This document shows, one piece after another, positions 1-64,000 of a DNA stretch of 64,000 nucleotides. Both the position numbers and the translations under genes were made by a program. Origin of the DNA: an uncultured Alphaproteobacteria bacterium (lineage in GTDB: Bacteria > Pseudomonadota > Alphaproteobacteria > HIMB59 > GCA-002718135); NCBI GenBank assembly GCA_902514875.1, contig CABXSY010000003.1, positions 1-64,000 of the forward strand. Reading direction: 5' to 3'. Under the pieces are notes generated by a model. It had not been told where the DNA came from, did no database searches, and was given only the letters and a program-made list of their open reading frames with translations. The first letter of the stretch is position 1. Each line of letters opens with the position of its first letter.

Positions 1-1000
1 ACATCTATCTGTAGACCACATATTATCTAATAAAGAAATTGAATTAATTATAAATTTGACAATTCCAGATGTTCACTTTGAAGTTTCAAAATCAATTCTT
101 GAATCTGGAAAACATTCTTATTCAGAAAAGCCATTGTCTATTAAGTTTGAACATGGTGAAGAGTTAGTCAATTTAGGTAATTCAAAAGGTCTGCATGTTG
201 GTTGTGCTCCAGATACATTTCTTGGCGCTGGTATACAGGAAGCAAAAAATATTATTGATCAAAATGAAATAGGTAAAATAAATCTTGGTAGTATTTCAAT
301 GGGTGTAGCTGGACATGAAATTTGGCATCCAAACCCAGATTTTTATTACAAATATGGTGGTGGTCCAATTCTTGATATGGGCCCATATTATTTTACTGCC
401 TTAGTAAATCTACTTGGTCCTGCTAAAAATGTTTTTACGCAATCAAGAACGGTTTATCAAAAAAGAGTTATTGGCAGTGGTGATAGACAAGGGCAAGAAA
501 TAGAAGTAGAAATTCCAACAACTTTAGTTTCTCAAATTGAATTTGAGAATGGTGCATTAATTGACTCATTTTTTTCTTTTGATGTTTGGAAACACAGTAA
601 GAATCACATTGAGTTATATGGTGATAAAGGTTCAATAAATATTCCTGATCCAAATATGTTTGGTGGTGATATTCTGGTTTGTAAATCAAAAAATGGAAAT
701 TGGGAAAATATAGATACCAAGAATAATAATTTAGGTAAAATAAATATTAAAAATAAATCTGAAAAAGCAAATGAGTCAGCGGGTATTGCTAACTATAGAG
801 GTATTGGTGTGAGCGAAACAGTTGATGCAATAAAAAATAATCGTTTAAATAGATGTAGTGGAGAATTAAGCCTTCACGTTTTAGATATATTAGATAGTAT
901 TATTACATCATCAAAAGAAAATAAAAAAATAGAACTTAGAAGTTCTATTAAAAATTTAAATTACTTCTCAGAAGATGAGATTAGTAATTTACTAAAGTGA
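1..1000 (+). CDS. Gfo/Idh/MocA family oxidoreductase, 5' truncated by window edge
   Basis: The frame stays open upstream of the track start at 56 (HLSVDHILSNKEIELIINLTIPDVHFEVS...), so the gene begins before the window. Has EKP and GGGPILDMGPYY motifs typical of the family. Confidence 0.85.
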   Translation, partial: HLSVDHILSNKEIELIINLTIPDVHFEVSKSILESGKHSYSEKPLSIKFEHGEELVNLGNSKGLHVGCAPDTFLGAGIQEAKNIIDQNEIGKINLGSISMGVAGHEIWHPNPDFYYKYGGGPILDMGPYYFTALVNLLGPAKNVFTQSRTVYQKRVIGSGDRQGQEIEVEIPTTLVSQIEFENGALIDSFFSFDVWKHSKNHIELYGDKGSINIPDPNMFGGDILVCKSKNGNWENIDTKNNNLGKINIKNKSEKANESAGIANYRGIGVSETVDAIKNNRLNRCSGELSLHVLDILDSIITSSKENKKIELRSSIKNLNYFSEDEISNLLK

Positions 1001-1010
1001 AAGGAATAAA

Positions 1011-1724
1011 ATGAAAAAAGCTCTTATAGTTTATGGAGGTTGGCCTGGACATGAGCCAGAAAAATGTACTGAAATAATTAAAGGCATGCTGGAGCCTGAA
1101 GGATATGAGGTAAGAGCAGAATATCAAACTTCTGCATTTGCAGAAGACTATGTTCACGAAATGGATTTGCTTATACCTATAGTGACCATGGCCTTTCATT
1201 TTGATCCTAGAGGAGAAATAAAAAAAACTGCTGTTAATAATGTTATTAAAGCTGTGCACAATGGTTGTGGTCTTGCAGGTCATCACGGTGGAATGTGTGA
1301 TGCATTTAGACAATCAATTGATTGGCAGTTCTTAACAGGAGGTCAATGGGTAAGTCACCCAAATGGTATTCATGATTATAAAGTAAATATAACAAAAAAA
1401 GATGATCCAATTATGGAAGGCATTGAAGATTTTGATTACCATTCAGAACAATATTACATGCATGTGGATCCATTAAATGAAGTTTTAGCAACGACAACAT
1501 TTAAAGGTAACGAAGTTTGGAAGCTTGAACAAGAACCTGGCTCATCAAGTGGTGACGCATATACAACAGAATGGTTAAAGGGTGTAGAAATGCCAGTTGC
1601 TTGGAAAAGACGAATTGGGAAAGGAAAAATTTTTTATATTTCTCTTGGTCATTTTGCTCATGAATTAAACCACCCACAAATGAATAAAATTTATAAACGT
1701 GGTTTACTTTGGGCATCAAGATAG
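1011..1724 (+). CDS. ThuA domain-containing protein (trehalose-utilisation type)
   Basis: ORF with GLAGHHGGMCDAFR, FDYHSEQYYMHVDP and PVAWKRRIGKGKIFYISLGH motifs of the ThuA family. Confidence 0.85.
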   Translation: MKKALIVYGGWPGHEPEKCTEIIKGMLEPEGYEVRAEYQTSAFAEDYVHEMDLLIPIVTMAFHFDPRGEIKKTAVNNVIKAVHNGCGLAGHHGGMCDAFRQSIDWQFLTGGQWVSHPNGIHDYKVNITKKDDPIMEGIEDFDYHSEQYYMHVDPLNEVLATTTFKGNEVWKLEQEPGSSSGDAYTTEWLKGVEMPVAWKRRIGKGKIFYISLGHFAHELNHPQMNKIYKRGLLWASR

Positions 1725-1747
1725 AGTAATATAATACAAGTAATAAT

Positions 1748-3061
1748 ATGAAAGAATATTTTAGTAAAATACCAGAAATTAAATTTGAGGGTAAAGAAAG
1801 TACAAATCCATTTGCGTTTAAATTTTACGATGAAAATAAAAAAGTTTTAGGTAAGTCTATGAAAGAGCATTTAAGATTTGCTACTTGTTATTGGCATACA
1901 TTTACTTGGCCTGGCCTTGATCCATTTGGCGGTCAAACATTTGATAGACCTTGGATGCAAGCAGGTGATGAAATGAAAATGGCTGAAATGAAACTTGATG
2001 CTGCATTTGATTTTTTCACCAAAATCAAAACACCTTTTTTCTGCTTTCACGATAGAGATATTTCTCCTGAAGGTTCAAATTATGCTGAGACACAAAAAAA
2101 TTTCTTTCATATTATAGATTTAATGGAACAAAAAATTAATGACTCAGGAATGAAATTACTTTGGGGAACAGCAAATGCTTTTTCTCATAAAAGATATATG
2201 AGTGGTGCATCTACCAATCCAGACCCAGAAGTTTTTGCATATAAAGCTGCACAAGTAAAAGATTGTATGGATGCAACGATGAGATTGGGTGGTCAAAACT
2301 ACGTTCTTTGGGGTGGAAGAGAAGGATACGAAACTATTCTTAATACTGACATGACTAAAGAAACAGCTAATCTTCAAAGATTTTTAGAATTAGTTGTTAA
2401 TTATAAACACAAGATAGGATTTAAAGGTCAAATTTTATTGGAACCAAAACCTCACGAACCAACTAAACATCAATATGACTTTGACTCTGCAACTTGCTTA
2501 GCGTTTTTACGAAAGGCAGGTTTAGAAAATGAGATTAAATTAAATGTTGAAGTTAATCATGCAACTTTATCTGGTCATAATTTTGAACATGAAATTGCTT
2601 ACGCAACTTCAAACAACGCATTAGGAAGCATTGATATTAATAGAGGTGATACTTTAATAGGTTGGGATACGGATCAATTCCCAAATAATCCTGCCGACTT
2701 AATTATGTCATTTTACTTTATTTTTAAGAATGGTGGCTTGGGTCAAGGAGGAATGAACTTTGATGCAAAAATAAGAAGACAATCTATTGATCCTGAAGAT
2801 TTATTTCATGCTCACATTGGGGGAATGGATGTATGTGCAAAAACACTTATTGCTGTTGAAAAATTAATGAATGATAATGTTATTCCTAAGTTTATTGAAG
2901 ATAGATATTCGGATTGGAATAAAGAATTGGGTCAGCTTATTCATAATAAAGACACTGGATTAGATGATATAAATAAAAAAGTAATCGACGATAATATTGA
3001 ACCAGAACCTCGTTCAGGAAGACAAGAATATCTGGAAAATATCTTTAATAAATATTTGTAG
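1748..3061 (+). CDS. xylA: xylose isomerase
   Basis: 437 aa, FATCYWHTF, FFCFHDRDISPEG, WGGREGYETLLNTD-like and EPKPHEPTKHQYDFD motifs of class II xylose isomerase. Confidence 0.96.
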   Translation: MKEYFSKIPEIKFEGKESTNPFAFKFYDENKKVLGKSMKEHLRFATCYWHTFTWPGLDPFGGQTFDRPWMQAGDEMKMAEMKLDAAFDFFTKIKTPFFCFHDRDISPEGSNYAETQKNFFHIIDLMEQKINDSGMKLLWGTANAFSHKRYMSGASTNPDPEVFAYKAAQVKDCMDATMRLGGQNYVLWGGREGYETILNTDMTKETANLQRFLELVVNYKHKIGFKGQILLEPKPHEPTKHQYDFDSATCLAFLRKAGLENEIKLNVEVNHATLSGHNFEHEIAYATSNNALGSIDINRGDTLIGWDTDQFPNNPADLIMSFYFIFKNGGLGQGGMNFDAKIRRQSIDPEDLFHAHIGGMDVCAKTLIAVEKLMNDNVIPKFIEDRYSDWNKELGQLIHNKDTGLDDINKKVIDDNIEPEPRSGRQEYLENIFNKYL

Positions 3062-3103
3062 TTACTAATCATAAGTTTCTATACTAATTGATTTATAAAT
3101 ATT

Positions 3104-4033
3104 ATGAAAATTTATAAATTAGACACAGCATCAGATTTTGAAAAATTAAACCTTTGTCTCGCAATAGGTAATTTTGATGGAATTCATAAAGGGCACCAAG
3201 AAATAATAAATAAAATTAAGGAGATTGCATCAAACAATAATTTATTATCTTCTATAATGAGTTTTAATCCTCATCCTCGTATTTACTTTAATCAAATTAA
3301 TGAGCCTTTTAATATTTATACTCAAAATGATAAAATAAATTTTCTTGAACAATTGGGTTTAGATATATTTATAGATTTTACTTTTGATAACAATCTATCA
3401 GTATTATCAGCTGATGATTTTGTAACTAAAATTCTTATTGATAAATTAGACATTAAATACTTAGTTATAGGTACTGACTTTAAGTTTGGAAAAGACAGAA
3501 AAGGTAATTTTAAAACATTAGAAAAGTATACTGAAAAAAATAATTTTAATATTCATTTAATCGAACCTATTATGCTTGCTGATAAATCTGATAAATATTC
3601 ATCTTCAATAATTCGATCACAAATAAAAGAAGGTTATGTGGAAGATGTTACAGAGTCTTTAGGTAGGCCCTGGCATATGCATGGAACAATAATTGAAGGT
3701 GATAAAAGAGCTAGAGAAATCAATTTTCCAACTGCTAATATGATACCAGATCAACACATATTACCAAAAAGAGGTGTTTACTGTGTGGAAGTGCTATTAG
3801 AAGGCAAAAAATACAAAGGTATTTCAAATTTTGGTTTAAGACCAACAGTCGATGGAAGCAAACTCCTTCTAGAGACACATATGTTTAATTTTAGTGAAGA
3901 AATATATGGTAAAGAATTGACTGTTGAATTCCTTACATTTATTAGGTCTGAACAAAAATTTAATAATTTTGAAGAATTAACTAAGCAAATCAATAAAGAT
4001 ATAAATACAGCTAAAGAATATCATCAACTATAA
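3104..4033 (+). CDS. ribF: bifunctional riboflavin kinase/FAD synthetase
   Basis: AIGNFDGIHKGHQ, SSSIIRSQIKEG and INFPTAN motifs; directly upstream of ileS. Confidence 0.93.
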   Translation: MKIYKLDTASDFEKLNLCLAIGNFDGIHKGHQEIINKIKEIASNNNLLSSIMSFNPHPRIYFNQINEPFNIYTQNDKINFLEQLGLDIFIDFTFDNNLSVLSADDFVTKILIDKLDIKYLVIGTDFKFGKDRKGNFKTLEKYTEKNNFNIHLIEPIMLADKSDKYSSSIIRSQIKEGYVEDVTESLGRPWHMHGTIIEGDKRAREINFPTANMIPDQHILPKRGVYCVEVLLEGKKYKGISNFGLRPTVDGSKLLLETHMFNFSEEIYGKELTVEFLTFIRSEQKFNNFEELTKQINKDINTAKEYHQL

Positions 4034-6807
4034 TGGAATATAAAGATACAATTTTTCTTCCCAAAACATCTTTTGAAATGAGAGCTAATCTTCCCTCAAA
4101 AGAACCTGCAATAATAGAGGAGTGGGATAAAGAAAATATTTTTAAAAAGCTAAGAGATAAATCTAAAGGTAGAGAAAAATTTGTTCTTCATGATGGTCCG
4201 CCATACGCAAATGGACATATTCATATGGGAACTGCTCTTAATAAAATTTTAAAAGATGTTATTGTGCGAACACAACAAATGGCTGGTAAAGACTCTATCT
4301 ATGTTCCTGGTTGGGATTGTCACGGTTTACCAATTGAATGGAAAATAGAAGAAGAATATAGAAAAAAAGGAAAGAACAAGGATGATGTTCCAACTGTTCA
4401 ATTTAGGAATGAGTGTAGAGAGTTTGCAGAAAAATGGATCGATATACAAAAAAAAGAGTTTAGGCGACTTGGTGTTGAAGGGGATTGGGAAAATCCATAT
4501 CTCACAATGTCAAATCAAGCAGAAGCACAAATTGTTCGAGAGCTCGGAAAATTTCTTCTTGATGAAAGTTTGTATAAAGGAGCAAAACCAGTTCTCTGGT
4601 CTGTTGTAGAAAAGACAGCTCTAGCTGATGCAGAAGTTGAATATGAAGATCATACGTCTAACACTATATATGTTAAATTTTTAATTAAAAATTCTACCGA
4701 TAAAGATTTAATTGATTCTAATATTGTTATTTGGACAACAACTCCTTGGACTATTCCAGGTAATAGAGCTTTGGCTTATGGAAAAGAATTAGATTATTCA
4801 CTTATTGTTGTTGAAGAATTAGAAGAAGATAGTTTAGTCAAAAAAAATGATAAATTAATTTTCGCTTCAGAACTTGTAGAAAGTGTAACTGAAGAAATTG
4901 GAATTAAAAAATTTAGTACAAAAAAGAAATTTAAAGGAGATAATTTATCTTCTTGCGAATGTGAGCATCCATTTAAAAAATTGGGATATGACTTTATTGT
5001 AAAACCATTTCATGGAGACTTTGTAAATTTAGAACAGGGAACAGGGGTAGTTCATATAGCTCCTGGACACGGAGATGACGACTATGTTTTAGGGATAAAA
5101 AACAATGTTGATATTATCCAGACAGTACAAGATGATGGAAAATATAATCAACACGCTGTTGGTTTTGAAGGTGAACATATTTATAAAGTAGATCATAAAA
5201 TTGCAGATAAATTAGAAGAATTTTCAAAATTATTATTTAAGGGTACTCTTCGTCATAGCTACCCACATTCGTGGAGGTCTAAAGCTCCTCTTATTTATAG
5301 AAATACTCCTCAATGGTTCATTTCTATGGAAAAAAATAATCTAAGAGAGATTGCTCTTAAATCAATTGATGAAACTATTTTCTATCCACCTCAAGGTCAA
5401 ACAAGGCTTAGATCAATGATTGAAACTAGACCAGATTGGTGTGTGTCTAGACAAAGAGTTTGGGGTGTGCCTTTGCCATTATTTGTAAGTAAAAAAACTG
5501 GTCAACCTTTAAGAGATGAAAACATTATTAATAGAATAGCTGATATATATGAAAAAGAAGGAAGCAATACGTGGTTTACCGAAGATCCACAAAGATTTTT
5601 AGGGGATGAATATTCAATTGATGATTATGAACAGGTAAAAGATGTAGTTGAAGTATGGTTTGATAGTGGCTCTACACATGCTTTTTGTCTAGAACAAAGA
5701 GAAGATTTGAAATGGCCTGCATCTATGTATTTAGAAGGCAGTGATCAACACAGAGGATGGTTTCATTCATCTCTTTTGGAATCTTCAGGCACTAGAGGCA
5801 AAGCACCTTACGAAAGTGTTCTAACACATGGATTTGTTGTTGATGGAAGAGGACGTAAAATGTCTAAATCTTTAGGTAACGTTATTTCTCCAGATGATAT
5901 ATTAAAAAAATATGGAGTAGATATTTTAAGATTGTGGGTCGTTGCTTCTGATTATTATGATGATCTTAAACTTGATAATGCCATTCTCCAATCACAAGCA
6001 GAGTCTTATAGAAGAATAAGAAACACCTTCCGTTTTTTAATTGGTAATTTAAATAATTATAAGAATGAAGAGTCGATAGATGAGAAAGAGTTTCCAGAAT
6101 TAGAACAATATCTTCTTCATAGATTATGGGAAGTTGATCAAACTATTCAAAAATGTGTAAAAACTTTTAATTTTCATTTAATGTTTACCACACTTTTAAA
6201 TTTTTGTTCTAATGATCTTTCAGCTTTTTATTTTGATATTAGAAAAGATACTATCTACTGTGATAGTATAAATTCAATCAAAAGGCGATCTACAAGAACT
6301 CTTTTAAATATTATCTTTAACCATTTAGTAAGGTGGTTTGCTCCTTCTATTTCTTTTACTTCTGAAGAAGCTTGGAAAGCTATGGGAAATACTGAAAGTA
6401 TACATCTTCAAGATTTTTTAAATTGTAAAAAAGAATACCAAAATGATCAATTAAATGAAAAGTGGAATTTGATTAAGAATATAAGAAAAGTTTCTACGGG
6501 TGCTATTGAAAAAATAAGAGAAGAAAAAATTATACGTTCAAGTTTAGAAGCTCATTTGGATATATTTGTATCAAAAGAAAATTTTGATAAAGTTAATGAG
6601 GTAATGTTTGATGAAATTGCGATTACTTCATCATATAAACTGCATGAACTTGATGAAAATAGCCAGGGCTTTTCAATAGATGAAATTGAAAATGTAAAGG
6701 TACAATCATCAAAAGTTAGTGGTCAAAAATGTCAAAGATGCTGGAAATATGAAAAAGAATTAGTGAAAAATGAAATTTGCAATCGTTGTAATGATGCAAT
6801 AAGTTAA
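4033..6807 (+). CDS. ileS: isoleucyl-tRNA synthetase
   Basis: 924 aa, HDGPPYANGHIHMG, GRKMSKSLGN, and C-terminal zinc-binding CQRCWKYE...CNRC. Confidence 0.98.
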   Translation: MEYKDTIFLPKTSFEMRANLPSKEPAIIEEWDKENIFKKLRDKSKGREKFVLHDGPPYANGHIHMGTALNKILKDVIVRTQQMAGKDSIYVPGWDCHGLPIEWKIEEEYRKKGKNKDDVPTVQFRNECREFAEKWIDIQKKEFRRLGVEGDWENPYLTMSNQAEAQIVRELGKFLLDESLYKGAKPVLWSVVEKTALADAEVEYEDHTSNTIYVKFLIKNSTDKDLIDSNIVIWTTTPWTIPGNRALAYGKELDYSLIVVEELEEDSLVKKNDKLIFASELVESVTEEIGIKKFSTKKKFKGDNLSSCECEHPFKKLGYDFIVKPFHGDFVNLEQGTGVVHIAPGHGDDDYVLGIKNNVDIIQTVQDDGKYNQHAVGFEGEHIYKVDHKIADKLEEFSKLLFKGTLRHSYPHSWRSKAPLIYRNTPQWFISMEKNNLREIALKSIDETIFYPPQGQTRLRSMIETRPDWCVSRQRVWGVPLPLFVSKKTGQPLRDENIINRIADIYEKEGSNTWFTEDPQRFLGDEYSIDDYEQVKDVVEVWFDSGSTHAFCLEQREDLKWPASMYLEGSDQHRGWFHSSLLESSGTRGKAPYESVLTHGFVVDGRGRKMSKSLGNVISPDDILKKYGVDILRLWVVASDYYDDLKLDNAILQSQAESYRRIRNTFRFLIGNLNNYKNEESIDEKEFPELEQYLLHRLWEVDQTIQKCVKTFNFHLMFTTLLNFCSNDLSAFYFDIRKDTIYCDSINSIKRRSTRTLLNIIFNHLVRWFAPSISFTSEEAWKAMGNTESIHLQDFLNCKKEYQNDQLNEKWNLIKNIRKVSTGAIEKIREEKIIRSSLEAHLDIFVSKENFDKVNEVMFDEIAITSSYKLHELDENSQGFSIDEIENVKVQSSKVSGQKCQRCWKYEKELVKNEICNRCNDAIS

Positions 6808-7260
6808 GTGATAAAGATAGCTATACTAGTATCATTAATTTTTTTTGATCTTCTAACTAAGTATTTAATTCAAGATAATTTGTTTTTAAATCAATCAATA
6901 AAAATCAATGAATATTTTGATTTAGTTTATGTTCAGAACTTTGGTGTTTCTTTTGGTTTATTCTCTGGTTATGTTTCTTATTGGATATTAATACTTATAG
7001 CCTTAATAGTTGTTATATTAATTTTTTATTTATTTATTAAATCAGATAAACAACTAGAAAAACTGGCTTATTTCTTTGTTATAATTGGGGCTTTATCAAA
7101 TATCATTGATAGATTGATAAATAGTTATGTTGTTGATTTTATCTTACTACATTATAAAAATTTTTATTGGCCAGCATTTAATCTAGCAGATATCTATATT
7201 ACAATTGGAATTATCATGTTAATAATGAGTTTTTTTATAAAATCAAAAACAGTAAAATGA
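6808..7260 (+). CDS. lspA: lipoprotein signal peptidase II (GTG start)
   Basis: ALSNIIDRL...VVDFI...WPAFNLADI catalytic motifs, four predicted TM segments, position after ileS. Confidence 0.93.
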   Translation: MIKIAILVSLIFFDLLTKYLIQDNLFLNQSIKINEYFDLVYVQNFGVSFGLFSGYVSYWILILIALIVVILIFYLFIKSDKQLEKLAYFFVIIGALSNIIDRLINSYVVDFILLHYKNFYWPAFNLADIYITIGIIMLIMSFFIKSKTVK

Positions 7261-7757
7261 AAAAAGTTATTTTTGTAATAATCATTTCCTCAATTTTTCT
7301 ATCTTCTTGTAATACTATAAGAAGTAGTGCTGGTGTAGAAAGAAAAGTAATAGATGAATATAATGTAGTTGAAAATCCTCCATTAGTAATTCCACCAAAT
7401 TTTAATTTACTACCACCTGATCAAATTGAATCAAAAGATATTGATGATACCGATACTGAGCTAGCAAAGGAAATTCTCTTTGGTCTGGATGAAGAAAGTG
7501 ATGAAACACCTTCTGAAAATTCTGTTATCGACAATATTTTAAAAGAAACTGAAGCAGATCAAGTAGATAATAGTATCAGGGAAGATCTTGATGGAAACTC
7601 AGAAGATGAAATAAGGCAAGATAATGCAGATGTTGAAAGTGAAAATATAGAAGAGCCAAAAAAGAAGAAAAGATTTTTCTTTTTCAACAGTAAAGAAGAA
7701 AATGAAGATGACGAAGAAGGTGAACCTAAAAAGAAAAAAAGATTTTTCTTCTTTTAA
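7257..7757 (+). CDS. DUF3035/BamF-like outer membrane lipoprotein with repeated C-terminal EPKKKKRFFFF tail
   Basis: Lipobox (IFLSSC), VENPPLVIPPNFNLLPP motif, location after lspA as in many alphaproteobacteria. Confidence 0.7.
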   Translation: MKKVIFVIIISSIFLSSCNTIRSSAGVERKVIDEYNVVENPPLVIPPNFNLLPPDQIESKDIDDTDTELAKEILFGLDEESDETPSENSVIDNILKETEADQVDNSIREDLDGNSEDEIRQDNADVESENIEEPKKKKRFFFFNSKEENEDDEEGEPKKKKRFFFF

Positions 7758-7765
7758 TTTTATAA

Positions 7766-8965
7766 ATGGAAATAAAATACTTTAATTCAAATTTTGACAA
7801 AATCTCTCAAAATAAAGATACTGATCAAAGTATAACCAATTTAATAGAAAAACTTCCTTCTCTGAATATTGTTTCAGATAAAAATTTATTAGAAGAAACC
7901 ATAAAAATTTCAAAACAATTTAAAGAGAAAAAGGAAAAAATAATTGTATTTGGTACAGGAGGTTCAAATTTAGGAGCTAGAGCATTAAATAATATTATTT
8001 CCAATAATAAAATTATCTTAGAATTTTATGATAATGTTGACCCTATTAATTTTGAAAAAAATTTTCAAAATATTAATTTTGAGCTAACTGGCTTCTTAGT
8101 TATTTCAAAATCGGGTACTACACCAGAGACATTATCTCAATTTTCATGTCTCTATCAAAAGGCAATAGAAGCTAACAAGGTTGAAGATTTTTTTTCAAAT
8201 ACTCTAATCATAACTGAATTTAAAGAATCACCACTTTTTAAAATTGCAAAAGATAATAATTGTTTACTATTAGAGCATCATAAAGATGTTGGAGGCAGAT
8301 ATTCTATATTTACCAATGTTGGTATAGTTCCTGCAATCATTTCTGGATTAAATATAGATGCACTTTTTGGTGGAGCATCTGAAGTAATTAATAATATTGA
8401 TACTTACAAACCTTACAATCTTGGAAGATATTTAACTCAAAAAGAAAATGTAAAATTTACTAATAATGTTTTAATGACATATTCTGATTCACTTTATTTT
8501 TTTGGAAAATGGTATCTGCAACTTTGGGCAGAAAGTATTGGAAAAAATAATAAAGGTATTACAGCAATTCATTCAGTAGGGACCACTGATCAGCATAGTC
8601 AATTACAACTGTATTTAGATGGACCTAAAGATAAATATTTCACCTTTATCACTACAGATCATTCAAATAAGGGCATAAAAATTAATAATAATATGTTTGA
8701 AAATACCGATATTGACTATTTTAAAGATAAAACAATGGGGGATCTAATGGAAGCTGAACAGCGCGCAACCATTGAAACTTTTAAATTAAATAATTTTAGT
8801 TTTAGAGAAATCTATATTCCTAAAATAGATGAACAAAACTTAGGTAAATTATTATCGTTTAGTATAATAGAAACAATTGCTTCCTGTATGTATTTAGATG
8901 TTGATCCTTTCGATCAACCTGCTGTTGAACAAGGTAAAAAACTAACTAAAACTTATTTAAGATAA
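7766..8965 (+). CDS. pgi: glucose-6-phosphate isomerase
   Basis: FGTGGSNLGARAL, VISKSGTTPET, GRYSIFTNVGIVPA and DPFDQPAVEQGK motifs. Confidence 0.93.
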   Translation: MEIKYFNSNFDKISQNKDTDQSITNLIEKLPSLNIVSDKNLLEETIKISKQFKEKKEKIIVFGTGGSNLGARALNNIISNNKIILEFYDNVDPINFEKNFQNINFELTGFLVISKSGTTPETLSQFSCLYQKAIEANKVEDFFSNTLIITEFKESPLFKIAKDNNCLLLEHHKDVGGRYSIFTNVGIVPAIISGLNIDALFGGASEVINNIDTYKPYNLGRYLTQKENVKFTNNVLMTYSDSLYFFGKWYLQLWAESIGKNNKGITAIHSVGTTDQHSQLQLYLDGPKDKYFTFITTDHSNKGIKINNNMFENTDIDYFKDKTMGDLMEAEQRATIETFKLNNFSFREIYIPKIDEQNLGKLLSFSIIETIASCMYLDVDPFDQPAVEQGKKLTKTYLR

Positions 8966-9517
8966 TTTAAAAATATAAATTATTGTTTTACCGTAAGTCT
9001 TTTTTTGAAGTAGATTTAAATTTTCTGGAATTACAATATTATCTTTCACACCAGTTTCTAAACCAATCACGGTAGTATTTTTAATATTGCTTGATAAATT
9101 TTCTAAAAGATTTGTTAAATTATACTTTGCATATGGTGGGTCAATATAAACAACTGAAATATTTTGAAATTCTATTTCTAATTTAGAATGAATAAGGTCT
9201 TCTTCATAAATTTTAAATTGATTATTTTTACAAATACTTAAACAATTTTTTTTTAAAATTTTAAGAACTTCAATATTATTCTCAAAAAAAATTACTTCAC
9301 TCATGCTTCTAGAAATTGCTTCTAAACCCATTGTGCCAATTCCTGCAAAAAGATCTAAAAAAATTTTATTTTTATATAATTCAATAGAATTTTTGATTGC
9401 ATAACTTTCAATAATTGAAAAAAAAGCTTCTCTTTTTAGAGAAGAAGTTGGTCTTACAAAATCATTAGTACTAGCTAATTTTTTTTGCTTAAATTTTCCT
9501 CCAGTAATCCGTATCAT
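8957..9517 (-). CDS. rsmD: 16S rRNA (guanine(966)-N(2))-methyltransferase RsmD
   Basis: MIRITGGKFK, RPTSSLKREAFFSI, FLDLFAGIGTMGLEAISR, YIDPPYA motifs. Confidence 0.93.
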   Translation of the reverse strand: MIRITGGKFKQKKLASTNDFVRPTSSLKREAFFSIIESYAIKNSIELYKNKIFLDLFAGIGTMGLEAISRSMSEVIFFENNIEVLKILKKNCLSICKNNQFKIYEEDLIHSKLEIEFQNISVVYIDPPYAKYNLTNLLENLSSNIKNTTVIGLETGVKDNIVIPENLNLLQKKTYGKTIIYIFKLS

Positions 9518-10206
9518 TTGCTAATTGAATTTAATTTTTGAAATTGCCCTTCTTTAAGTCTTCCAAGCTTATAAGGGCCATATCCAATTCTTATTAATTT
9601 AACTATATTCCATGAAAAATAATTACAAATATTTCTAATTTCTCTATTTTTTCCTTCTTTAAGTTTAAAAATTAACCAATTATGATTTTTTAATTTTTTT
9701 TCAAAGGCAACTTTAATTTTTTTATAACTAATTTCTTTAATTGTAATACCTTTATTTATTTTTTGTAAATCAGTATTTTGTACATTGCTATTTATACAAA
9801 CTCTATAAACCCGCTCAATGTTTGAAGATGGAAGTTCTAAATATCTTGAATAATCACCATTATTAGTTAGTAAGATCAATCCTTCACTCATATAATCTAA
9901 TCTTCCAACGCTTATTAATTGACCGACATTCTTTGGTAATAAATCAAAAATTTTTTTCCTACCTAAATTATCTTTTGTACTACAAATATATTTAATTGGT
10001 TTGTATAACTTCCATACTTCAATTTTATTTGCTTTTTTAACAATTTTATTATTAACTTTAATTATATCTAAATTACTTACTTTATGACTTGGATGAAGGC
10101 ATACTTGATTATTAATTTTAATTTTTTTTTCTACAATTAATTTTTCTGCATCTCTTCGTGAACAAATTCCAGCACTTGATAGATATTTTGAAATCCTAAT
10201 ATTCAC
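9514..10206 (-). CDS. rRNA pseudouridine synthase, RluB/RsuA family
   Basis: N-terminal S4 domain (ISKYLSSAGICSRRDAEKLI), VGRLDYMSEGLILLTNNGD, KEGKNREIRNIC. Confidence 0.92.
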   Translation of the reverse strand: MNIRISKYLSSAGICSRRDAEKLIVEKKIKINNQVCLHPSHKVSNLDIIKVNNKIVKKANKIEVWKLYKPIKYICSTKDNLGRKKIFDLLPKNVGQLISVGRLDYMSEGLILLTNNGDYSRYLELPSSNIERVYRVCINSNVQNTDLQKINKGITIKEISYKKIKVAFEKKLKNHNWLIFKLKEGKNREIRNICNYFSWNIVKLIRIGYGPYKLGRLKEGQFQKLNSISK

Positions 10207-10901
10207 TTTGTTTCACTAATAAAATTTTTAATTATTTTTATATCATATTTTGTTATTAAAAATTCAGGATGCCATTGTAAGCCAATACACCATTTGTGTT
10301 TTTTATGCTCTATTCCTTCAATAACTCCATCATTGGCTACACATGAAACATTCAAGTCTTTACCAATTTTTTTTACTGATTGATGATGTGCACTATTAAC
10401 ATTTATTTTTTGAGCACCACATATTTTATGTAGTTGAGTATTTTTCGAAATATTAACACTGTGACTAGTTTGATTTCTTGGATTCACTTGTTCATGGTTT
10501 ATCGGATCTCTTTTTAAATCTTGTATTAATGTTCCACCACATGCAACATTAATAAGTTGTGCACCACCACAAATTCCTAATATAGGTTTGTTGTATTTAA
10601 AAAAATTATTAAAAATATTTAATTCAAAATTTGTTCTCTTATTTTTAATATTTTTAGATTGAGTAATACTTGTTTTATATAATTTAGGATGAATATCGAA
10701 ATCTCCTCCTGTAATAATTAAACCATCAATTAAATGACAAAAATCATCAATATATTTTTTTTCATGTAACAAAGGAAATGGAATAGCATTAAATTTTGTT
10801 AAGGAAGTTAAGTAATTTTCCCTCAATGCATACCATGGAAATTTTGAGTATGTTTTCTTTTTTTCACTATCAAGAGTTATTCCAATAATTGGTTTTTTCA
10901 T
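10203..10901 (-). CDS. gamma-glutamyl-gamma-aminobutyrate hydrolase family protein (class I GATase, peptidase C26)
   Basis: GLIITGGDFDIHP, PILGICGGAQLINVACGGTLIQDL, GLQWHPEF. Confidence 0.88.
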   Translation of the reverse strand: MKKPIIGITLDSEKKKTYSKFPWYALRENYLTSLTKFNAIPFPLLHEKKYIDDFCHLIDGLIITGGDFDIHPKLYKTSITQSKNIKNKRTNFELNIFNNFFKYNKPILGICGGAQLINVACGGTLIQDLKRDPINHEQVNPRNQTSHSVNISKNTQLHKICGAQKINVNSAHHQSVKKIGKDLNVSCVANDGVIEGIEHKKHKWCIGLQWHPEFLITKYDIKIIKNFISETK

Positions 10902-10941
10902 TATAATTCAACTATAATGTACAACATAAGTGTGTTCCAGA

Positions 10942-11397
10942 ATGAACGTTGATTTTTTTATGAAAGAAGCAATTATTGAAGCAGACAAAGCTTATAATTT
11001 AAATGAGGTTCCAGTTGGAGGAATAATTGTTGATAATACAACGAACAAGATTGTAGCCAGAAGCTACAACACAGTAAATAAAAATAAAAATGCTATCAAA
11101 CATTGTGAATTAAATCTTATTCAAGAAACTTGCGAAAGACTAAAACTTAAATATTTAGAAAATATGACATTATTTGTTACCTTGGAACCATGCACAATGT
11201 GCGCTAGCGCAATAAGTGAAGTACATATTAAAGATCTATATTTTGGTGCGTATGATGAAAAAAATGGAGGAATCGAAAAACTTCGAATTGCTTTTCAAAG
11301 AGAAAATATATTTATGCCAAATATTTATGGTGGCATTATGCAAAAAGAATGTAGTAATTTATTAAAAAAATTTTTTAAAAATAAGTATGATAGATAA
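10942..11397 (+). CDS. tadA: tRNA-adenosine deaminase-like nucleoside deaminase
   Basis: PCTMCASA zinc motif and NEVPVGGIIVD; start likely ATG 10942 rather than the GTG at 10930 in the track. First zinc motif reads HCE instead of the usual HAE. Confidence 0.8.
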   Translation: MNVDFFMKEAIIEADKAYNLNEVPVGGIIVDNTTNKIVARSYNTVNKNKNAIKHCELNLIQETCERLKLKYLENMTLFVTLEPCTMCASAISEVHIKDLYFGAYDEKNGGIEKLRIAFQRENIFMPNIYGGIMQKECSNLLKKFFKNKYDR

Positions 11398-12718
11398 AAT
11401 TAATATACCAGAATTTCAAGTTTCAGAATTTAATCAAGCATTTAAAGAAGTAATTGAATCCAATTTTAACTATGTAAGAATTAAAGGAGAGATTTCTGAG
11501 GTTAAAACTGCAACAAGAGGGCAAATTTATCTAACACTTAAAGACGAAGATTCAATTTTAAGTGGAGTTATTTGGGATCAGAAAAAAAAATATTTAGATA
11601 TAAATCCAGAAATAGGCCTAGAAATAATTGCAACAGGGAGAATCACCACTTGGTCTCGCTATAAAACTACTTACCAAATAGATATTGATAAAATTGAATT
11701 TGCAGGAGAGGGAGCACTTTTAAAACTTATTGAAGAAAGAAAAAAAAGACTTCAAAAAAAAGGCTATTTTGATGAAGATAAAAAAATCCCATTACCTTTT
11801 CTACCTGAGAGATTAGGTATTATTACCTCTCCCGCCGGCTCTGTAGTCCACGACATAATTAATAGAGTAAATGATCGTTTTCCAATGCCTTTAGATATAT
11901 GGCCTGTTGCTGTACAAGGTGTTGACGCAGCAGATAGCATTATAAATGCTATTGAAGGTTTCAACAAACTTAAATCCTGTAAACCAGATATTCTTATTGT
12001 TGCTAGAGGTGGAGGTAGCACCGAAGACTTAATGGCATTTAATGATGAAAATCTTGCAACAAGTATTTTTGAATCAAAAATACCAATTATTTCAGCAATA
12101 GGTCATGAAACAGATACAACAATTATTGATTTAGTATCAGATTTGAGAGCGTCTACACCAACAGCGGCAGCTGAAAAAGCTACCCCAGTTAGATTTGAAT
12201 TAATAGAAAAAATTAAAAATTTACAACTTAGATTAAACACAAAAGTTAATTCAGAAATCCAGTCCAAAAAGGAAAATTACGAATACTTAAATAAGTTTCT
12301 TAAATCACCAAGCTCAATAGTTAATAATTACAAGGAAAAGCTTTTAGATGATTTTAAAAATTTGACATTATCAATTGAAAACAGATTTAGTATATCTAAA
12401 TTGAATCTCATAAATTTAGCTAAATCTGTAATTTCCCCAGATTCTTTAGTAAGCTTAACACAAACAAAGATAGATAATCTTACAAAAAATCTTAATTTAA
12501 ATATTGCTAATAACTACAAAGATAACCTTGAAAAATATAAAGCAAATATCAGATTACTTAATTCAAATTCTATCTCTTCAAATCTAAAAAAAGGATACTC
12601 TATTTTGATGAATAAAAAGAAAATTGTTAAGACTATAAAAAAAATTGCTACCAATGATCAGTTATCTGTTAAGCTTATTGATGGCACCATTGATATAAAG
12701 GTAAAAAAAATTAACTAA
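11387..12718 (+). CDS. xseA: exodeoxyribonuclease VII large subunit
   Basis: N-terminal OB fold (VRIKGEISEVK), ITSPAGSVVHDII, ILIVARGGGSTEDLMAFNDE, AIGHETDTTIID. Confidence 0.96.
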   Translation: MIDKINIPEFQVSEFNQAFKEVIESNFNYVRIKGEISEVKTATRGQIYLTLKDEDSILSGVIWDQKKKYLDINPEIGLEIIATGRITTWSRYKTTYQIDIDKIEFAGEGALLKLIEERKKRLQKKGYFDEDKKIPLPFLPERLGIITSPAGSVVHDIINRVNDRFPMPLDIWPVAVQGVDAADSIINAIEGFNKLKSCKPDILIVARGGGSTEDLMAFNDENLATSIFESKIPIISAIGHETDTTIIDLVSDLRASTPTAAAEKATPVRFELIEKIKNLQLRLNTKVNSEIQSKKENYEYLNKFLKSPSSIVNNYKEKLLDDFKNLTLSIENRFSISKLNLINLAKSVISPDSLVSLTQTKIDNLTKNLNLNIANNYKDNLEKYKANIRLLNSNSISSNLKKGYSILMNKKKIVKTIKKIATNDQLSVKLIDGTIDIKVKKIN

Positions 12719-13574
12719 ATCTCTTGTGTTGCCAAAACCATTGAGAGGGCTCTGATTTAATCCACTCTTCTATTTTGTAATGTATTGTTTCCATCATTTG
12801 ATTATCACTTACATTTACATCATTGTGATAAAAAGGCTCAAGAAAGGTTAACTCAATTTTTCCATTATCAATTCTTTTATTTCTAATTGGGATTATTGGT
12901 AGTTTATATTTTCTGGCTAGTTTTAAAAAACCTGTTTGTGTTTTAACTTTTCTTTTAAAAAATAAAACTTCTTCTCCAGAAGAATCTTTTTGATCAATTA
13001 CAACCAACATTGATAAAGAATTTCTTATAGCTGTGGTTATATCTTTAGCACTTTTTTTACCTTTTGGAGTATAAAAACTTTTAGATGATACAAGTGAACT
13101 TCTTCTAATTTTTAATAATAGTTTATCTATAAAATGATTATTAATATGCCTATATACTGCACCTAGATTTACGCCAATTCTATCTAGACTAGGTACTACA
13201 ACTTCCCAATTAGACTGATGAATACATATAAATATGCCTTGAGAATTATTTTTAATTAAATTTTCAATATTTTCAATTTTATTGTACTTTATTTTTTTTT
13301 TGCTAAATAAATAGTTTAATCTAGGAAGTTCAGAAATTGTTCTGCCTAAATTATCCCAACTTTTTTTCACTATACTTTTAACCTCCTCCTCTTTCATATT
13401 AGGAAATACATATTTGCAATTTTTAATCGCAGTTTTGTTTGCACCTGATAATTTACCAAAAGTACTAAACAAAAAAGAAGTAAATTTAGCCGATATATTT
13501 AATGGTAAAAGTTTAAATAAGAAAAAAATTAAAAAAACAATAATATATTCAAAGAAATAAATTATATTTTTCAT
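12711..13574 (-). CDS. LpxL/HtrB-type lysophospholipid acyltransferase
   Basis: CIHQSNWEV (HX4D/E-like), VVIDQKDSSGEEVLFFKRK, SEPSQWFWQHKRF C-terminus typical of lauroyl/lipid A acyltransferases. Confidence 0.88.
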   Translation of the reverse strand: MKNIIYFFEYIIVFLIFFLFKLLPLNISAKFTSFLFSTFGKLSGANKTAIKNCKYVFPNMKEEEVKSIVKKSWDNLGRTISELPRLNYLFSKKKIKYNKIENIENLIKNNSQGIFICIHQSNWEVVVPSLDRIGVNLGAVYRHINNHFIDKLLLKIRRSSLVSSKSFYTPKGKKSAKDITTAIRNSLSMLVVIDQKDSSGEEVLFFKRKVKTQTGFLKLARKYKLPIIPIRNKRIDNGKIELTFLEPFYHNDVNVSDNQMMETIHYKIEEWIKSEPSQWFWQHKRFS

Positions 13575-14569
13575 ATTGCTAAATCATTTATTTTATTCTC
13601 TAAAATGTTACCTAATATTTCTTTAAGTAGATTTTCATCATCAAATTTAATTTCCCCATTCAATGTACTTACTAAAGATCGATATGATTTAGGTATTCTA
13701 ACAAAATCTTTTTTTGTAGTCACTAATACTGATTTTGTAAGATTTGCATTTTCTGCTAAATTTAACATATCATTTTCATCAAAAATATGGTGATCAGGAT
13801 AGCTGATTTTTTTTTCTAAAATAGCCCCTTGTTCAGAAAGTGAATTATAAAATTTTTCAGGATAGGCAATACCTGCAAAGGCTGTCACTTTTTGATTTTT
13901 ATATATTTTATTATCTGTACTTATTTGAAATTTAGCATGAATAATAGGAACAGTACTTGGAATTTTATCTTTTACATCTTGAGATATTTCTCCAATTACG
14001 ATTACAAGATTTGCTCTGGAAATACCTCTTGATATACTCTCTCTAAGAGGACCAGATGGGATTACCCTTTTATTTCCAAAGCCCTGTTCTCCATTAATAA
14101 CAATAATTGAAAAATCTTTTTGAAGAGCTGGATTTTGAAAACCATCATCCATAATTATACAATCAGCACCTTTTTCTTTAGCTAAAACAAAGGATTTATT
14201 TCTATCTTGACCAATCCAAGTTGGCGCAACTTCAGCTAGTAATAAAGATTCGTCACCAACACTTTTTGCAGAATGCCATTCTTTCACAAGAACATTAGAT
14301 TTTTCAATACCGCCATATCCTCTTGAAACAAAGTGAGGATTATATCCACTAAGTTTTAATAAATTTCCAATTTTTAAAGCAACTGGTGTTTTACCAGCTC
14401 CTCCTACCACTATATTTCCAATACAAATTATTGGGATGCTAGAAGATGATTTTCTGCTAATGAAATTTCTTATTTTAGTCCCAAATCTAAAAACTAATGA
14501 AAGTGGATACAAAGAGTTCGACAAGTATGTATCATTTTTTTTATACCAAAATTTAGGAGCTTTAAGCAT
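13571..14569 (-). CDS. lpxK: tetraacyldisaccharide 4'-kinase
   Basis: PIICIGNIVVGGAGKTPV, HFVSRGYGG, VGDESLLLA, DCIIMDDGFQN. Start set at the MLKAPKFWYKK methionine; the track start at 14647 would overlap waaA by 77 bp. Confidence 0.93.
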   Translation of the reverse strand: MLKAPKFWYKKNDTYLSNSLYPLSLVFRFGTKIRNFISRKSSSSIPIICIGNIVVGGAGKTPVALKIGNLLKLSGYNPHFVSRGYGGIEKSNVLVKEWHSAKSVGDESLLLAEVAPTWIGQDRNKSFVLAKEKGADCIIMDDGFQNPALQKDFSIIVINGEQGFGNKRVIPSGPLRESISRGISRANLVIVIGEISQDVKDKIPSTVPIIHAKFQISTDNKIYKNQKVTAFAGIAYPEKFYNSLSEQGAILEKKISYPDHHIFDENDMLNLAENANLTKSVLVTTKKDFVRIPKSYRSLVSTLNGEIKFDDENLLKEILGNILENKINDLAI

Positions 14570-14570
14570 T

Positions 14571-15791
14571 TTAATTAATATACTTTTCAATGTTTTGAAA
14601 AAGTTTTTCTTTTTCAAAAAAAGACCTATTTGAAAACTCAAGTGCATTTGTTTGAATTTTTTTAATTTCCAAATTATTATTTATTAATGCTCTCATCTTT
14701 ATATCAATGTCATCAAACTTATTTACAACTATACATGCATTTGCTTTTACCATATCTTCATAAATATTAGTCCAATTATCAACATAATTACCGCTAATAA
14801 TAGCACATCCATAACTTGCAGGCTCTATAGGATTATGTCCACCAATATTTTTTAAAAAAGAACCACCTAAAATAACCAAATCACTAATTTTAAAATATTG
14901 ATCTAATTTTCCAAAACTGTCAATTATAACGATATTATTTTCTTCATATTCTTTTTTAGATTCTAAAGAAATATTAAATCCTTCATTATTTAATTCTTGC
15001 TTAATTGTACCAACTCTTTCTGGGTGCCTTGGTGCAATATAAATTTTTAAATTAAATTCACGAATTGTTTTTTTAATACATTTAATTATCTCCTTTTCTT
15101 CATTAGAATGAGTACTTGCAATCATGATTATATTTGATTGATCTTTATTTACTGAAGAATTGTTTTTATTCTTAGCTAATTTTAAATTTCCAACATAGTC
15201 AATTTCTAAGTTTGTTAACTCTTGAATTCTTTTCTTATCATCTGTGCTTTGTGCAAAAATTTTATTAAAACTCTTTAATGAGCTTCTGTAGAAATTTTTT
15301 GAGCTTTTCCATTTTTTAAAAGAAGTTGGAGAAATCCTTGCATTTAAATATAAACAATGGATATTTTTTATTCTAATTTTATTAAGCATATTTGGCCAAA
15401 TATCTGACTCTATCCATAGAATCAGATTTGGTTTCCAAAAGTTTAAAAATCTTGAACACCATAGAGAAACATCAAATGGGATATACTGATGGATAATTTT
15501 ATTTTTATAAAACTCTTTAATATATTCCGCTGAAGATTTTGTTGTTGTAGTCACTAAAATATCAAATACTTTATGATATCGTTCTATAATTAAATCTGAA
15601 GATTTAAATTCGCCAATACTTGCTGCATGTATCCATAAAATTTTTTTCTCACTATTTTTTTTTACCGTTGGTTTCCCGAACCTTTCAATAAATCTTAATC
15701 TATCCTCTTTTTTTCTATAGATGCGAATAAATATATTAAAAATAATTACTGGTATGAGAAGAGTACTGAGTATTTGATATATTCTAAGCAT
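14571..15791 (-). CDS. waaA: 3-deoxy-D-manno-octulosonic acid transferase
   Basis: IWIHAASIGEF, PRHPERV, GHNPIEPASYGCAIISG motifs of KdtA/WaaA. Confidence 0.93.
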   Translation of the reverse strand: MLRIYQILSTLLIPVIIFNIFIRIYRKKEDRLRFIERFGKPTVKKNSEKKILWIHAASIGEFKSSDLIIERYHKVFDILVTTTTKSSAEYIKEFYKNKIIHQYIPFDVSLWCSRFLNFWKPNLILWIESDIWPNMLNKIRIKNIHCLYLNARISPTSFKKWKSSKNFYRSSLKSFNKIFAQSTDDKKRIQELTNLEIDYVGNLKLAKNKNNSSVNKDQSNIIMIASTHSNEEKEIIKCIKKTIREFNLKIYIAPRHPERVGTIKQELNNEGFNISLESKKEYEENNIVIIDSFGKLDQYFKISDLVILGGSFLKNIGGHNPIEPASYGCAIISGNYVDNWTNIYEDMVKANACIVVNKFDDIDIKMRALINNNLEIKKIQTNALEFSNRSFFEKEKLFQNIEKYIN

Positions 15792-16455
15792 GTAGATTTT
15801 TTTCTGCTGATTCCATGCAATAATTAATTTTTTCTTCCAAGAAATTCTTATATTTGTCTAAATCATCATCTTTAGTTGAAGAAGGAATAGTAATTGGCTC
15901 ACCCCAGACAAATCTACATTTTGAAAATGGATATGTTATTAAAAATGAGTCCCAAGATTTAAGTTTAAGATTTTTATTTGAAGCAAAACCAAGTGGTATA
16001 ATTGGGACTTGAGAATGAATTGCAATTTTTATAACTCCTTCTGAAACTTTCTTATTAGGTCCTCTTGGTCCATCAGGAGTAATACCAATATAATTTCTAT
16101 CTTTTAAAATTTTAAATACCTTCCTTAATGAAGGTGATTTATTTTTTGACACTATAGAAACATTTTTTAAATTAAAATGACCTGCAATATATGCACCAAA
16201 ACGACCATCACTATGACTAGATGCTAACATATTTAACACAGATTTACTTTTCCATACATGTCCTATCATCATTAATTGACCATGCCAAAATGCTAAAATA
16301 AAAGGTTTATTCTCTCTCCATAATTTTTCTGGTAACTCAGAGTTTACAATCTGTATTTTAGAAGTGTAACATACGAATAAGATATATAGGTAACCTATAA
16401 ATGCCAATATTTTTTGAGAAATAGAAAATTTAAAAATTTTTTTTTTAAAACTCAT
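15784..16455 (-). CDS. DUF374 lysophospholipid acyltransferase family protein
   Basis: FILAFWHGQLMMIGHVW, SSHSDGRFGA, GITPDGPRGPNKKVSEG. Confidence 0.88.
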   Translation of the reverse strand: MSFKKKIFKFSISQKILAFIGYLYILFVCYTSKIQIVNSELPEKLWRENKPFILAFWHGQLMMIGHVWKSKSVLNMLASSHSDGRFGAYIAGHFNLKNVSIVSKNKSPSLRKVFKILKDRNYIGITPDGPRGPNKKVSEGVIKIAIHSQVPIIPLGFASNKNLKLKSWDSFLITYPFSKCRFVWGEPITIPSSTKDDDLDKYKNFLEEKINYCMESAEKNLHA

Positions 16456-18193
16456 TTTCTAACTGTTCTCGTAGTTGTAATTTTTTATAAATAGTTGACT
16501 TTGAAATTAACTCTTCATGTGATCCTTGACTTTCAATTTTACCTTTATCTAAAACGTAGATAATGTCTGCGTCTTCTATTGTGCTTAATCTATGTGCAAT
16601 TATTAACTTAGTTTTGTTATTCATAAGATTATTAATTGTTTCATGAATCTTATTTTCAGTAATGTTATCAAGAGAAGATGTAGCTTCATCCATAATTAAA
16701 AGTGGTGCATCTTTTATTAGAGCTCGGGCAATAGCAATTCTTTGTCTTTGTCCACCTGATAATTTTATACCGTTTTCTCCGATAACAGTGTGTAGTTTTT
16801 GATCCAATTCTTTTGAAAAATTATTCACACCAGCATTTTTAGCAACTAATCCAATCTCTTCATCACTTGCTTCAAGGTTTCCATATTTAATATTATTAAA
16901 AATACTCTCATTAAATAAAATTGTCTCTTGAGTAACTATTGAAACACTACTTCTTAAATCTGTCAGATCGAGTTCTTTTATATCTTTTGAATTAATTAAT
17001 ATAGAACCTGAATAATTATCATATAATCGCAAAATTATATTTGCTATCGTCGATTTACCAGATCCAGATAAGCCAACTAATGCAACTTTTTTTCCTTTTG
17101 GTATTCTTAAACTTATTTTATCAAGTACTGTAATATCGTTATACGCAAATGAAACATCTTTAAAAACAATGTCTCCATCAAGATCTGTAGTTTTTTTTGT
17201 AGTAATATTTTCGATATTTTTTTCACTTGTATCTAAAAGTTTAAATATTCTTTCAGCTCCAGCTAGTCCTTCTTGGACACTAATGTTTAGATTGCCAAGT
17301 GCCTTTACTGGTTGATAAGCCAGAAGAAGACTTACTAAAAAACTCATAAATTGACCTGTTGTCATACTTTCATTTAAGACAAAAACTCCCCCAGCATAAA
17401 TTGAAAGTGCTACGGCTAAACTTCCAATAAATTCCATTAAAGGGCTTAAGCGATTGCTAATAAAGGCAGATTTTGTAAAATATTTTTGAATGAAACTAAT
17501 TGTTTTAAATGCTCTTTGTTTTTCATAGTTTTCTCTTGAATATGCTTTTACCTGTCTAATACCTTTAATACTCTCAGCTAATACATTAGAAAAAACTGCA
17601 ATTTCGTTTTGAATAGTGTAAGTAATTTTTCTTATACTCTTTCCAATTTTTCTTATGGGCCATATTGCTAAAGGGAATGCAAAAAAAGCAAAAAGAGTTA
17701 GGGTCCAACTTTGGTAAAACATATTACCTAGTAAAAAAATAATAACTAAAACATCTTTTATAATCCCTGTTACAGATTTGACTATTGCAAGTCTTAAGTA
17801 GTAAGTATCATTAATGAGTCTTGAAATTAAATTACCTGACTTAGAGTCATTATAAAATTTCATATTTAAATACATGAGTTTTTCAAACATCTGAGTTTGA
17901 AGCTTTGCAATAATAGAATGTGCAACTTTACTCATTTGATAAGAGTGAGTATATGTTGCTAATCCTTTACAGAGGGTCACTATAATAATTGCAATTGGAA
18001 TTAAAAATAACATTTCTTTATTCCCTTTGATTAAGACTTCATCAAGCGCAGGTCTTACTAACCAAGCATGTAAGCCTGTTGCTGCTGCTGAAATAACCAT
18101 CATAAATAAAGCTAAAATTATTTTGAGTTTATGACTCATTAAATATTGCAATACTATTCGTGAAGTAACTGACTGTTTTTTATCTGAAGACAT
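16445..18193 (-). CDS. MsbA-type lipid A/exporter ABC transporter (fused TM-NBD)
   Basis: GLSGSGKSTIANIILR Walker A, LSGGQRQRIAIARAL signature, LLIMDEATSSLD Walker B, six predicted TMs; next to Kdo/lipid A genes. Confidence 0.93.
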   Translation of the reverse strand: MSSDKKQSVTSRIVLQYLMSHKLKIILALFMMVISAAATGLHAWLVRPALDEVLIKGNKEMLFLIPIAIIIVTLCKGLATYTHSYQMSKVAHSIIAKLQTQMFEKLMYLNMKFYNDSKSGNLISRLINDTYYLRLAIVKSVTGIIKDVLVIIFLLGNMFYQSWTLTLFAFFAFPLAIWPIRKIGKSIRKITYTIQNEIAVFSNVLAESIKGIRQVKAYSRENYEKQRAFKTISFIQKYFTKSAFISNRLSPLMEFIGSLAVALSIYAGGVFVLNESMTTGQFMSFLVSLLLAYQPVKALGNLNISVQEGLAGAERIFKLLDTSEKNIENITTKKTTDLDGDIVFKDVSFAYNDITVLDKISLRIPKGKKVALVGLSGSGKSTIANIILRLYDNYSGSILINSKDIKELDLTDLRSSVSIVTQETILFNESIFNNIKYGNLEASDEEIGLVAKNAGVNNFSKELDQKLHTVIGENGIKLSGGQRQRIAIARALIKDAPLLIMDEATSSLDNITENKIHETINNLMNNKTKLIIAHRLSTIEDADIIYVLDKGKIESQGSHEELISKSTIYKKLQLREQLENEF

Positions 18194-19056
18194 TAAAAAG
18201 TTTGTAAAAGTAAAAACAACATAATTGCAAAAATATTATTTTGTCTGAAATAATAATTTGAACTTAACGGTGATGTTATATCCCATTTCTGAATTGCTAT
18301 ATACGTACAAATTGCGATAGTTGCTATAATAATTGAACTTAGTAAAAAATTTGAGGAATTCCATACAAAATAAGACAATATAATTAAGATAATAAGATAG
18401 CATGCTTGAACAAATCTTTTACCATTTTTATCAAAATAAACTGCTGTAGATTTAATTTTATTTAAAATATCATCTGCCTTATCTTGGTAGGCATAAATCG
18501 TATCATATGCAAATGTCCAAAATATACATACAAAATACAATAAAAGAAAATCAAATGTAATTCGTGTATTAAATTGCATTGATACTATTAGCACACCCCA
18601 ACTAAAAATAATTCCAAGGAATAACTGTGGGAAGTAAGTTATTCTTTTCATAAAAGGATATAAAATTACAAATGGCACACTTAACAAACCTAATACAATT
18701 GATTGAAAATTAAACTCAAGAAGAATGAAAAAACTAATTACCAATAATATAGTTAATAATAATATGGATTCAGTAATAGAAATTTTCTTAGATGCTAAGG
18801 GTCTAAATTTGGTACGTGTAACTTTTTGATCAAAATCAATATCGATAATATCATTAATTATACAACCTGCGCTTCTCATTAAAAAAGAACCAATTAAAAA
18901 AAGTAAATACCAAAATAATAGTTTAGAAGTTTCTATTTTTAGTAACGCTAAACCAAACCAGCAAGGCCACATTAATAGAAGGAAGCCAATAGGTTTGTTC
19001 AGTCTAATTAACTCACAGTAATCAAATATTTTTTTTACAACTAAGTTATCCCACAT
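18193..19056 (-). CDS. ubiA: 4-hydroxybenzoate polyprenyltransferase
   Basis: RLNKPIGFLLLMWPCWFGL, AGCIINDIIDIDFDQKVTRTKFRPLAS, YAYQDKADD motifs. Confidence 0.95.
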   Translation of the reverse strand: MWDNLVVKKIFDYCELIRLNKPIGFLLLMWPCWFGLALLKIETSKLLFWYLLFLIGSFLMRSAGCIINDIIDIDFDQKVTRTKFRPLASKKISITESILLLTILLVISFFILLEFNFQSIVLGLLSVPFVILYPFMKRITYFPQLFLGIIFSWGVLIVSMQFNTRITFDFLLLYFVCIFWTFAYDTIYAYQDKADDILNKIKSTAVYFDKNGKRFVQACYLIILIILSYFVWNSSNFLLSSIIIATIAICTYIAIQKWDITSPLSSNYYFRQNNIFAIMLFLLLQTF

Positions 19057-19091
19057 ATATGAATATAATGTTATAATTCTAAAACATTGAA

Positions 19092-19823
19092 ATGAAAATG
19101 TCTAAAACACGATTATTTGTATCAAAAAAATTATCAGCCAATATTTTAATTTATATAAAAAATAAGCAGCACCACTTTTTAAAAAATGTTCTTAGAATCA
19201 AAAAAGAAGATAACATAAATTTGTTCGATGGTTTGACAGGTGAATGGTTATCTAAAGTAATTTCTATCAATAGAGATAACATTGTTTTACAAATACAAAA
19301 CAAATTGAGAGAACTTCATCATGAACCTGATTTATGGTTAATATTTGCTCCAATCAAATCTTATAGAATGAATATTACCATTCAAAAAGCTACTGAGCTT
19401 GGCATCTCTAGATTTATTCCGATTTTGACAGAATATACAAATCAATCAAAAATAAATTTTAAAAATTTTGAATTAAATATGATTGAAGCATCAGAACAAT
19501 CTGAGAGATTATCCATTCCAACTTTAGATAAAACAATTAAACTAGATGATTTAGTTAACAATTTTCCATCTGAGAGAGGGTTAGTTTTTTGTGATGAAGG
19601 AAATGAAAATTTACCTACTATTTACAATGCATTAACTAATGAAACAAAAAAATACAAAAAATGGGCTGTCATTATTGGACCTGAAGGCGGTTTTTCTGAA
19701 AAGGAACGAAGAACCATCTCTTCTTTGTCTTCATGTATACCTGTATCTTTGGGAAAAAGAATTTTACGCTCAGACACTGCAACAACAGCTGCAATTTTTT
19801 CTATTCAATCGGTCATTGAATAA
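19092..19823 (+). CDS. rsmE: 16S rRNA (uracil(1498)-N(3))-methyltransferase
   Basis: KATELGISRFIPI, EASEQSERLSIP, IGPEGGFSEKE, SLGKRILRSDTAT motifs. Confidence 0.95.
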   Translation: MKMSKTRLFVSKKLSANILIYIKNKQHHFLKNVLRIKKEDNINLFDGLTGEWLSKVISINRDNIVLQIQNKLRELHHEPDLWLIFAPIKSYRMNITIQKATELGISRFIPILTEYTNQSKINFKNFELNMIEASEQSERLSIPTLDKTIKLDDLVNNFPSERGLVFCDEGNENLPTIYNALTNETKKYKKWAVIIGPEGGFSEKERRTISSLSSCIPVSLGKRILRSDTATTAAIFSIQSVIE

Positions 19824-19921
19824 ATCATAATGAGCGACAACCTGTCCTAGAATTTTGCCTCTAAATCACTGGTTAATTTACTGAATAATTTATTTATTAG
19901 TATATACATAATTTAAATAAG

Positions 19922-22331
<2,410 letters not shown>

Positions 22332-22336
22332 TAATT

Positions 22337-23257
22337 GTGGAGGTTAAAACCTTATTAGAGGAGGGCTATAGCAATAATATCTTTTTAAGAAAAACTAAAG
22401 GATATTATGAGCTCATGAAGCCAAGAGTAATGTCCCTAGTTATTTTTACCGCCTTCACTGGAATGTTTTTAGCACCAGACCAGATTCCTATTTTAAATTA
22501 TTTAATTATTATTTTTGCAGTTGCCTTAGGAGCAGGTTCTTCAGCTGCAATCAATATGTGGTTTGATGAAGATATAGATAGAACTATGAAAAGAACTAAA
22601 CTGAGGCCAATTCCTCTTGGAATAGTTTCAAAAAATGAAGCTTTGGTTCTTGGAATTCTTACTGGAACAGTTTCATTAATTTTAATGCAATGGTTTTCTA
22701 ATTCACTTGCTACAAGCTTATTACTTTTTACAATTTTGTTTTATATATTTATTTATACCTTTTGGTTAAAAAGAACCACGTCGCTTAACATTGTAATAGG
22801 TGGGGCAGCTGGAGCTATTCCACCAATAATTGGATGGACATCCGTTACTCCTGAGATTAGTCTTTTGCCATTAAGTATGTTTGTAATTATTTTTTTTTGG
22901 ACGCCACCACATTTCTGGGCTTTATCAGTTTATAGATTTAATGATTATGCAAAAGCTAAAGTTCCTATGTTGCCAAATGTTAGCAGTATAGATGAAACAA
23001 AAAGACAAATTATTTATTACTCAGTAATTTTGATAGCTTCAAGCTATCTACCGAATATTGATAAGGGAGTAGGTTTAATATATTTTGTAATAGCAACAAT
23101 TTTAAATTTCTTTTTACTAAACAACGCAATTAAGTTAAAAAAATCTAAAGAAAAAAAATCAATTCCAAATACTGAGGGATTAAAATTTTTTGCATTAACT
23201 ATATTTTACCTTTTTAGTTTGTTTGCTGGATTATTAATTGACCATGTGATTATGTAA
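22337..23257 (+). CDS. ctaB: protoheme IX farnesyltransferase (GTG start)
   Basis: MKPRVMSLVIFTAFTGMF, INMWFDEDIDRTMKRTKLRP, WTPPHFWALS. Confidence 0.95.
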   Translation: MEVKTLLEEGYSNNIFLRKTKGYYELMKPRVMSLVIFTAFTGMFLAPDQIPILNYLIIIFAVALGAGSSAAINMWFDEDIDRTMKRTKLRPIPLGIVSKNEALVLGILTGTVSLILMQWFSNSLATSLLLFTILFYIFIYTFWLKRTTSLNIVIGGAAGAIPPIIGWTSVTPEISLLPLSMFVIIFFWTPPHFWALSVYRFNDYAKAKVPMLPNVSSIDETKRQIIYYSVILIASSYLPNIDKGVGLIYFVIATILNFFLLNNAIKLKKSKEKKSIPNTEGLKFFALTIFYLFSLFAGLLIDHVIM

Positions 23258-23364
23258 TGAAAAATAGAAGAAAAAAAAATATAATAACCTTAATAATCCT
23301 ACTCTGTGTCGTAGCCTTTTTTTATTTATATACCATATTTAAAGCAAATATTTTAGGGGTTTAA
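23257..23364 (+). CDS. 35-aa single-TM small protein between ctaB and ctaG (CtaF/CoxF-like position)
   Basis: Not in the ORF track. ATG at 23257 overlaps the ctaB stop (TAATGA). Translates MKNRRKKNIITLIILLCVVAFFYLYTIFKANILGV* with a basic N-terminus and one TM helix. Confidence 0.75.
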   Translation: MKNRRKKNIITLIILLCVVAFFYLYTIFKANILGV

Positions 23365-23365
23365 G

Positions 23366-23881
23366 TTGGCAAATATTAGAACTGCAATTGGATTATCTTT
23401 TATAGTTTTGACCATGATAACGCTTGTTGCATTTTCAGTACCTATTTATGATCTTTTTTGTCGAGTAACGGGCTTTGGAGGCAAAACAAACACATCTGAG
23501 TTTAGTTCAAACACAATATTAGAAAGAGATATAAACTTGAAATTTAATGCGGATGTTAATGATAGTATAAATTGGTCTTTTGAAGCTCCCGAAAAAATTA
23601 ATTTTAAAGTTGGTGAAAATATGCTTGTTAATTATAAAGCAACAAATCTCTCTAATATTGAAAATATTGGAACTGCAACTTTTAACGTTTTACCTCAAAA
23701 AGTTGGCCCTTATTTTATAAAAACACAATGTTTTTGTTTTGAGAAACAAACCCTAAAACCAGGTGAGACTGTTGAAATGCCAGTCGTATTTTACGTAGAT
23801 CCATCAATCAGTGAAGATCCTACAATGAAAGATGTTGAAGAGATAACATTGTCATATACTTTTTTTAAATATATAGAATAA
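23366..23881 (+). CDS. ctaG: cytochrome c oxidase assembly protein CtaG/Cox11 (TTG start)
   Basis: VPIYDLFCRVTGFGGKT and IKTQCFCFEKQTLKPGE copper-binding motif, VFYVDPSI. Confidence 0.95.
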   Translation: MANIRTAIGLSFIVLTMITLVAFSVPIYDLFCRVTGFGGKTNTSEFSSNTILERDINLKFNADVNDSINWSFEAPEKINFKVGENMLVNYKATNLSNIENIGTATFNVLPQKVGPYFIKTQCFCFEKQTLKPGETVEMPVVFYVDPSISEDPTMKDVEEITLSYTFFKYIE

Positions 23882-23883
23882 TT

Positions 23884-24732
23884 ATGGCGGAAAAATCTAC
23901 AAGTACAGGACAGAAACACCCTTATCATTTAGTTGATCCAAGTCCACTTCCCTTTTTATCTTCAATTGCCGGGCTGGCAATGGCTGCAGGCTTGGTCTTC
24001 TATATGCATTATGGAACTAGTTGGTTGTTAATATTGGGTACAATTGGATTGTTAACTGTCATGTTTCTTTGGTGGAGAGATGTAATTAAAGAATCTACTT
24101 ATCAAAAAGTTCATACTCCTGTTGTTGAGTTAGGTTTAAGATACGGTATGGCTTTATTTATTGCATCTGAAGTTATGTTTTTTGTTGCTTTTTTTTGGGC
24201 TTTTTTTGATGCAAGTCTGACTCCCAAACTTCCAATTGAAGAATTTTCAGAAACTTTTGATTCTGAAGGTGCAGTTGGTATTTGGCCTCCAGAGGGTATT
24301 AAAACTTTTGATCCATTAGATGTTCCTTTTTTAAACACCTTAATTTTATTAATGTCTGGGACAACTTGTACATGGGCTCACCACGCTGTAAGAGAGGGTC
24401 ACAGAGATCAAGCCATTCAGGCTTTATGGTGTACAGTTGGTTTAGGAGTTTTCTTTTCATTTATGCAAGGTGTAGAATATTACGAAGCTGCACATCATTA
24501 CTTTAGCTTCACAGACGGAATATATCCCTCTGTTTTTTATATGGCAACTGGATTTCATGGCTTTCATGTTATGGTTGGTACAGCTTTTTTAGCTGTTTGT
24601 TTATATAGGGTTTATAAAAATCACTTCACAGTAGAAAGACACTTTGGATTAGAGGCTGCTGCTTGGTACTGGCATTTTGTAGATGTTGTTTGGCTATTCC
24701 TTTTTGTTTGTGTTTATGTTTGGGGTGCATAA
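23884..24732 (+). CDS. coxC: cytochrome c oxidase subunit III
   Basis: KHPYHLVDPSPLP, ASEVMFFVAFFWAFF, TGFHGFHVMVGT, WYWHFVDVVWLFLF. Confidence 0.97.
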   Translation: MAEKSTSTGQKHPYHLVDPSPLPFLSSIAGLAMAAGLVFYMHYGTSWLLILGTIGLLTVMFLWWRDVIKESTYQKVHTPVVELGLRYGMALFIASEVMFFVAFFWAFFDASLTPKLPIEEFSETFDSEGAVGIWPPEGIKTFDPLDVPFLNTLILLMSGTTCTWAHHAVREGHRDQAIQALWCTVGLGVFFSFMQGVEYYEAAHHYFSFTDGIYPSVFYMATGFHGFHVMVGTAFLAVCLYRVYKNHFTVERHFGLEAAAWYWHFVDVVWLFLFVCVYVWGA

Positions 24733-25422
24733 ATTATAAAATTTCCAATAAAATTTTATTTATTTAGTTTATTTTGTATTGCATTGACAATATTCTTAGG
24801 AATTTGGCAGTTACAAAGACTCGACTGGAAAAACAAATTAATCACTGAATTTAATGAACTAAAAGACCAAAAACCTCTTTCTCTATCAATGGGAAAAATG
24901 AAATATCCAAACATTGATGAGTTTACAAAAGTTATAACCTTAGGAACTGTTGATAGAAGTAAAAAAATTTTTTTTCCAGCTAAAACAATGAATGGTATTT
25001 CTGGTGTTAGAATAGCTAGTTTAATGTCAGATAATCATGGCAATAATTATTTAATTGATGAAGGTTGGTTTGAACAAAGTAGATATGATTATTTTAAAAA
25101 AAATAATGAAATAATAAATGCTGAAATTCTTGGATACATCCGATATCCAACTCAAAAACAGATGTTTACTCCTGATAATTCTATCTCTTCAAATGAATGG
25201 TATTATTATGATCTAGAGCAAATTCAGACTTTCTTAAAAGTGAAGATTAATCAGAAATTTTTCATTAAAAATATGAGCAATTATGCAGAGGATTACTTAA
25301 TACCATCATCTCAAAATCATAATTTTTCAAATAATCATTTGCAGTATGCAATTACATGGTTTTTGATGAGCTTTTCTTTTTTGATTATTTTTATAATTTA
25401 TTTATTTAGGAAGAAAAAATGA
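24733..25422 (+). CDS. SURF1 family protein, probably starting at a non-canonical ATT
   Basis: GIWQLQRLDWK N-terminal SURF1 motif and C-terminal TM. The track start (TTG 24784) cuts into the first TM; the frame is open back to 24733, directly after the coxC stop. Confidence 0.8.
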   Translation: MIKFPIKFYLFSLFCIALTIFLGIWQLQRLDWKNKLITEFNELKDQKPLSLSMGKMKYPNIDEFTKVITLGTVDRSKKIFFPAKTMNGISGVRIASLMSDNHGNNYLIDEGWFEQSRYDYFKKNNEIINAEILGYIRYPTQKQMFTPDNSISSNEWYYYDLEQIQTFLKVKINQKFFIKNMSNYAEDYLIPSSQNHNFSNNHLQYAITWFLMSFSFLIIFIIYLFRKKK

Positions 25423-26897
25423 AAACATATTTAAAACTTAAAGAAATCTTTAATGAAGCTTCACTGACATCAGATATTGCAGGTATTTTACACTGGGATA
25501 TGGCAACAATGATGCCGAGCAGCTCAAGAGATCAAAGATCAGATCAATTAGCCTATTTATCAAAACTTAGTCATAGTAAAATTTCCTCTTCTGAAGTTGG
25601 TGATTTAATTGAAGACTCTAAGAATCTTAATCTAAATAACAGTGATCAGAAAAACTTAAATGAAATGGATAGAGAATATAAATTAGCTTCTGCTATTCCA
25701 ACGGAGCTTGTAGAAAAAATTTCAAAATCTTCAGCTAAATGTGAAGGTGTTTGGCAAGAAGCAAGGGAAAAGTCTGAATTTAATTTAGTAAAAAAAGATT
25801 TAGAAGAACTTATAAATTTAACGAAAGAAGAAGCTAATATTCTAGGGGAGACTTTTAAAATTTCTCCTTATGAAGCACTAATAAATAAATTTGAACCTTC
25901 TTCAGAAGAAAATAAAATATCTGAAGTATTTGATGATTTACAAAAATTTCTAACACCACTTATTGATAAAATTATTGATAAGCAAAAAAAAGAAGAAACA
26001 CTTCAATTTGAAACAAGTATTGATGAAGAAAAGCAGAAAAATATTTCTGAATATATAATGAAACAAATAGGTTTTGATTTTACAAGGGGAAGACTTGATA
26101 AAAGTGTCCACCCTTTTTGTGGAGGATCTACAAATGATGTTAGAATTACAACTAGATATAATAATGATAATCCATTTTCATCTTTAGATGGCGTTATGCA
26201 TGAAACTGGACATGCATTATATGAGCTAAACCTACCAAAAGATTGGATGCATCAGCCAGCAGGTAAATCTAGAGGAATGGCCATGCATGAAAGTCAATCT
26301 CTATTAATTGAAATGCAAATCACAAGGTCTTTAGCTTTTAAAAAATTTTTATCTAATACTTTAAATAAACAACTTAATGTTAAAGACAAAGCTATAGATC
26401 CAGAAAATCTTTACAAATTAGGTACTCGAGTAAATAAATCTTTTATAAGAGTTGAGTCAGATGAAGTAACTTACCCCTTGCATATTATTTTAAGATTTAA
26501 TTTAGAAAGAAAAATTTTTAATAATGAAATAAATATTGCCGACATCCCAGATGCTTGGAATGATGAGTTCAATAGATTATTTAATTTATCGATAAATAAA
26601 GACACTGATGGATGTTTACAAGATATTCATTGGTTTGCTGGATTATTTGGATACTTTCCAACATATTCATTAGGAGCACTCACTGCTGCTCAATTTGCAT
26701 CTCAATTGAGAACTGATCAAAAGGAATTAGATAAGGAAATAGAAAATGGTGAATTTTCAAATTTAGTAAATTGGCTTAAAAAAAATATCCATGAAAAAGC
26801 TAGTTTTTTTTCAACTAATGAGGTTTTAGAACAGGTTACAAAGTCGCCTTTAAATGCTAAATATTTTAAAGAATATATTACTAATCGCTATCTTTAA
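25419..26897 (+). CDS. M32 family metallocarboxypeptidase (carboxypeptidase Taq type)
   Basis: GVMHETGHALYE (HEXXH), HESQSLLIEMQ, DIHWFAGLFGYFPTYSLGAL. Confidence 0.95.
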   Translation: MKTYLKLKEIFNEASLTSDIAGILHWDMATMMPSSSRDQRSDQLAYLSKLSHSKISSSEVGDLIEDSKNLNLNNSDQKNLNEMDREYKLASAIPTELVEKISKSSAKCEGVWQEAREKSEFNLVKKDLEELINLTKEEANILGETFKISPYEALINKFEPSSEENKISEVFDDLQKFLTPLIDKIIDKQKKEETLQFETSIDEEKQKNISEYIMKQIGFDFTRGRLDKSVHPFCGGSTNDVRITTRYNNDNPFSSLDGVMHETGHALYELNLPKDWMHQPAGKSRGMAMHESQSLLIEMQITRSLAFKKFLSNTLNKQLNVKDKAIDPENLYKLGTRVNKSFIRVESDEVTYPLHIILRFNLERKIFNNEINIADIPDAWNDEFNRLFNLSINKDTDGCLQDIHWFAGLFGYFPTYSLGALTAAQFASQLRTDQKELDKEIENGEFSNLVNWLKKNIHEKASFFSTNEVLEQVTKSPLNAKYFKEYITNRYL

Positions 26898-28273
26898 TGA
26901 AATATTTAAGCACAAGAGATGATTCTCTAAGCAGATCATTTAACGATATTCTTTATCAAGGATTATCGAGAGATGGTGGTCTATATTTACCCAAAAGCTG
27001 GCCCAAAATAGACTTACTAAGTTTAAAAAATAAATCATACGAAGAAGTAGCATGTGAAATTATTTTTCCTTATGTAAATGAAAATATAGAAAAATTAGAA
27101 TTACAAAAAATTTTAAATGAAACTTATGCAAATTTTAATCATGAAAAAATAGCTCCATTAGTAGAATTAGAAAATAATAAATTTTTATTAGAATTAATTT
27201 ATGGACCTACTTATGCTTTTAAAGATTATGCTTTACAATTTCTTGGTAACCTATTTTCTACAAGTTTAGAGGTTTCTCCAAAAAAAATTACTATTTTAGG
27301 TGCAACTTCTGGTGATACTGGCTCAGCTGCAATTCATTCTTTTAAATCAAAAAAAGACATAAATGTTTTTATTTTACATCCTCATAACAAAGTTTCACCT
27401 ATTCAACAAAAACAAATGACCACAGTAGTTGATAAGAATATTTTTAATATTGCTATAGCTGGTAATTTTGATGATTGTCAAAAAATTGTTAAAGAATTAT
27501 TTGTTGATGATGAAATACAACAGTCTACTTCTTTAACTGCTGTAAACTCTATAAATTGGGCACGATTAATTGCGCAAGTTGTTTATTATTTTTGGGCCTA
27601 CCTACAAACTGATAAGCAGCAAATTAATTTTATTGTTCCTTCAGGAAATTTTGGTAATATTTTTTCAGCCTTTGTTGCTAAACAAATGGGATTACCTATT
27701 TGTCATTTGCATATTGCAACTAATTCTAATGATATCTTGAAGTCCATAGTAGACAATGGAGAAATGAAAAAAAAATCTGTTTCTCAAACATATAGTCCTA
27801 GCATGGATATACAAGTTTCAAGTAACTTTGAGAGGCAAATTTTTGAGAGCGTAAATAGAGATAGCAAAAAAGTAAATGAAGTATTCGAAAGCTTTTCATC
27901 AAAAGGTTTTTACCAATTTGATGACTCTGTATTAGCTAAGTTTCAGCACATATACAAGGCTTCTTCAATTGATGATAATCAGACTCTGGAGACAATTAAA
28001 TATGTATATGAAAAATATAATTATATTTCCGATCCACATACTGCAACAGGTCTAAAAGTATTATTAGATAAAAAAGATGATGAAGCCTGGGTATCTTTGG
28101 TTTGTGCACATCCTGCAAAATTTGACAAAGCTGTGAATAAAGCAATTAATAAAGAAATTGATATACCGAAGGAATTGAGCATTCTCTTTGATAAAAATGA
28201 AAAGATGACTATATTACCCAATAGTACTATAGATGTAAAAAACTTCATCTTAGAAAAAATAAGCAATGCATAA
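26897..28273 (+). CDS. thrC: threonine synthase
   Basis: YLSTRDDSLSRSFNDILYQGLSRDGGLYLP, GPTYAFKDYALQFLG, GATSGDTGSAAIH, VPSGNFGNIF. Confidence 0.96.
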   Translation: MKYLSTRDDSLSRSFNDILYQGLSRDGGLYLPKSWPKIDLLSLKNKSYEEVACEIIFPYVNENIEKLELQKILNETYANFNHEKIAPLVELENNKFLLELIYGPTYAFKDYALQFLGNLFSTSLEVSPKKITILGATSGDTGSAAIHSFKSKKDINVFILHPHNKVSPIQQKQMTTVVDKNIFNIAIAGNFDDCQKIVKELFVDDEIQQSTSLTAVNSINWARLIAQVVYYFWAYLQTDKQQINFIVPSGNFGNIFSAFVAKQMGLPICHLHIATNSNDILKSIVDNGEMKKKSVSQTYSPSMDIQVSSNFERQIFESVNRDSKKVNEVFESFSSKGFYQFDDSVLAKFQHIYKASSIDDNQTLETIKYVYEKYNYISDPHTATGLKVLLDKKDDEAWVSLVCAHPAKFDKAVNKAINKEIDIPKELSILFDKNEKMTILPNSTIDVKNFILEKISNA

Positions 28274-29519
28274 AATTACAACACTAGAAAACGGATTAAG
28301 AATAGTAACCCAGAATATGCCAGGGCTGGAAACAGTATCAATGGGTATTTGGAATTTTGTTGGCGGTAGAGATGAAACAAAAGACATAAATGGTGTTGCT
28401 CACCTATTAGAGCATATGGCCTTTAAAGGTACATCAACTAAAAATGCTCTTCAAATAGCTGAAACAATTGAAAATGTTGGAGGAGATATAAATGCTTATA
28501 CTTCAAAGGAAATAACAGCTTATTATGTTAAGCTCTTAGCTGATGATCTACATTATGGAATAGATATTCTGACAGATATTTTGCAAAATTCTACATTTGC
28601 TGAAGATGAACTTAATCGAGAAAGGGGAGTCATAATTCAAGAAATTGGTATGTACCTTGATACTCCTGATGATATGATTTTTGATTATTGGCAAGAAAAA
28701 GCATACCCAGATCAGCCAATGGGACGTTCTATATTGGGTAAAACTGATATTATTAAAAATATTTCAAGAGACGAGGTTAAAGACTTTATGATGAATCATT
28801 ATAATCCAAAGAAAATGATTATAAGTGCAGCTGGAAAAATTGACCATGATCAATTTGTAGAATCAATCAAAAAATCATGCACTAATCTTCCAACCGGATT
28901 ATCTATTGAAAGACAAAAAGCAGATTATAAATCTGGAGAATACAGAGAAGATAAAAAATTAGAACAGATTCATCTATTGCTTGGTTTTGAAGGAATAGAT
29001 TACCACCATGATGACTACTACTCTTTATTGGTTTACTCTTCTTTATTAGGGGGAGGTATGTCATCAAGATTGTTTCAAGAGATTAGAGAGAAACGTGGTC
29101 TTGTATATGGTATTTCTTCTTTTAGCTCATCTTACACTGACACTGGTGTTTTTGGTATTTATTGTGGAACAGGTGAAAATCAAATCCAAGAGCTCATACC
29201 TGTATTATGTGATCAATTAAATGAAAGTTCTAATTCAATTACAGAAAAGGAAATTAATAGAGGTAAAGCTCAATTGAAAGCAAGCTTAATGATGGGGAGG
29301 GAAAGTGCATTTAGAAGATGTGAGAGTGCTGCTAGACAACTTCTGGTCTTTAATAGAATAATTGACCCAGCTGAAACTATTAAAAACATAGATAAGGTTT
29401 CTAAAGAAACTGTTCAAAAGATTGCTAATAAAATTGTAAAAGGGCCAATAACTATATCAAGTATTGGACCATTATCCAAACTTGAAAATATTGATAAAAT
29501 CCAATCACGTATAAATTAA
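28266..29519 (+). CDS. M16 family zinc peptidase (mitochondrial processing peptidase-like)
   Basis: GVAHLLEHMAFKGT (HXXEH), ERGVIIQEIGMYLDTPDD, GGGMSSRLFQEIREKRGLVY. Confidence 0.94.
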   Translation: MHKITTLENGLRIVTQNMPGLETVSMGIWNFVGGRDETKDINGVAHLLEHMAFKGTSTKNALQIAETIENVGGDINAYTSKEITAYYVKLLADDLHYGIDILTDILQNSTFAEDELNRERGVIIQEIGMYLDTPDDMIFDYWQEKAYPDQPMGRSILGKTDIIKNISRDEVKDFMMNHYNPKKMIISAAGKIDHDQFVESIKKSCTNLPTGLSIERQKADYKSGEYREDKKLEQIHLLLGFEGIDYHHDDYYSLLVYSSLLGGGMSSRLFQEIREKRGLVYGISSFSSSYTDTGVFGIYCGTGENQIQELIPVLCDQLNESSNSITEKEINRGKAQLKASLMMGRESAFRRCESAARQLLVFNRIIDPAETIKNIDKVSKETVQKIANKIVKGPITISSIGPLSKLENIDKIQSRIN

Positions 29520-29543
29520 ACTTTAAACTATAATAAAAATTAT

Positions 29544-29750
29544 TTATTTTATTTTCAAAGATTCATTGATTGAATGATTAAGTTCTTCATCTTTAGATGT
29601 TAAATTCATAGTTACTTTTATGGAATCACCTATTTTTATATTTCCCTCATTAAATTTTTTTCGTATATAGTTTTCTATTTCTCGTTGAGAGCTAATACCA
29701 ACTTGTTTAAGAAATTTTCTAATCTCTAAATTTAAATTATCTTCATCCAT
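29544..29750 (-). CDS. DUF6494-like small protein
   Basis: 68 aa, MDEDNLNLEIRKFLKQVGISSQREIENYI resembles the recalled N-terminus of this conserved small family. Confidence 0.55.
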   Translation of the reverse strand: MDEDNLNLEIRKFLKQVGISSQREIENYIRKKFNEGNIKIGDSIKVTMNLTSKDEELNHSINESLKIK

Positions 29751-29803
29751 AATTTACTATAAATTATTTTGATAGATTCAATCAATAATGTTATTAATTT
29801 TAT

Positions 29804-30244
29804 ATGGAAACAGCTTGTTTTGAAACTAAACTTGGTTGGATTAAAGTGAAAAAAAATAGAGGTAATGTTTATTCACTTAGCTTTGGTAAAACAAATAAAA
29901 CAATTGATATAATTAACATTAAAAATCAGATTAATTTATATGCTTCTGGAAAACTTAAAAATTTTAAGATTAAATATTTTTTTGAAGGTTCCCCTTTACA
30001 AAAAAAAATCTGGAAAGAATTATCTAAAATTAAATATGGTAAAGTTTCAACATACGGAGAAATTGCAAAAAAAGTTGGCACGTCTCCAAGATATGTAGGT
30101 AATGTTTGTGGACAAAATAAACTTTTACTTATTATCCCCTGTCACCGTGTAATTCGTAGTGATGGTAAACTTGGAGGATTTTCTGGAAGAGGGGGGATCA
30201 AACTAAAAAAAAGATTACTTAACTTAGAGCAAAGTGTCTCATAA
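29804..30244 (+). CDS. ogt: methylated-DNA--protein-cysteine methyltransferase
   Basis: IPCHRVIRSDGKLGGFSGRGGIKLKKRLL active-site motif and YGEIAKKVG. Confidence 0.93.
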   Translation: METACFETKLGWIKVKKNRGNVYSLSFGKTNKTIDIINIKNQINLYASGKLKNFKIKYFFEGSPLQKKIWKELSKIKYGKVSTYGEIAKKVGTSPRYVGNVCGQNKLLLIIPCHRVIRSDGKLGGFSGRGGIKLKKRLLNLEQSVS

Positions 30245-30962
30245 AATAATAATTCTTCAACATACGCCCTTAGTAACACCTGGGTATTTGACAAAGTTAA
30301 TGAATGAAGACTTAGTAGAAACAACTATTGTTCGATTGGATGAAGGAGAAAAGATTCCTGTTGATCTTGATATATTTGATGGAATGATATGTTTAGGTGG
30401 ACCAATGGATACTTGGATGGAAGAACAATATCCGTGGATGATTGATGAAAAAAATAAGATAAAGAAATTTGTTCTAAATAATCAAAAACCATATCTCGGA
30501 ATCTGTTTAGGCTGTCAATTTTTAGGAGAAATTCTTGGCGGTAAAGTAATTAAATCTAATCCTCCAGAAATTGGGGTTCTAAATATTAATATTTTAGATA
30601 ATAAAAAAAAGGATCAAATTTTTCAAAATTTTGATAATCAGATTAAAGCATTGCAATGGCATAGTTACGAAGTAAGTGAACTAAATAATTCTGAAGTTAC
30701 TATTTTGGGCTCATCAGATATTACAAAATTTCAAATTTTTAAGTATAAAAATCATGCTTATGGCATTCAATTTCATATAGAAGTAGATGAAAACACAATT
30801 ATTAAATGGTCAAAAGTCCCTGAATTAAAAAATGCTTTAGAAAAATATTTAGGAAAAAATTCTATTGATGAACTAGATAAATCGCTTAGAAATAATATTC
30901 AAGAAATGAACAATAATACTAAAAAACTTTACGAAAATTTTAAAAATTTAATGACTACCTAA
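30234..30962 (+). CDS. type 1 glutamine amidotransferase (GTG start)
   Basis: LGGPMDTW, YLGICLGCQFLGEILGGKV, GIQFHIEVDE. Confidence 0.88.
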   Translation: MSHKIIILQHTPLVTPGYLTKLMNEDLVETTIVRLDEGEKIPVDLDIFDGMICLGGPMDTWMEEQYPWMIDEKNKIKKFVLNNQKPYLGICLGCQFLGEILGGKVIKSNPPEIGVLNINILDNKKKDQIFQNFDNQIKALQWHSYEVSELNNSEVTILGSSDITKFQIFKYKNHAYGIQFHIEVDENTIIKWSKVPELKNALEKYLGKNSIDELDKSLRNNIQEMNNNTKKLYENFKNLMTT

Positions 30963-30996
30963 CTGTTTCGTGTTTAAATAATTATGGAGATTTAAT

Positions 30997-32049
30997 ATGA
31001 AAAAAATAAAAGGCCCTGCAATATTTCTTGCCCAGTTTGTAAGTGATGATGAACCTTTTAACTCATTAGAGTCAATATCAAAATGGGCTTCTAATTTAGG
31101 ATATAAAGGCGTACAGATACCTTCTTGGGATACAAGATTAATAGATTTGAAAAAAGCATCTGAAAGTAAAGATTATTGTGATGATATAAAAGGAATTCTT
31201 GAAAATAATAATTTACAACTTACAGAGTTATCTACCCACCTTCAAGGTCAGCTCGTTGCTGTTCATCCTGCATACGATATTCCTTTTGATGGATTTGCAG
31301 ATGAAAAAGTAAGAGGTAATCCAAGTAAAAGAAAAGAATGGGCCATTGATCAACTAATGCAAGCAGCAATGGCTTCAAAGAACTTTGGACTAAATGCACA
31401 TGCAACTTTTTCTGGTGCACTAGCTTGGCCATATTTATATCCATGGCCTCAAAGACCAGAAGGATTAGTAGATGAGGCTTTTAATGAACTTGCAAAAAGA
31501 TGGAAACCAATTTTAAATAAATTTGACGAAGCTGGGGTAGATCTTTGTTATGAAATTCATCCTGGTGAAGATCTCCATGATGGCATTACTTTTGAAATGT
31601 TTTTAGAAAAAGTTGGTAATCATCCACGATGTAATATGCTTTATGATCCAAGTCATTTTATTCTTCAACATTTAAATTATTTAGATCATATTGATATCTA
31701 TCATGACAAATTAAAAATGTTTCATGTAAAAGATGCAGAATTAAATCCAAGTGGGAAACAAGGTGTATACGGAGGTTTTCAATCTTGGATTGATAGAGCA
31801 GGCAGATTTAGATCATTAGGAGATGGTCAGGTTGACTTTAAATCTATTTTTTCAAAACTATCTGGTTATAATTTTGATGGTTGGGCAGTGCTAGAATGGG
31901 AATGTTGTATAAAAAGCCCTCAACAAGGAGCAGAAGAGGGTGCCAAATTTATAAAAGACCATATCATTGATGTAACTGAAAAAGCATTTGATGATTTTGC
32001 TGACTCAGGAATGGATGAAGAAACTAATAAGAAACTTTTAGGTATTTAG
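30997..32049 (+). CDS. sugar phosphate isomerase/epimerase (AP endonuclease 2-like TIM barrel)
   Basis: LSTHLQGQLVAVHPAYD, CYEIHPGEDLHDG, NMLYDPSHFILQHLNYLDHI, FHVKDAE, WAVLEWEC. Confidence 0.88.
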   Translation: MKKIKGPAIFLAQFVSDDEPFNSLESISKWASNLGYKGVQIPSWDTRLIDLKKASESKDYCDDIKGILENNNLQLTELSTHLQGQLVAVHPAYDIPFDGFADEKVRGNPSKRKEWAIDQLMQAAMASKNFGLNAHATFSGALAWPYLYPWPQRPEGLVDEAFNELAKRWKPILNKFDEAGVDLCYEIHPGEDLHDGITFEMFLEKVGNHPRCNMLYDPSHFILQHLNYLDHIDIYHDKLKMFHVKDAELNPSGKQGVYGGFQSWIDRAGRFRSLGDGQVDFKSIFSKLSGYNFDGWAVLEWECCIKSPQQGAEEGAKFIKDHIIDVTEKAFDDFADSGMDEETNKKLLGI

Positions 32050-32061
32050 GAGGGAATTTAA

Positions 32062-33213
32062 ATGGCAAAAAGATTAAAATTAGGAATGATAGGTGGTGGT
32101 CAAGGAGCTTTTATTGGGGCTGTTCATCGTCTATGCGCAAGAATGGATGATAAATATGAATTTGTTGCTGGCTGTTTATCTTCAACTCCAGAAAAAGCTG
32201 CAAAATCTGCTGAAGAAATTGGTCTCGATCCTTCAAGAAGTTATCCTGATTTTAAAACGATGGCTGAGGAAGAATCTAAAAGAGATGATGGTATTGATGT
32301 AGTATCTATTGTTACACCAAATCACATGCATGCTGCGCCAGCAATTGCATTTCTAAATAAAAATATTCATGTCATTTGTGATAAACCTATGACCTCTACA
32401 ATGGAAGATGCTCATAAATTAGTTGATGCAGTTTCTAAATCTGAAGCTCATTTTTTCTTAACTCATAATTATTCTGGATATCCAGTTGTTAGAGGTATGA
32501 GATCACTTATTGAAAATGGATCACTTGGAAAAATAAGAATTGTTAAAGGATCTTATCTGCAAGGATGGCTCGGATCAAAAGAAGAAGATTCTGGTTCAAA
32601 TAAACAAGCAGAATGGAGAACAGATCCCTCAAGAAGTGGAGCCGCAGGAGGTGTAGGTGATATTGGTAGTCACACTATGCATTTATTGGAATTTATAACT
32701 CAATTAAAATTACAATCAGTTAGTGCAGATCTTACAACTTTTGTTGAAGGAAGAAAATTAGATGACGATGCGTCGATAATGATAAGATTAAATAACGGAG
32801 CTAAGGGCTCATTATCTATCTCTCAAGTTGCGACAGGAGAAGAAAATAATTTTACTGTAGCTATTTATGGAGACAAGGGAGCATTAAAATGGAGTCAAGA
32901 AAATCCAAATTATGCAACATTTAGTCAAGTAGGAGAACCTAGCCAAATAATAACAAGAGGTGGTTCTATCAAAGTTGAAGGAACTGAAGCTAACGTGCGA
33001 ATCCCTGCTGGTCATCCAGAAGGGTATCTTGAAGCATTTGCACAGATTTATTCAGATGCTGCCGATGTTATACAAAATAAGGAAAATAAAGAAGAATTAT
33101 TAAAAATTCTTCCAAATATTGATGATGGTTTACAAATTATGAAATTCATAAACGCAAGCGTAAACTCTAGTAACAATAACTCTTCTTGGACTGATTTATC
33201 AACAATAAAATAG
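32062..33213 (+). CDS. Gfo/Idh/MocA family oxidoreductase
   Basis: LGMIGGGQGAFIGAVHR Rossmann start, VICDKPMTSTMEDA, GGVGDIGSHTMHL. Confidence 0.92.
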   Translation: MAKRLKLGMIGGGQGAFIGAVHRLCARMDDKYEFVAGCLSSTPEKAAKSAEEIGLDPSRSYPDFKTMAEEESKRDDGIDVVSIVTPNHMHAAPAIAFLNKNIHVICDKPMTSTMEDAHKLVDAVSKSEAHFFLTHNYSGYPVVRGMRSLIENGSLGKIRIVKGSYLQGWLGSKEEDSGSNKQAEWRTDPSRSGAAGGVGDIGSHTMHLLEFITQLKLQSVSADLTTFVEGRKLDDDASIMIRLNNGAKGSLSISQVATGEENNFTVAIYGDKGALKWSQENPNYATFSQVGEPSQIITRGGSIKVEGTEANVRIPAGHPEGYLEAFAQIYSDAADVIQNKENKEELLKILPNIDDGLQIMKFINASVNSSNNNSSWTDLSTIK

Positions 33214-33255
33214 CTAATATTTCACTTAAAACTGGGAAATATTACTATATGCATT

Positions 33256-33284
33256 TTTTGCATATTAATGTTAACGATTATAAT
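33256..33284 (+). promoter_or_regulatory. candidate sigma70-like promoter for amt leader 1
   Basis: TATAAT at 33279-33284 with TTTGCA (33257-33262) 16 bp upstream; the -35 overlaps the dyad TATGCA-TTTTT-TGCATA. Confidence 0.4.
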
Positions 33285-33321
33285 CTTACTAAAAATTAAT
33301 ATTAAACTAAGTCAGTATTCA

Positions 33322-33372
33322 CGTTCATCACTCTTTTAGAGTGACGGAAGTAGACGAAAGTCGAAGGAACGC
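33322..33372 (+). promoter_or_regulatory. glutamine riboswitch (glnA RNA) aptamer, copy 1 of tandem in leader 1
   Basis: CGTTC...GACGGAAGTAGAC-GAAA-GTCGAAGGAACG: P1 CGTTC/GAACG, P2 CACTC/GAGTG, P3 GAC/GTC, with conserved GGAAGTA and GAAGGAACGC. Confidence 0.85.
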
Positions 33373-33389
33373 ATGCAAAGTTATTAAAT

Positions 33390-33441
33390 CGTTCAATTTG
33401 TTGAAAGCAAATCGGAAGTAGGTTTAACCCGAAGGAACGCG
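33390..33441 (+). promoter_or_regulatory. glutamine riboswitch (glnA RNA) aptamer, copy 2 of tandem in leader 1
   Basis: CGTTCAATTTG...CAAATCGGAAGTAGGTTTAACCCGAAGGAACGCG, same three-stem layout; upstream of amt. Confidence 0.87.
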
Positions 33442-33484
33442 GATCTTATTATTTAATTTCCATAGCTAAGCATGAAAAGTAACG

Positions 33485-33505
33485 CATGACTCAATGTGAG
33501 CCATG
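33485..33505 (+). promoter_or_regulatory. candidate expression-platform hairpin, leader 1
   Basis: CATGACTCA/TGAGCCATG (8 of 9 pairs), same position relative to the aptamers as the hairpin in leader 2. Confidence 0.55.
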
Positions 33506-33532
33506 TACTGTGAAATTTATAATGGAGGATTA

Positions 33533-34819
33533 ATGTTAAAAAAATCTATATATTTCATTAGCATTCTTGCTGTCTTTATGCTCTTCAGTTCATATGCAAG
33601 AGCCGAAGTAGACGGTGAAGTGCAATACATTTTAAATACATTCCTATTTCTTGTATCTGGGTTCTTAGTCATGTGGATGGCAGCAGGATTTGCAATGCTT
33701 GAATCAGGACTTGTTACGTCTAAAAGTGTAGCAACAATTGCTGCAAAAAATATAGGCTTATATTCGATAGCTGGTTTAATGTTTTGGTTAGTTGGATATA
33801 ATATGGCATACGGCATTCCTGCAGGTGGCTTTATTGGATCTCCAATTCCTTGGAGTGATGGTAGCTCTCTTGATACAGGTTATTCAGATGGTTCTGACTG
33901 GTTCTTTCAGATGGTATTTTGTGCAACAACTTGTTCAATCGTATCTGGAACACTAGCTGAAAGAATCAAGATTTGGCCATTTTTTATTTTTTGTGCTTTA
34001 TTAACTGGGTTCATTTATCCAATCGAAATGGGTTGGCAGTGGGGCGGAGGATACTTAGCGGAAGCAGGTTTCTCAGATTTTGCTGGTTCAACTCTAGTTC
34101 ACAGTGCAGGAGCAGCCGCAGCACTTGCTGGTGCGATTTTGTTAGGCCCAAGACTGGGACGTTTTACTGATAGTGGTGAAGCAAGTCCAATGGAACCTTT
34201 TGCAAATTCTTCAATACCTCTTGCAACTCTTGGTGTATTTATCCTGTGGCTTGGATGGTTCGGATTTAACGGTGGATCACAATTAGCTATGGGTACATTT
34301 GATGATGTTACTGCAGTAGCAACAATATATATCAATACTAACTTGGCAGCTGGAGCAGGTGTAATGGCTTGTGCAGTAATCTCAAGATTAGCAACTGGTA
34401 AAACTGATGTTGTGATGATGCTTAATGGTGCATTAGGTGGTTTAGTAGCAATTACTGCAGAACCATTAGCTCCTTCCCCATTCTTAGCAGTAATCATTGG
34501 TGCTATAGGCGGATTAATTGTCTTCTACGGAACAAGACTTTTAATTTCTTTTAAAATTGATGACGTTGTAGGAGCTATTCCAGTACACGGTTTTGCTGGA
34601 ATTTTTGGAACATTAGTTGTTCCTATTTCAAATAGCGCAGCAAGTTTTGGTGCACAACTTTATGGGATAATAGCAATTAACGTTTTCGTTTTTGTTGTAT
34701 CATTTATCATTTGGTACATCATGAAAATGCTGTTTGGTATTAGAATCAGTGAAGAAGCTGAAAAACTTGGTACTGATAAATCTGAAGTAGGTGTAATGGC
34801 TTACAGCATCAGAGACTAA
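33533..34819 (+). CDS. amt: ammonium transporter, paralog 1
   Basis: Signal peptide MLKKSIYFISILAVFMLFSSYARA; WMAAGFAMLESGLV, FAGSTLVHSAGAAAALAGAILLGPRLGRF, GAIPVHGFAGIFGTL. GGAGG before ATG 33533 supports this start over track start 33503. Confidence 0.95.
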   Translation: MLKKSIYFISILAVFMLFSSYARAEVDGEVQYILNTFLFLVSGFLVMWMAAGFAMLESGLVTSKSVATIAAKNIGLYSIAGLMFWLVGYNMAYGIPAGGFIGSPIPWSDGSSLDTGYSDGSDWFFQMVFCATTCSIVSGTLAERIKIWPFFIFCALLTGFIYPIEMGWQWGGGYLAEAGFSDFAGSTLVHSAGAAAALAGAILLGPRLGRFTDSGEASPMEPFANSSIPLATLGVFILWLGWFGFNGGSQLAMGTFDDVTAVATIYINTNLAAGAGVMACAVISRLATGKTDVVMMLNGALGGLVAITAEPLAPSPFLAVIIGAIGGLIVFYGTRLLISFKIDDVVGAIPVHGFAGIFGTLVVPISNSAASFGAQLYGIIAINVFVFVVSFIIWYIMKMLFGIRISEEAEKLGTDKSEVGVMAYSIRD

Positions 34820-34869
34820 TGAATTTAGTGATTAGCACATCAACTCCTTATAGTTGGTCACTAAAAAAT

Positions 34870-34889
34870 GGGAGAGCATTTGCTCTCCC
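34870..34889 (+). terminator. intergenic stem-loop after amt 1 (terminator or processing hairpin)
   Basis: GGGAGAGCA-TT-TGCTCTCCC perfect 9-bp stem followed by AAATTTGTT; weak U tract. Confidence 0.5.
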
Positions 34890-34918
34890 AAATTTGTTAA
34901 AACAAGTGGGAGGGTTAA

Positions 34919-35293
34919 ATGACTGAAACAGAAATTATAAAAGAAAAAAAAAGAAACATCTATTCAAGTTTTTTTGCAGAAGATTACGTCTCAAAGTTTT
35001 TATTTAAATCAATATTACACCATGTTATTTCTCTAGAAATATATGAAAATAACAAATTAAATGGAATTTCTTTTGAAACAATTTGTGCAAATGTACCTAA
35101 GTCAATTGGCTCTAGATCATCTATTCAATCGATTTTAAACGAAGCATTAGAAAAAAATATTTTTGTTAAAGAACAAAATCAATCTGATAAACGGATTAAA
35201 AATTACTATTTAAGCAATAATTTTCTTGATAAGATAAATGGATGGTTAAAAAAAGAGGGTACTTTTTTTAATAAAATGATTTTAGAAAATTAA
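34919..35293 (+). CDS. putative winged-helix (MarR-like) small regulator
   Basis: 124 aa; SFETICANVPKSIGSRSSIQSILNEALEKNIFVKEQNQSDKRIKNYYLSNNFLDKI resembles wHTH recognition helix plus wing. GGGAGGG RBS. Confidence 0.5.
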   Translation: MTETEIIKEKKRNIYSSFFAEDYVSKFLFKSILHHVISLEIYENNKLNGISFETICANVPKSIGSRSSIQSILNEALEKNIFVKEQNQSDKRIKNYYLSNNFLDKINGWLKKEGTFFNKMILEN

Positions 35294-35362
35294 TTATATT
35301 TTAATAATTAAATTTAATACTATTTGTTGATACTTTTCGAATTATAGTTATAACTCTTATCA

Positions 35363-35413
35363 CGTTCATCACTGTTTTAGAGTGACGGAAGTAGACGAAA
35401 GTCGAAGGAACGC
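35363..35413 (+). promoter_or_regulatory. glutamine riboswitch (glnA RNA) aptamer, copy 1 of tandem in leader 2
   Basis: Near-identical to 33322-33372, with CGTTC/GAACG, GACGGAAGTAGAC-GAAA-GTCGAAGGAACGC. Confidence 0.85.
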
Positions 35414-35430
35414 ATGCAAAGTTATTAAAT

Positions 35431-35481
35431 CGTTCAATTTGCAGTTTGCAAATCGGAAGTAGGTATACCCGAAGGAACGCG
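35431..35481 (+). promoter_or_regulatory. glutamine riboswitch (glnA RNA) aptamer, copy 2 of tandem in leader 2
   Basis: CGTTCA-ATTTGCA-GTT-TGCAAAT-CGGAAGTAGGTATACCCGAAGGAACGC; P2 stem longer than in leader 1. Confidence 0.87.
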
Positions 35482-35519
35482 GATCTTATTAATTAATTTC
35501 CATAGCTAAGCATGAAGTA

Positions 35520-35546
35520 ATGCATAACTAAAGGTTAGTTATGTAT
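35520..35546 (+). promoter_or_regulatory. candidate expression-platform hairpin, leader 2
   Basis: ATGCATAACTAA-AGG-TTAGTTATGTAT, 12 bp with one G.U; positionally equivalent to the hairpin at 33485-33505. Confidence 0.6.
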
Positions 35547-35571
35547 TTATAATTTTATATGGAGTTAAATA

Positions 35572-36858
35572 ATGTATAAAAAATTTTTAAGTCTTTTTAC
35601 AATTTTCTCTTTTATTTTGTTGTTAAGTTCAACTGTGAGAGCAGAGGTAGACGCTGAAGTAGCATATATATTTAATACATTCTCTTTTTTAGTATGTGGA
35701 TTTTTAGTCATGTGGATGGCTGCAGGATTTCTATTTTTAGAATCAGGCCTTGTTACAACGAGAAGTGTATCAACTATTGCTGCTAAAAATATTGGAAAGT
35801 TCGCAATTGTTTCAATTGTTTTCTATTTAATTGGATATAATCTTGGATATTCTGTCCCTGAAGGAGGCTATGTTGGAACACCATCTATATGGACTGATAA
35901 TTCATCTATGGAAACAGGTTACTCAGATGCTTCAGACTGGTTTTTTCAAGCTTTATTTGTTTGTGCTACTGTTTCTATTGTATCTGGTGCTGTTGCAGAG
36001 CGAATAAAAATTTGGCCTTTCTTTACTTTTGCGGCAATTCTTGGAGGAGTAATTTATCCAATTCAAATGGGTTGGGAATGGGGTGGAGGATGGTTAGACG
36101 CCCTAGGATTTGCAGATTTCGCTGGCTCAACATTAGTGCACGCTTGTGGTGGTTCTGCAGCTTTAGCAGGAGTAATTCTTTTAGGTCCAAGACTTGGAAG
36201 ATTTAGTTCGAGTGGAGAACCAGCTAATATGGCTCCATTTGCTCCATCATCAATTCCTTTAGTTACATTAGGAACATTTATTTTATGGATGGGTTGGTAT
36301 GGTTTTAATGGCGGATCACAACTTGCATTAGGTTCTTATGAAGATGCAACAGCAATGTCTAAAATTTTCATGAACACTCAACTTGCTGCTTGCGGTGGAT
36401 GTATGGCTGGTGCAGCAATAACAAGATTAATTGGTGGAAAAACTGATATTGTCATGATGCTTAATGGAGCTCTGGCAGGTTTAGTGTCAATAACAGCTGA
36501 GCCATTAATGCCTAGTCCATTGCTTGCTATTGGAATAGGAGCAGTTGGTGGAGTAATAATGTATTATGGAACTAACTTCTTAAATTCATTAAAATTAGAT
36601 GATGTTGTTGGGGCAATACCAGTACATATGTTTGCTGGTATTTGGGGAACATTGGTTGTCCCTTTAACTAATCCTGATGCATCATACTCAATTCAGTTAT
36701 TAGGTGTTGGATCAGTGTGTATCTTTGTTTTTGTTTTCTCATATATTGTAATATATTTAATTAAAAATATTATGGGATTACGAATTAGTAAAGAAGCTGA
36801 AAAACTTGGAACTGATAAAGCTGAGGTTGGAGTCATAGCTTATTCAATAAGAGATTAA
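35572..36858 (+). CDS. amt: ammonium transporter, paralog 2
   Basis: WMAAGFLFLESGLVTTRS, FAGSTLVHACGGSAALAGVILLGPRLGRF, GAIPVHMFAGIWGTL. Confidence 0.95.
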   Translation: MYKKFLSLFTIFSFILLLSSTVRAEVDAEVAYIFNTFSFLVCGFLVMWMAAGFLFLESGLVTTRSVSTIAAKNIGKFAIVSIVFYLIGYNLGYSVPEGGYVGTPSIWTDNSSMETGYSDASDWFFQALFVCATVSIVSGAVAERIKIWPFFTFAAILGGVIYPIQMGWEWGGGWLDALGFADFAGSTLVHACGGSAALAGVILLGPRLGRFSSSGEPANMAPFAPSSIPLVTLGTFILWMGWYGFNGGSQLALGSYEDATAMSKIFMNTQLAACGGCMAGAAITRLIGGKTDIVMMLNGALAGLVSITAEPLMPSPLLAIGIGAVGGVIMYYGTNFLNSLKLDDVVGAIPVHMFAGIWGTLVVPLTNPDASYSIQLLGVGSVCIFVFVFSYIVIYLIKNIMGLRISKEAEKLGTDKAEVGVIAYSIRD

Positions 36859-36872
36859 TACATATAAAAATA

Positions 36873-36900
36873 TTAAGAGAGGTAGTCTTACCTCTCTTAA
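36873..36900. terminator. intergenic stem-loop after amt 2
   Basis: TTAAGAGAGGTA-GTCT-TACCTCTCTTAA, 12-bp perfect stem followed on + by A-run rather than T-run, so intrinsic termination on + is doubtful. Confidence 0.4.
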
Positions 36901-36917
36901 AAAAAAGGAGGTTAATT

Positions 36918-37109
36918 ATGAAAACATCATTTATGATCAGTGGAAAGAAGCATTTTTTGAAATATGAAAGAAAAATGCCTGAAAAAGAAGTACTTAAAAT
37001 GAAATCATTTGTGACTAATAAAGGTATTAAGCTTGCAAAAACTGCAAAGTTTAAAATAAAAAAAGTTTTAGAAAAAGATAAGGAAAGAGTTTTTGATATT
37101 ATTTTATAA
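36918..37109 (+). CDS. small basic hypothetical protein (63 aa)
   Basis: AAGGAGG RBS at good spacing to ATG 36918; lysine-rich product; follows amt 2. Confidence 0.5.
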   Translation: MKTSFMISGKKHFLKYERKMPEKEVLKMKSFVTNKGIKLAKTAKFKIKKVLEKDKERVFDIIL

Positions 37110-37661
37110 TTAACAACTACCTGAAAATATTGAAAGTTTACTTGCGTCTATTCCTAATAAATTAAATGCATCGTTCCATTTATTATTAACTTTTTCATCA
37201 AAAATAAAATCACTGTTTGCTTTTAGTGTCATCCAACTATTTGACGCTAGTTCCTTTTCAATTTGTCCTGGACCCCATCCCGCATATCCAAGAGCTAAAA
37301 TACTATTTTTTGGACCATTACCTTTAGAAAGGTCTTCAAAAAATTCTGAAGTACTAGTTAACGCCACACCTTTGTCTATTGTTAGAGTTTCTTTTTGAAT
37401 TACTTCGTCAGAATGTAAAACGAACCCCCTACCACTTTCAACAGGACCACCATAGCGAATGTATAGCTTCTTATCTTCTAATGGCTTGTCTATACCTAGT
37501 TGTTCAAGCAAATCTGGGTAAAGATCATAATCAATTTTTTTGTTGATTATTATACCCATAGCCCCATCTTTTGAGTGAGCACACATATAAATTACCGTTT
37601 TTTCAAATCTATCATCTTCTAATGAAGGCATTGAAATTAAGAACTGACCAGTTAAATTCAT
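37110..37661 (-). CDS. YqgE/AlgH family protein (DUF179)
   Basis: GQFLISMPSLEDDRFEKTVIYMCAHSKDGAMGIIINK, YAGWGPGQIEKELASNSW. Confidence 0.94.
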   Translation of the reverse strand: MNLTGQFLISMPSLEDDRFEKTVIYMCAHSKDGAMGIIINKKIDYDLYPDLLEQLGIDKPLEDKKLYIRYGGPVESGRGFVLHSDEVIQKETLTIDKGVALTSTSEFFEDLSKGNGPKNSILALGYAGWGPGQIEKELASNSWMTLKANSDFIFDEKVNNKWNDAFNLLGIDASKLSIFSGSC

Positions 37662-37718
37662 ATAGTATATATATTCGTATTAATTTATATTTTTCAATAT
37701 TGTATTGATTTATTTTAT

Positions 37719-39776
37719 ATGGACAAGGTAATAAAAGTTATAAATCTATCAAAAATAGCAATAATACTTGCTCTTGGGCTATTTAGCACAGCTGGATACT
37801 CCTTATCTTCAGATTGGGCAATTAGTGAAAAATCAAAAGTTAGATTAATTTCACCAATGACCGCATCAAATAATAACAACCAATTAATTTTAGCATTAGA
37901 ATATGAACTAGAAGAGGAATGGAAAACCTATTGGAAATCTCCTGGAGGAGGAGGTTTTCCTCAAAAAATTATATGGAATAATTCTTCGAATGTTAAAGAT
38001 ATAAAAATACTATGGCCAGAGCCAATAGAATTTGAAATACTAGGTTTAAAATCGATTGGATATAAAGATAAAGTTATCTTTCCTTTGATTGTAGATCTTG
38101 AAGATAATCAAAAACAAACAAATTTAAATTTAAATATTAATTATTTAGTTTGTAGAGATGTTTGCATTCCAGGTAATGCGGATATATTTTTAAACTTACC
38201 ATCTGGAGATGCCGCATATACAGACTATTTTTTTGAAATTGAAAAAGTTTTATCTACTACTTTTAACAATAATATTGATTTTACACCTATTTCTAATTTC
38301 TCATTTAAGGCTATTGAAAATAATAATAACGTAATTTTTGATATAGAAATATCAACCACCTCTTTTTTTGATGATCCAAAAATTTTTATTCACACACCAT
38401 TTGGACTACCTGTCGTAGAATCAATAAATAATTATTCCCTTGATTTCCAAAAATTGAACACCTCTCTAAATTATAGTGCCGATCAATTTAATGAAAAAAA
38501 ATTTCCAATAGAAATATTTTTTTATGATAATAATCACAGCTTTAAAGTTGAAAAAGATGTAGAAATTGAAAATGTAGATAAAAATATTTCTATAAACAAT
38601 AGTCTTGTATACTTACTCTTAATTTCGCTCTTAGGCGGGTTTATTTTGAATCTTATGCCATGTGTATTTCCAGTGTTATCGTTAAAATTATTATCTGTAA
38701 TTAATACTGAAGATACAAAGATAAAAAGTAGTTTTTTTATAACTGTATTGGGTATTATTACTTCTTTTCTAATACTTGGCTCATTCTTTGCTATTCTTAA
38801 ACAAATTAACATTTCAATATCTTGGGGTATGCAATTTCAAGAACCTTACTTTTTAATGTTTATTTTAACTATTATATCAATATTCTTCTTGAATACACTT
38901 GGTCTTTTCGAAATAAATTTACCAAGTTTTTTATATTCATCAAAAATTTTAAATTCAGGAAATAATTTTTATACAAAGAATTTTTTTAATGGTTTTTTTG
39001 CTACACTTCTTGCTACACCTTGTTCTGCACCTTATTTGGGTACAGCTGTAACGGCTGCTTTTACTCAATCAACAACTTATCTATTTTTAATATTCTGTTT
39101 TATGGGTATAGGAATGAGCATACCTTATTTGGTTATTGCTTTTTTTCCAGGCTTAATTTCCTTTTTACCTCGATCTGGAAAATGGATGATTTATTTTAAA
39201 TATTTTTTATCTATTTTATTATTGATAACAATAGTTTGGCTATTAAGTGTATTAAATAACTATTTTAATTATTTTTTTGTAGTTACATTTACTCTTTTAT
39301 TAGTCTTAATATCAGCAATTTTAAAATTTAAAATTTACCAAACTCCATTGATTATTTCTTTAATAATTATTTTCTTTTTAACTCCATATTTAAATTTTTT
39401 TAAAAAAATCAATGAAGAAAATTATAAAAGTAATGATTGGTTAGATTTTAATTCCAAAAGTATTTCTGAAATAATAGCTAATAATGAAATTATTTTTTTA
39501 GATATAACGGCAGATTGGTGCATTACCTGTAAGTTTAATAAAATTAATGTTTTAAACTCAGAAACAGTTTCAGACTTTTTTGATTCACAAGAAGTGATAT
39601 TAATAAAAGCTGATTGGACAAAACCAAATGAAAAAATAAATAAATTTTTAAAAAAATATAATAAATTTGGAATACCTTTTAATGCATTTTATTCTTCAAA
39701 GTTTCCAGAAGGTATAGTAATGAATGAAATATTGACTGAGAAACAAATATTTGAAACCTATAATAAAGTTAAATAA
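37719..39776 (+). CDS. DsbD/ScsB-family thiol:disulfide interchange protein
   Basis: N-terminal periplasmic domain (YWKSPGGGGFP, CRDVCIPG), LMPCVFPVLSLK and ATPCSAPYLGTAV TM motifs, C-terminal DITADWCITCKFN thioredoxin domain. Confidence 0.9.
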   Translation: MDKVIKVINLSKIAIILALGLFSTAGYSLSSDWAISEKSKVRLISPMTASNNNNQLILALEYELEEEWKTYWKSPGGGGFPQKIIWNNSSNVKDIKILWPEPIEFEILGLKSIGYKDKVIFPLIVDLEDNQKQTNLNLNINYLVCRDVCIPGNADIFLNLPSGDAAYTDYFFEIEKVLSTTFNNNIDFTPISNFSFKAIENNNNVIFDIEISTTSFFDDPKIFIHTPFGLPVVESINNYSLDFQKLNTSLNYSADQFNEKKFPIEIFFYDNNHSFKVEKDVEIENVDKNISINNSLVYLLLISLLGGFILNLMPCVFPVLSLKLLSVINTEDTKIKSSFFITVLGIITSFLILGSFFAILKQINISISWGMQFQEPYFLMFILTIISIFFLNTLGLFEINLPSFLYSSKILNSGNNFYTKNFFNGFFATLLATPCSAPYLGTAVTAAFTQSTTYLFLIFCFMGIGMSIPYLVIAFFPGLISFLPRSGKWMIYFKYFLSILLLITIVWLLSVLNNYFNYFFVVTFTLLLVLISAILKFKIYQTPLIISLIIIFFLTPYLNFFKKINEENYKSNDWLDFNSKSISEIIANNEIIFLDITADWCITCKFNKINVLNSETVSDFFDSQEVILIKADWTKPNEKINKFLKKYNKFGIPFNAFYSSKFPEGIVMNEILTEKQIFETYNKVK

Positions 39777-39781
39777 AAAAC

Positions 39782-40246
39782 ATGGTTATTGATGATTTTA
39801 AAGTTCCTATCATTAAAAAAGGTATTTCATCTATATCTTCATTAAAAAATGAATTTATAAATAAAAAAATTATTCTATTTGGTGTTCCTGGTGCATTTAC
39901 GCCAACTTGTTCTGAGAAACATCTTCCAAGTTACATTAAATTATATGATTCATTTATAGATAAAAAAATTGATGGCATTTACTGTCTATCTGTAAATGAT
40001 GAACATGTGATGAAATCTTGGTTAGTGAGTTATACAGATGGAGAAATAATCAATGGAATTGCAGATGGAAATGCTGAGATTACAAAGTATTTTGACTTGA
40101 TATCTGATAAGACAAAAAATTATATGGGTTTTAGGTGTCGAAGGTTTGCGATGATAATTGAGAATAATGTGATTTTAAACAAATTTATTGAAAATGATGG
40201 CGAATATAATGTTAGTTCAGCAGAATATATTTTAGAACAAATTTAA
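39782..40246 (+). CDS. peroxiredoxin (Prx5-like)
   Basis: FGVPGAFTPTCSEKHLPSYI active-site motif. Confidence 0.93.
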   Translation: MVIDDFKVPIIKKGISSISSLKNEFINKKIILFGVPGAFTPTCSEKHLPSYIKLYDSFIDKKIDGIYCLSVNDEHVMKSWLVSYTDGEIINGIADGNAEITKYFDLISDKTKNYMGFRCRRFAMIIENNVILNKFIENDGEYNVSSAEYILEQI

Positions 40247-40983
40247 TGAATAAAATTAATTTAGAAAATAGAGTCGCAATTGTCACTGGTGGGGCCCAAG
40301 GGTTTGGGTTAGCAATTACAAAAAGATTTATAGAGTCAGGTGCAAGAGTATTAATATGGGACAAAGATATAGAATATTTAAATAAAGTTGATTTAAAAAA
40401 TACTCAAAAAATCGAAGTTGATGTGTCAAATTATAAAAGTGTAGAGAAAGCTTTTGCCGAAAGTCTTAAGTATGAAAATAAAATTGATATTTTAGTAAAT
40501 AATGCAGGAATAGCTGGACCAAACTTTAAGACATGGGATTATCCACTTGAGGAATGGCAAAAAGTTATAGACATAGATTTAAGCGGAGTATTTTATTGCT
40601 GTAAAACTATAGTTCCTCATTTTATTAAACATAATTATGGACGTATTGTTAATATCTCCTCGATAGCTGGTAAGGAAGGTAATCCAAATGCAATGCCTTA
40701 TAGTGCAGCAAAAGCAGGAGTTATCGCTCTTACTAAATCTTTAGGAAAAGAATTAGCTGAAAATAATATTTCAGTGAATTGTGTTACCCCTGCACCTGCT
40801 AAGACACGTATTTTTGATCAAATTACGCAAGAACATATTGATTATATGTTATCAAAAATTCCTAGAAATAGATTTGTGTTAGTTGAAGAACTAGCTTCTT
40901 TAGTTGCATGGATGTCTTCCGAAGAAAATTCTTATACCACAGGATCAACTTTTGATTTGAGTGGAGGGCGAGCTACCTATTAA
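40246..40983 (+). CDS. SDR family oxidoreductase
   Basis: TGGAQGFGLA, NNAGIAGP, YSAAKAG motifs. Confidence 0.93.
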   Translation: MNKINLENRVAIVTGGAQGFGLAITKRFIESGARVLIWDKDIEYLNKVDLKNTQKIEVDVSNYKSVEKAFAESLKYENKIDILVNNAGIAGPNFKTWDYPLEEWQKVIDIDLSGVFYCCKTIVPHFIKHNYGRIVNISSIAGKEGNPNAMPYSAAKAGVIALTKSLGKELAENNISVNCVTPAPAKTRIFDQITQEHIDYMLSKIPRNRFVLVEELASLVAWMSSEENSYTTGSTFDLSGGRATY

Positions 40984-41957
40984 TTTTTTCTTCTTTGTAT
41001 AAGAGCGTAAACTGTAACGGCAACCGTAATCATGAGCCCATTGATAAATTTTACATAAAAACCAGATAAGCCTAGAGCAACTATGCCCGATTCCAATGAA
41101 CCAATAATTAATACTCCAATAAAGGTTCCAAAAATAGTACCTTTACCACCAAAGACAGAAGTACCTCCAACAAATACAGCAGCTAATGTCGTTAACATTA
41201 AACCCTCACCTTGTGTAGGCCAGAAATATAACATTTCATACATAGTAAAAATTCCTGCTAAAGCTGAGAAAAATCCTAACTGAACAAACGCAATAATTTT
41301 TACATTATCAACATTAATCCCCATCATTTGAGCACTGGCTTTATTGTCACCTACAAAGTGGATGTGATTTCCAAATTTATGGTATCGATAAACCCATTGC
41401 ATTAATCCAGTTAATACAATGAACCAAATAAATTGCATTGGAATTTTTCCAAATAATTTTTCAACAAATATCATATGATGCCATGTATCATCTGCTACAT
41501 CTACGATTGCGATACCACTACCTTGGGAAATGACATTAACTAGTCCACGCCAAAAAAATAATGTTCCTATGGTGGCAACTATCGAAGGTATACCAATTTT
41601 GGTAACAAGTAGCCCGTTAACTAAACCAGCAAACATTCCAAGTGAAGTTGCTAATATAAAAGCAATAAAAACATTACCATCTGTTGAAGTCATAACCATT
41701 CCAAATATGAGTGAGGTAATCCCAACTATAGATGGAAATGATAAGTCTATTTCACCAAGCGTTACAACAAATGTTGCTGAAATGGCAATAATTCCAAAAA
41801 ATGGCATTGATTGCATAAAAGCTCGATAAATAGGAAATCTTGTAAATACATGAGGTGCGCCCAAGAAATAAATTAAGAATAGTACAAGGGCAATAATAGT
41901 TATACTTATCTCAAGCTTATGGGTTTTTACAAAATAACTATTTAATATACTACTCAT
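40980..41957 (-). CDS. ABC sugar transporter permease (RbsC/FrcC type)
   Basis: FVVTLGEIDLSFPSIVGIT, GLVNGLLVTKIGIPSIVATIGT, VFVGGTSVFGGKGTIFGTFIGVLIIG. Confidence 0.93.
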   Translation of the reverse strand: MSSILNSYFVKTHKLEISITIIALVLFLIYFLGAPHVFTRFPIYRAFMQSMPFFGIIAISATFVVTLGEIDLSFPSIVGITSLIFGMVMTSTDGNVFIAFILATSLGMFAGLVNGLLVTKIGIPSIVATIGTLFFWRGLVNVISQGSGIAIVDVADDTWHHMIFVEKLFGKIPMQFIWFIVLTGLMQWVYRYHKFGNHIHFVGDNKASAQMMGINVDNVKIIAFVQLGFFSALAGIFTMYEMLYFWPTQGEGLMLTTLAAVFVGGTSVFGGKGTIFGTFIGVLIIGSLESGIVALGLSGFYVKFINGLMITVAVTVYALIQRRKN

Positions 41958-42725
41958 TTACTCTTCGACTTTTATTTTTCCAGATTCATGGAGTTGAATC
42001 ATTTTTTGTACAAGTTCTTCTCTAGAGATATCTTCTTTATTAAATTCTCCAACAACTTCACCTCTATCTAAAATAATAAATCTATCTGCAGCACCATATA
42101 CATGAATTATATTATGATCGATAAAAATTGCTGATTTGTTTTCTTTTTTTAAACCTTTAACAAAATTAAGAACTTTTTCAGTTTCTTGAATAGATAAACC
42201 CATAGTTGGTTCATCTAGAACGATTAAATCAGAATTAAAATATAAGGATCTTCCAAATGCAACACCTTGTTTTTCTCCGCCAGATAACCCCATTACTTGA
42301 GAGTCAACTGTTATAGCTTTTGATGTAAATCCTATATAATCACGAAGAATTTTCTCAGCTTCTTTTCTTTGTTTTTTTATATCTAAAAAACCAAATGAGT
42401 TTGTAATTTCTCTTCCCGCAAATATGTTTCTAAATAATTCTTGTTGATCACACAATGCTCTTTCTTGATAAACTGCTTCAATTCCCATTTTTCTTGATTG
42501 AGCAACTGATTTAATTTTTACTTCTTCTTGTTTAAAAAAAACTTTTCCTGAGTTTGGACTATGAACTCCCGTTATGACTTTGATAAGTGTTGATTTTCCA
42601 GCTCCATTATCTCCTATTAAAGCAACAACTTCACCTTTATTTATTTTAATATTTACATTTTTTAAAACTTTTACATTTCCAAAGTTTTTATAAATATTTT
42701 CTAATTTTAATAGTTCTTCTGTCAT
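41958..42725 (-). CDS. ABC sugar transporter ATP-binding protein, single NBD (FrcA type)
   Basis: GDNGAGKSTLIKVITG, LSGGEKQGVAFGRSL, LIVLDEPTMGLS. Confidence 0.94.
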   Translation of the reverse strand: MTEELLKLENIYKNFGNVKVLKNVNIKINKGEVVALIGDNGAGKSTLIKVITGVHSPNSGKVFFKQEEVKIKSVAQSRKMGIEAVYQERALCDQQELFRNIFAGREITNSFGFLDIKKQRKEAEKILRDYIGFTSKAITVDSQVMGLSGGEKQGVAFGRSLYFNSDLIVLDEPTMGLSIQETEKVLNFVKGLKKENKSAIFIDHNIIHVYGAADRFIILDRGEVVGEFNKEDISREELVQKMIQLHESGKIKVEE

Positions 42726-42734
42726 AAAAAAATT

Positions 42735-42761
42735 AACCTGCCTTATAAAATAAGGCAGGTT
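42735..42761 (-). terminator. intra-operon stem-loop between substrate-binding protein and ATPase genes
   Basis: AACCTGCCTTAT-AAA-ATAAGGCAGGTT, 12-bp perfect stem; on the minus strand followed by AATTTTTTTA. Likely attenuator/mRNA-stabilising hairpin. Confidence 0.65.
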
Positions 42762-42775
42762 TTTAATATTTTAAT

Positions 42776-43756
42776 TTATCTGATTTGTACGGCTGCTAAT
42801 GGAGCAACAGCTTCCACGTTACCAGCTGTAACAAATGCAGCACCAGTATCCATTGCTAATCCAGCCATTCCATATTTTGTACTTAGGAATAATTGAATAA
42901 TTGGCATGTATCCCTGAATAAATGGTTGCTGATCAATTACTACATCGATGTAACCAGAATTTATTCCATCAACAATTGGAGCTGATAAGTCGAATCCAGC
43001 ACCACATACTTCTTCAGTACCGTGACCAGCAGCTTTCATGTAAGTTGGTAAACTTGCAGTTAATCCACCATGATCAGTAATTGCCATTTTGATATCAGGA
43101 TTTGCACTATATGTTGCAACATACATAGGAGTTCCCTGTGATGCATCTGAATTTACGTTATCAGGAATTTCTTGATAAACAACTTCTACACCAGCTGCTT
43201 CAACTCCAGCTATTGCACCTTTAGTTCTTTCTCCTCTATTTGGCATACTTGCAAGACCCCAGATAAAAGCTTTATCTCCAGCTTGTAGACCACAAACTTC
43301 AACAGCTTTTTTACCTAGATTAAATCCAGCATCAAATAAATCTGCTCCTGCATAACCAAATCCTTCAGTTTTATACTCTGACTCAAGGTCAGGAAGAGGT
43401 GTGTTCATAGTAGTAATAACTATTCCCATTTCTCTAGCTTCTTGAATGATAGGTCTCATTGCAGCGTCACCTGGGAAACCATAGATAGCAATTCCATCAG
43501 GCTGTAAAGCAACAGCTTCTTTGAATTGTTTAATCATGATTTCTGAATTCCATTGTGACCAGTAATAGTCTACATCACAACCAGTATGTTCAGCAGCAGC
43601 TACTGCACCATTATAAACAATAGTTCCAAATGGACCACCTTCAGGTCCGCCTGGGAAAAATATAAATTTCTTATCACAGCTATAATCATTTTTTGCTACT
43701 GCTGAAGTAGATGCAAAAGCAAAAAATAGAGCAATGATTGCAAAGATTTTTTTCAT
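42776..43756 (-). CDS. sugar ABC transporter substrate-binding protein
   Basis: Signal peptide MKKIFAIIALFFAFASTSAVA; Peripla_BP_4-like fold motifs (GFPGDAAMRPIIQEAREMGIVITTMNTP). Confidence 0.92.
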   Translation of the reverse strand: MKKIFAIIALFFAFASTSAVAKNDYSCDKKFIFFPGGPEGGPFGTIVYNGAVAAAEHTGCDVDYYWSQWNSEIMIKQFKEAVALQPDGIAIYGFPGDAAMRPIIQEAREMGIVITTMNTPLPDLESEYKTEGFGYAGADLFDAGFNLGKKAVEVCGLQAGDKAFIWGLASMPNRGERTKGAIAGVEAAGVEVVYQEIPDNVNSDASQGTPMYVATYSANPDIKMAITDHGGLTASLPTYMKAAGHGTEEVCGAGFDLSAPIVDGINSGYIDVVIDQQPFIQGYMPIIQLFLSTKYGMAGLAMDTGAAFVTAGNVEAVAPLAAVQIR

Positions 43757-43946
43757 AATTCCTCCAAATAATTTATGACTCAGTTTATAAGTAAATAAAT
43801 CAATAATACAATTAAATAAAAGTATTAGAGACTTTATTATAAATTAAATTCAAGTTACCTTGAGTAGATAAAATAGTCGCACTTAATTACTAATTTATAG
43901 CAATTTTTATATTTATAAGATTATTAAAAAGTGTTATTTTTTAATT

Positions 43947-44933
43947 ATGGAAGTAGATTTAGGGAAATGGTATCGAGCAAATATAGATAAAAAAGAATTC
44001 AAGAAGTTATGCAAGAAATCTGATTGGCAGGGTTTTAAGCATATGATTATTTATTTTTCATCTCTATTTGTTTTTGGATATCTTGCATATGTCACATGGG
44101 GCACTTGGTGGTCTTTATTATTTTTTATAATATACGGAAATATTTGGGGATGTAGTGATGCTATTTGGCATGAAACTGGTCACAGAACAGCTTTTAAATC
44201 TAAATTCTGGAATGATTTCTTTTATTACATTGCAAGTTTCATGGATAATTTCGAGCCTATAAGATGGAGATATTCTCATTATCATCATCACACTTATACC
44301 CAATTTAATGATCCTGTGGATTTTGAAATACATGTAAAAAAACCAACTGATTTAATTGTATTTTTCTCACACTACATTCCGTTCTCCGGTTTTGTTTTTT
44401 TTAAAAATTCTCTTCAATGGGAAACTATAAAACATGCATTTGGTGTGACTACTGATGTAATGAAAGTTTGTATTCCTGAAAACGAAAGATGGAAATGTAG
44501 ATTATCCGCTTGGAGTCATCTCTCTATTTGGATTATAAGTATTGCTTCTTCAGTATACTTTCAAAGCTGGCTTCCAGTTCTATTCGTTTTATTACCTAAT
44601 TTTTATGGAAAGACACTCGTAATGCTAATGGGCCTTACTCAACACGCAGGACTTAGAGAAGATAAAAGAGATCACAGGTATACAACCAGAACAGTATATT
44701 TAAATCCAGTTTTAAGTTTTTTATATTGGCATATGGAATATCATGTTGAGCACCATATGTTCCCTCAAGTTCCTTCACATAATTTACCTAAACTACATGC
44801 TATGATTAAAGATCAATTACCACCTGCTAGAAAAGGACTTATAGGGGCTTACAAAGAAATTGTTCCAGCACTAATAAAACAAGCAAAAAATCCAGACTAT
44901 CAAATCCCATTGTCAGTTCCAAGTAACGCCTAA
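43947..44933 (+). CDS. fatty acid desaturase superfamily protein, paralog A
   Basis: Histidine boxes HETGH, HYHHH, HVEHH; several predicted TM helices. Confidence 0.88.
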   Translation: MEVDLGKWYRANIDKKEFKKLCKKSDWQGFKHMIIYFSSLFVFGYLAYVTWGTWWSLLFFIIYGNIWGCSDAIWHETGHRTAFKSKFWNDFFYYIASFMDNFEPIRWRYSHYHHHTYTQFNDPVDFEIHVKKPTDLIVFFSHYIPFSGFVFFKNSLQWETIKHAFGVTTDVMKVCIPENERWKCRLSAWSHLSIWIISIASSVYFQSWLPVLFVLLPNFYGKTLVMLMGLTQHAGLREDKRDHRYTTRTVYLNPVLSFLYWHMEYHVEHHMFPQVPSHNLPKLHAMIKDQLPPARKGLIGAYKEIVPALIKQAKNPDYQIPLSVPSNA

Positions 44934-44938
44934 ATTAA

Positions 44939-46168
44939 ATGAAAAATAACATTATAATTTTAGGCGGCGGTCAAGCTGCAATCTATGCTGCTAGAGAGGT
45001 TAGAAAAAATGATACAGATTCAAATATAAAAATATTAAGTGAAGAAAATTTATTACCATATGAAAGACCTCCTTTATCTAAAGATTTTTTGTTAAATAAA
45101 AAAAATGAGGATGATCTTTATTTTCATTCTAGCGACGTACTAAAAAATGAAAATATAGATTTTGAAAATGTATTAATTAATAAAGTTGATTTTGAAAATA
45201 AAAAACTTTTTACAAAAAATGATGATGTTTACTCTTATAATAGCCTATTAATTTCAACAGGTTCTGAAAATAAAAAGCTTAGTCTAGATAAAAATTTAAA
45301 TGATGATATTTATTATTTAAGAAATTTAGAAGAAGCCAAAACTATTAAAGAAAAAATTTCAAATAAAAATAAAATAACTATTATTGGAGGTGGTTTCATT
45401 GGCTTAGAAATAGCTTCATCTATATCTCAGCTTAAAAAAAAAGTAACAGTTATCGAAATCGGTAATCAACTCATGGGAAGAATTATACCTAAACAAATTG
45501 CTGACCTGGTTCAAAAAACTCACATAGAGCATGGTAATGATATAATATTAAATAAACAGATAGAAAAAATAAGTAAAAAAAATGATATTTATGAAATTTT
45601 ATTAAATGATAATTCTTTAATAGAAACAGAATTTATAATTGCTGGTATAGGATCAACTCCTTCTATAAAATTATTTGAAAATACAAATTTAAAACTTGAT
45701 AATGGTATAGTAACCAATCAATATTGTGAAACTTCCATTAAAGATGTTTATGCAGCAGGTGACGTATCTAATTTTTATCATCCATTATATGAAAGAAATA
45801 TAAGACTTGAGTCTTATCAACATGCACAAAATCATGGAATTTGTGCTGGAAAAAATATTGCTGGAGTAAAAACAGAATACTCTTCAGTTCCTTGGATGTG
45901 GTCTGATCAATTTAATTTAAATCTTCAACTGACCGGTATTTGTGATGATTATGATGAAATGGTTGAAAGAGGTAATAATATTAATAATGGTGTAATTTAT
46001 TTTTTTCTAAAAAATAAAATAATAAAAGGCGCATGTGGTTTAGGAATTGTAGGAAAAGTGGGTCGTGACATTAGAATAACTTCTAAATTAAGTGAGAAAA
46101 ATACCATAGTAGATACACAAATTCTCTCAGATGAAACTCAAAAATTAAATAAACTTATACAAAAATAA
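44939..46168 (+). CDS. FAD-dependent ferredoxin reductase
   Basis: IILGGGQAAIYAAREVRK, YERPPLSKDFLL, IIGGGFIGLEIASS, VYAAGDVSNF. Confidence 0.92.
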   Translation: MKNNIIILGGGQAAIYAAREVRKNDTDSNIKILSEENLLPYERPPLSKDFLLNKKNEDDLYFHSSDVLKNENIDFENVLINKVDFENKKLFTKNDDVYSYNSLLISTGSENKKLSLDKNLNDDIYYLRNLEEAKTIKEKISNKNKITIIGGGFIGLEIASSISQLKKKVTVIEIGNQLMGRIIPKQIADLVQKTHIEHGNDIILNKQIEKISKKNDIYEILLNDNSLIETEFIIAGIGSTPSIKLFENTNLKLDNGIVTNQYCETSIKDVYAAGDVSNFYHPLYERNIRLESYQHAQNHGICAGKNIAGVKTEYSSVPWMWSDQFNLNLQLTGICDDYDEMVERGNNINNGVIYFFLKNKIIKGACGLGIVGKVGRDIRITSKLSEKNTIVDTQILSDETQKLNKLIQK

Positions 46169-46220
46169 TAATTTGATTATTTAATATTTATTTTCAGAAA
46201 ATAGACATTATATACAAATT

Positions 46221-46538
46221 ATGTCTGAAGAAAATTGGATAGAAGTAGGCTCAACAGATAGTATTGAAGAAGAAGATCTTATTAGATTTGATCATCAAGA
46301 TAAAACTTTTTGCGTATACAGATTAACAGATGGTTTTTATGCAACTGATGGGATGTGTACACATGAAACAGTACATCTTGAAGATGGCCTGGTTATGGAT
46401 GATGAAATCGAATGTCCAATGCATCAAGGTATTTTTAATATTAAGTCTGGAGAAGCATTAAGCCCACCAGCTTGTGAGGATTTAAAAACATACCCAGTTA
46501 AAGTTGATAATGATAAAATATTCATTAAGATAGATTAA
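46221..46538 (+). CDS. Rieske-type [2Fe-2S] ferredoxin
   Basis: CTHETVHLEDGLVMDDEIECPMHQG Rieske ligands C-x-H ... C-x-x-H. Confidence 0.94.
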   Translation: MSEENWIEVGSTDSIEEEDLIRFDHQDKTFCVYRLTDGFYATDGMCTHETVHLEDGLVMDDEIECPMHQGIFNIKSGEALSPPACEDLKTYPVKVDNDKIFIKID

Positions 46539-46557
46539 ATATTTTTTTGGAGATTTT

Positions 46558-47385
46558 ATGAGTAGAAAAAAACTTACAGTTTACGATTATTTGCAATGCA
46601 AAGGTAAAAGACAATTAAGTGTTATGTTTGTACACAATGCTGACGAAGCTGCAGCAGCTGAAGAAGCAGGTATTGACATGATATGTACTTCGCATGATGC
46701 TCCACAATTTGGTATTTATAATTCTTTTGATGAGCTGAAAAGAATTCGTGAGGCTGCACCAACTTGCTTTATGCAGTCCGGAGGTGCAGTAAGAGTAGCT
46801 TCTGAGTATGAAGCAATGAAGCTTTCACACAAGTATTTAGATATAGGCGCAGATGTAATCTATGGAGGTAATTGGAGTTACAAATGGATTAGAGCATTAA
46901 GAGACGAATATGTACCAATTAATAGTCATGTTGGATTAGTTCCAGGAAATGCCACTTGGATTGGTGGATTTGTTGCTCAAGGCAAAACTGCTGATAAAGC
47001 AATTAGAATTTTAGAACATACCCTTGAGTTACAAGAAGCAGGAGCTATTGGAGTTGAGCTCGAAGTAGTTCCACCGAAAGTTGCTGAAGTGATTACAAAA
47101 AAAGTTAATATTATGACTCTCTCAATGGGAAGTGGCTCTGGATGTGACGGACAATATTTATTTGCTAATGATGTTCTGGGATATACTCAGGGAAAAATTC
47201 CAAGACATGCACGTATTTATAGAGATTTTAAAAAAGAATTTGCAAAACTACAAACTGAAAGAGTTAATGCATTCAAAGAGTTTCATGATGATACAGTAAA
47301 CAAAAAATTTAATGATCCTAAAATCACAGTTAATATCGATGATGGTGAATTTGACAAATTTTTAAAGCTTTCAGAAAAATTTTGA
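46558..47385 (+). CDS. PanB-like (ketopantoate hydroxymethyltransferase superfamily) protein, paralog A
   Basis: INSHVGLVP, VELEVVPPKVAEVITKK, MGSGSGCDGQYLFANDVLG parallel PanB GHLGLTPQ / LECVP / IGIGAG..DGQ. Confidence 0.8.
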   Translation: MSRKKLTVYDYLQCKGKRQLSVMFVHNADEAAAAEEAGIDMICTSHDAPQFGIYNSFDELKRIREAAPTCFMQSGGAVRVASEYEAMKLSHKYLDIGADVIYGGNWSYKWIRALRDEYVPINSHVGLVPGNATWIGGFVAQGKTADKAIRILEHTLELQEAGAIGVELEVVPPKVAEVITKKVNIMTLSMGSGSGCDGQYLFANDVLGYTQGKIPRHARIYRDFKKEFAKLQTERVNAFKEFHDDTVNKKFNDPKITVNIDDGEFDKFLKLSEKF

Positions 47386-47388
47386 TCA

Positions 47389-48402
47389 ATGTTTGCAGGC
47401 GAAGTTGATTTAAATACTTGGTATAAACCAAAAATAGATAAGAAAAAGTTAAAGGAACTTTCTAAGAGATCTGATTCAAAAGGTTTAATTGATATATCTG
47501 TATTTATTGTTGCTCTACTATTAAGCGGATATCTTTGTGTTGTAAGTTGGGGTACTTTTTGGTCAATTCCTGCTCTTCTACTTTATGGAAACATTTTCTA
47601 TTGTAAAATCATTAGCATTCAACATGAAACAAATCACGAAACATATTTTAAAACAAGAGTGTTAAATAAATTTTTTTATCATATAACTTCTTTGCTTGGT
47701 GGTTTTGAAGCAGTTCGATGGAAGTGGAGTCATTTTCATCACCATACCTACACAATTTTTACTCATGAGGAAGTATATGATTATGAAAATAATAGTCCTA
47801 AACCTACAGAACCTATTAGATTTCTTTTAAATTTTTTACCTCTGGGTCCTTTAATTAATATTCAAAAAATAAGACATTTTACACATTTTGAAATAATCAA
47901 ACATTCATTTGGAATAATTACTGCTGTTGTAAATATTACTGTACCTGAAAAAGAGATAAAAAAAATTATTAATAGCTCAAGATTATATGTTGTTTTTTGG
48001 CTAATCATTATTGCATCCTCAATTCTTTTTAAAACCTGGTTGCCAATAATAATGTTAATTCTGCCTCCATTTTATGGAAATACTATTTTAATGATTTGTG
48101 GAATGACACAACATGCAGGATTAGCTGACAATGTTAAAGATCATAGAAAAAGTACAAGAACAGTAATCATGAATCCTTTTTTCAGTTTTTTGTATTCGAA
48201 TATGGAATATCATATTGAGCATCACATCTTTCCAAAAATTCCTTGTCATAACCTCAAAGCTTTTCACCAAGTAGTTAAAGATCAAATGCCAACTCCAAGA
48301 AAAGGTGTAATAAATGCTTACAAAGAAATTATTCCTGCTATTTTTAAACAAGCAAAAGATAAAAATTATTATTTGAATGTTGAGGTACCAAGTACTAACT
48401 AG
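47389..48402 (+). CDS. fatty acid desaturase superfamily protein, paralog B
   Basis: HETNH, HFHHHTYT, HIEHHIF histidine boxes; clear paralog of 43947-44933. Confidence 0.87.
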   Translation: MFAGEVDLNTWYKPKIDKKKLKELSKRSDSKGLIDISVFIVALLLSGYLCVVSWGTFWSIPALLLYGNIFYCKIISIQHETNHETYFKTRVLNKFFYHITSLLGGFEAVRWKWSHFHHHTYTIFTHEEVYDYENNSPKPTEPIRFLLNFLPLGPLINIQKIRHFTHFEIIKHSFGIITAVVNITVPEKEIKKIINSSRLYVVFWLIIIASSILFKTWLPIIMLILPPFYGNTILMICGMTQHAGLADNVKDHRKSTRTVIMNPFFSFLYSNMEYHIEHHIFPKIPCHNLKAFHQVVKDQMPTPRKGVINAYKEIIPAIFKQAKDKNYYLNVEVPSTN

Positions 48403-48404
48403 TT

Positions 48405-49238
48405 ATGAGAAAAAAAATAACTGTTAAGGACTTACAAAGTTTTAAAGGTAAAAAAAAATTAGTTTGTATATTAATTAAAAACGAAGAAGAAGCATTAGCA
48501 GCTGATAAGGTTGGTTTTGAGATGCTTGCAACTGGTTTAGCAGGTAAGTACAAAAATGATGATGACCATCCTAATTTTGATCAATTAGTTAAAATGAGAG
48601 AGGCTGCTCCTACTGCATTCATGCACTGTGGCGCTCCCGACAGTTTTATACCAACAATTGATGAAGCTAAAAAATTTTCATTTAAAATATTAGAGCATGG
48701 TTTTGATATGCTTTATTGTAATACACGTTTTGATTTAATAGGAGAATTATTCAAAGAAGGAATTCCTTGTTTAGGCCATGTTGGTCTGGTCCCACCCAAA
48801 CGAACTTGGACTGGAGGATTTGTAGCAGTAGGCAAAACAGCAAAAGAAGCTATGTGGATTTATGATCAGTGTTTAAAAATTCAAGATGCTGGAGGGGTTG
48901 CTATAGAAATGGAGTGTGTGCCATATAAAATTGCAGAGGTTATTTCAAAAAAAGTGGAACCAACAGTTATGTCAATGGGAAGTGGGTCTGGATGCGACGT
49001 GGAATACGTTTTCGGATGCGACATATTAGGAACTACGAAGGGTAAAATACCTCGACATGCAAAAAAATATAGGGATTTTCAACAAGAATTTGCAAGACTT
49101 CAAAAAGAAAGAGAGTCTGCCTTTAAAGAATTTTATGATGATGTTCATACTGGTGCTTTTCCTGAGAAAAAAAATATTGTAGAAATTAATGAAAATGAAC
49201 TAGATATATTTTTAAATAAATTAGAAAAAAGAGGATAG
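48405..49238 (+). CDS. PanB-like protein, paralog B
   Basis: LGHVGLVPPKRTWTGGFVAVGKTA, IEMECVPYKIAEVISKK, MGSGSGCDVEYVFGCDILG; paralog of 46558-47385. Confidence 0.8.
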   Translation: MRKKITVKDLQSFKGKKKLVCILIKNEEEALAADKVGFEMLATGLAGKYKNDDDHPNFDQLVKMREAAPTAFMHCGAPDSFIPTIDEAKKFSFKILEHGFDMLYCNTRFDLIGELFKEGIPCLGHVGLVPPKRTWTGGFVAVGKTAKEAMWIYDQCLKIQDAGGVAIEMECVPYKIAEVISKKVEPTVMSMGSGSGCDVEYVFGCDILGTTKGKIPRHAKKYRDFQQEFARLQKERESAFKEFYDDVHTGAFPEKKNIVEINENELDIFLNKLEKRG

Positions 49239-49240
49239 TT

Positions 49241-50248
49241 GTGAATAGAGACAAATTAAATGATGAAAATTATGGTACAAGAGACAAAAGAGGTCATTGG
49301 AAACCTTTTGGTACTATAAGTATAAATCCTCCTAAAGAAATTTTTTATAATCCGATAAGATTATTAAAATATTTTTTTAAGTTTCCAGGAATATTTTTTC
49401 CATGGACATTTGTTTTTGGAGCAATAACAGTAGCAACCTATCTATTTTTAACACCTTCCTTAGAAAGCATGAAGACTTTCGAAGTTGGTTGGATATCTTA
49501 TATTTTTTTGAGAAATGCAGCAATTATACTTTTATGGACAGGTTTTTTTCATCTAAGATTAAAAACACAAGGAACTTCATTTAAGTATAATCCACGACCT
49601 TTGGAAAAAAACAATTCGACATTTTTGTTCAACGATCAAACAAAAGATAATTTATTTTATACTTTTTGTAGCGCAATTCCACTTTGGACAGCTTATGAAG
49701 TAATTACGTTTTGGGCATTTGCTAATCAAATAATACCATATGTAAGTTGGGAAGCTTACCCCATTTATTGTTGTTTTATGTTTTTCTTAGTTCCTTTTAT
49801 ACGTGATGCACATTTTTATTTAACTCATAGATTATTACATTGGGCACCACTTTATAAAATAGCTCATAAAGTACATCATCGTAACACTAATACAGGCGCT
49901 TGGTCCGGAATGTCTATGCATCCAATTGAGCACATACTATATTTTTCTGGTATACTCATTCACTGGATTATTCCTTCACATCCTCTAGTGGCAATGTATC
50001 ATGTCTTCCATGCTGGTTTGGCACCTACTCCAGGTCATACAGGATATGAAAAGATGACTTTTAAAAATGGTGTAACAATTCCAACTGGTGATTATATGCA
50101 TTATATTCATCATAAATATTTTGAATGTAATTACTCTGGTGGAAATACAAGCTTCCTGGATAAACTAATGGGCACTTTTCATGATGGGTCTGAAGATGCA
50201 ACAAAAGAAGTGATGGCTCGTATTAAAGATAAAGCTCATTATCTTTAA
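49241..50248 (+). CDS. sterol desaturase/fatty acid hydroxylase superfamily protein (GTG start)
   Basis: HFYLTHRLLH, HKVHHRN, HYIHHKYFECNY histidine clusters. Confidence 0.9.
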   Translation: MNRDKLNDENYGTRDKRGHWKPFGTISINPPKEIFYNPIRLLKYFFKFPGIFFPWTFVFGAITVATYLFLTPSLESMKTFEVGWISYIFLRNAAIILLWTGFFHLRLKTQGTSFKYNPRPLEKNNSTFLFNDQTKDNLFYTFCSAIPLWTAYEVITFWAFANQIIPYVSWEAYPIYCCFMFFLVPFIRDAHFYLTHRLLHWAPLYKIAHKVHHRNTNTGAWSGMSMHPIEHILYFSGILIHWIIPSHPLVAMYHVFHAGLAPTPGHTGYEKMTFKNGVTIPTGDYMHYIHHKYFECNYSGGNTSFLDKLMGTFHDGSEDATKEVMARIKDKAHYL

Positions 50249-50280
50249 ACTTATCTTCATAAATTTTTAATTTTATTATA

Positions 50281-51168
50281 TTGATCTTATATATGAGTAA
50301 GGTTGAAATATTTAAAGATGTAAAAAATAGCTTAGGCGAAGGCATTACATGGTCGCCACTTAATAGTTGTATATATTGGTTAGACATAATGCCAAAATCT
50401 GTTTTGTTTAAAATTGATTTAAATTCTAACAAATTAGAAACTTTTGATTTACCCGAATTTGTTACAGCGTCTTCGATAATATCTAATAATGAAATTGCTT
50501 TAGTATCAAACAATGGTGTAAACAAATTTGATTTTAATACCAATAGTTATGAAAGAATTATTGATGTAGAAAAAGATATTCCAACAAACAGGTCTAATGA
50601 TGGTGCATCTGATGCTAATGGGAGACTTTGGTTTGGAACAATGCAAAATAATTTTAATAAAGATGGAAGTGCTAAATCTTTAGATACTAAATCTGGGAGT
50701 TTATACTGTCTATCAGGTAATCAATTAAATATTGTTGAAAAAAATCTTGGCATACCTAATACGTTTGTATGGAGTCCAGATAATACAAAATTTTATTTTG
50801 CAGATACAATAGAAGGCTCATTACTTGAATATAAATTCAACCTAGATGAAGGTATTTTATCAGATAAAAAAATTTTTTTTAATTTTGATAGAGGTGCTCC
50901 AGATGGATCAACTATTGATAGTGATGGTTTTATTTGGAATTGTCGTTGGGGTGGATCGTGTGTTGTAAAAATTGATCCAAAAGGCAGGGTTGATCAAATT
51001 TACGAGCTACCTGTTGAAAATGTAACAAATTGTGTTTTTGGTGGAAATGATCTCAAAACTCTATTTATTACTACTGCTAATAATTCAGATAAAAATAAAT
51101 ATGATGGCAGTTTATTTGCATTAAATGTAAATACCCCTGGTATTGAAGATAATAAATTTAAAATTTGA
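50281..51168 (+). CDS. SMP-30/gluconolactonase/LRE family protein
   Basis: LGEGITWSPLNSCIYWLDI, SDGASDANGRLWFGTM, GAPDGSTIDSDGFIWNCRWGGSCVVKIDPKG. Confidence 0.93.
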   Translation: MILYMSKVEIFKDVKNSLGEGITWSPLNSCIYWLDIMPKSVLFKIDLNSNKLETFDLPEFVTASSIISNNEIALVSNNGVNKFDFNTNSYERIIDVEKDIPTNRSNDGASDANGRLWFGTMQNNFNKDGSAKSLDTKSGSLYCLSGNQLNIVEKNLGIPNTFVWSPDNTKFYFADTIEGSLLEYKFNLDEGILSDKKIFFNFDRGAPDGSTIDSDGFIWNCRWGGSCVVKIDPKGRVDQIYELPVENVTNCVFGGNDLKTLFITTANNSDKNKYDGSLFALNVNTPGIEDNKFKI

Positions 51169-51199
51169 TTTTTTACTTTAATTAGATAAGACTTTTTTG

Positions 51200-52933
51200 A
51201 TGAATAAAAAAAATAAATTTAGATCTTCTGATTGGTATAATTCTAAATCACATAGAAGAGATACTTTTATACATAGGGGCTGGATGAGAAATCAAGGTCA
51301 CCCCAATCATTTGTTTGATGGACGTCCTGTAATTGGTATTTGTAATACTTGGTCAGAGCTAACACCTTGTAATGGTCATTTTAGGGAGATAGCAGAGTCA
51401 GTTAAAAAAGGTGTTTATGAAGCTGGCGGTTTTCCTTTGGAATTTCCAGTCTTTTCAGCAAGTGAATCCAATTTAAGACCAACAGCTATGTTGTTTAGAA
51501 ATTTAGCAAGTATGGATGTTGAAGAAGCAATAAGAGGTAATCCCATTGATGGAGTCGTATTGCTAATGGGTTGTGATAAGACTACACCTTCATTGATGAT
51601 GGGAGCTGCAAGTGTTGATCTTCCTACAATTGGTGTGTCAGGTGGACCAATGCTTAATGGACATCATCAAGGAGAAATAATAGGTTCTGGCACTGGCGTT
51701 TGGAAACTTGATGCAGATTTAAATGCGGGCATAATAACAGAAGAAGATTTTATTAATGCAGAAATTTCAATGAGTAGATCTAAAGGTAATTGTATGACAA
51801 TGGGGACTGCATCAACAATGGGATCAATGGTAGAAGCATTAGGAATGTCACTACCTGGAAATGCCGCAATACCTGCGGTTGATTCAAGAAGATATGCTTT
51901 AGCCCATATGTCTGGGAAAAGAATTGTTGAAATGGTCAAGGAAGATATAACTATGTCAAAAATTGTTACAAAAAAATCATTTGAAAATGCAATTAAGGTC
52001 AATGGAGCAATAGGCGGATCAACAAATGCAGTTATCCATTTAGCTGCAATTGCAGGTCGAATGGAAATTGATTTAGATTTAGATGATTGGAATAAATGTG
52101 GAGATGGTATTCCAACTTTAGTAAATCTACAGCCTTCAGGAAAATACTTAATGGAAGATTTTTATTATGCAGGTGGTGTTCCAGTAGTCATAAAAAGATT
52201 AATGGAAAAAAAATTAATAGATGAAAATTCAATGACTGTTAACGGAAAAACTATAGCTGAGAATAATATAAACGCTAAATGTTGGAACAATGAAGTTATA
52301 AAAGAATTTGAAAATCCGTTAACAAAAAATGGAGGAATTAAAATTCTAAGGGGTAATATCGCTCCAAATGGGGCAATTATTAAACCCTCAGCTGCATCAC
52401 CAGAATTAATGAAACATACTGGAAGAGCGGTAGTTTTTGAAAGCGTAGAAGAGTTTCATGAAAAGATTGATGATCCTAATTTAGACGTTGATGAAAATTC
52501 AATATTAGTTTTAAAAAATTGTGGACCAAAAGGCTATCCTGGTATGGCTGAAGTCGGTAATATGCGTCTTCCGCAAAAAGTTCTTAAAAAAGGTGTTAGA
52601 GATATGATTAGAATATCTGATGCAAGAATGAGTGGAACAGCATATGGTACAGTAATACTTCATACTGCTCCAGAAGCTGCAGTCAAAGGTCCTTTAGCAG
52701 CAGTTCAAAATGGCGATGAAATAGAAGTAGATGTTGATCAAGGCACAATGAATTTAAAAGTGGATAATGAAACAATAAAAAATCGTCTAGAAAAATATTC
52801 ACCTGTTGTTCCAGAAATCACAGGTGGTTACCAAAAAATGTATGTAGAGCATGTTATGCAAGCTGACAAAGGAGCAGATCTAGATTTTCTAATTGGGAAA
52901 AGAGGTGCTGAAGTCAAAAGACATAGCCACTAA
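51200..52933 (+). CDS. IlvD/Edd family sugar-acid dehydratase (L-arabinonate dehydratase-like)
   Basis: RGWMRNQGHPNHLFDGRPVIGICNTWSELTPCN, MGCDKTTPSLMMGAAS, INGAIGGSTNAVIHL-like. ATG at 51200 preferred over TTG 51197. Confidence 0.9.
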   Translation: MNKKNKFRSSDWYNSKSHRRDTFIHRGWMRNQGHPNHLFDGRPVIGICNTWSELTPCNGHFREIAESVKKGVYEAGGFPLEFPVFSASESNLRPTAMLFRNLASMDVEEAIRGNPIDGVVLLMGCDKTTPSLMMGAASVDLPTIGVSGGPMLNGHHQGEIIGSGTGVWKLDADLNAGIITEEDFINAEISMSRSKGNCMTMGTASTMGSMVEALGMSLPGNAAIPAVDSRRYALAHMSGKRIVEMVKEDITMSKIVTKKSFENAIKVNGAIGGSTNAVIHLAAIAGRMEIDLDLDDWNKCGDGIPTLVNLQPSGKYLMEDFYYAGGVPVVIKRLMEKKLIDENSMTVNGKTIAENNINAKCWNNEVIKEFENPLTKNGGIKILRGNIAPNGAIIKPSAASPELMKHTGRAVVFESVEEFHEKIDDPNLDVDENSILVLKNCGPKGYPGMAEVGNMRLPQKVLKKGVRDMIRISDARMSGTAYGTVILHTAPEAAVKGPLAAVQNGDEIEVDVDQGTMNLKVDNETIKNRLEKYSPVVPEITGGYQKMYVEHVMQADKGADLDFLIGKRGAEVKRHSH

Positions 52934-52936
52934 TTA

Positions 52937-54121
52937 TTATTGATGAATTTCAAAGTTGTCTAAATATTTTTCTGTTAACCTAATTCCTAATCCATGTTCA
53001 TTTTCATCTAATTCAATAAAGCCATTCTTTGCCTGCGGTTCTCCATCAAAAATATACCAAAATAATTCATTACCAATTTCAACTGGCCAAAAAGGAAAAT
53101 ACTCAACAATTGGAGCATTAACAGAACTCATAGAAATATGAAAATTATGTACTTGTCCAGCATGAGGAATAACTGGTATTTGAAATGCCTCAGCTAGAGC
53201 AGAAATTTTATGTGCTTGTGTTATTCCCCCAACTCTATTTGTATCAAATTGCACAACATCAATTGCTTTTTTCTCTAGTAATTGTCTAAAACCAAAAAGC
53301 GTATATTCATGTTCACCCCCAGAAATAGGCGTTCTACATGATGCTTTTAAATCAGCATAACCGTCAATATCATCTGCTATAACTGGTTCTTCTAACCAAC
53401 GTAGATTTTCATTGTCGATTAATCTCATCATTCTTTTTGCATATTCAAATGTCCAACCCATGTAAACATCTGCCATTATATCAACATTACCACCTACTAC
53501 TGACCTTACGGTTTTAATAAGCTCAATATTTTTGTGCATACCTTCAGCACCATCTGTTGGTCCCCAACCAAGTCTTAATTTCATAGCTTTAAAACCTTGA
53601 TCTAAATAATCTTTAGCTTCTTTTGCAAGACTATCTAATGGCTGGCTGTATAGCTTACTTGCATAACAAGGAAGTTTTGATTTAGTCTTGCCACCTAACA
53701 ATTTAAATACAGGTTGCTTTGCTGACTTTCCAAGAGCATCCCATATTGCAATATCTACAGCACTAATAGCTGTCATTCCTATACCTTTTCTTCCCCAAGC
53801 TAATGTTTGTCGATACATTTTTTGCCATATATGTTCATAATCCCAAATACTTTCACCAATAATTGCTGGTGTTAAATAATTATCAATTACAGATTTACAT
53901 GGTTCTGGAGATAATGCTGCATTACCTAAACCTATGAAACCATCACTTGTTTCTACTTCAACAACCAACCAACTATGAAATTTATAAGTTGTCCATCTGT
54001 CGTTTGAAATATTTTCTTGATTTACAATATCAGCAGCATTCGTACAAAAATTTTCATGAATTTTTTGAACAGGTCCTGTCCATTTATAAACTTTGGCTTT
54101 TACATTTACAATTTTACTCAC
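52937..54121 (-). CDS. enolase-superfamily sugar-acid dehydratase (L-rhamnonate dehydratase-like)
   Basis: AMKLRLGWGPTDG, MADVYMGWTFEYA, WLEEPV, SGGEHEYT, VIPHAGQVHNFHISMS. Confidence 0.88.
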   Translation of the reverse strand: MSKIVNVKAKVYKWTGPVQKIHENFCTNAADIVNQENISNDRWTTYKFHSWLVVEVETSDGFIGLGNAALSPEPCKSVIDNYLTPAIIGESIWDYEHIWQKMYRQTLAWGRKGIGMTAISAVDIAIWDALGKSAKQPVFKLLGGKTKSKLPCYASKLYSQPLDSLAKEAKDYLDQGFKAMKLRLGWGPTDGAEGMHKNIELIKTVRSVVGGNVDIMADVYMGWTFEYAKRMMRLIDNENLRWLEEPVIADDIDGYADLKASCRTPISGGEHEYTLFGFRQLLEKKAIDVVQFDTNRVGGITQAHKISALAEAFQIPVIPHAGQVHNFHISMSSVNAPIVEYFPFWPVEIGNELFWYIFDGEPQAKNGFIELDENEHGLGIRLTEKYLDNFEIHQ

Positions 54122-54170
54122 AAATCAATATTATACTATATTATAAAAATTGAAGACATATTTTTTATTA

Positions 54171-55151
54171 CTAAGATAAAAGTCTGAGTAATAATTTCAA
54201 AGATTCTAATGTAGGATTTATATTAGCTTTATTTTTACCCACTATATCAAAAGCGGTTCCATGTGCTGGAGTTGTAATTGGTATTGGTAAACCTCCTTGA
54301 ACAGTAACGCCCTTTTCAAATCCAAATGATTTAAGCCCTGATTGTATTGCATCGTGATACATACCAACTAGACAATTATACTTTTTATTTTTATACGCTG
54401 TTATAAAAGATGTATCGCATGGTAACGGTCCATGTGTGCTAATTTTCATACGATTTGCTCTTCTTATCGCTGGAATAATTATTTTTTTTTCTTCACTTCC
54501 AAATTCTGCATGAGGATTTAATGCCTGTACTGCTATTTTAGGATTTTTTAATCCATTCATTTTTAAATATTTATTTATTAACTTTATTGGCTCAAGAATA
54601 TTTTTAATAGTAATATTTTTTGCAACTTCTTTTAAAGGAATATGAGAAGTCACCCTAGCTGTCCAAAAATTATTTAATACATTAAGTTCACAGACATAAC
54701 TTTTTATTTTAAATTTTTTTTTAAAATAATGAAGTTCATCTTTAACTTTCATTCCTGCAAGTTCTAAACTTGTTTTATTAAATGGAGCAAAATTTATTCC
54801 ATCTATTTTTTTTTTATTAAATAAATCGACTGCCAAATTGATAGAATTTAAAACAGAAATTCCTGATTTTTTATTCGCTTTTCCAATAGGGAATTTTGTT
54901 TTTTGTTTAGTAATATCAAAGAAAATCTTATTAGTATTATCAAATTCTATTTGATTAATATTACGTATATATTTGATAGATTTGCTAACTTTTTGTTTTG
55001 CTATATATTTATCAAATATAGATTTTTCTCCAATAATTATAATATTTATCTTTTTCAAAATATTGTGAGATAAAATTTTAGAAATTAACTCACCGCCAAT
55101 ACCAGATGGATCACCCATAAGAATAGCAATAATTTTTTTTCTATTTTTCAT
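54171..55151 (-). CDS. PdxA-family 4-phospho-acid dehydrogenase (PdxA2-like)
   Basis: IAILMGDPSGIGGEL, LNPHAEFGSEE, GPLPCDTSFI, GMYHDAIQSGLKSFGFEKGVTVQGGLPIPITTPAHGTAFDI. Confidence 0.88.
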   Translation of the reverse strand: MKNRKKIIAILMGDPSGIGGELISKILSHNILKKINIIIIGEKSIFDKYIAKQKVSKSIKYIRNINQIEFDNTNKIFFDITKQKTKFPIGKANKKSGISVLNSINLAVDLFNKKKIDGINFAPFNKTSLELAGMKVKDELHYFKKKFKIKSYVCELNVLNNFWTARVTSHIPLKEVAKNITIKNILEPIKLINKYLKMNGLKNPKIAVQALNPHAEFGSEEKKIIIPAIRRANRMKISTHGPLPCDTSFITAYKNKKYNCLVGMYHDAIQSGLKSFGFEKGVTVQGGLPIPITTPAHGTAFDIVGKNKANINPTLESLKLLLRLLS

Positions 55152-56059
55152 TAAACTCTATAAAATTTTTCTGCATTTTCTGAGAAAACTTTATTAAGTT
55201 CATTTTGTGATAAATTTTTAGTTATTTCAAAATATGAATGCCAATAGTTATCAAAAGTATTAAAAATTTTATCTACTGGAAAATTTGATCCAAACATGCA
55301 CCTATTAATACCAAAAATTTCAATTGTCTTAAGAACAAAATATTTGGTAGAAGTAACAGTCCAATTAGCGTTAAACATTCCTAAACCAGATATTTTACAA
55401 ACAAAATTATCATTTTCTGCTAGAGATTTCATTTCCCTCATCCAATATTCCTTATACTCTTCTGTTTGAAAACAAGGTTCACCAGTATGATTTAATATAA
55501 ATAAAACATTTGAATACCTTTTTGCTAATTTAGAGGCATCATCAAATTGATGAGGATATATCTGTATATCAAAAGATAATTCTCTATTACTGATATGTTT
55601 AAAGTTTTCTATCCATAACTCATCTTTTAAATAATCCTTTTTTGCATGAGAATATTGAGGCCTATCTCTATCAAATGACAAAATTTGCCGAATTCCTCGC
55701 ACGTTCTTATAATCTAGATGCTGATCAAGAATATCACTAACCTTTTCTTTTGAAAAATCAGCAAATGCCACAATTCCATTTGGAATTTTTAAGTTATTAT
55801 TATCAGAAATATTCTGCAACCATTTTGTTTCTTCTATTGGATTACTATCATCATGTTCAGCTTGAACATGAATAGATTTTATGAGATTTAAATTTTTAGC
55901 ATCATTTAAATAATCATCTAATAAATAATTTTTTTTAATACTTTTAAAATTTCCAAAAAAAGCTTTTTCTTCATTACCACTTAACCAATGATAATGCGTT
56001 TCATTAGAATTAAGATCCCATAAATGGTGATGTGAATCAACAATAGCTATTTTTTGCAT
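55151..56059 (-). CDS. amidohydrolase family 2 (L-fuconolactonase-like lactone hydrolase)
   Basis: IVDSHHHLWDL N-terminal metal motif, VRGIRQILSFDRD, LNHTGEP, MFGSNFPVD. Confidence 0.87.
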   Translation of the reverse strand: MQKIAIVDSHHHLWDLNSNETHYHWLSGNEEKAFFGNFKSIKKNYLLDDYLNDAKNLNLIKSIHVQAEHDDSNPIEETKWLQNISDNNNLKIPNGIVAFADFSKEKVSDILDQHLDYKNVRGIRQILSFDRDRPQYSHAKKDYLKDELWIENFKHISNRELSFDIQIYPHQFDDASKLAKRYSNVLFILNHTGEPCFQTEEYKEYWMREMKSLAENDNFVCKISGLGMFNANWTVTSTKYFVLKTIEIFGINRCMFGSNFPVDKIFNTFDNYWHSYFEITKNLSQNELNKVFSENAEKFYRV

Positions 56060-56135
56060 TTATTTTTTTATAAAATTGAATTTTTCCTATAAGTTTATAA
56101 AATTAATACAAATATATTATTTGAAAAGAGGTTTT

Positions 56136-56447
56136 ATGAACTATGCATGGATTCTGGAGATTCAGCCAGGATATGAGGAAGAATATAAAAAAAGACATGA
56201 TGAAATTTGGCCAGAAATGGTTCAAATGCTTAAAGAAGCTGGATTACGAAATTATAATATTTTTAGATATGGATTAAAATTATTTGGATATTTTGAAACT
56301 GATGATCTAAAAAAATCCATTAACTTTATTTCTAAAAGTGAAATTAATAAAAAATGGTCTGAATATATGGAGCCCATTATGAAAGTAGATATTGATCTAA
56401 AAACAAACTTTCCATATTTGTTACCTTTACAAATGCATTTAGATTAA
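56136..56447 (+). CDS. rhaM: L-rhamnose mutarotase family protein
   Basis: YAWILEIQPGYEEEYKKRHDEIWPEMVQMLKEAGLRNYNIFRYGLKLFGYFE; start at MNYAWILE preferred over the upstream track start. Confidence 0.9.
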   Translation: MNYAWILEIQPGYEEEYKKRHDEIWPEMVQMLKEAGLRNYNIFRYGLKLFGYFETDDLKKSINFISKSEINKKWSEYMEPIMKVDIDLKTNFPYLLPLQMHLD

Positions 56448-56456
56448 AGATTAATA

Positions 56457-57512
56457 ATGAGTAAAGTAAGAATTGGAGTCATAGGAGCAGGTTGGTGGGC
56501 AACAGAAAATCATATTCCACATTTAGCAGAAAGAAAAGAAGTTGAGTTAACAAGTGTATGTAAACTTGAAGAAGATCAATTAAAATTTGTTAGGGAGAAA
56601 TTTGGTTTTAAATTTGCATCAACAAATTATAGAGAAATGCTTCAATTATCAGAATTAGATGGTGTAATAATTTCTTCTCCACATCACGCCCATTTTGAAA
56701 ATGCCAAAGCTGCTCTTGAAAAAAATTGTCATGTAATGATTGAAAAACCTATGACAACAAATGTACAAGATTCTGAAATTTTAATTCAACTGGCAAAAAA
56801 AAATAATAAACAAATTTTAATTCCAAATGGGTTTAATTTTAAATCTTTTATGTCAAAAGCAGAAGAAATAATTACTAATGGTGTAATCGGTGAAATTAAG
56901 CACTTAGACGCAGCTTTTTCTTCTTCTTTAACTGATTTATTTCAAGGAGTTCCATTGAGTGAATCAAATAATCACACTTTTCAACCCCATGCATCAACTT
57001 GGTCTGATCCTGAAAAAGCTGGTGGCTATGGTTGGGGACAATTATCTCATATGTTCGCCGGAGTATTAAAAATTACTAATCTCGATCCAGAATGTATATT
57101 TTGTCTTTCTGTTCCTTCACCAACAAAAGTGGATTATACCAATGCAATATCAATGAAATTTACTAATGGCGCAACTGGATCATTTTCCGGCAGTGCTTAT
57201 GTACCTAAAGATTTTGGAGGAACTTTTTATATTACAGTTCATGGAACTTTGGGTACTTTATATTTAGACATGGAAATAAAAAGAGAAAGACTATTTGTAA
57301 GACTCAATAATGGAAGTAACATCGAACACAAAATTAAAGAGGCTGATGGCACCTATTCTTATGGCACTAAAGAAGCATTAAATACTTTTATAGATATATG
57401 TTTAAATAAAAATGTAGAAAATCACTCTAATGGTGATCTTGCTCTAAAAACTGTAAGAATACTTGAAGCTATGTATAAATCTTTGAAAAGTGAAAAATTA
57501 GAACAAATATAA
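56457..57512 (+). CDS. Gfo/Idh/MocA family oxidoreductase
   Basis: IGVIGAGWWATENHIPHLAERKEVEL, MIEKPMTTNVQDSE, GGYGWGQLSHMFAGVL. Confidence 0.92.
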   Translation: MSKVRIGVIGAGWWATENHIPHLAERKEVELTSVCKLEEDQLKFVREKFGFKFASTNYREMLQLSELDGVIISSPHHAHFENAKAALEKNCHVMIEKPMTTNVQDSEILIQLAKKNNKQILIPNGFNFKSFMSKAEEIITNGVIGEIKHLDAAFSSSLTDLFQGVPLSESNNHTFQPHASTWSDPEKAGGYGWGQLSHMFAGVLKITNLDPECIFCLSVPSPTKVDYTNAISMKFTNGATGSFSGSAYVPKDFGGTFYITVHGTLGTLYLDMEIKRERLFVRLNNGSNIEHKIKEADGTYSYGTKEALNTFIDICLNKNVENHSNGDLALKTVRILEAMYKSLKSEKLEQI

Positions 57513-57518
57513 TTATTT

Positions 57519-58301
57519 TCACCATTTATTAACAGATCCCAAAAGTAGTTTTTGTAAATTACTTCCATTTTTTTTTATTTTTGAAATAATTGGTCCATCA
57601 AATGTTTCTCGAGATTTCATCCATGAATTTTGGTAGCATATTAGGCTTACTCTTCTATTAGATTTAGAATTATTTGCTAAACCTCTATGATATATCCAGC
57701 CATTAAAGAGCACTGCTTGCCCAGGTTTTGCATAAACTATCTTTTGATCTGGAAATTCAAAATCTTTTTTCGGTGGTTTAAAAAAAGCTTTTTGACTTCC
57801 TGGCACTATTGCAATAGGGCCATTTTTATCTGTTAAAGAATCTAAGTAATATCCGCAATTTATTTGACCAGGTATACTCCCAATTGGCGTACCATTTGGA
57901 TCTACAGGCCAATTACCATCTCTATGCCAATTTTGATTTTTAGAACCAGGCCTTGATAATCTTGCAGAGGCACTGTGCAACTGTATACAGTTTCCAAGAA
58001 TTGCGGATATTCTTTTAATTACTGGTTTATTATCAAGTAAAAATAAAAAAGCTTTATCATATTCAAACAAATTAAAGTCAATATGATCTTTATTTTTTAA
58101 TTTTTTAAAAGTTTTATCAAAAGTTTTTCTTAAAATTATAATTTGATTATTTGTTAAGGCTTTATCAATAATAAGATAGCCCCATTTAAGAAAAAAATTT
58201 ACCTCTTTTTCTAAATTTTTATCTAAATCTGGATTTAGTTTATCTGGTATTATTTTTTTATCATAATTTATTTCAAACTCATTATTTAATTTATACATCA
58301 A
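57519..58301 (-). CDS. phytanoyl-CoA dioxygenase family protein
   Basis: QNWHRDGNWPVDPNG (HxD) and ILYHRGLANNSKSNRR-like distal His, VPGSQKAFF. Confidence 0.88.
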   Translation of the reverse strand: MMYKLNNEFEINYDKKIIPDKLNPDLDKNLEKEVNFFLKWGYLIIDKALTNNQIIILRKTFDKTFKKLKNKDHIDFNLFEYDKAFLFLLDNKPVIKRISAILGNCIQLHSASARLSRPGSKNQNWHRDGNWPVDPNGTPIGSIPGQINCGYYLDSLTDKNGPIAIVPGSQKAFFKPPKKDFEFPDQKIVYAKPGQAVLFNGWIYHRGLANNSKSNRRVSLICYQNSWMKSRETFDGPIISKIKKNGSNLQKLLLGSVNKW

Positions 58302-59661
58302 AAACTTTTCCAGGATTTAAAATATTATTTGGATCAAAACTTCTCTTAATTAATTTCATTAGAGGAATATTATCTGGATGTTGTTTCAATAAATACTCTT
58401 TCTTTTGAAGACCTATACCGTGTTCGCCTGTTATAGTTCCATCCATTTCTAATGCTTTATCAATTAATTTATTACTAAATGCTCTAATATATTTATATTC
58501 ATTTTCTTTGCTAGGATCGTAAACAACAGATACATGAAAGTTTCCATCCCCTACATGACCAACCATTGGTGCTCTTAATCCAGTATTTCTAAGTTCTGTT
58601 TCTGCAAATTTTATACATTCCACAATGTTTGAAATAGGTACACAAACATCAGTGACATACACTCTAATGTTATCTCCTTCTGCTTTTACTGAATAATACA
58701 CATTATGCCTTGCTTTCCAGATTTTATTTCTTTCTTCAGTGTTTGCTGCCCACTTAAATTCACTACCATTATTATTTTTAGAAATTTCCTCCACTACATC
58801 AATCGATTCTTTATTAGAAATTTCGCTCCCATGGAACTCATAGAATAGTGTAGGCAAACTTTCTAAATTTTCTAACTTTGAATATTTAATACTTATATCC
58901 ATTTGATCTTTATTTAATAATTCTATTCTTGCAATTGGCACACCATACTGAATTACTTCTTGTGCTGTTAAAACAGCAGAGTCTAGATCCGGGAATTGAC
59001 AAACAGCACTCATAATACTTTCAGGTATAGGTGATAACCTTAGATGAACCTCAGTAATAATCCCAAGTGTTCCTTCTGAACCAACAAAAAGATTTGTTAA
59101 ATTATATCCAGCAGAGGTTTTTTTTGCTCTACTTCCTGTTTTAATTATATTGCCATTCGCCATTACAACCGTTAAACCAAGAACACTTGTTCGCATTGTT
59201 CCATATCTAACTGCCATCGTTCCGGAAGCAGAACAAGCCGCCATACCTCCAAGAGAAGCATTTGCACCCGGATCTATTGGGAAAAAAACCCCTTTATCTT
59301 TTAAAGCTTCATTTAGTTGTTCACGTGATACGTTTGCTTGTACACGACAATCAAAGTCCGCCTCATTAATAGAAATAACTTTGTTAAAATTTTCCATTGA
59401 AATTGTAAAACCTTCATCATTTCCAACAACATGACCTTCTAAAGATGTGCCAGTACCATAGGCAGTTATTGGTACTTTAAATTCATTACAAATTTTTAAT
59501 ATTTTTGAGAGTTCTTCGTTATTTTTTGGAAACAAAACTGCCCTAGGAAGAACAGGATCATAGGCATCTTCACCTTTTGCATGATTATTTCTTACACTTT
59601 CTGAAAATGATATTCTTTCTTGTAAAATATCTTTTAAATTGTCTAATAATCCTCTATCCAT
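58291..59661 (-). CDS. FAD-binding oxidase (GlcD / D-lactate dehydrogenase-like)
   Basis: ITAYGTGTSLEGHVVG, DPGANASLGGMAACSASG, LFVGSEGTLGIITEVHLRL, GEHGIGLQKKEYL, FDPNNILNPGKVF. Confidence 0.94.
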   Translation of the reverse strand: MDRGLLDNLKDILQERISFSESVRNNHAKGEDAYDPVLPRAVLFPKNNEELSKILKICNEFKVPITAYGTGTSLEGHVVGNDEGFTISMENFNKVISINEADFDCRVQANVSREQLNEALKDKGVFFPIDPGANASLGGMAACSASGTMAVRYGTMRTSVLGLTVVMANGNIIKTGSRAKKTSAGYNLTNLFVGSEGTLGIITEVHLRLSPIPESIMSAVCQFPDLDSAVLTAQEVIQYGVPIARIELLNKDQMDISIKYSKLENLESLPTLFYEFHGSEISNKESIDVVEEISKNNNGSEFKWAANTEERNKIWKARHNVYYSVKAEGDNIRVYVTDVCVPISNIVECIKFAETELRNTGLRAPMVGHVGDGNFHVSVVYDPSKENEYKYIRAFSNKLIDKALEMDGTITGEHGIGLQKKEYLLKQHPDNIPLMKLIKRSFDPNNILNPGKVFDV

Positions 59662-59694
59662 GATTTAATAATATTAATTATTCAATAAAAGTAA

Positions 59695-60693
59695 ATGAAT
59701 ACCACACCATTAGAATTAGAAAATATATATGATTTAGCATATAATGCACTATCAGCCCATGGATGTGATCATTTCAATGCTGATTCTGTAGCAACAACAG
59801 TTTCCCATGCTGAAAGAGATGGAAGTGTTTCTCATGGATTGTTTCGTATTCCTGGTTATGTAGCTTCTTTAAAAAGTAAAAAAGCAAATGGAGTTTCACG
59901 ACCTTCAAATACTTATCTTACACAAAATGCAATTCGTGTTGAGGGAGATTATGGCTTTGCTCCTGTAGGAATAAAAGTTGGTTTACCTGAATTGATTAAT
60001 ACTACAAATAAACATGGAGTTGGAGTTTTAACTATAACTAATACTCATCATTTTGCAGCACTATGGCATGAAACTGAAGCATTAGCTAAAAATAACTTAA
60101 TAGGAATTGCTTGTACAGCTTATAAACCAAGTGTAGCTCCTGCAGGTGCAAAAAAACCACTATTTGGAACAAACCCAATTTCATTTGCATGGCCAAGAAA
60201 AAATAAAACACCTGTGGTTTACGATATGGCAACTTCTACTATGGCTATGGGAGAAGTTCAGGTTGCAGCACGAGATGGTCATAAAGTTCCTCTTGGTACA
60301 GGCTTAAATAAAGATGGAGAAAAAACTGATGATCCATCTCAAATTGCTAATGGAGGAGTTCTTCTGACTTTTGGTGATTATAAAGGTTCCGCAATAGCAA
60401 TGATGATTGAATTATTAGCTGCTGGCTTAGTTGGAGATTTATTTAGTTTTGAAGCTAAAGAAGAAGATAATAATGATGGTGGTCCTGCAAGGGGAGGTGA
60501 ATTTATTATGGCTCTATCTCCCGAACTTATAGCAGGAAAAAATTGGAATGAACACGCAGAAAAATTTTTTGAACAAATGACATCTTTAGATGGTGTTCGT
60601 TTACCTGGACAACGAAGACATACTAATAGGCTAGATAAAGGCCCAAGAAAAATTAATTCAGAACTAATAGAAAAAATAAAGAGTTTAATCTAA
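59695..60693 (+). CDS. Ldh family (malate/L-lactate type) oxidoreductase
   Basis: HAERDGSVSHGLFRIPGYV, THHFAALWHETEALAK, FGTNPISFAWPR, MATSTMAMGEV. Confidence 0.92.
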   Translation: MNTTPLELENIYDLAYNALSAHGCDHFNADSVATTVSHAERDGSVSHGLFRIPGYVASLKSKKANGVSRPSNTYLTQNAIRVEGDYGFAPVGIKVGLPELINTTNKHGVGVLTITNTHHFAALWHETEALAKNNLIGIACTAYKPSVAPAGAKKPLFGTNPISFAWPRKNKTPVVYDMATSTMAMGEVQVAARDGHKVPLGTGLNKDGEKTDDPSQIANGGVLLTFGDYKGSAIAMMIELLAAGLVGDLFSFEAKEEDNNDGGPARGGEFIMALSPELIAGKNWNEHAEKFFEQMTSLDGVRLPGQRRHTNRLDKGPRKINSELIEKIKSLI

Positions 60694-60700
60694 TCCACTT

Positions 60701-61891
60701 ATGGATAATATTAAATTAGATTTTCAAAAACACATTGATGCTGGTAGATGTAATGGAGCTGAATGGATAATAAATTATAAAAATAGTATTTATCATGAAG
60801 CAATTGGTTACAGAGATTTGGAGTTAAAAAATAAGCTTAATAAAAATTCATATTACAGAATTTGGTCAATGACAAAGCCAATTATTGGTTTTGCTGCAAT
60901 GCAATTAATTGAAAAAAACTTCTTATCCCTTGATGATACTATAGATAAACATTTATCTGATTTTAAAAATATTAAAAAACTTAGCAGTATTGAAAGTAAC
61001 TTAAGCGATACAACTACTCTAGAAAATAAACCTACCGTAAGACAGCTTTTACAACATACAGCAGGGTTTACGTATAATAGTTGTGATAATTTCTTAGCTA
61101 AAGAATATGAGGATAGGAGTCTATTTCATTCTTCATCTTCAAGTTTGGAGGAAGAGATTAGTAAAATTTCTGAATTACCTTTGTTATATGAGCCTGGTTT
61201 AAACTGGCATTATTCTATATCTATAGATGTTTTAGCTAGAGTTATAGAAGTGGTAACAAAAGATAAAATTTCAGATATTTTGAATGAAAATATTTTTTTA
61301 CCTTTAGAAATGAATGATACAAATTTTTATATTGATGGAAATAGTAATAAACAGTTAGTGGAAACATTTGAATACAATAGTGATAAATTAAAACTAACAA
61401 ATTTAAATTACGATAAAAGAAAATTAATTTTATATGGATACCCTGCAAATGATAAAAATTATTCCAGAGGAGGTCACGGTTTATTTTCTACAGCTGAAGA
61501 TTATGAAAAATTTGCCAGAATGCTTATCAATGGTAAAAATAAAAATGGAAAAGAGCTTATTAATTCTCAAAGTTTAGAGTTAATGCGAAATAATTCTTTA
61601 AACAAAGAGTTATTTCCAATTGAAATTACATCAATTAATACAAATAAAGATGAAGATTATGAAAATGATTTAGATGGGTATGGTTGGGGTTTAGGATTTA
61701 GAGTTTTGATGAATAATACCACTCAAAATAAGTTTGGTCCAGTTGGAGAATTTGGATGGTCAGGATATGCCGCTAGTTACTTTTTGGTAGATCCAAAAAA
61801 TAATTTATCAGCTGTTTTAATGATGCAAATTTTAGATGCTGATAAGAATATTAAAAAAGATTTTTATAATAATATCTTTAAAAATCTTTAA
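60701..61891 (+). CDS. beta-lactamase family serine hydrolase
   Basis: YRIWSMTKPIIGFAAM (SxxK), LLQHTAGF, YSISIDVLARVIEVV, RGGHGLFSTAEDYEKFARML. Confidence 0.92.
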   Translation: MDNIKLDFQKHIDAGRCNGAEWIINYKNSIYHEAIGYRDLELKNKLNKNSYYRIWSMTKPIIGFAAMQLIEKNFLSLDDTIDKHLSDFKNIKKLSSIESNLSDTTTLENKPTVRQLLQHTAGFTYNSCDNFLAKEYEDRSLFHSSSSSLEEEISKISELPLLYEPGLNWHYSISIDVLARVIEVVTKDKISDILNENIFLPLEMNDTNFYIDGNSNKQLVETFEYNSDKLKLTNLNYDKRKLILYGYPANDKNYSRGGHGLFSTAEDYEKFARMLINGKNKNGKELINSQSLELMRNNSLNKELFPIEITSINTNKDEDYENDLDGYGWGLGFRVLMNNTTQNKFGPVGEFGWSGYAASYFLVDPKNNLSAVLMMQILDADKNIKKDFYNNIFKNL

Positions 61892-62751
61892 TGAGCTTTA
61901 AATCAAATCCCTATACATATGGAATAACTTTAACCCTTTTAACTTATTTATCTTTTGGTATTTTAGATACAATTCAAAAAACAGCAGTTCAATATCACTC
62001 TGTTTTTGTATTATTATTTGTTAAATATTCTTTCTGTTTTATTTTTTCTTTTTTTATTGCTAAAAAAAATAAAGTTAAAAAATTTTATCTTTCAAAAAAT
62101 TACAAGATACAAATAACTAGATGTATTTTATCTGTATGCGAATCTTGTTTTTTCGTATTATCTTTTAGGCATTTAGCTTTAGCTGATGCTCATACGATAG
62201 GTTCTTTAGCACCTGTTTTAGTTTTAGTTTTTTCTTATTTCATTTTAAAAGAAAAAATAAATGCAGCTACTTGGTTAGCAATTGGTGTGAGTTTTTGTGG
62301 AGTTATTCTAATTATGCGACCTGGACTGACTATATTTAATCCTTATCTAATTATTCCATTATGTGCTGCTTTTTTTTATTCATTATTTCAAATAGCAACA
62401 AGATTAAATGCTCAATATGATGATAATGAAACTATGTTGTTCTACAATGGTCTTATAGGTGCGATTATTACATTTGTATTATCACTTTTTTTCTGGCAAC
62501 CTCTACATTCATTTTCTTTTATCTTTTTTATTTTTTTAGGCATCTTTTTTTGTACTGGTTTATTTTTACAAATTAAGGCATTGAGTATTACACCAGCAAG
62601 TATTTTAGCACCCTACAATTATACTATCATAATTTGGGGGATAATTTTTGGTTTATTAGTATATAGAGAAGTCCCAGATATATTTACGATTATAGGAGCA
62701 ATTATTATTGTTTCATCAGGAATATTTATATTTAGATATTCTTATAAGTAG
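61891..62751 (+). CDS. EamA/DMT family transporter
   Basis: 286 aa, about ten predicted TM helices, two EamA-like repeats (ADAHTIGSLAPVLVLVFSYFILKEKI). Confidence 0.92.
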   Translation: MSFKSNPYTYGITLTLLTYLSFGILDTIQKTAVQYHSVFVLLFVKYSFCFIFSFFIAKKNKVKKFYLSKNYKIQITRCILSVCESCFFVLSFRHLALADAHTIGSLAPVLVLVFSYFILKEKINAATWLAIGVSFCGVILIMRPGLTIFNPYLIIPLCAAFFYSLFQIATRLNAQYDDNETMLFYNGLIGAIITFVLSLFFWQPLHSFSFIFFIFLGIFFCTGLFLQIKALSITPASILAPYNYTIIIWGIIFGLLVYREVPDIFTIIGAIIIVSSGIFIFRYSYK

Positions 62752-62800
62752 ATTTAATTTCTTTGTATCAATTAAAAAATTAATGTTATAAATTTGCTTT

Positions 62801-64000
62801 ATGTTTATTGGAATTGATCTTGGAACTTCATCAATCAAAATGATTTTAATTGATCAAAATCAAAGCATTCTTGCATCCGCTAATTCAAGTCTTACTGTAC
62901 AAACTCCTAAAGATGGTTTTAGTGAACAAAATCCACAAGAATGGATTAATTCAACCATGGAATGTTTCGAGGTTTTAAAGTCAAAAAAACCAAAAGAATT
63001 TTCACAAACTATTTCAATAGGAATATCCGGTCATATGCATGGAGCTACGTTAATAGATAAAGATGGAAAGGTTATTAGACCATGTATTCTTTGGAACGAT
63101 ACAAGATCATATCAAGAGTGTGAAGAATTTGAAAAACAAAATTTTGATGTACGATCAATTTCAGGAAATTTAACTATGCCTGGTTTTACCGCACCAAAAA
63201 TAAATTGGATAAAAAATAATGAACTAGATAATTTTAAAAAAATTTTCAAAGTCTTACTTCCTAAAGATTACTTACGATTTGTTCTTACTGGTGAATTTTT
63301 TTCGGAAATGTCAGACGCTTCTGGAACATTATGGCTAGATATCCAAAAAAGAAAATGGTCTAATCAACTTTTATCTTGCTCATTTTTAGAAGAAAAACAC
63401 ATGCCAGATCTAGTGGAAGGTAATGAGCAGACAGGATTTTTAAAAAAAGATTTAAAAGAGAAATTTAATTTTAATAATAATGTTAAAGTTGTGGGTGGAG
63501 CAGGTGATAATGCTGCCGCAGCAACTGGTATGGGTATAACAAATAAAAATCAATCATTTATATCTCTTGGCACTTCAGGTGTTTTTTTTACTCCTACTGA
63601 AAACTTTTTGAGTAATACTGGTGATGCAGTACATTCTTTTTGTCATTGTTTACCAAATAAATGGCACCTAATGTCTGTTATGTTAAGTGCGAGTAATTGT
63701 TTAGATTGGATTTGCGCTATTACCAATACTTCAATTGCTGATACTCTTAATAATGTAGAGCAATTTTATAATGATAAAAATTCTATAAAAAATTCATCAT
63801 ATTTTTTACCTTATTTGTCTGGAGAAAGAACTCCGCATAATGATCCACATATAAGAGGTTCACTCCATTCTATAAAAACAACTACAAATTCAACAGATTT
63901 ACAGTATGCAGTAATTGAAGGTGTAAGTTTTGGAATATTAGATGGAGTAAATTCTATTTTGAAAGTTAATAATAACTTTGATAAAATATTTATGGTTGGA
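62801..64000 (+). CDS. xylB: FGGY-family carbohydrate kinase, xylulokinase-like; 3' truncated by window edge
   Basis: Absent from ORF track because it runs off the window. ATG at 62801: MFIGIDLGTSSIKMILIDQN, GISGHMHGATLIDKDGKVIRPCILWNDTRS, GAGDNAAAATGMG. Confidence 0.92.
   Translation, partial: MFIGIDLGTSSIKMILIDQNQSILASANSSLTVQTPKDGFSEQNPQEWINSTMECFEVLKSKKPKEFSQTISIGISGHMHGATLIDKDGKVIRPCILWNDTRSYQECEEFEKQNFDVRSISGNLTMPGFTAPKINWIKNNELDNFKKIFKVLLPKDYLRFVLTGEFFSEMSDASGTLWLDIQKRKWSNQLLSCSFLEEKHMPDLVEGNEQTGFLKKDLKEKFNFNNNVKVVGGAGDNAAAATGMGITNKNQSFISLGTSGVFFTPTENFLSNTGDAVHSFCHCLPNKWHLMSVMLSASNCLDWICAITNTSIADTLNNVEQFYNDKNSIKNSSYFLPYLSGERTPHNDPHIRGSLHSIKTTTNSTDLQYAVIEGVSFGILDGVNSILKVNNNFDKIFMVG

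Follow-up and report, generated by a model that had tools for sequence, protein, structure and literature searches.

Each of two ammonium transporter genes, amt1 and amt2, on a 64,000-nucleotide stretch of alphaproteobacterial DNA (the window) is preceded by two consecutive motifs which, on the basis of their sequence, are glutamine-riboswitch aptamers of the RF01739 family and are predicted to bind glutamine. We consider it probable that each leader works as a glutamine riboswitch and controls translation by way of an expression platform shared by the two aptamers. A cmscan search of the whole window returned four RF01739 (Glutamine) matches arranged as two tandem pairs, one per transporter gene: 33320-33375 (63.2 bits, E 1.3e-11, the best E value) and 33388-33443 (58.1 bits, E 3.1e-10) upstream of amt1, and 35361-35416 (63.2 bits) and 35429-35483 (55.4 bits) upstream of amt2. 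All four copies are full length (1-53/53), keep the conserved core and score 55-63 bits, the gathering score of the family being 35 bits. No other Rfam model matched at its gathering score in this search; the Downstream-peptide model of the type 2 glutamine riboswitch (RF01704), which according to the literature has the same ligand, had 0 matches at its cut-off in the window. The initial annotation had proposed two successive glnA RNA motifs upstream of amt1, to be checked with these two covariance models, and both copies indeed lie far above the RF01739 cut-off; the equivalent pair upstream of amt2 was outside its scope, as were the pair before glnA, the platform that the two aptamers appear to share and the lack of GlnD and GlnE in the lineage. 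The spacing of 17 nt that it gave is corrected to 18 nt, because the P1-to-P1 spans run from 33322 to 33371 and from 33390 to 33439. High full-length scores, conserved core and a nitrogen-assimilation gene context are all as in glnA RNA (RF01739, type 1). The elements of the two leaders are as follows, the post strand being the conserved strand that follows aptamer 2.

33257..33284, + strand: candidate sigma-70-like promoter TTTGCA-16-TATAAT, 37 nt before aptamer 1; weak evidence (3 such promoters found in the search, 2.2 expected by chance)
33322..33371, + strand: amt1 glutamine aptamer 1, with P1 CGUUC/GAACG, P2, core CGGAAGUA and P3; RF01739, 63.2 bits
33372..33389, + strand: amt1 inter-aptamer linker CAUGC-AA-AGUUAU-UAAAU, near-invariant in about 90 tandem leaders
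33372-33376 and 33379-33384, + strand: amt1 5' strand of helix Px, pairing with 33462-33467 and 33470-33474
33390..33439, + strand: amt1 glutamine aptamer 2; RF01739, 58.1 bits over 33388-33443
33441..33461, + strand: hairpin Py inside Px, GGA 33441-33443 with UCC 33459-33461
33457..33474, + strand: amt1 post strand, of which UUUCCAU 33457-33463 is the anti-RBS half
33462-33467 (AUAGCU) and 33470-33474 (GCAUG), + strand: amt1 3' strand of Px, overlapping UUUCCAU
33485..33505, + strand: amt1 hairpin H, CAUGACUC/GAGCCAUG, between post strand and RBS
33522..33528, + strand: amt1 Shine-Dalgarno (SD) region AUGGAGG, complementary to UUUCCAU 33457-33463
33533..34819, + strand: amt1, ammonium transporter, 428 aa; PF00909 E 6.7e-98, TIGR03644 574 bits
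35363..35412, + strand: amt2 glutamine aptamer 1; RF01739, 63.2 bits over 35361-35416
35413..35430, + strand: amt2 linker, with the Px 5' strand at 35413-35417 and 35420-35425
35431..35479, + strand: amt2 glutamine aptamer 2; RF01739, 55.4 bits over 35429-35483
35497..35514, + strand: amt2 post strand, with UUUCCAUA as anti-RBS and the Px strand AUAGCU 35502-35507 and GCAUG 35510-35514
35523..35543, + strand: amt2 hairpin H, CAUAACUA/UAGUUAUG, from the sequence and the amt consensus
35558..35564, + strand: amt2 SD region UAUGGAG, complementary to post-strand UUCCAUA
35572..36858, + strand: amt2, ammonium transporter, 428 aa; PF00909 E 1.9e-95, TIGR03644 533 bits

The PF00909 and TIGR03644 matches agree with the initial annotation in placing an amt gene downstream, and TIGR03644 (NCBIfam), matched by both proteins, is described as 'probable ammonium transporter, marine subtype'. 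Translation of amt1 likely starts at ATG 33533, four bases past GGAGG 33524-33528, rather than at the in-frame upstream ATG at 33503. A 2-5 codon open reading frame starting from GCAUGA in the post strand was also rejected, as it has no clear SD sequence and short reading frames are expected in AT-rich DNA. The 124-aa open reading frame between the two transporter genes (34919-35293) has no Pfam match and at most a weak hit to the transcription factor MsvR; it is kept in genome G224. The amt1 and amt2 leaders can be closely aligned over the region that begins with aptamer 1 and ends with the post strand, and their aptamer pairs are 92.5% identical. Concerted evolution was considered, and no general case could be made for it (0.917 within genomes, 0.911/0.942 between orthologues and 0.894 across); in one genome, L205, the amt1 and amt2 aptamer pairs are identical.

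In the genus, and in a small number of named relatives that were also read, a tandem pair precedes amt in 40 leaders, glnA in 31 and a CP-ATP-grasp gene in 18. In the window's own genome the glnA pair follows immediately on the only PII gene, in the order glnB (PII), tandem glutamine riboswitch, glnA (G000:C17, about 7800-9600, L157, outside the window), and G224 has the same order. The CP-ATP-grasp gene is the first of an operon that also contains Alpha-E and transglutaminase-like genes; operons of this type have been proposed to be a peptide synthesis/modification system (PMC3597751). The leaders of the CP-ATP-grasp gene in the genus (L247:960-4371, L164, L167, L177 and others) encode an open reading frame of 16-25 codons whose stop lies -6 to +8 nt from the ATP-grasp ATG, an arrangement that suggests translational coupling of the two.

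Two blocks outside the aptamers, the linker (CAUGC-AA(A)-AGUUAU) and the post strand (..CAUARCUA(G)AGCAUGA), hardly vary between the leaders of the amt, glnA and ATP-grasp genes. These are complementary to each other, forming a helix, Px, that encloses aptamer 2 and abuts P1 of aptamer 1. At about -10 kcal/mol, the energy of the linker-to-post duplex is reached by no more than 1% of shuffled linkers, whatever the leader class. RNAalifold recovers Px independently in the amt, glnA and ATP-grasp leaders with none of the variable Px pairs broken, and hairpin Py is present in its consensus for the amt and ATP-grasp leaders. Px is kept in other genera and in a SAR116 single cell with wobble-compatible changes (GGUUA/UAACU in L044, CGUGC in L135), and in L213, L200 and L279 it takes the form of a bulged, longer helix. 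Because these changes are mostly one-sided, covariation support for Px is weak; it is complementarity and invariance that are strong, and the invariance could alternatively be caused by protein or tertiary contacts. Comparison of 22 amt leaders shows two-sided substitutions in hairpin H and also some broken pairs.

The post strand is also complementary to the translation start region of the gene that it precedes. In 37 of the 40 amt leaders UUUCCAU(A) can pair with (U)AUGGAGG, as a 7-bp complement in 24 leaders and as related versions of 7-10 bp in 13 more, and in all 31 glnA leaders post-strand AUUUCAUA pairs with the start-codon sequence UAUGAAAU. Both sides are of the amt type in L278, a glnA leader from another genus (UUUCCAUA with UAUGGAGG), and when the classes are swapped the amt and glnA post strands each pair better with their own RBS than with that of the other class. 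The anti-RBS match exceeds that of shuffled sequences only to a moderate degree (median about 4%), is not significant against shuffles in the ATP-grasp leaders, and was not seen in the SAR116 leader L044. Because the post strand is complementary to the RBS or the start codon and neither the amt1 nor the amt2 leader has a sense-strand (+) intrinsic terminator, control is most likely exerted at translation initiation, via one platform common to the two aptamers. Each amt leader would then combine two type-1 aptamers with a single translational platform, in which glutamine binding at both aptamers would decide the partner of the conserved strand and so open or close the RBS. With both aptamers feeding one decision the response may be steeper, and ammonium uptake would be subject to direct two-site glutamine sensing.

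Given a functional translational switch, we favour with reasonable confidence a switch that is OFF at high glutamine, which would amount to feedback repression of ammonium uptake and glnA by glutamine. Repression by glutamine is the expected regulation of Amt and glutamine synthetase (GS). Single-aptamer relatives point the same way. A third, divergent amt gene (amt3) is preceded by one aptamer in four genomes (L160, L180, L225, L229), and its leader contains a pyrimidine tract able to pair either with the aptamer core GGAAGUAGG or with the SD; enforcing the aptamer fold frees the tract, which pairs with the SD, and the mean unpaired SD fraction falls from 0.34 to 0.09. In family f10, a second alphaproteobacterial family (L250, L251, L252, L253), a single glutamine aptamer stands before the same CP-ATP-grasp gene, in leaders with an SD-sequestering hairpin (CUCUUUC/GAAAGAG) by which enforcing the aptamer closes the RBS further in 3 of 4 cases. 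In these models both sets of leaders look like OFF-type switches.

Secondary-structure modelling of the tandem leaders, based on nested-structure ensembles with full aptamer constraints, leans towards activation by glutamine instead. With both native aptamers enforced, Px rises from 0.15 to 0.49 in glnA leaders and from 0.75 to 0.97 in amt leaders, whereas post-strand/RBS pairing declines (glnA 0.82 to 0.51, amt 0.20 to 0.01), with mean SD accessibility in the amt leaders hardly moving (0.31 to 0.32). In such a glutamine-ON toggle both aptamers would fold with glutamine, Px would capture the post strand and translation would start; without glutamine the identical P1 helices would swap partners, shutting the linker into a hairpin loop, and the RBS would be covered by the post strand. 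The folding ensembles, and minimum-energy folds with swapped P1, favour this toggle, and the type 1 and type 2 glutamine riboswitches of Cyanobacteria activate on glutamine, which turns the cyanobacterial gifB gene ON (PMC6316151). However, positive feedback by the product on ammonium uptake and GS would be physiologically odd, and the single-aptamer relatives before amt3 and the same ATP-grasp gene resemble OFF switches, so that we regard the toggle as possible but rather unlikely. Px and the post-strand/RBS helix share three nucleotides (AUA), and the two may therefore be either mutually exclusive (ON) or stacked in a pseudoknot (OFF). An OFF switch would need the stacked Px/RBS pseudoknot, with the post strand as a splint, a structure beyond the nested-structure programs used here.

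The tandem form and the association with ammonium transporters are shared with known glnA RNAs, which a 2010 study described from cyanobacteria and from marine sequences, with GS and PII as further associated genes (PMC2864571). Tandem Glutamine-I riboswitches, which likewise place homologous aptamers together in a single 5' UTR, number 157 doublets and 4 triplets in a 2022 review that lists them with multiple expression platforms (PMC9481103); unlike that filing, the leaders described here point to a single common platform in which the linker takes part by pairing. If the filing applied, each leader would hold two riboswitches that work independently, one after the other and with separate platforms (pseudo-cooperative), but the 18 nt between the P1 helices contain no terminator and no RBS and are too short for either, and the linker has its pairing partner in the post strand, making this arrangement improbable. 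The glycine tandem riboswitch is comparable in layout to the reading that we prefer, having two same-class aptamers, a short linker and a single downstream platform; its aptamer and ligand are different. That the leaders instead control transcription termination or give rise to a regulatory small RNA could be argued from their length and structure, since a sense-strand RNA could end inside them; the lack of a + strand intrinsic terminator in both and the match of the conserved strand to the RBS or start codon render this more doubtful still. Glutamine binding by these copies is a prediction from sequence, and decayed, non-functional relics or aptamers for another ligand are conceivable, but very improbable given the scores and intact core of the four window copies, the covariation of P2 and P3 (two-sided changes when 22 amt leaders and 20 glnA leaders were compared; core CGGAAGUA and GAAG intact) and the retention of RF01739 in 108 of 111 genomes of the family.

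Glutamine riboswitches were regarded as restricted to cyanobacteria in a 2018 review, in which the amt, GS and PII associations seemed to be confined to environmental sequences from strains not in culture (PMC6316151), and they have also been reported from SAR11 and OM43 phages (PMC9004378). In contrast to a class confined to cyanobacteria, the host here is an alphaproteobacterial family. The genome containing the window (1.27 Mb, 54 contigs, 78% complete) has six RF01739 copies in three tandem pairs, the third being before glnA. The non-cyanobacterial, alphaproteobacterial host proposed by the initial annotation holds, on the evidence of this distribution and of the likeness to AG-422-E02, an alphaproteobacterial single cell with 93% identity over 8 kb of window DNA and an identical four-aptamer layout. 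RF01739 was found in 36 of 37 genomes of the genus versus 0 of 24 of a sister family; across the 163 genomes of the order it occurs in 108/111 of the window's family, in 6 of its 7 genera, and in 0/52 others. Among 395 genomes across the class it was found only in this genus and, as a single copy, in family f10, and among 399 across the phylum only in the window's own genome.

A tandem DNA-pattern scan of genome contigs gave 120 stretches, of which only about 15 have the aptamer core; most were rejected as chance matches (Streptomyces and others) lacking it. The linker pattern was not found in viral contigs. A SAR116 single cell carries a cassette of amt and tandem riboswitch (L044:5242-6716) whose similarity to the window, 72% over 1.5 kb, begins exactly at the aptamer, which hints at transfer of leader and gene together. 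Tandem glutamine aptamers with a short linker of a different type stand before very short open reading frames in L050:985-1067, L079 and L145 (minus strand), which are gammaproteobacterial/proteobacterial MAG contigs (SAR86 and TMED104 among them); these could be phage-derived.

The textbook glutamine sensor of Proteobacteria is GlnD. It (PF08335) is absent from all 37 genus genomes and from 15 of 15 further family genomes versus its presence in 24/24 and 2/2 genomes of the sister family, and GlnE (PF03710) was found in 0/37 genus genomes versus 22/24 of the sister family. Although the genomes are incomplete, these absences are not a sampling effect because the genes are missing in all of them, several being at least 90% complete. 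Loss of PII as an explanation was ruled out, since every genus genome tested retains one. In the genus the PII T-loop reads STGG[I/M]D....YDDE and the adenylylation motif of GlnA reads NLYAAS, where the sister family has canonical HTELYRGAEYVVD and NLYDLP; both changes occur in all genus members read. The glutamine riboswitches stand before genes normally under GlnD control and have the same apparent job as the GlnD/GlnB/GlnE cascade of Proteobacteria, glutamine sensing for GS and Amt. That cascade is protein-based, whereas the genus is without GlnD and GlnE and retains PII with a rewritten T-loop. RNA sensing seems to have replaced protein glutamine sensing in the family, because the family lacks GlnD and the genus GlnE, and both the T-loop of PII and the adenylylation motif of GlnA have changed; judging from gene content, the riboswitch would have taken over from the lost GlnD/GlnE system. 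Three family genomes lack both an RF01739 match and GlnD (G015, G815 and G884, the last 93% complete). GlnD/GlnE loss and riboswitch gain may each be one event of shared ancestry on the stem of the family, and because of this the cause and order of the two are a matter of inference.

Our literature search, thin in subscription journals, found no paper placing glutamine riboswitches in this lineage or tying them to GlnD loss. As far as it showed, the alphaproteobacterial family is a new host of the glutamine riboswitch, and the shared-platform layout of the tandem form and the link to GlnD loss, as read from the sequences, would also be new. The fullest reading is that a streamlined marine alphaproteobacterial family has replaced GlnD (with GlnE) by a dual-aptamer riboswitch of new architecture, whose linker pairs with an RBS-reading splint strand, before its ammonium transport and glutamine synthetase genes and a peptide-synthesis (CP-ATP-grasp) operon, and on this our judgement is evenly balanced.

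A lineage can now be assigned to environmental amt- and glnA-associated glutamine RNAs hitherto ascribed to uncultured strains. For tandem aptamers, the leaders suggest a shared-platform design that is testable by a few point mutations. In a family without GlnD and with riboswitches before glnA and amt, the exchange of a protein sensor for an RNA sensor during genome streamlining would become directly testable.
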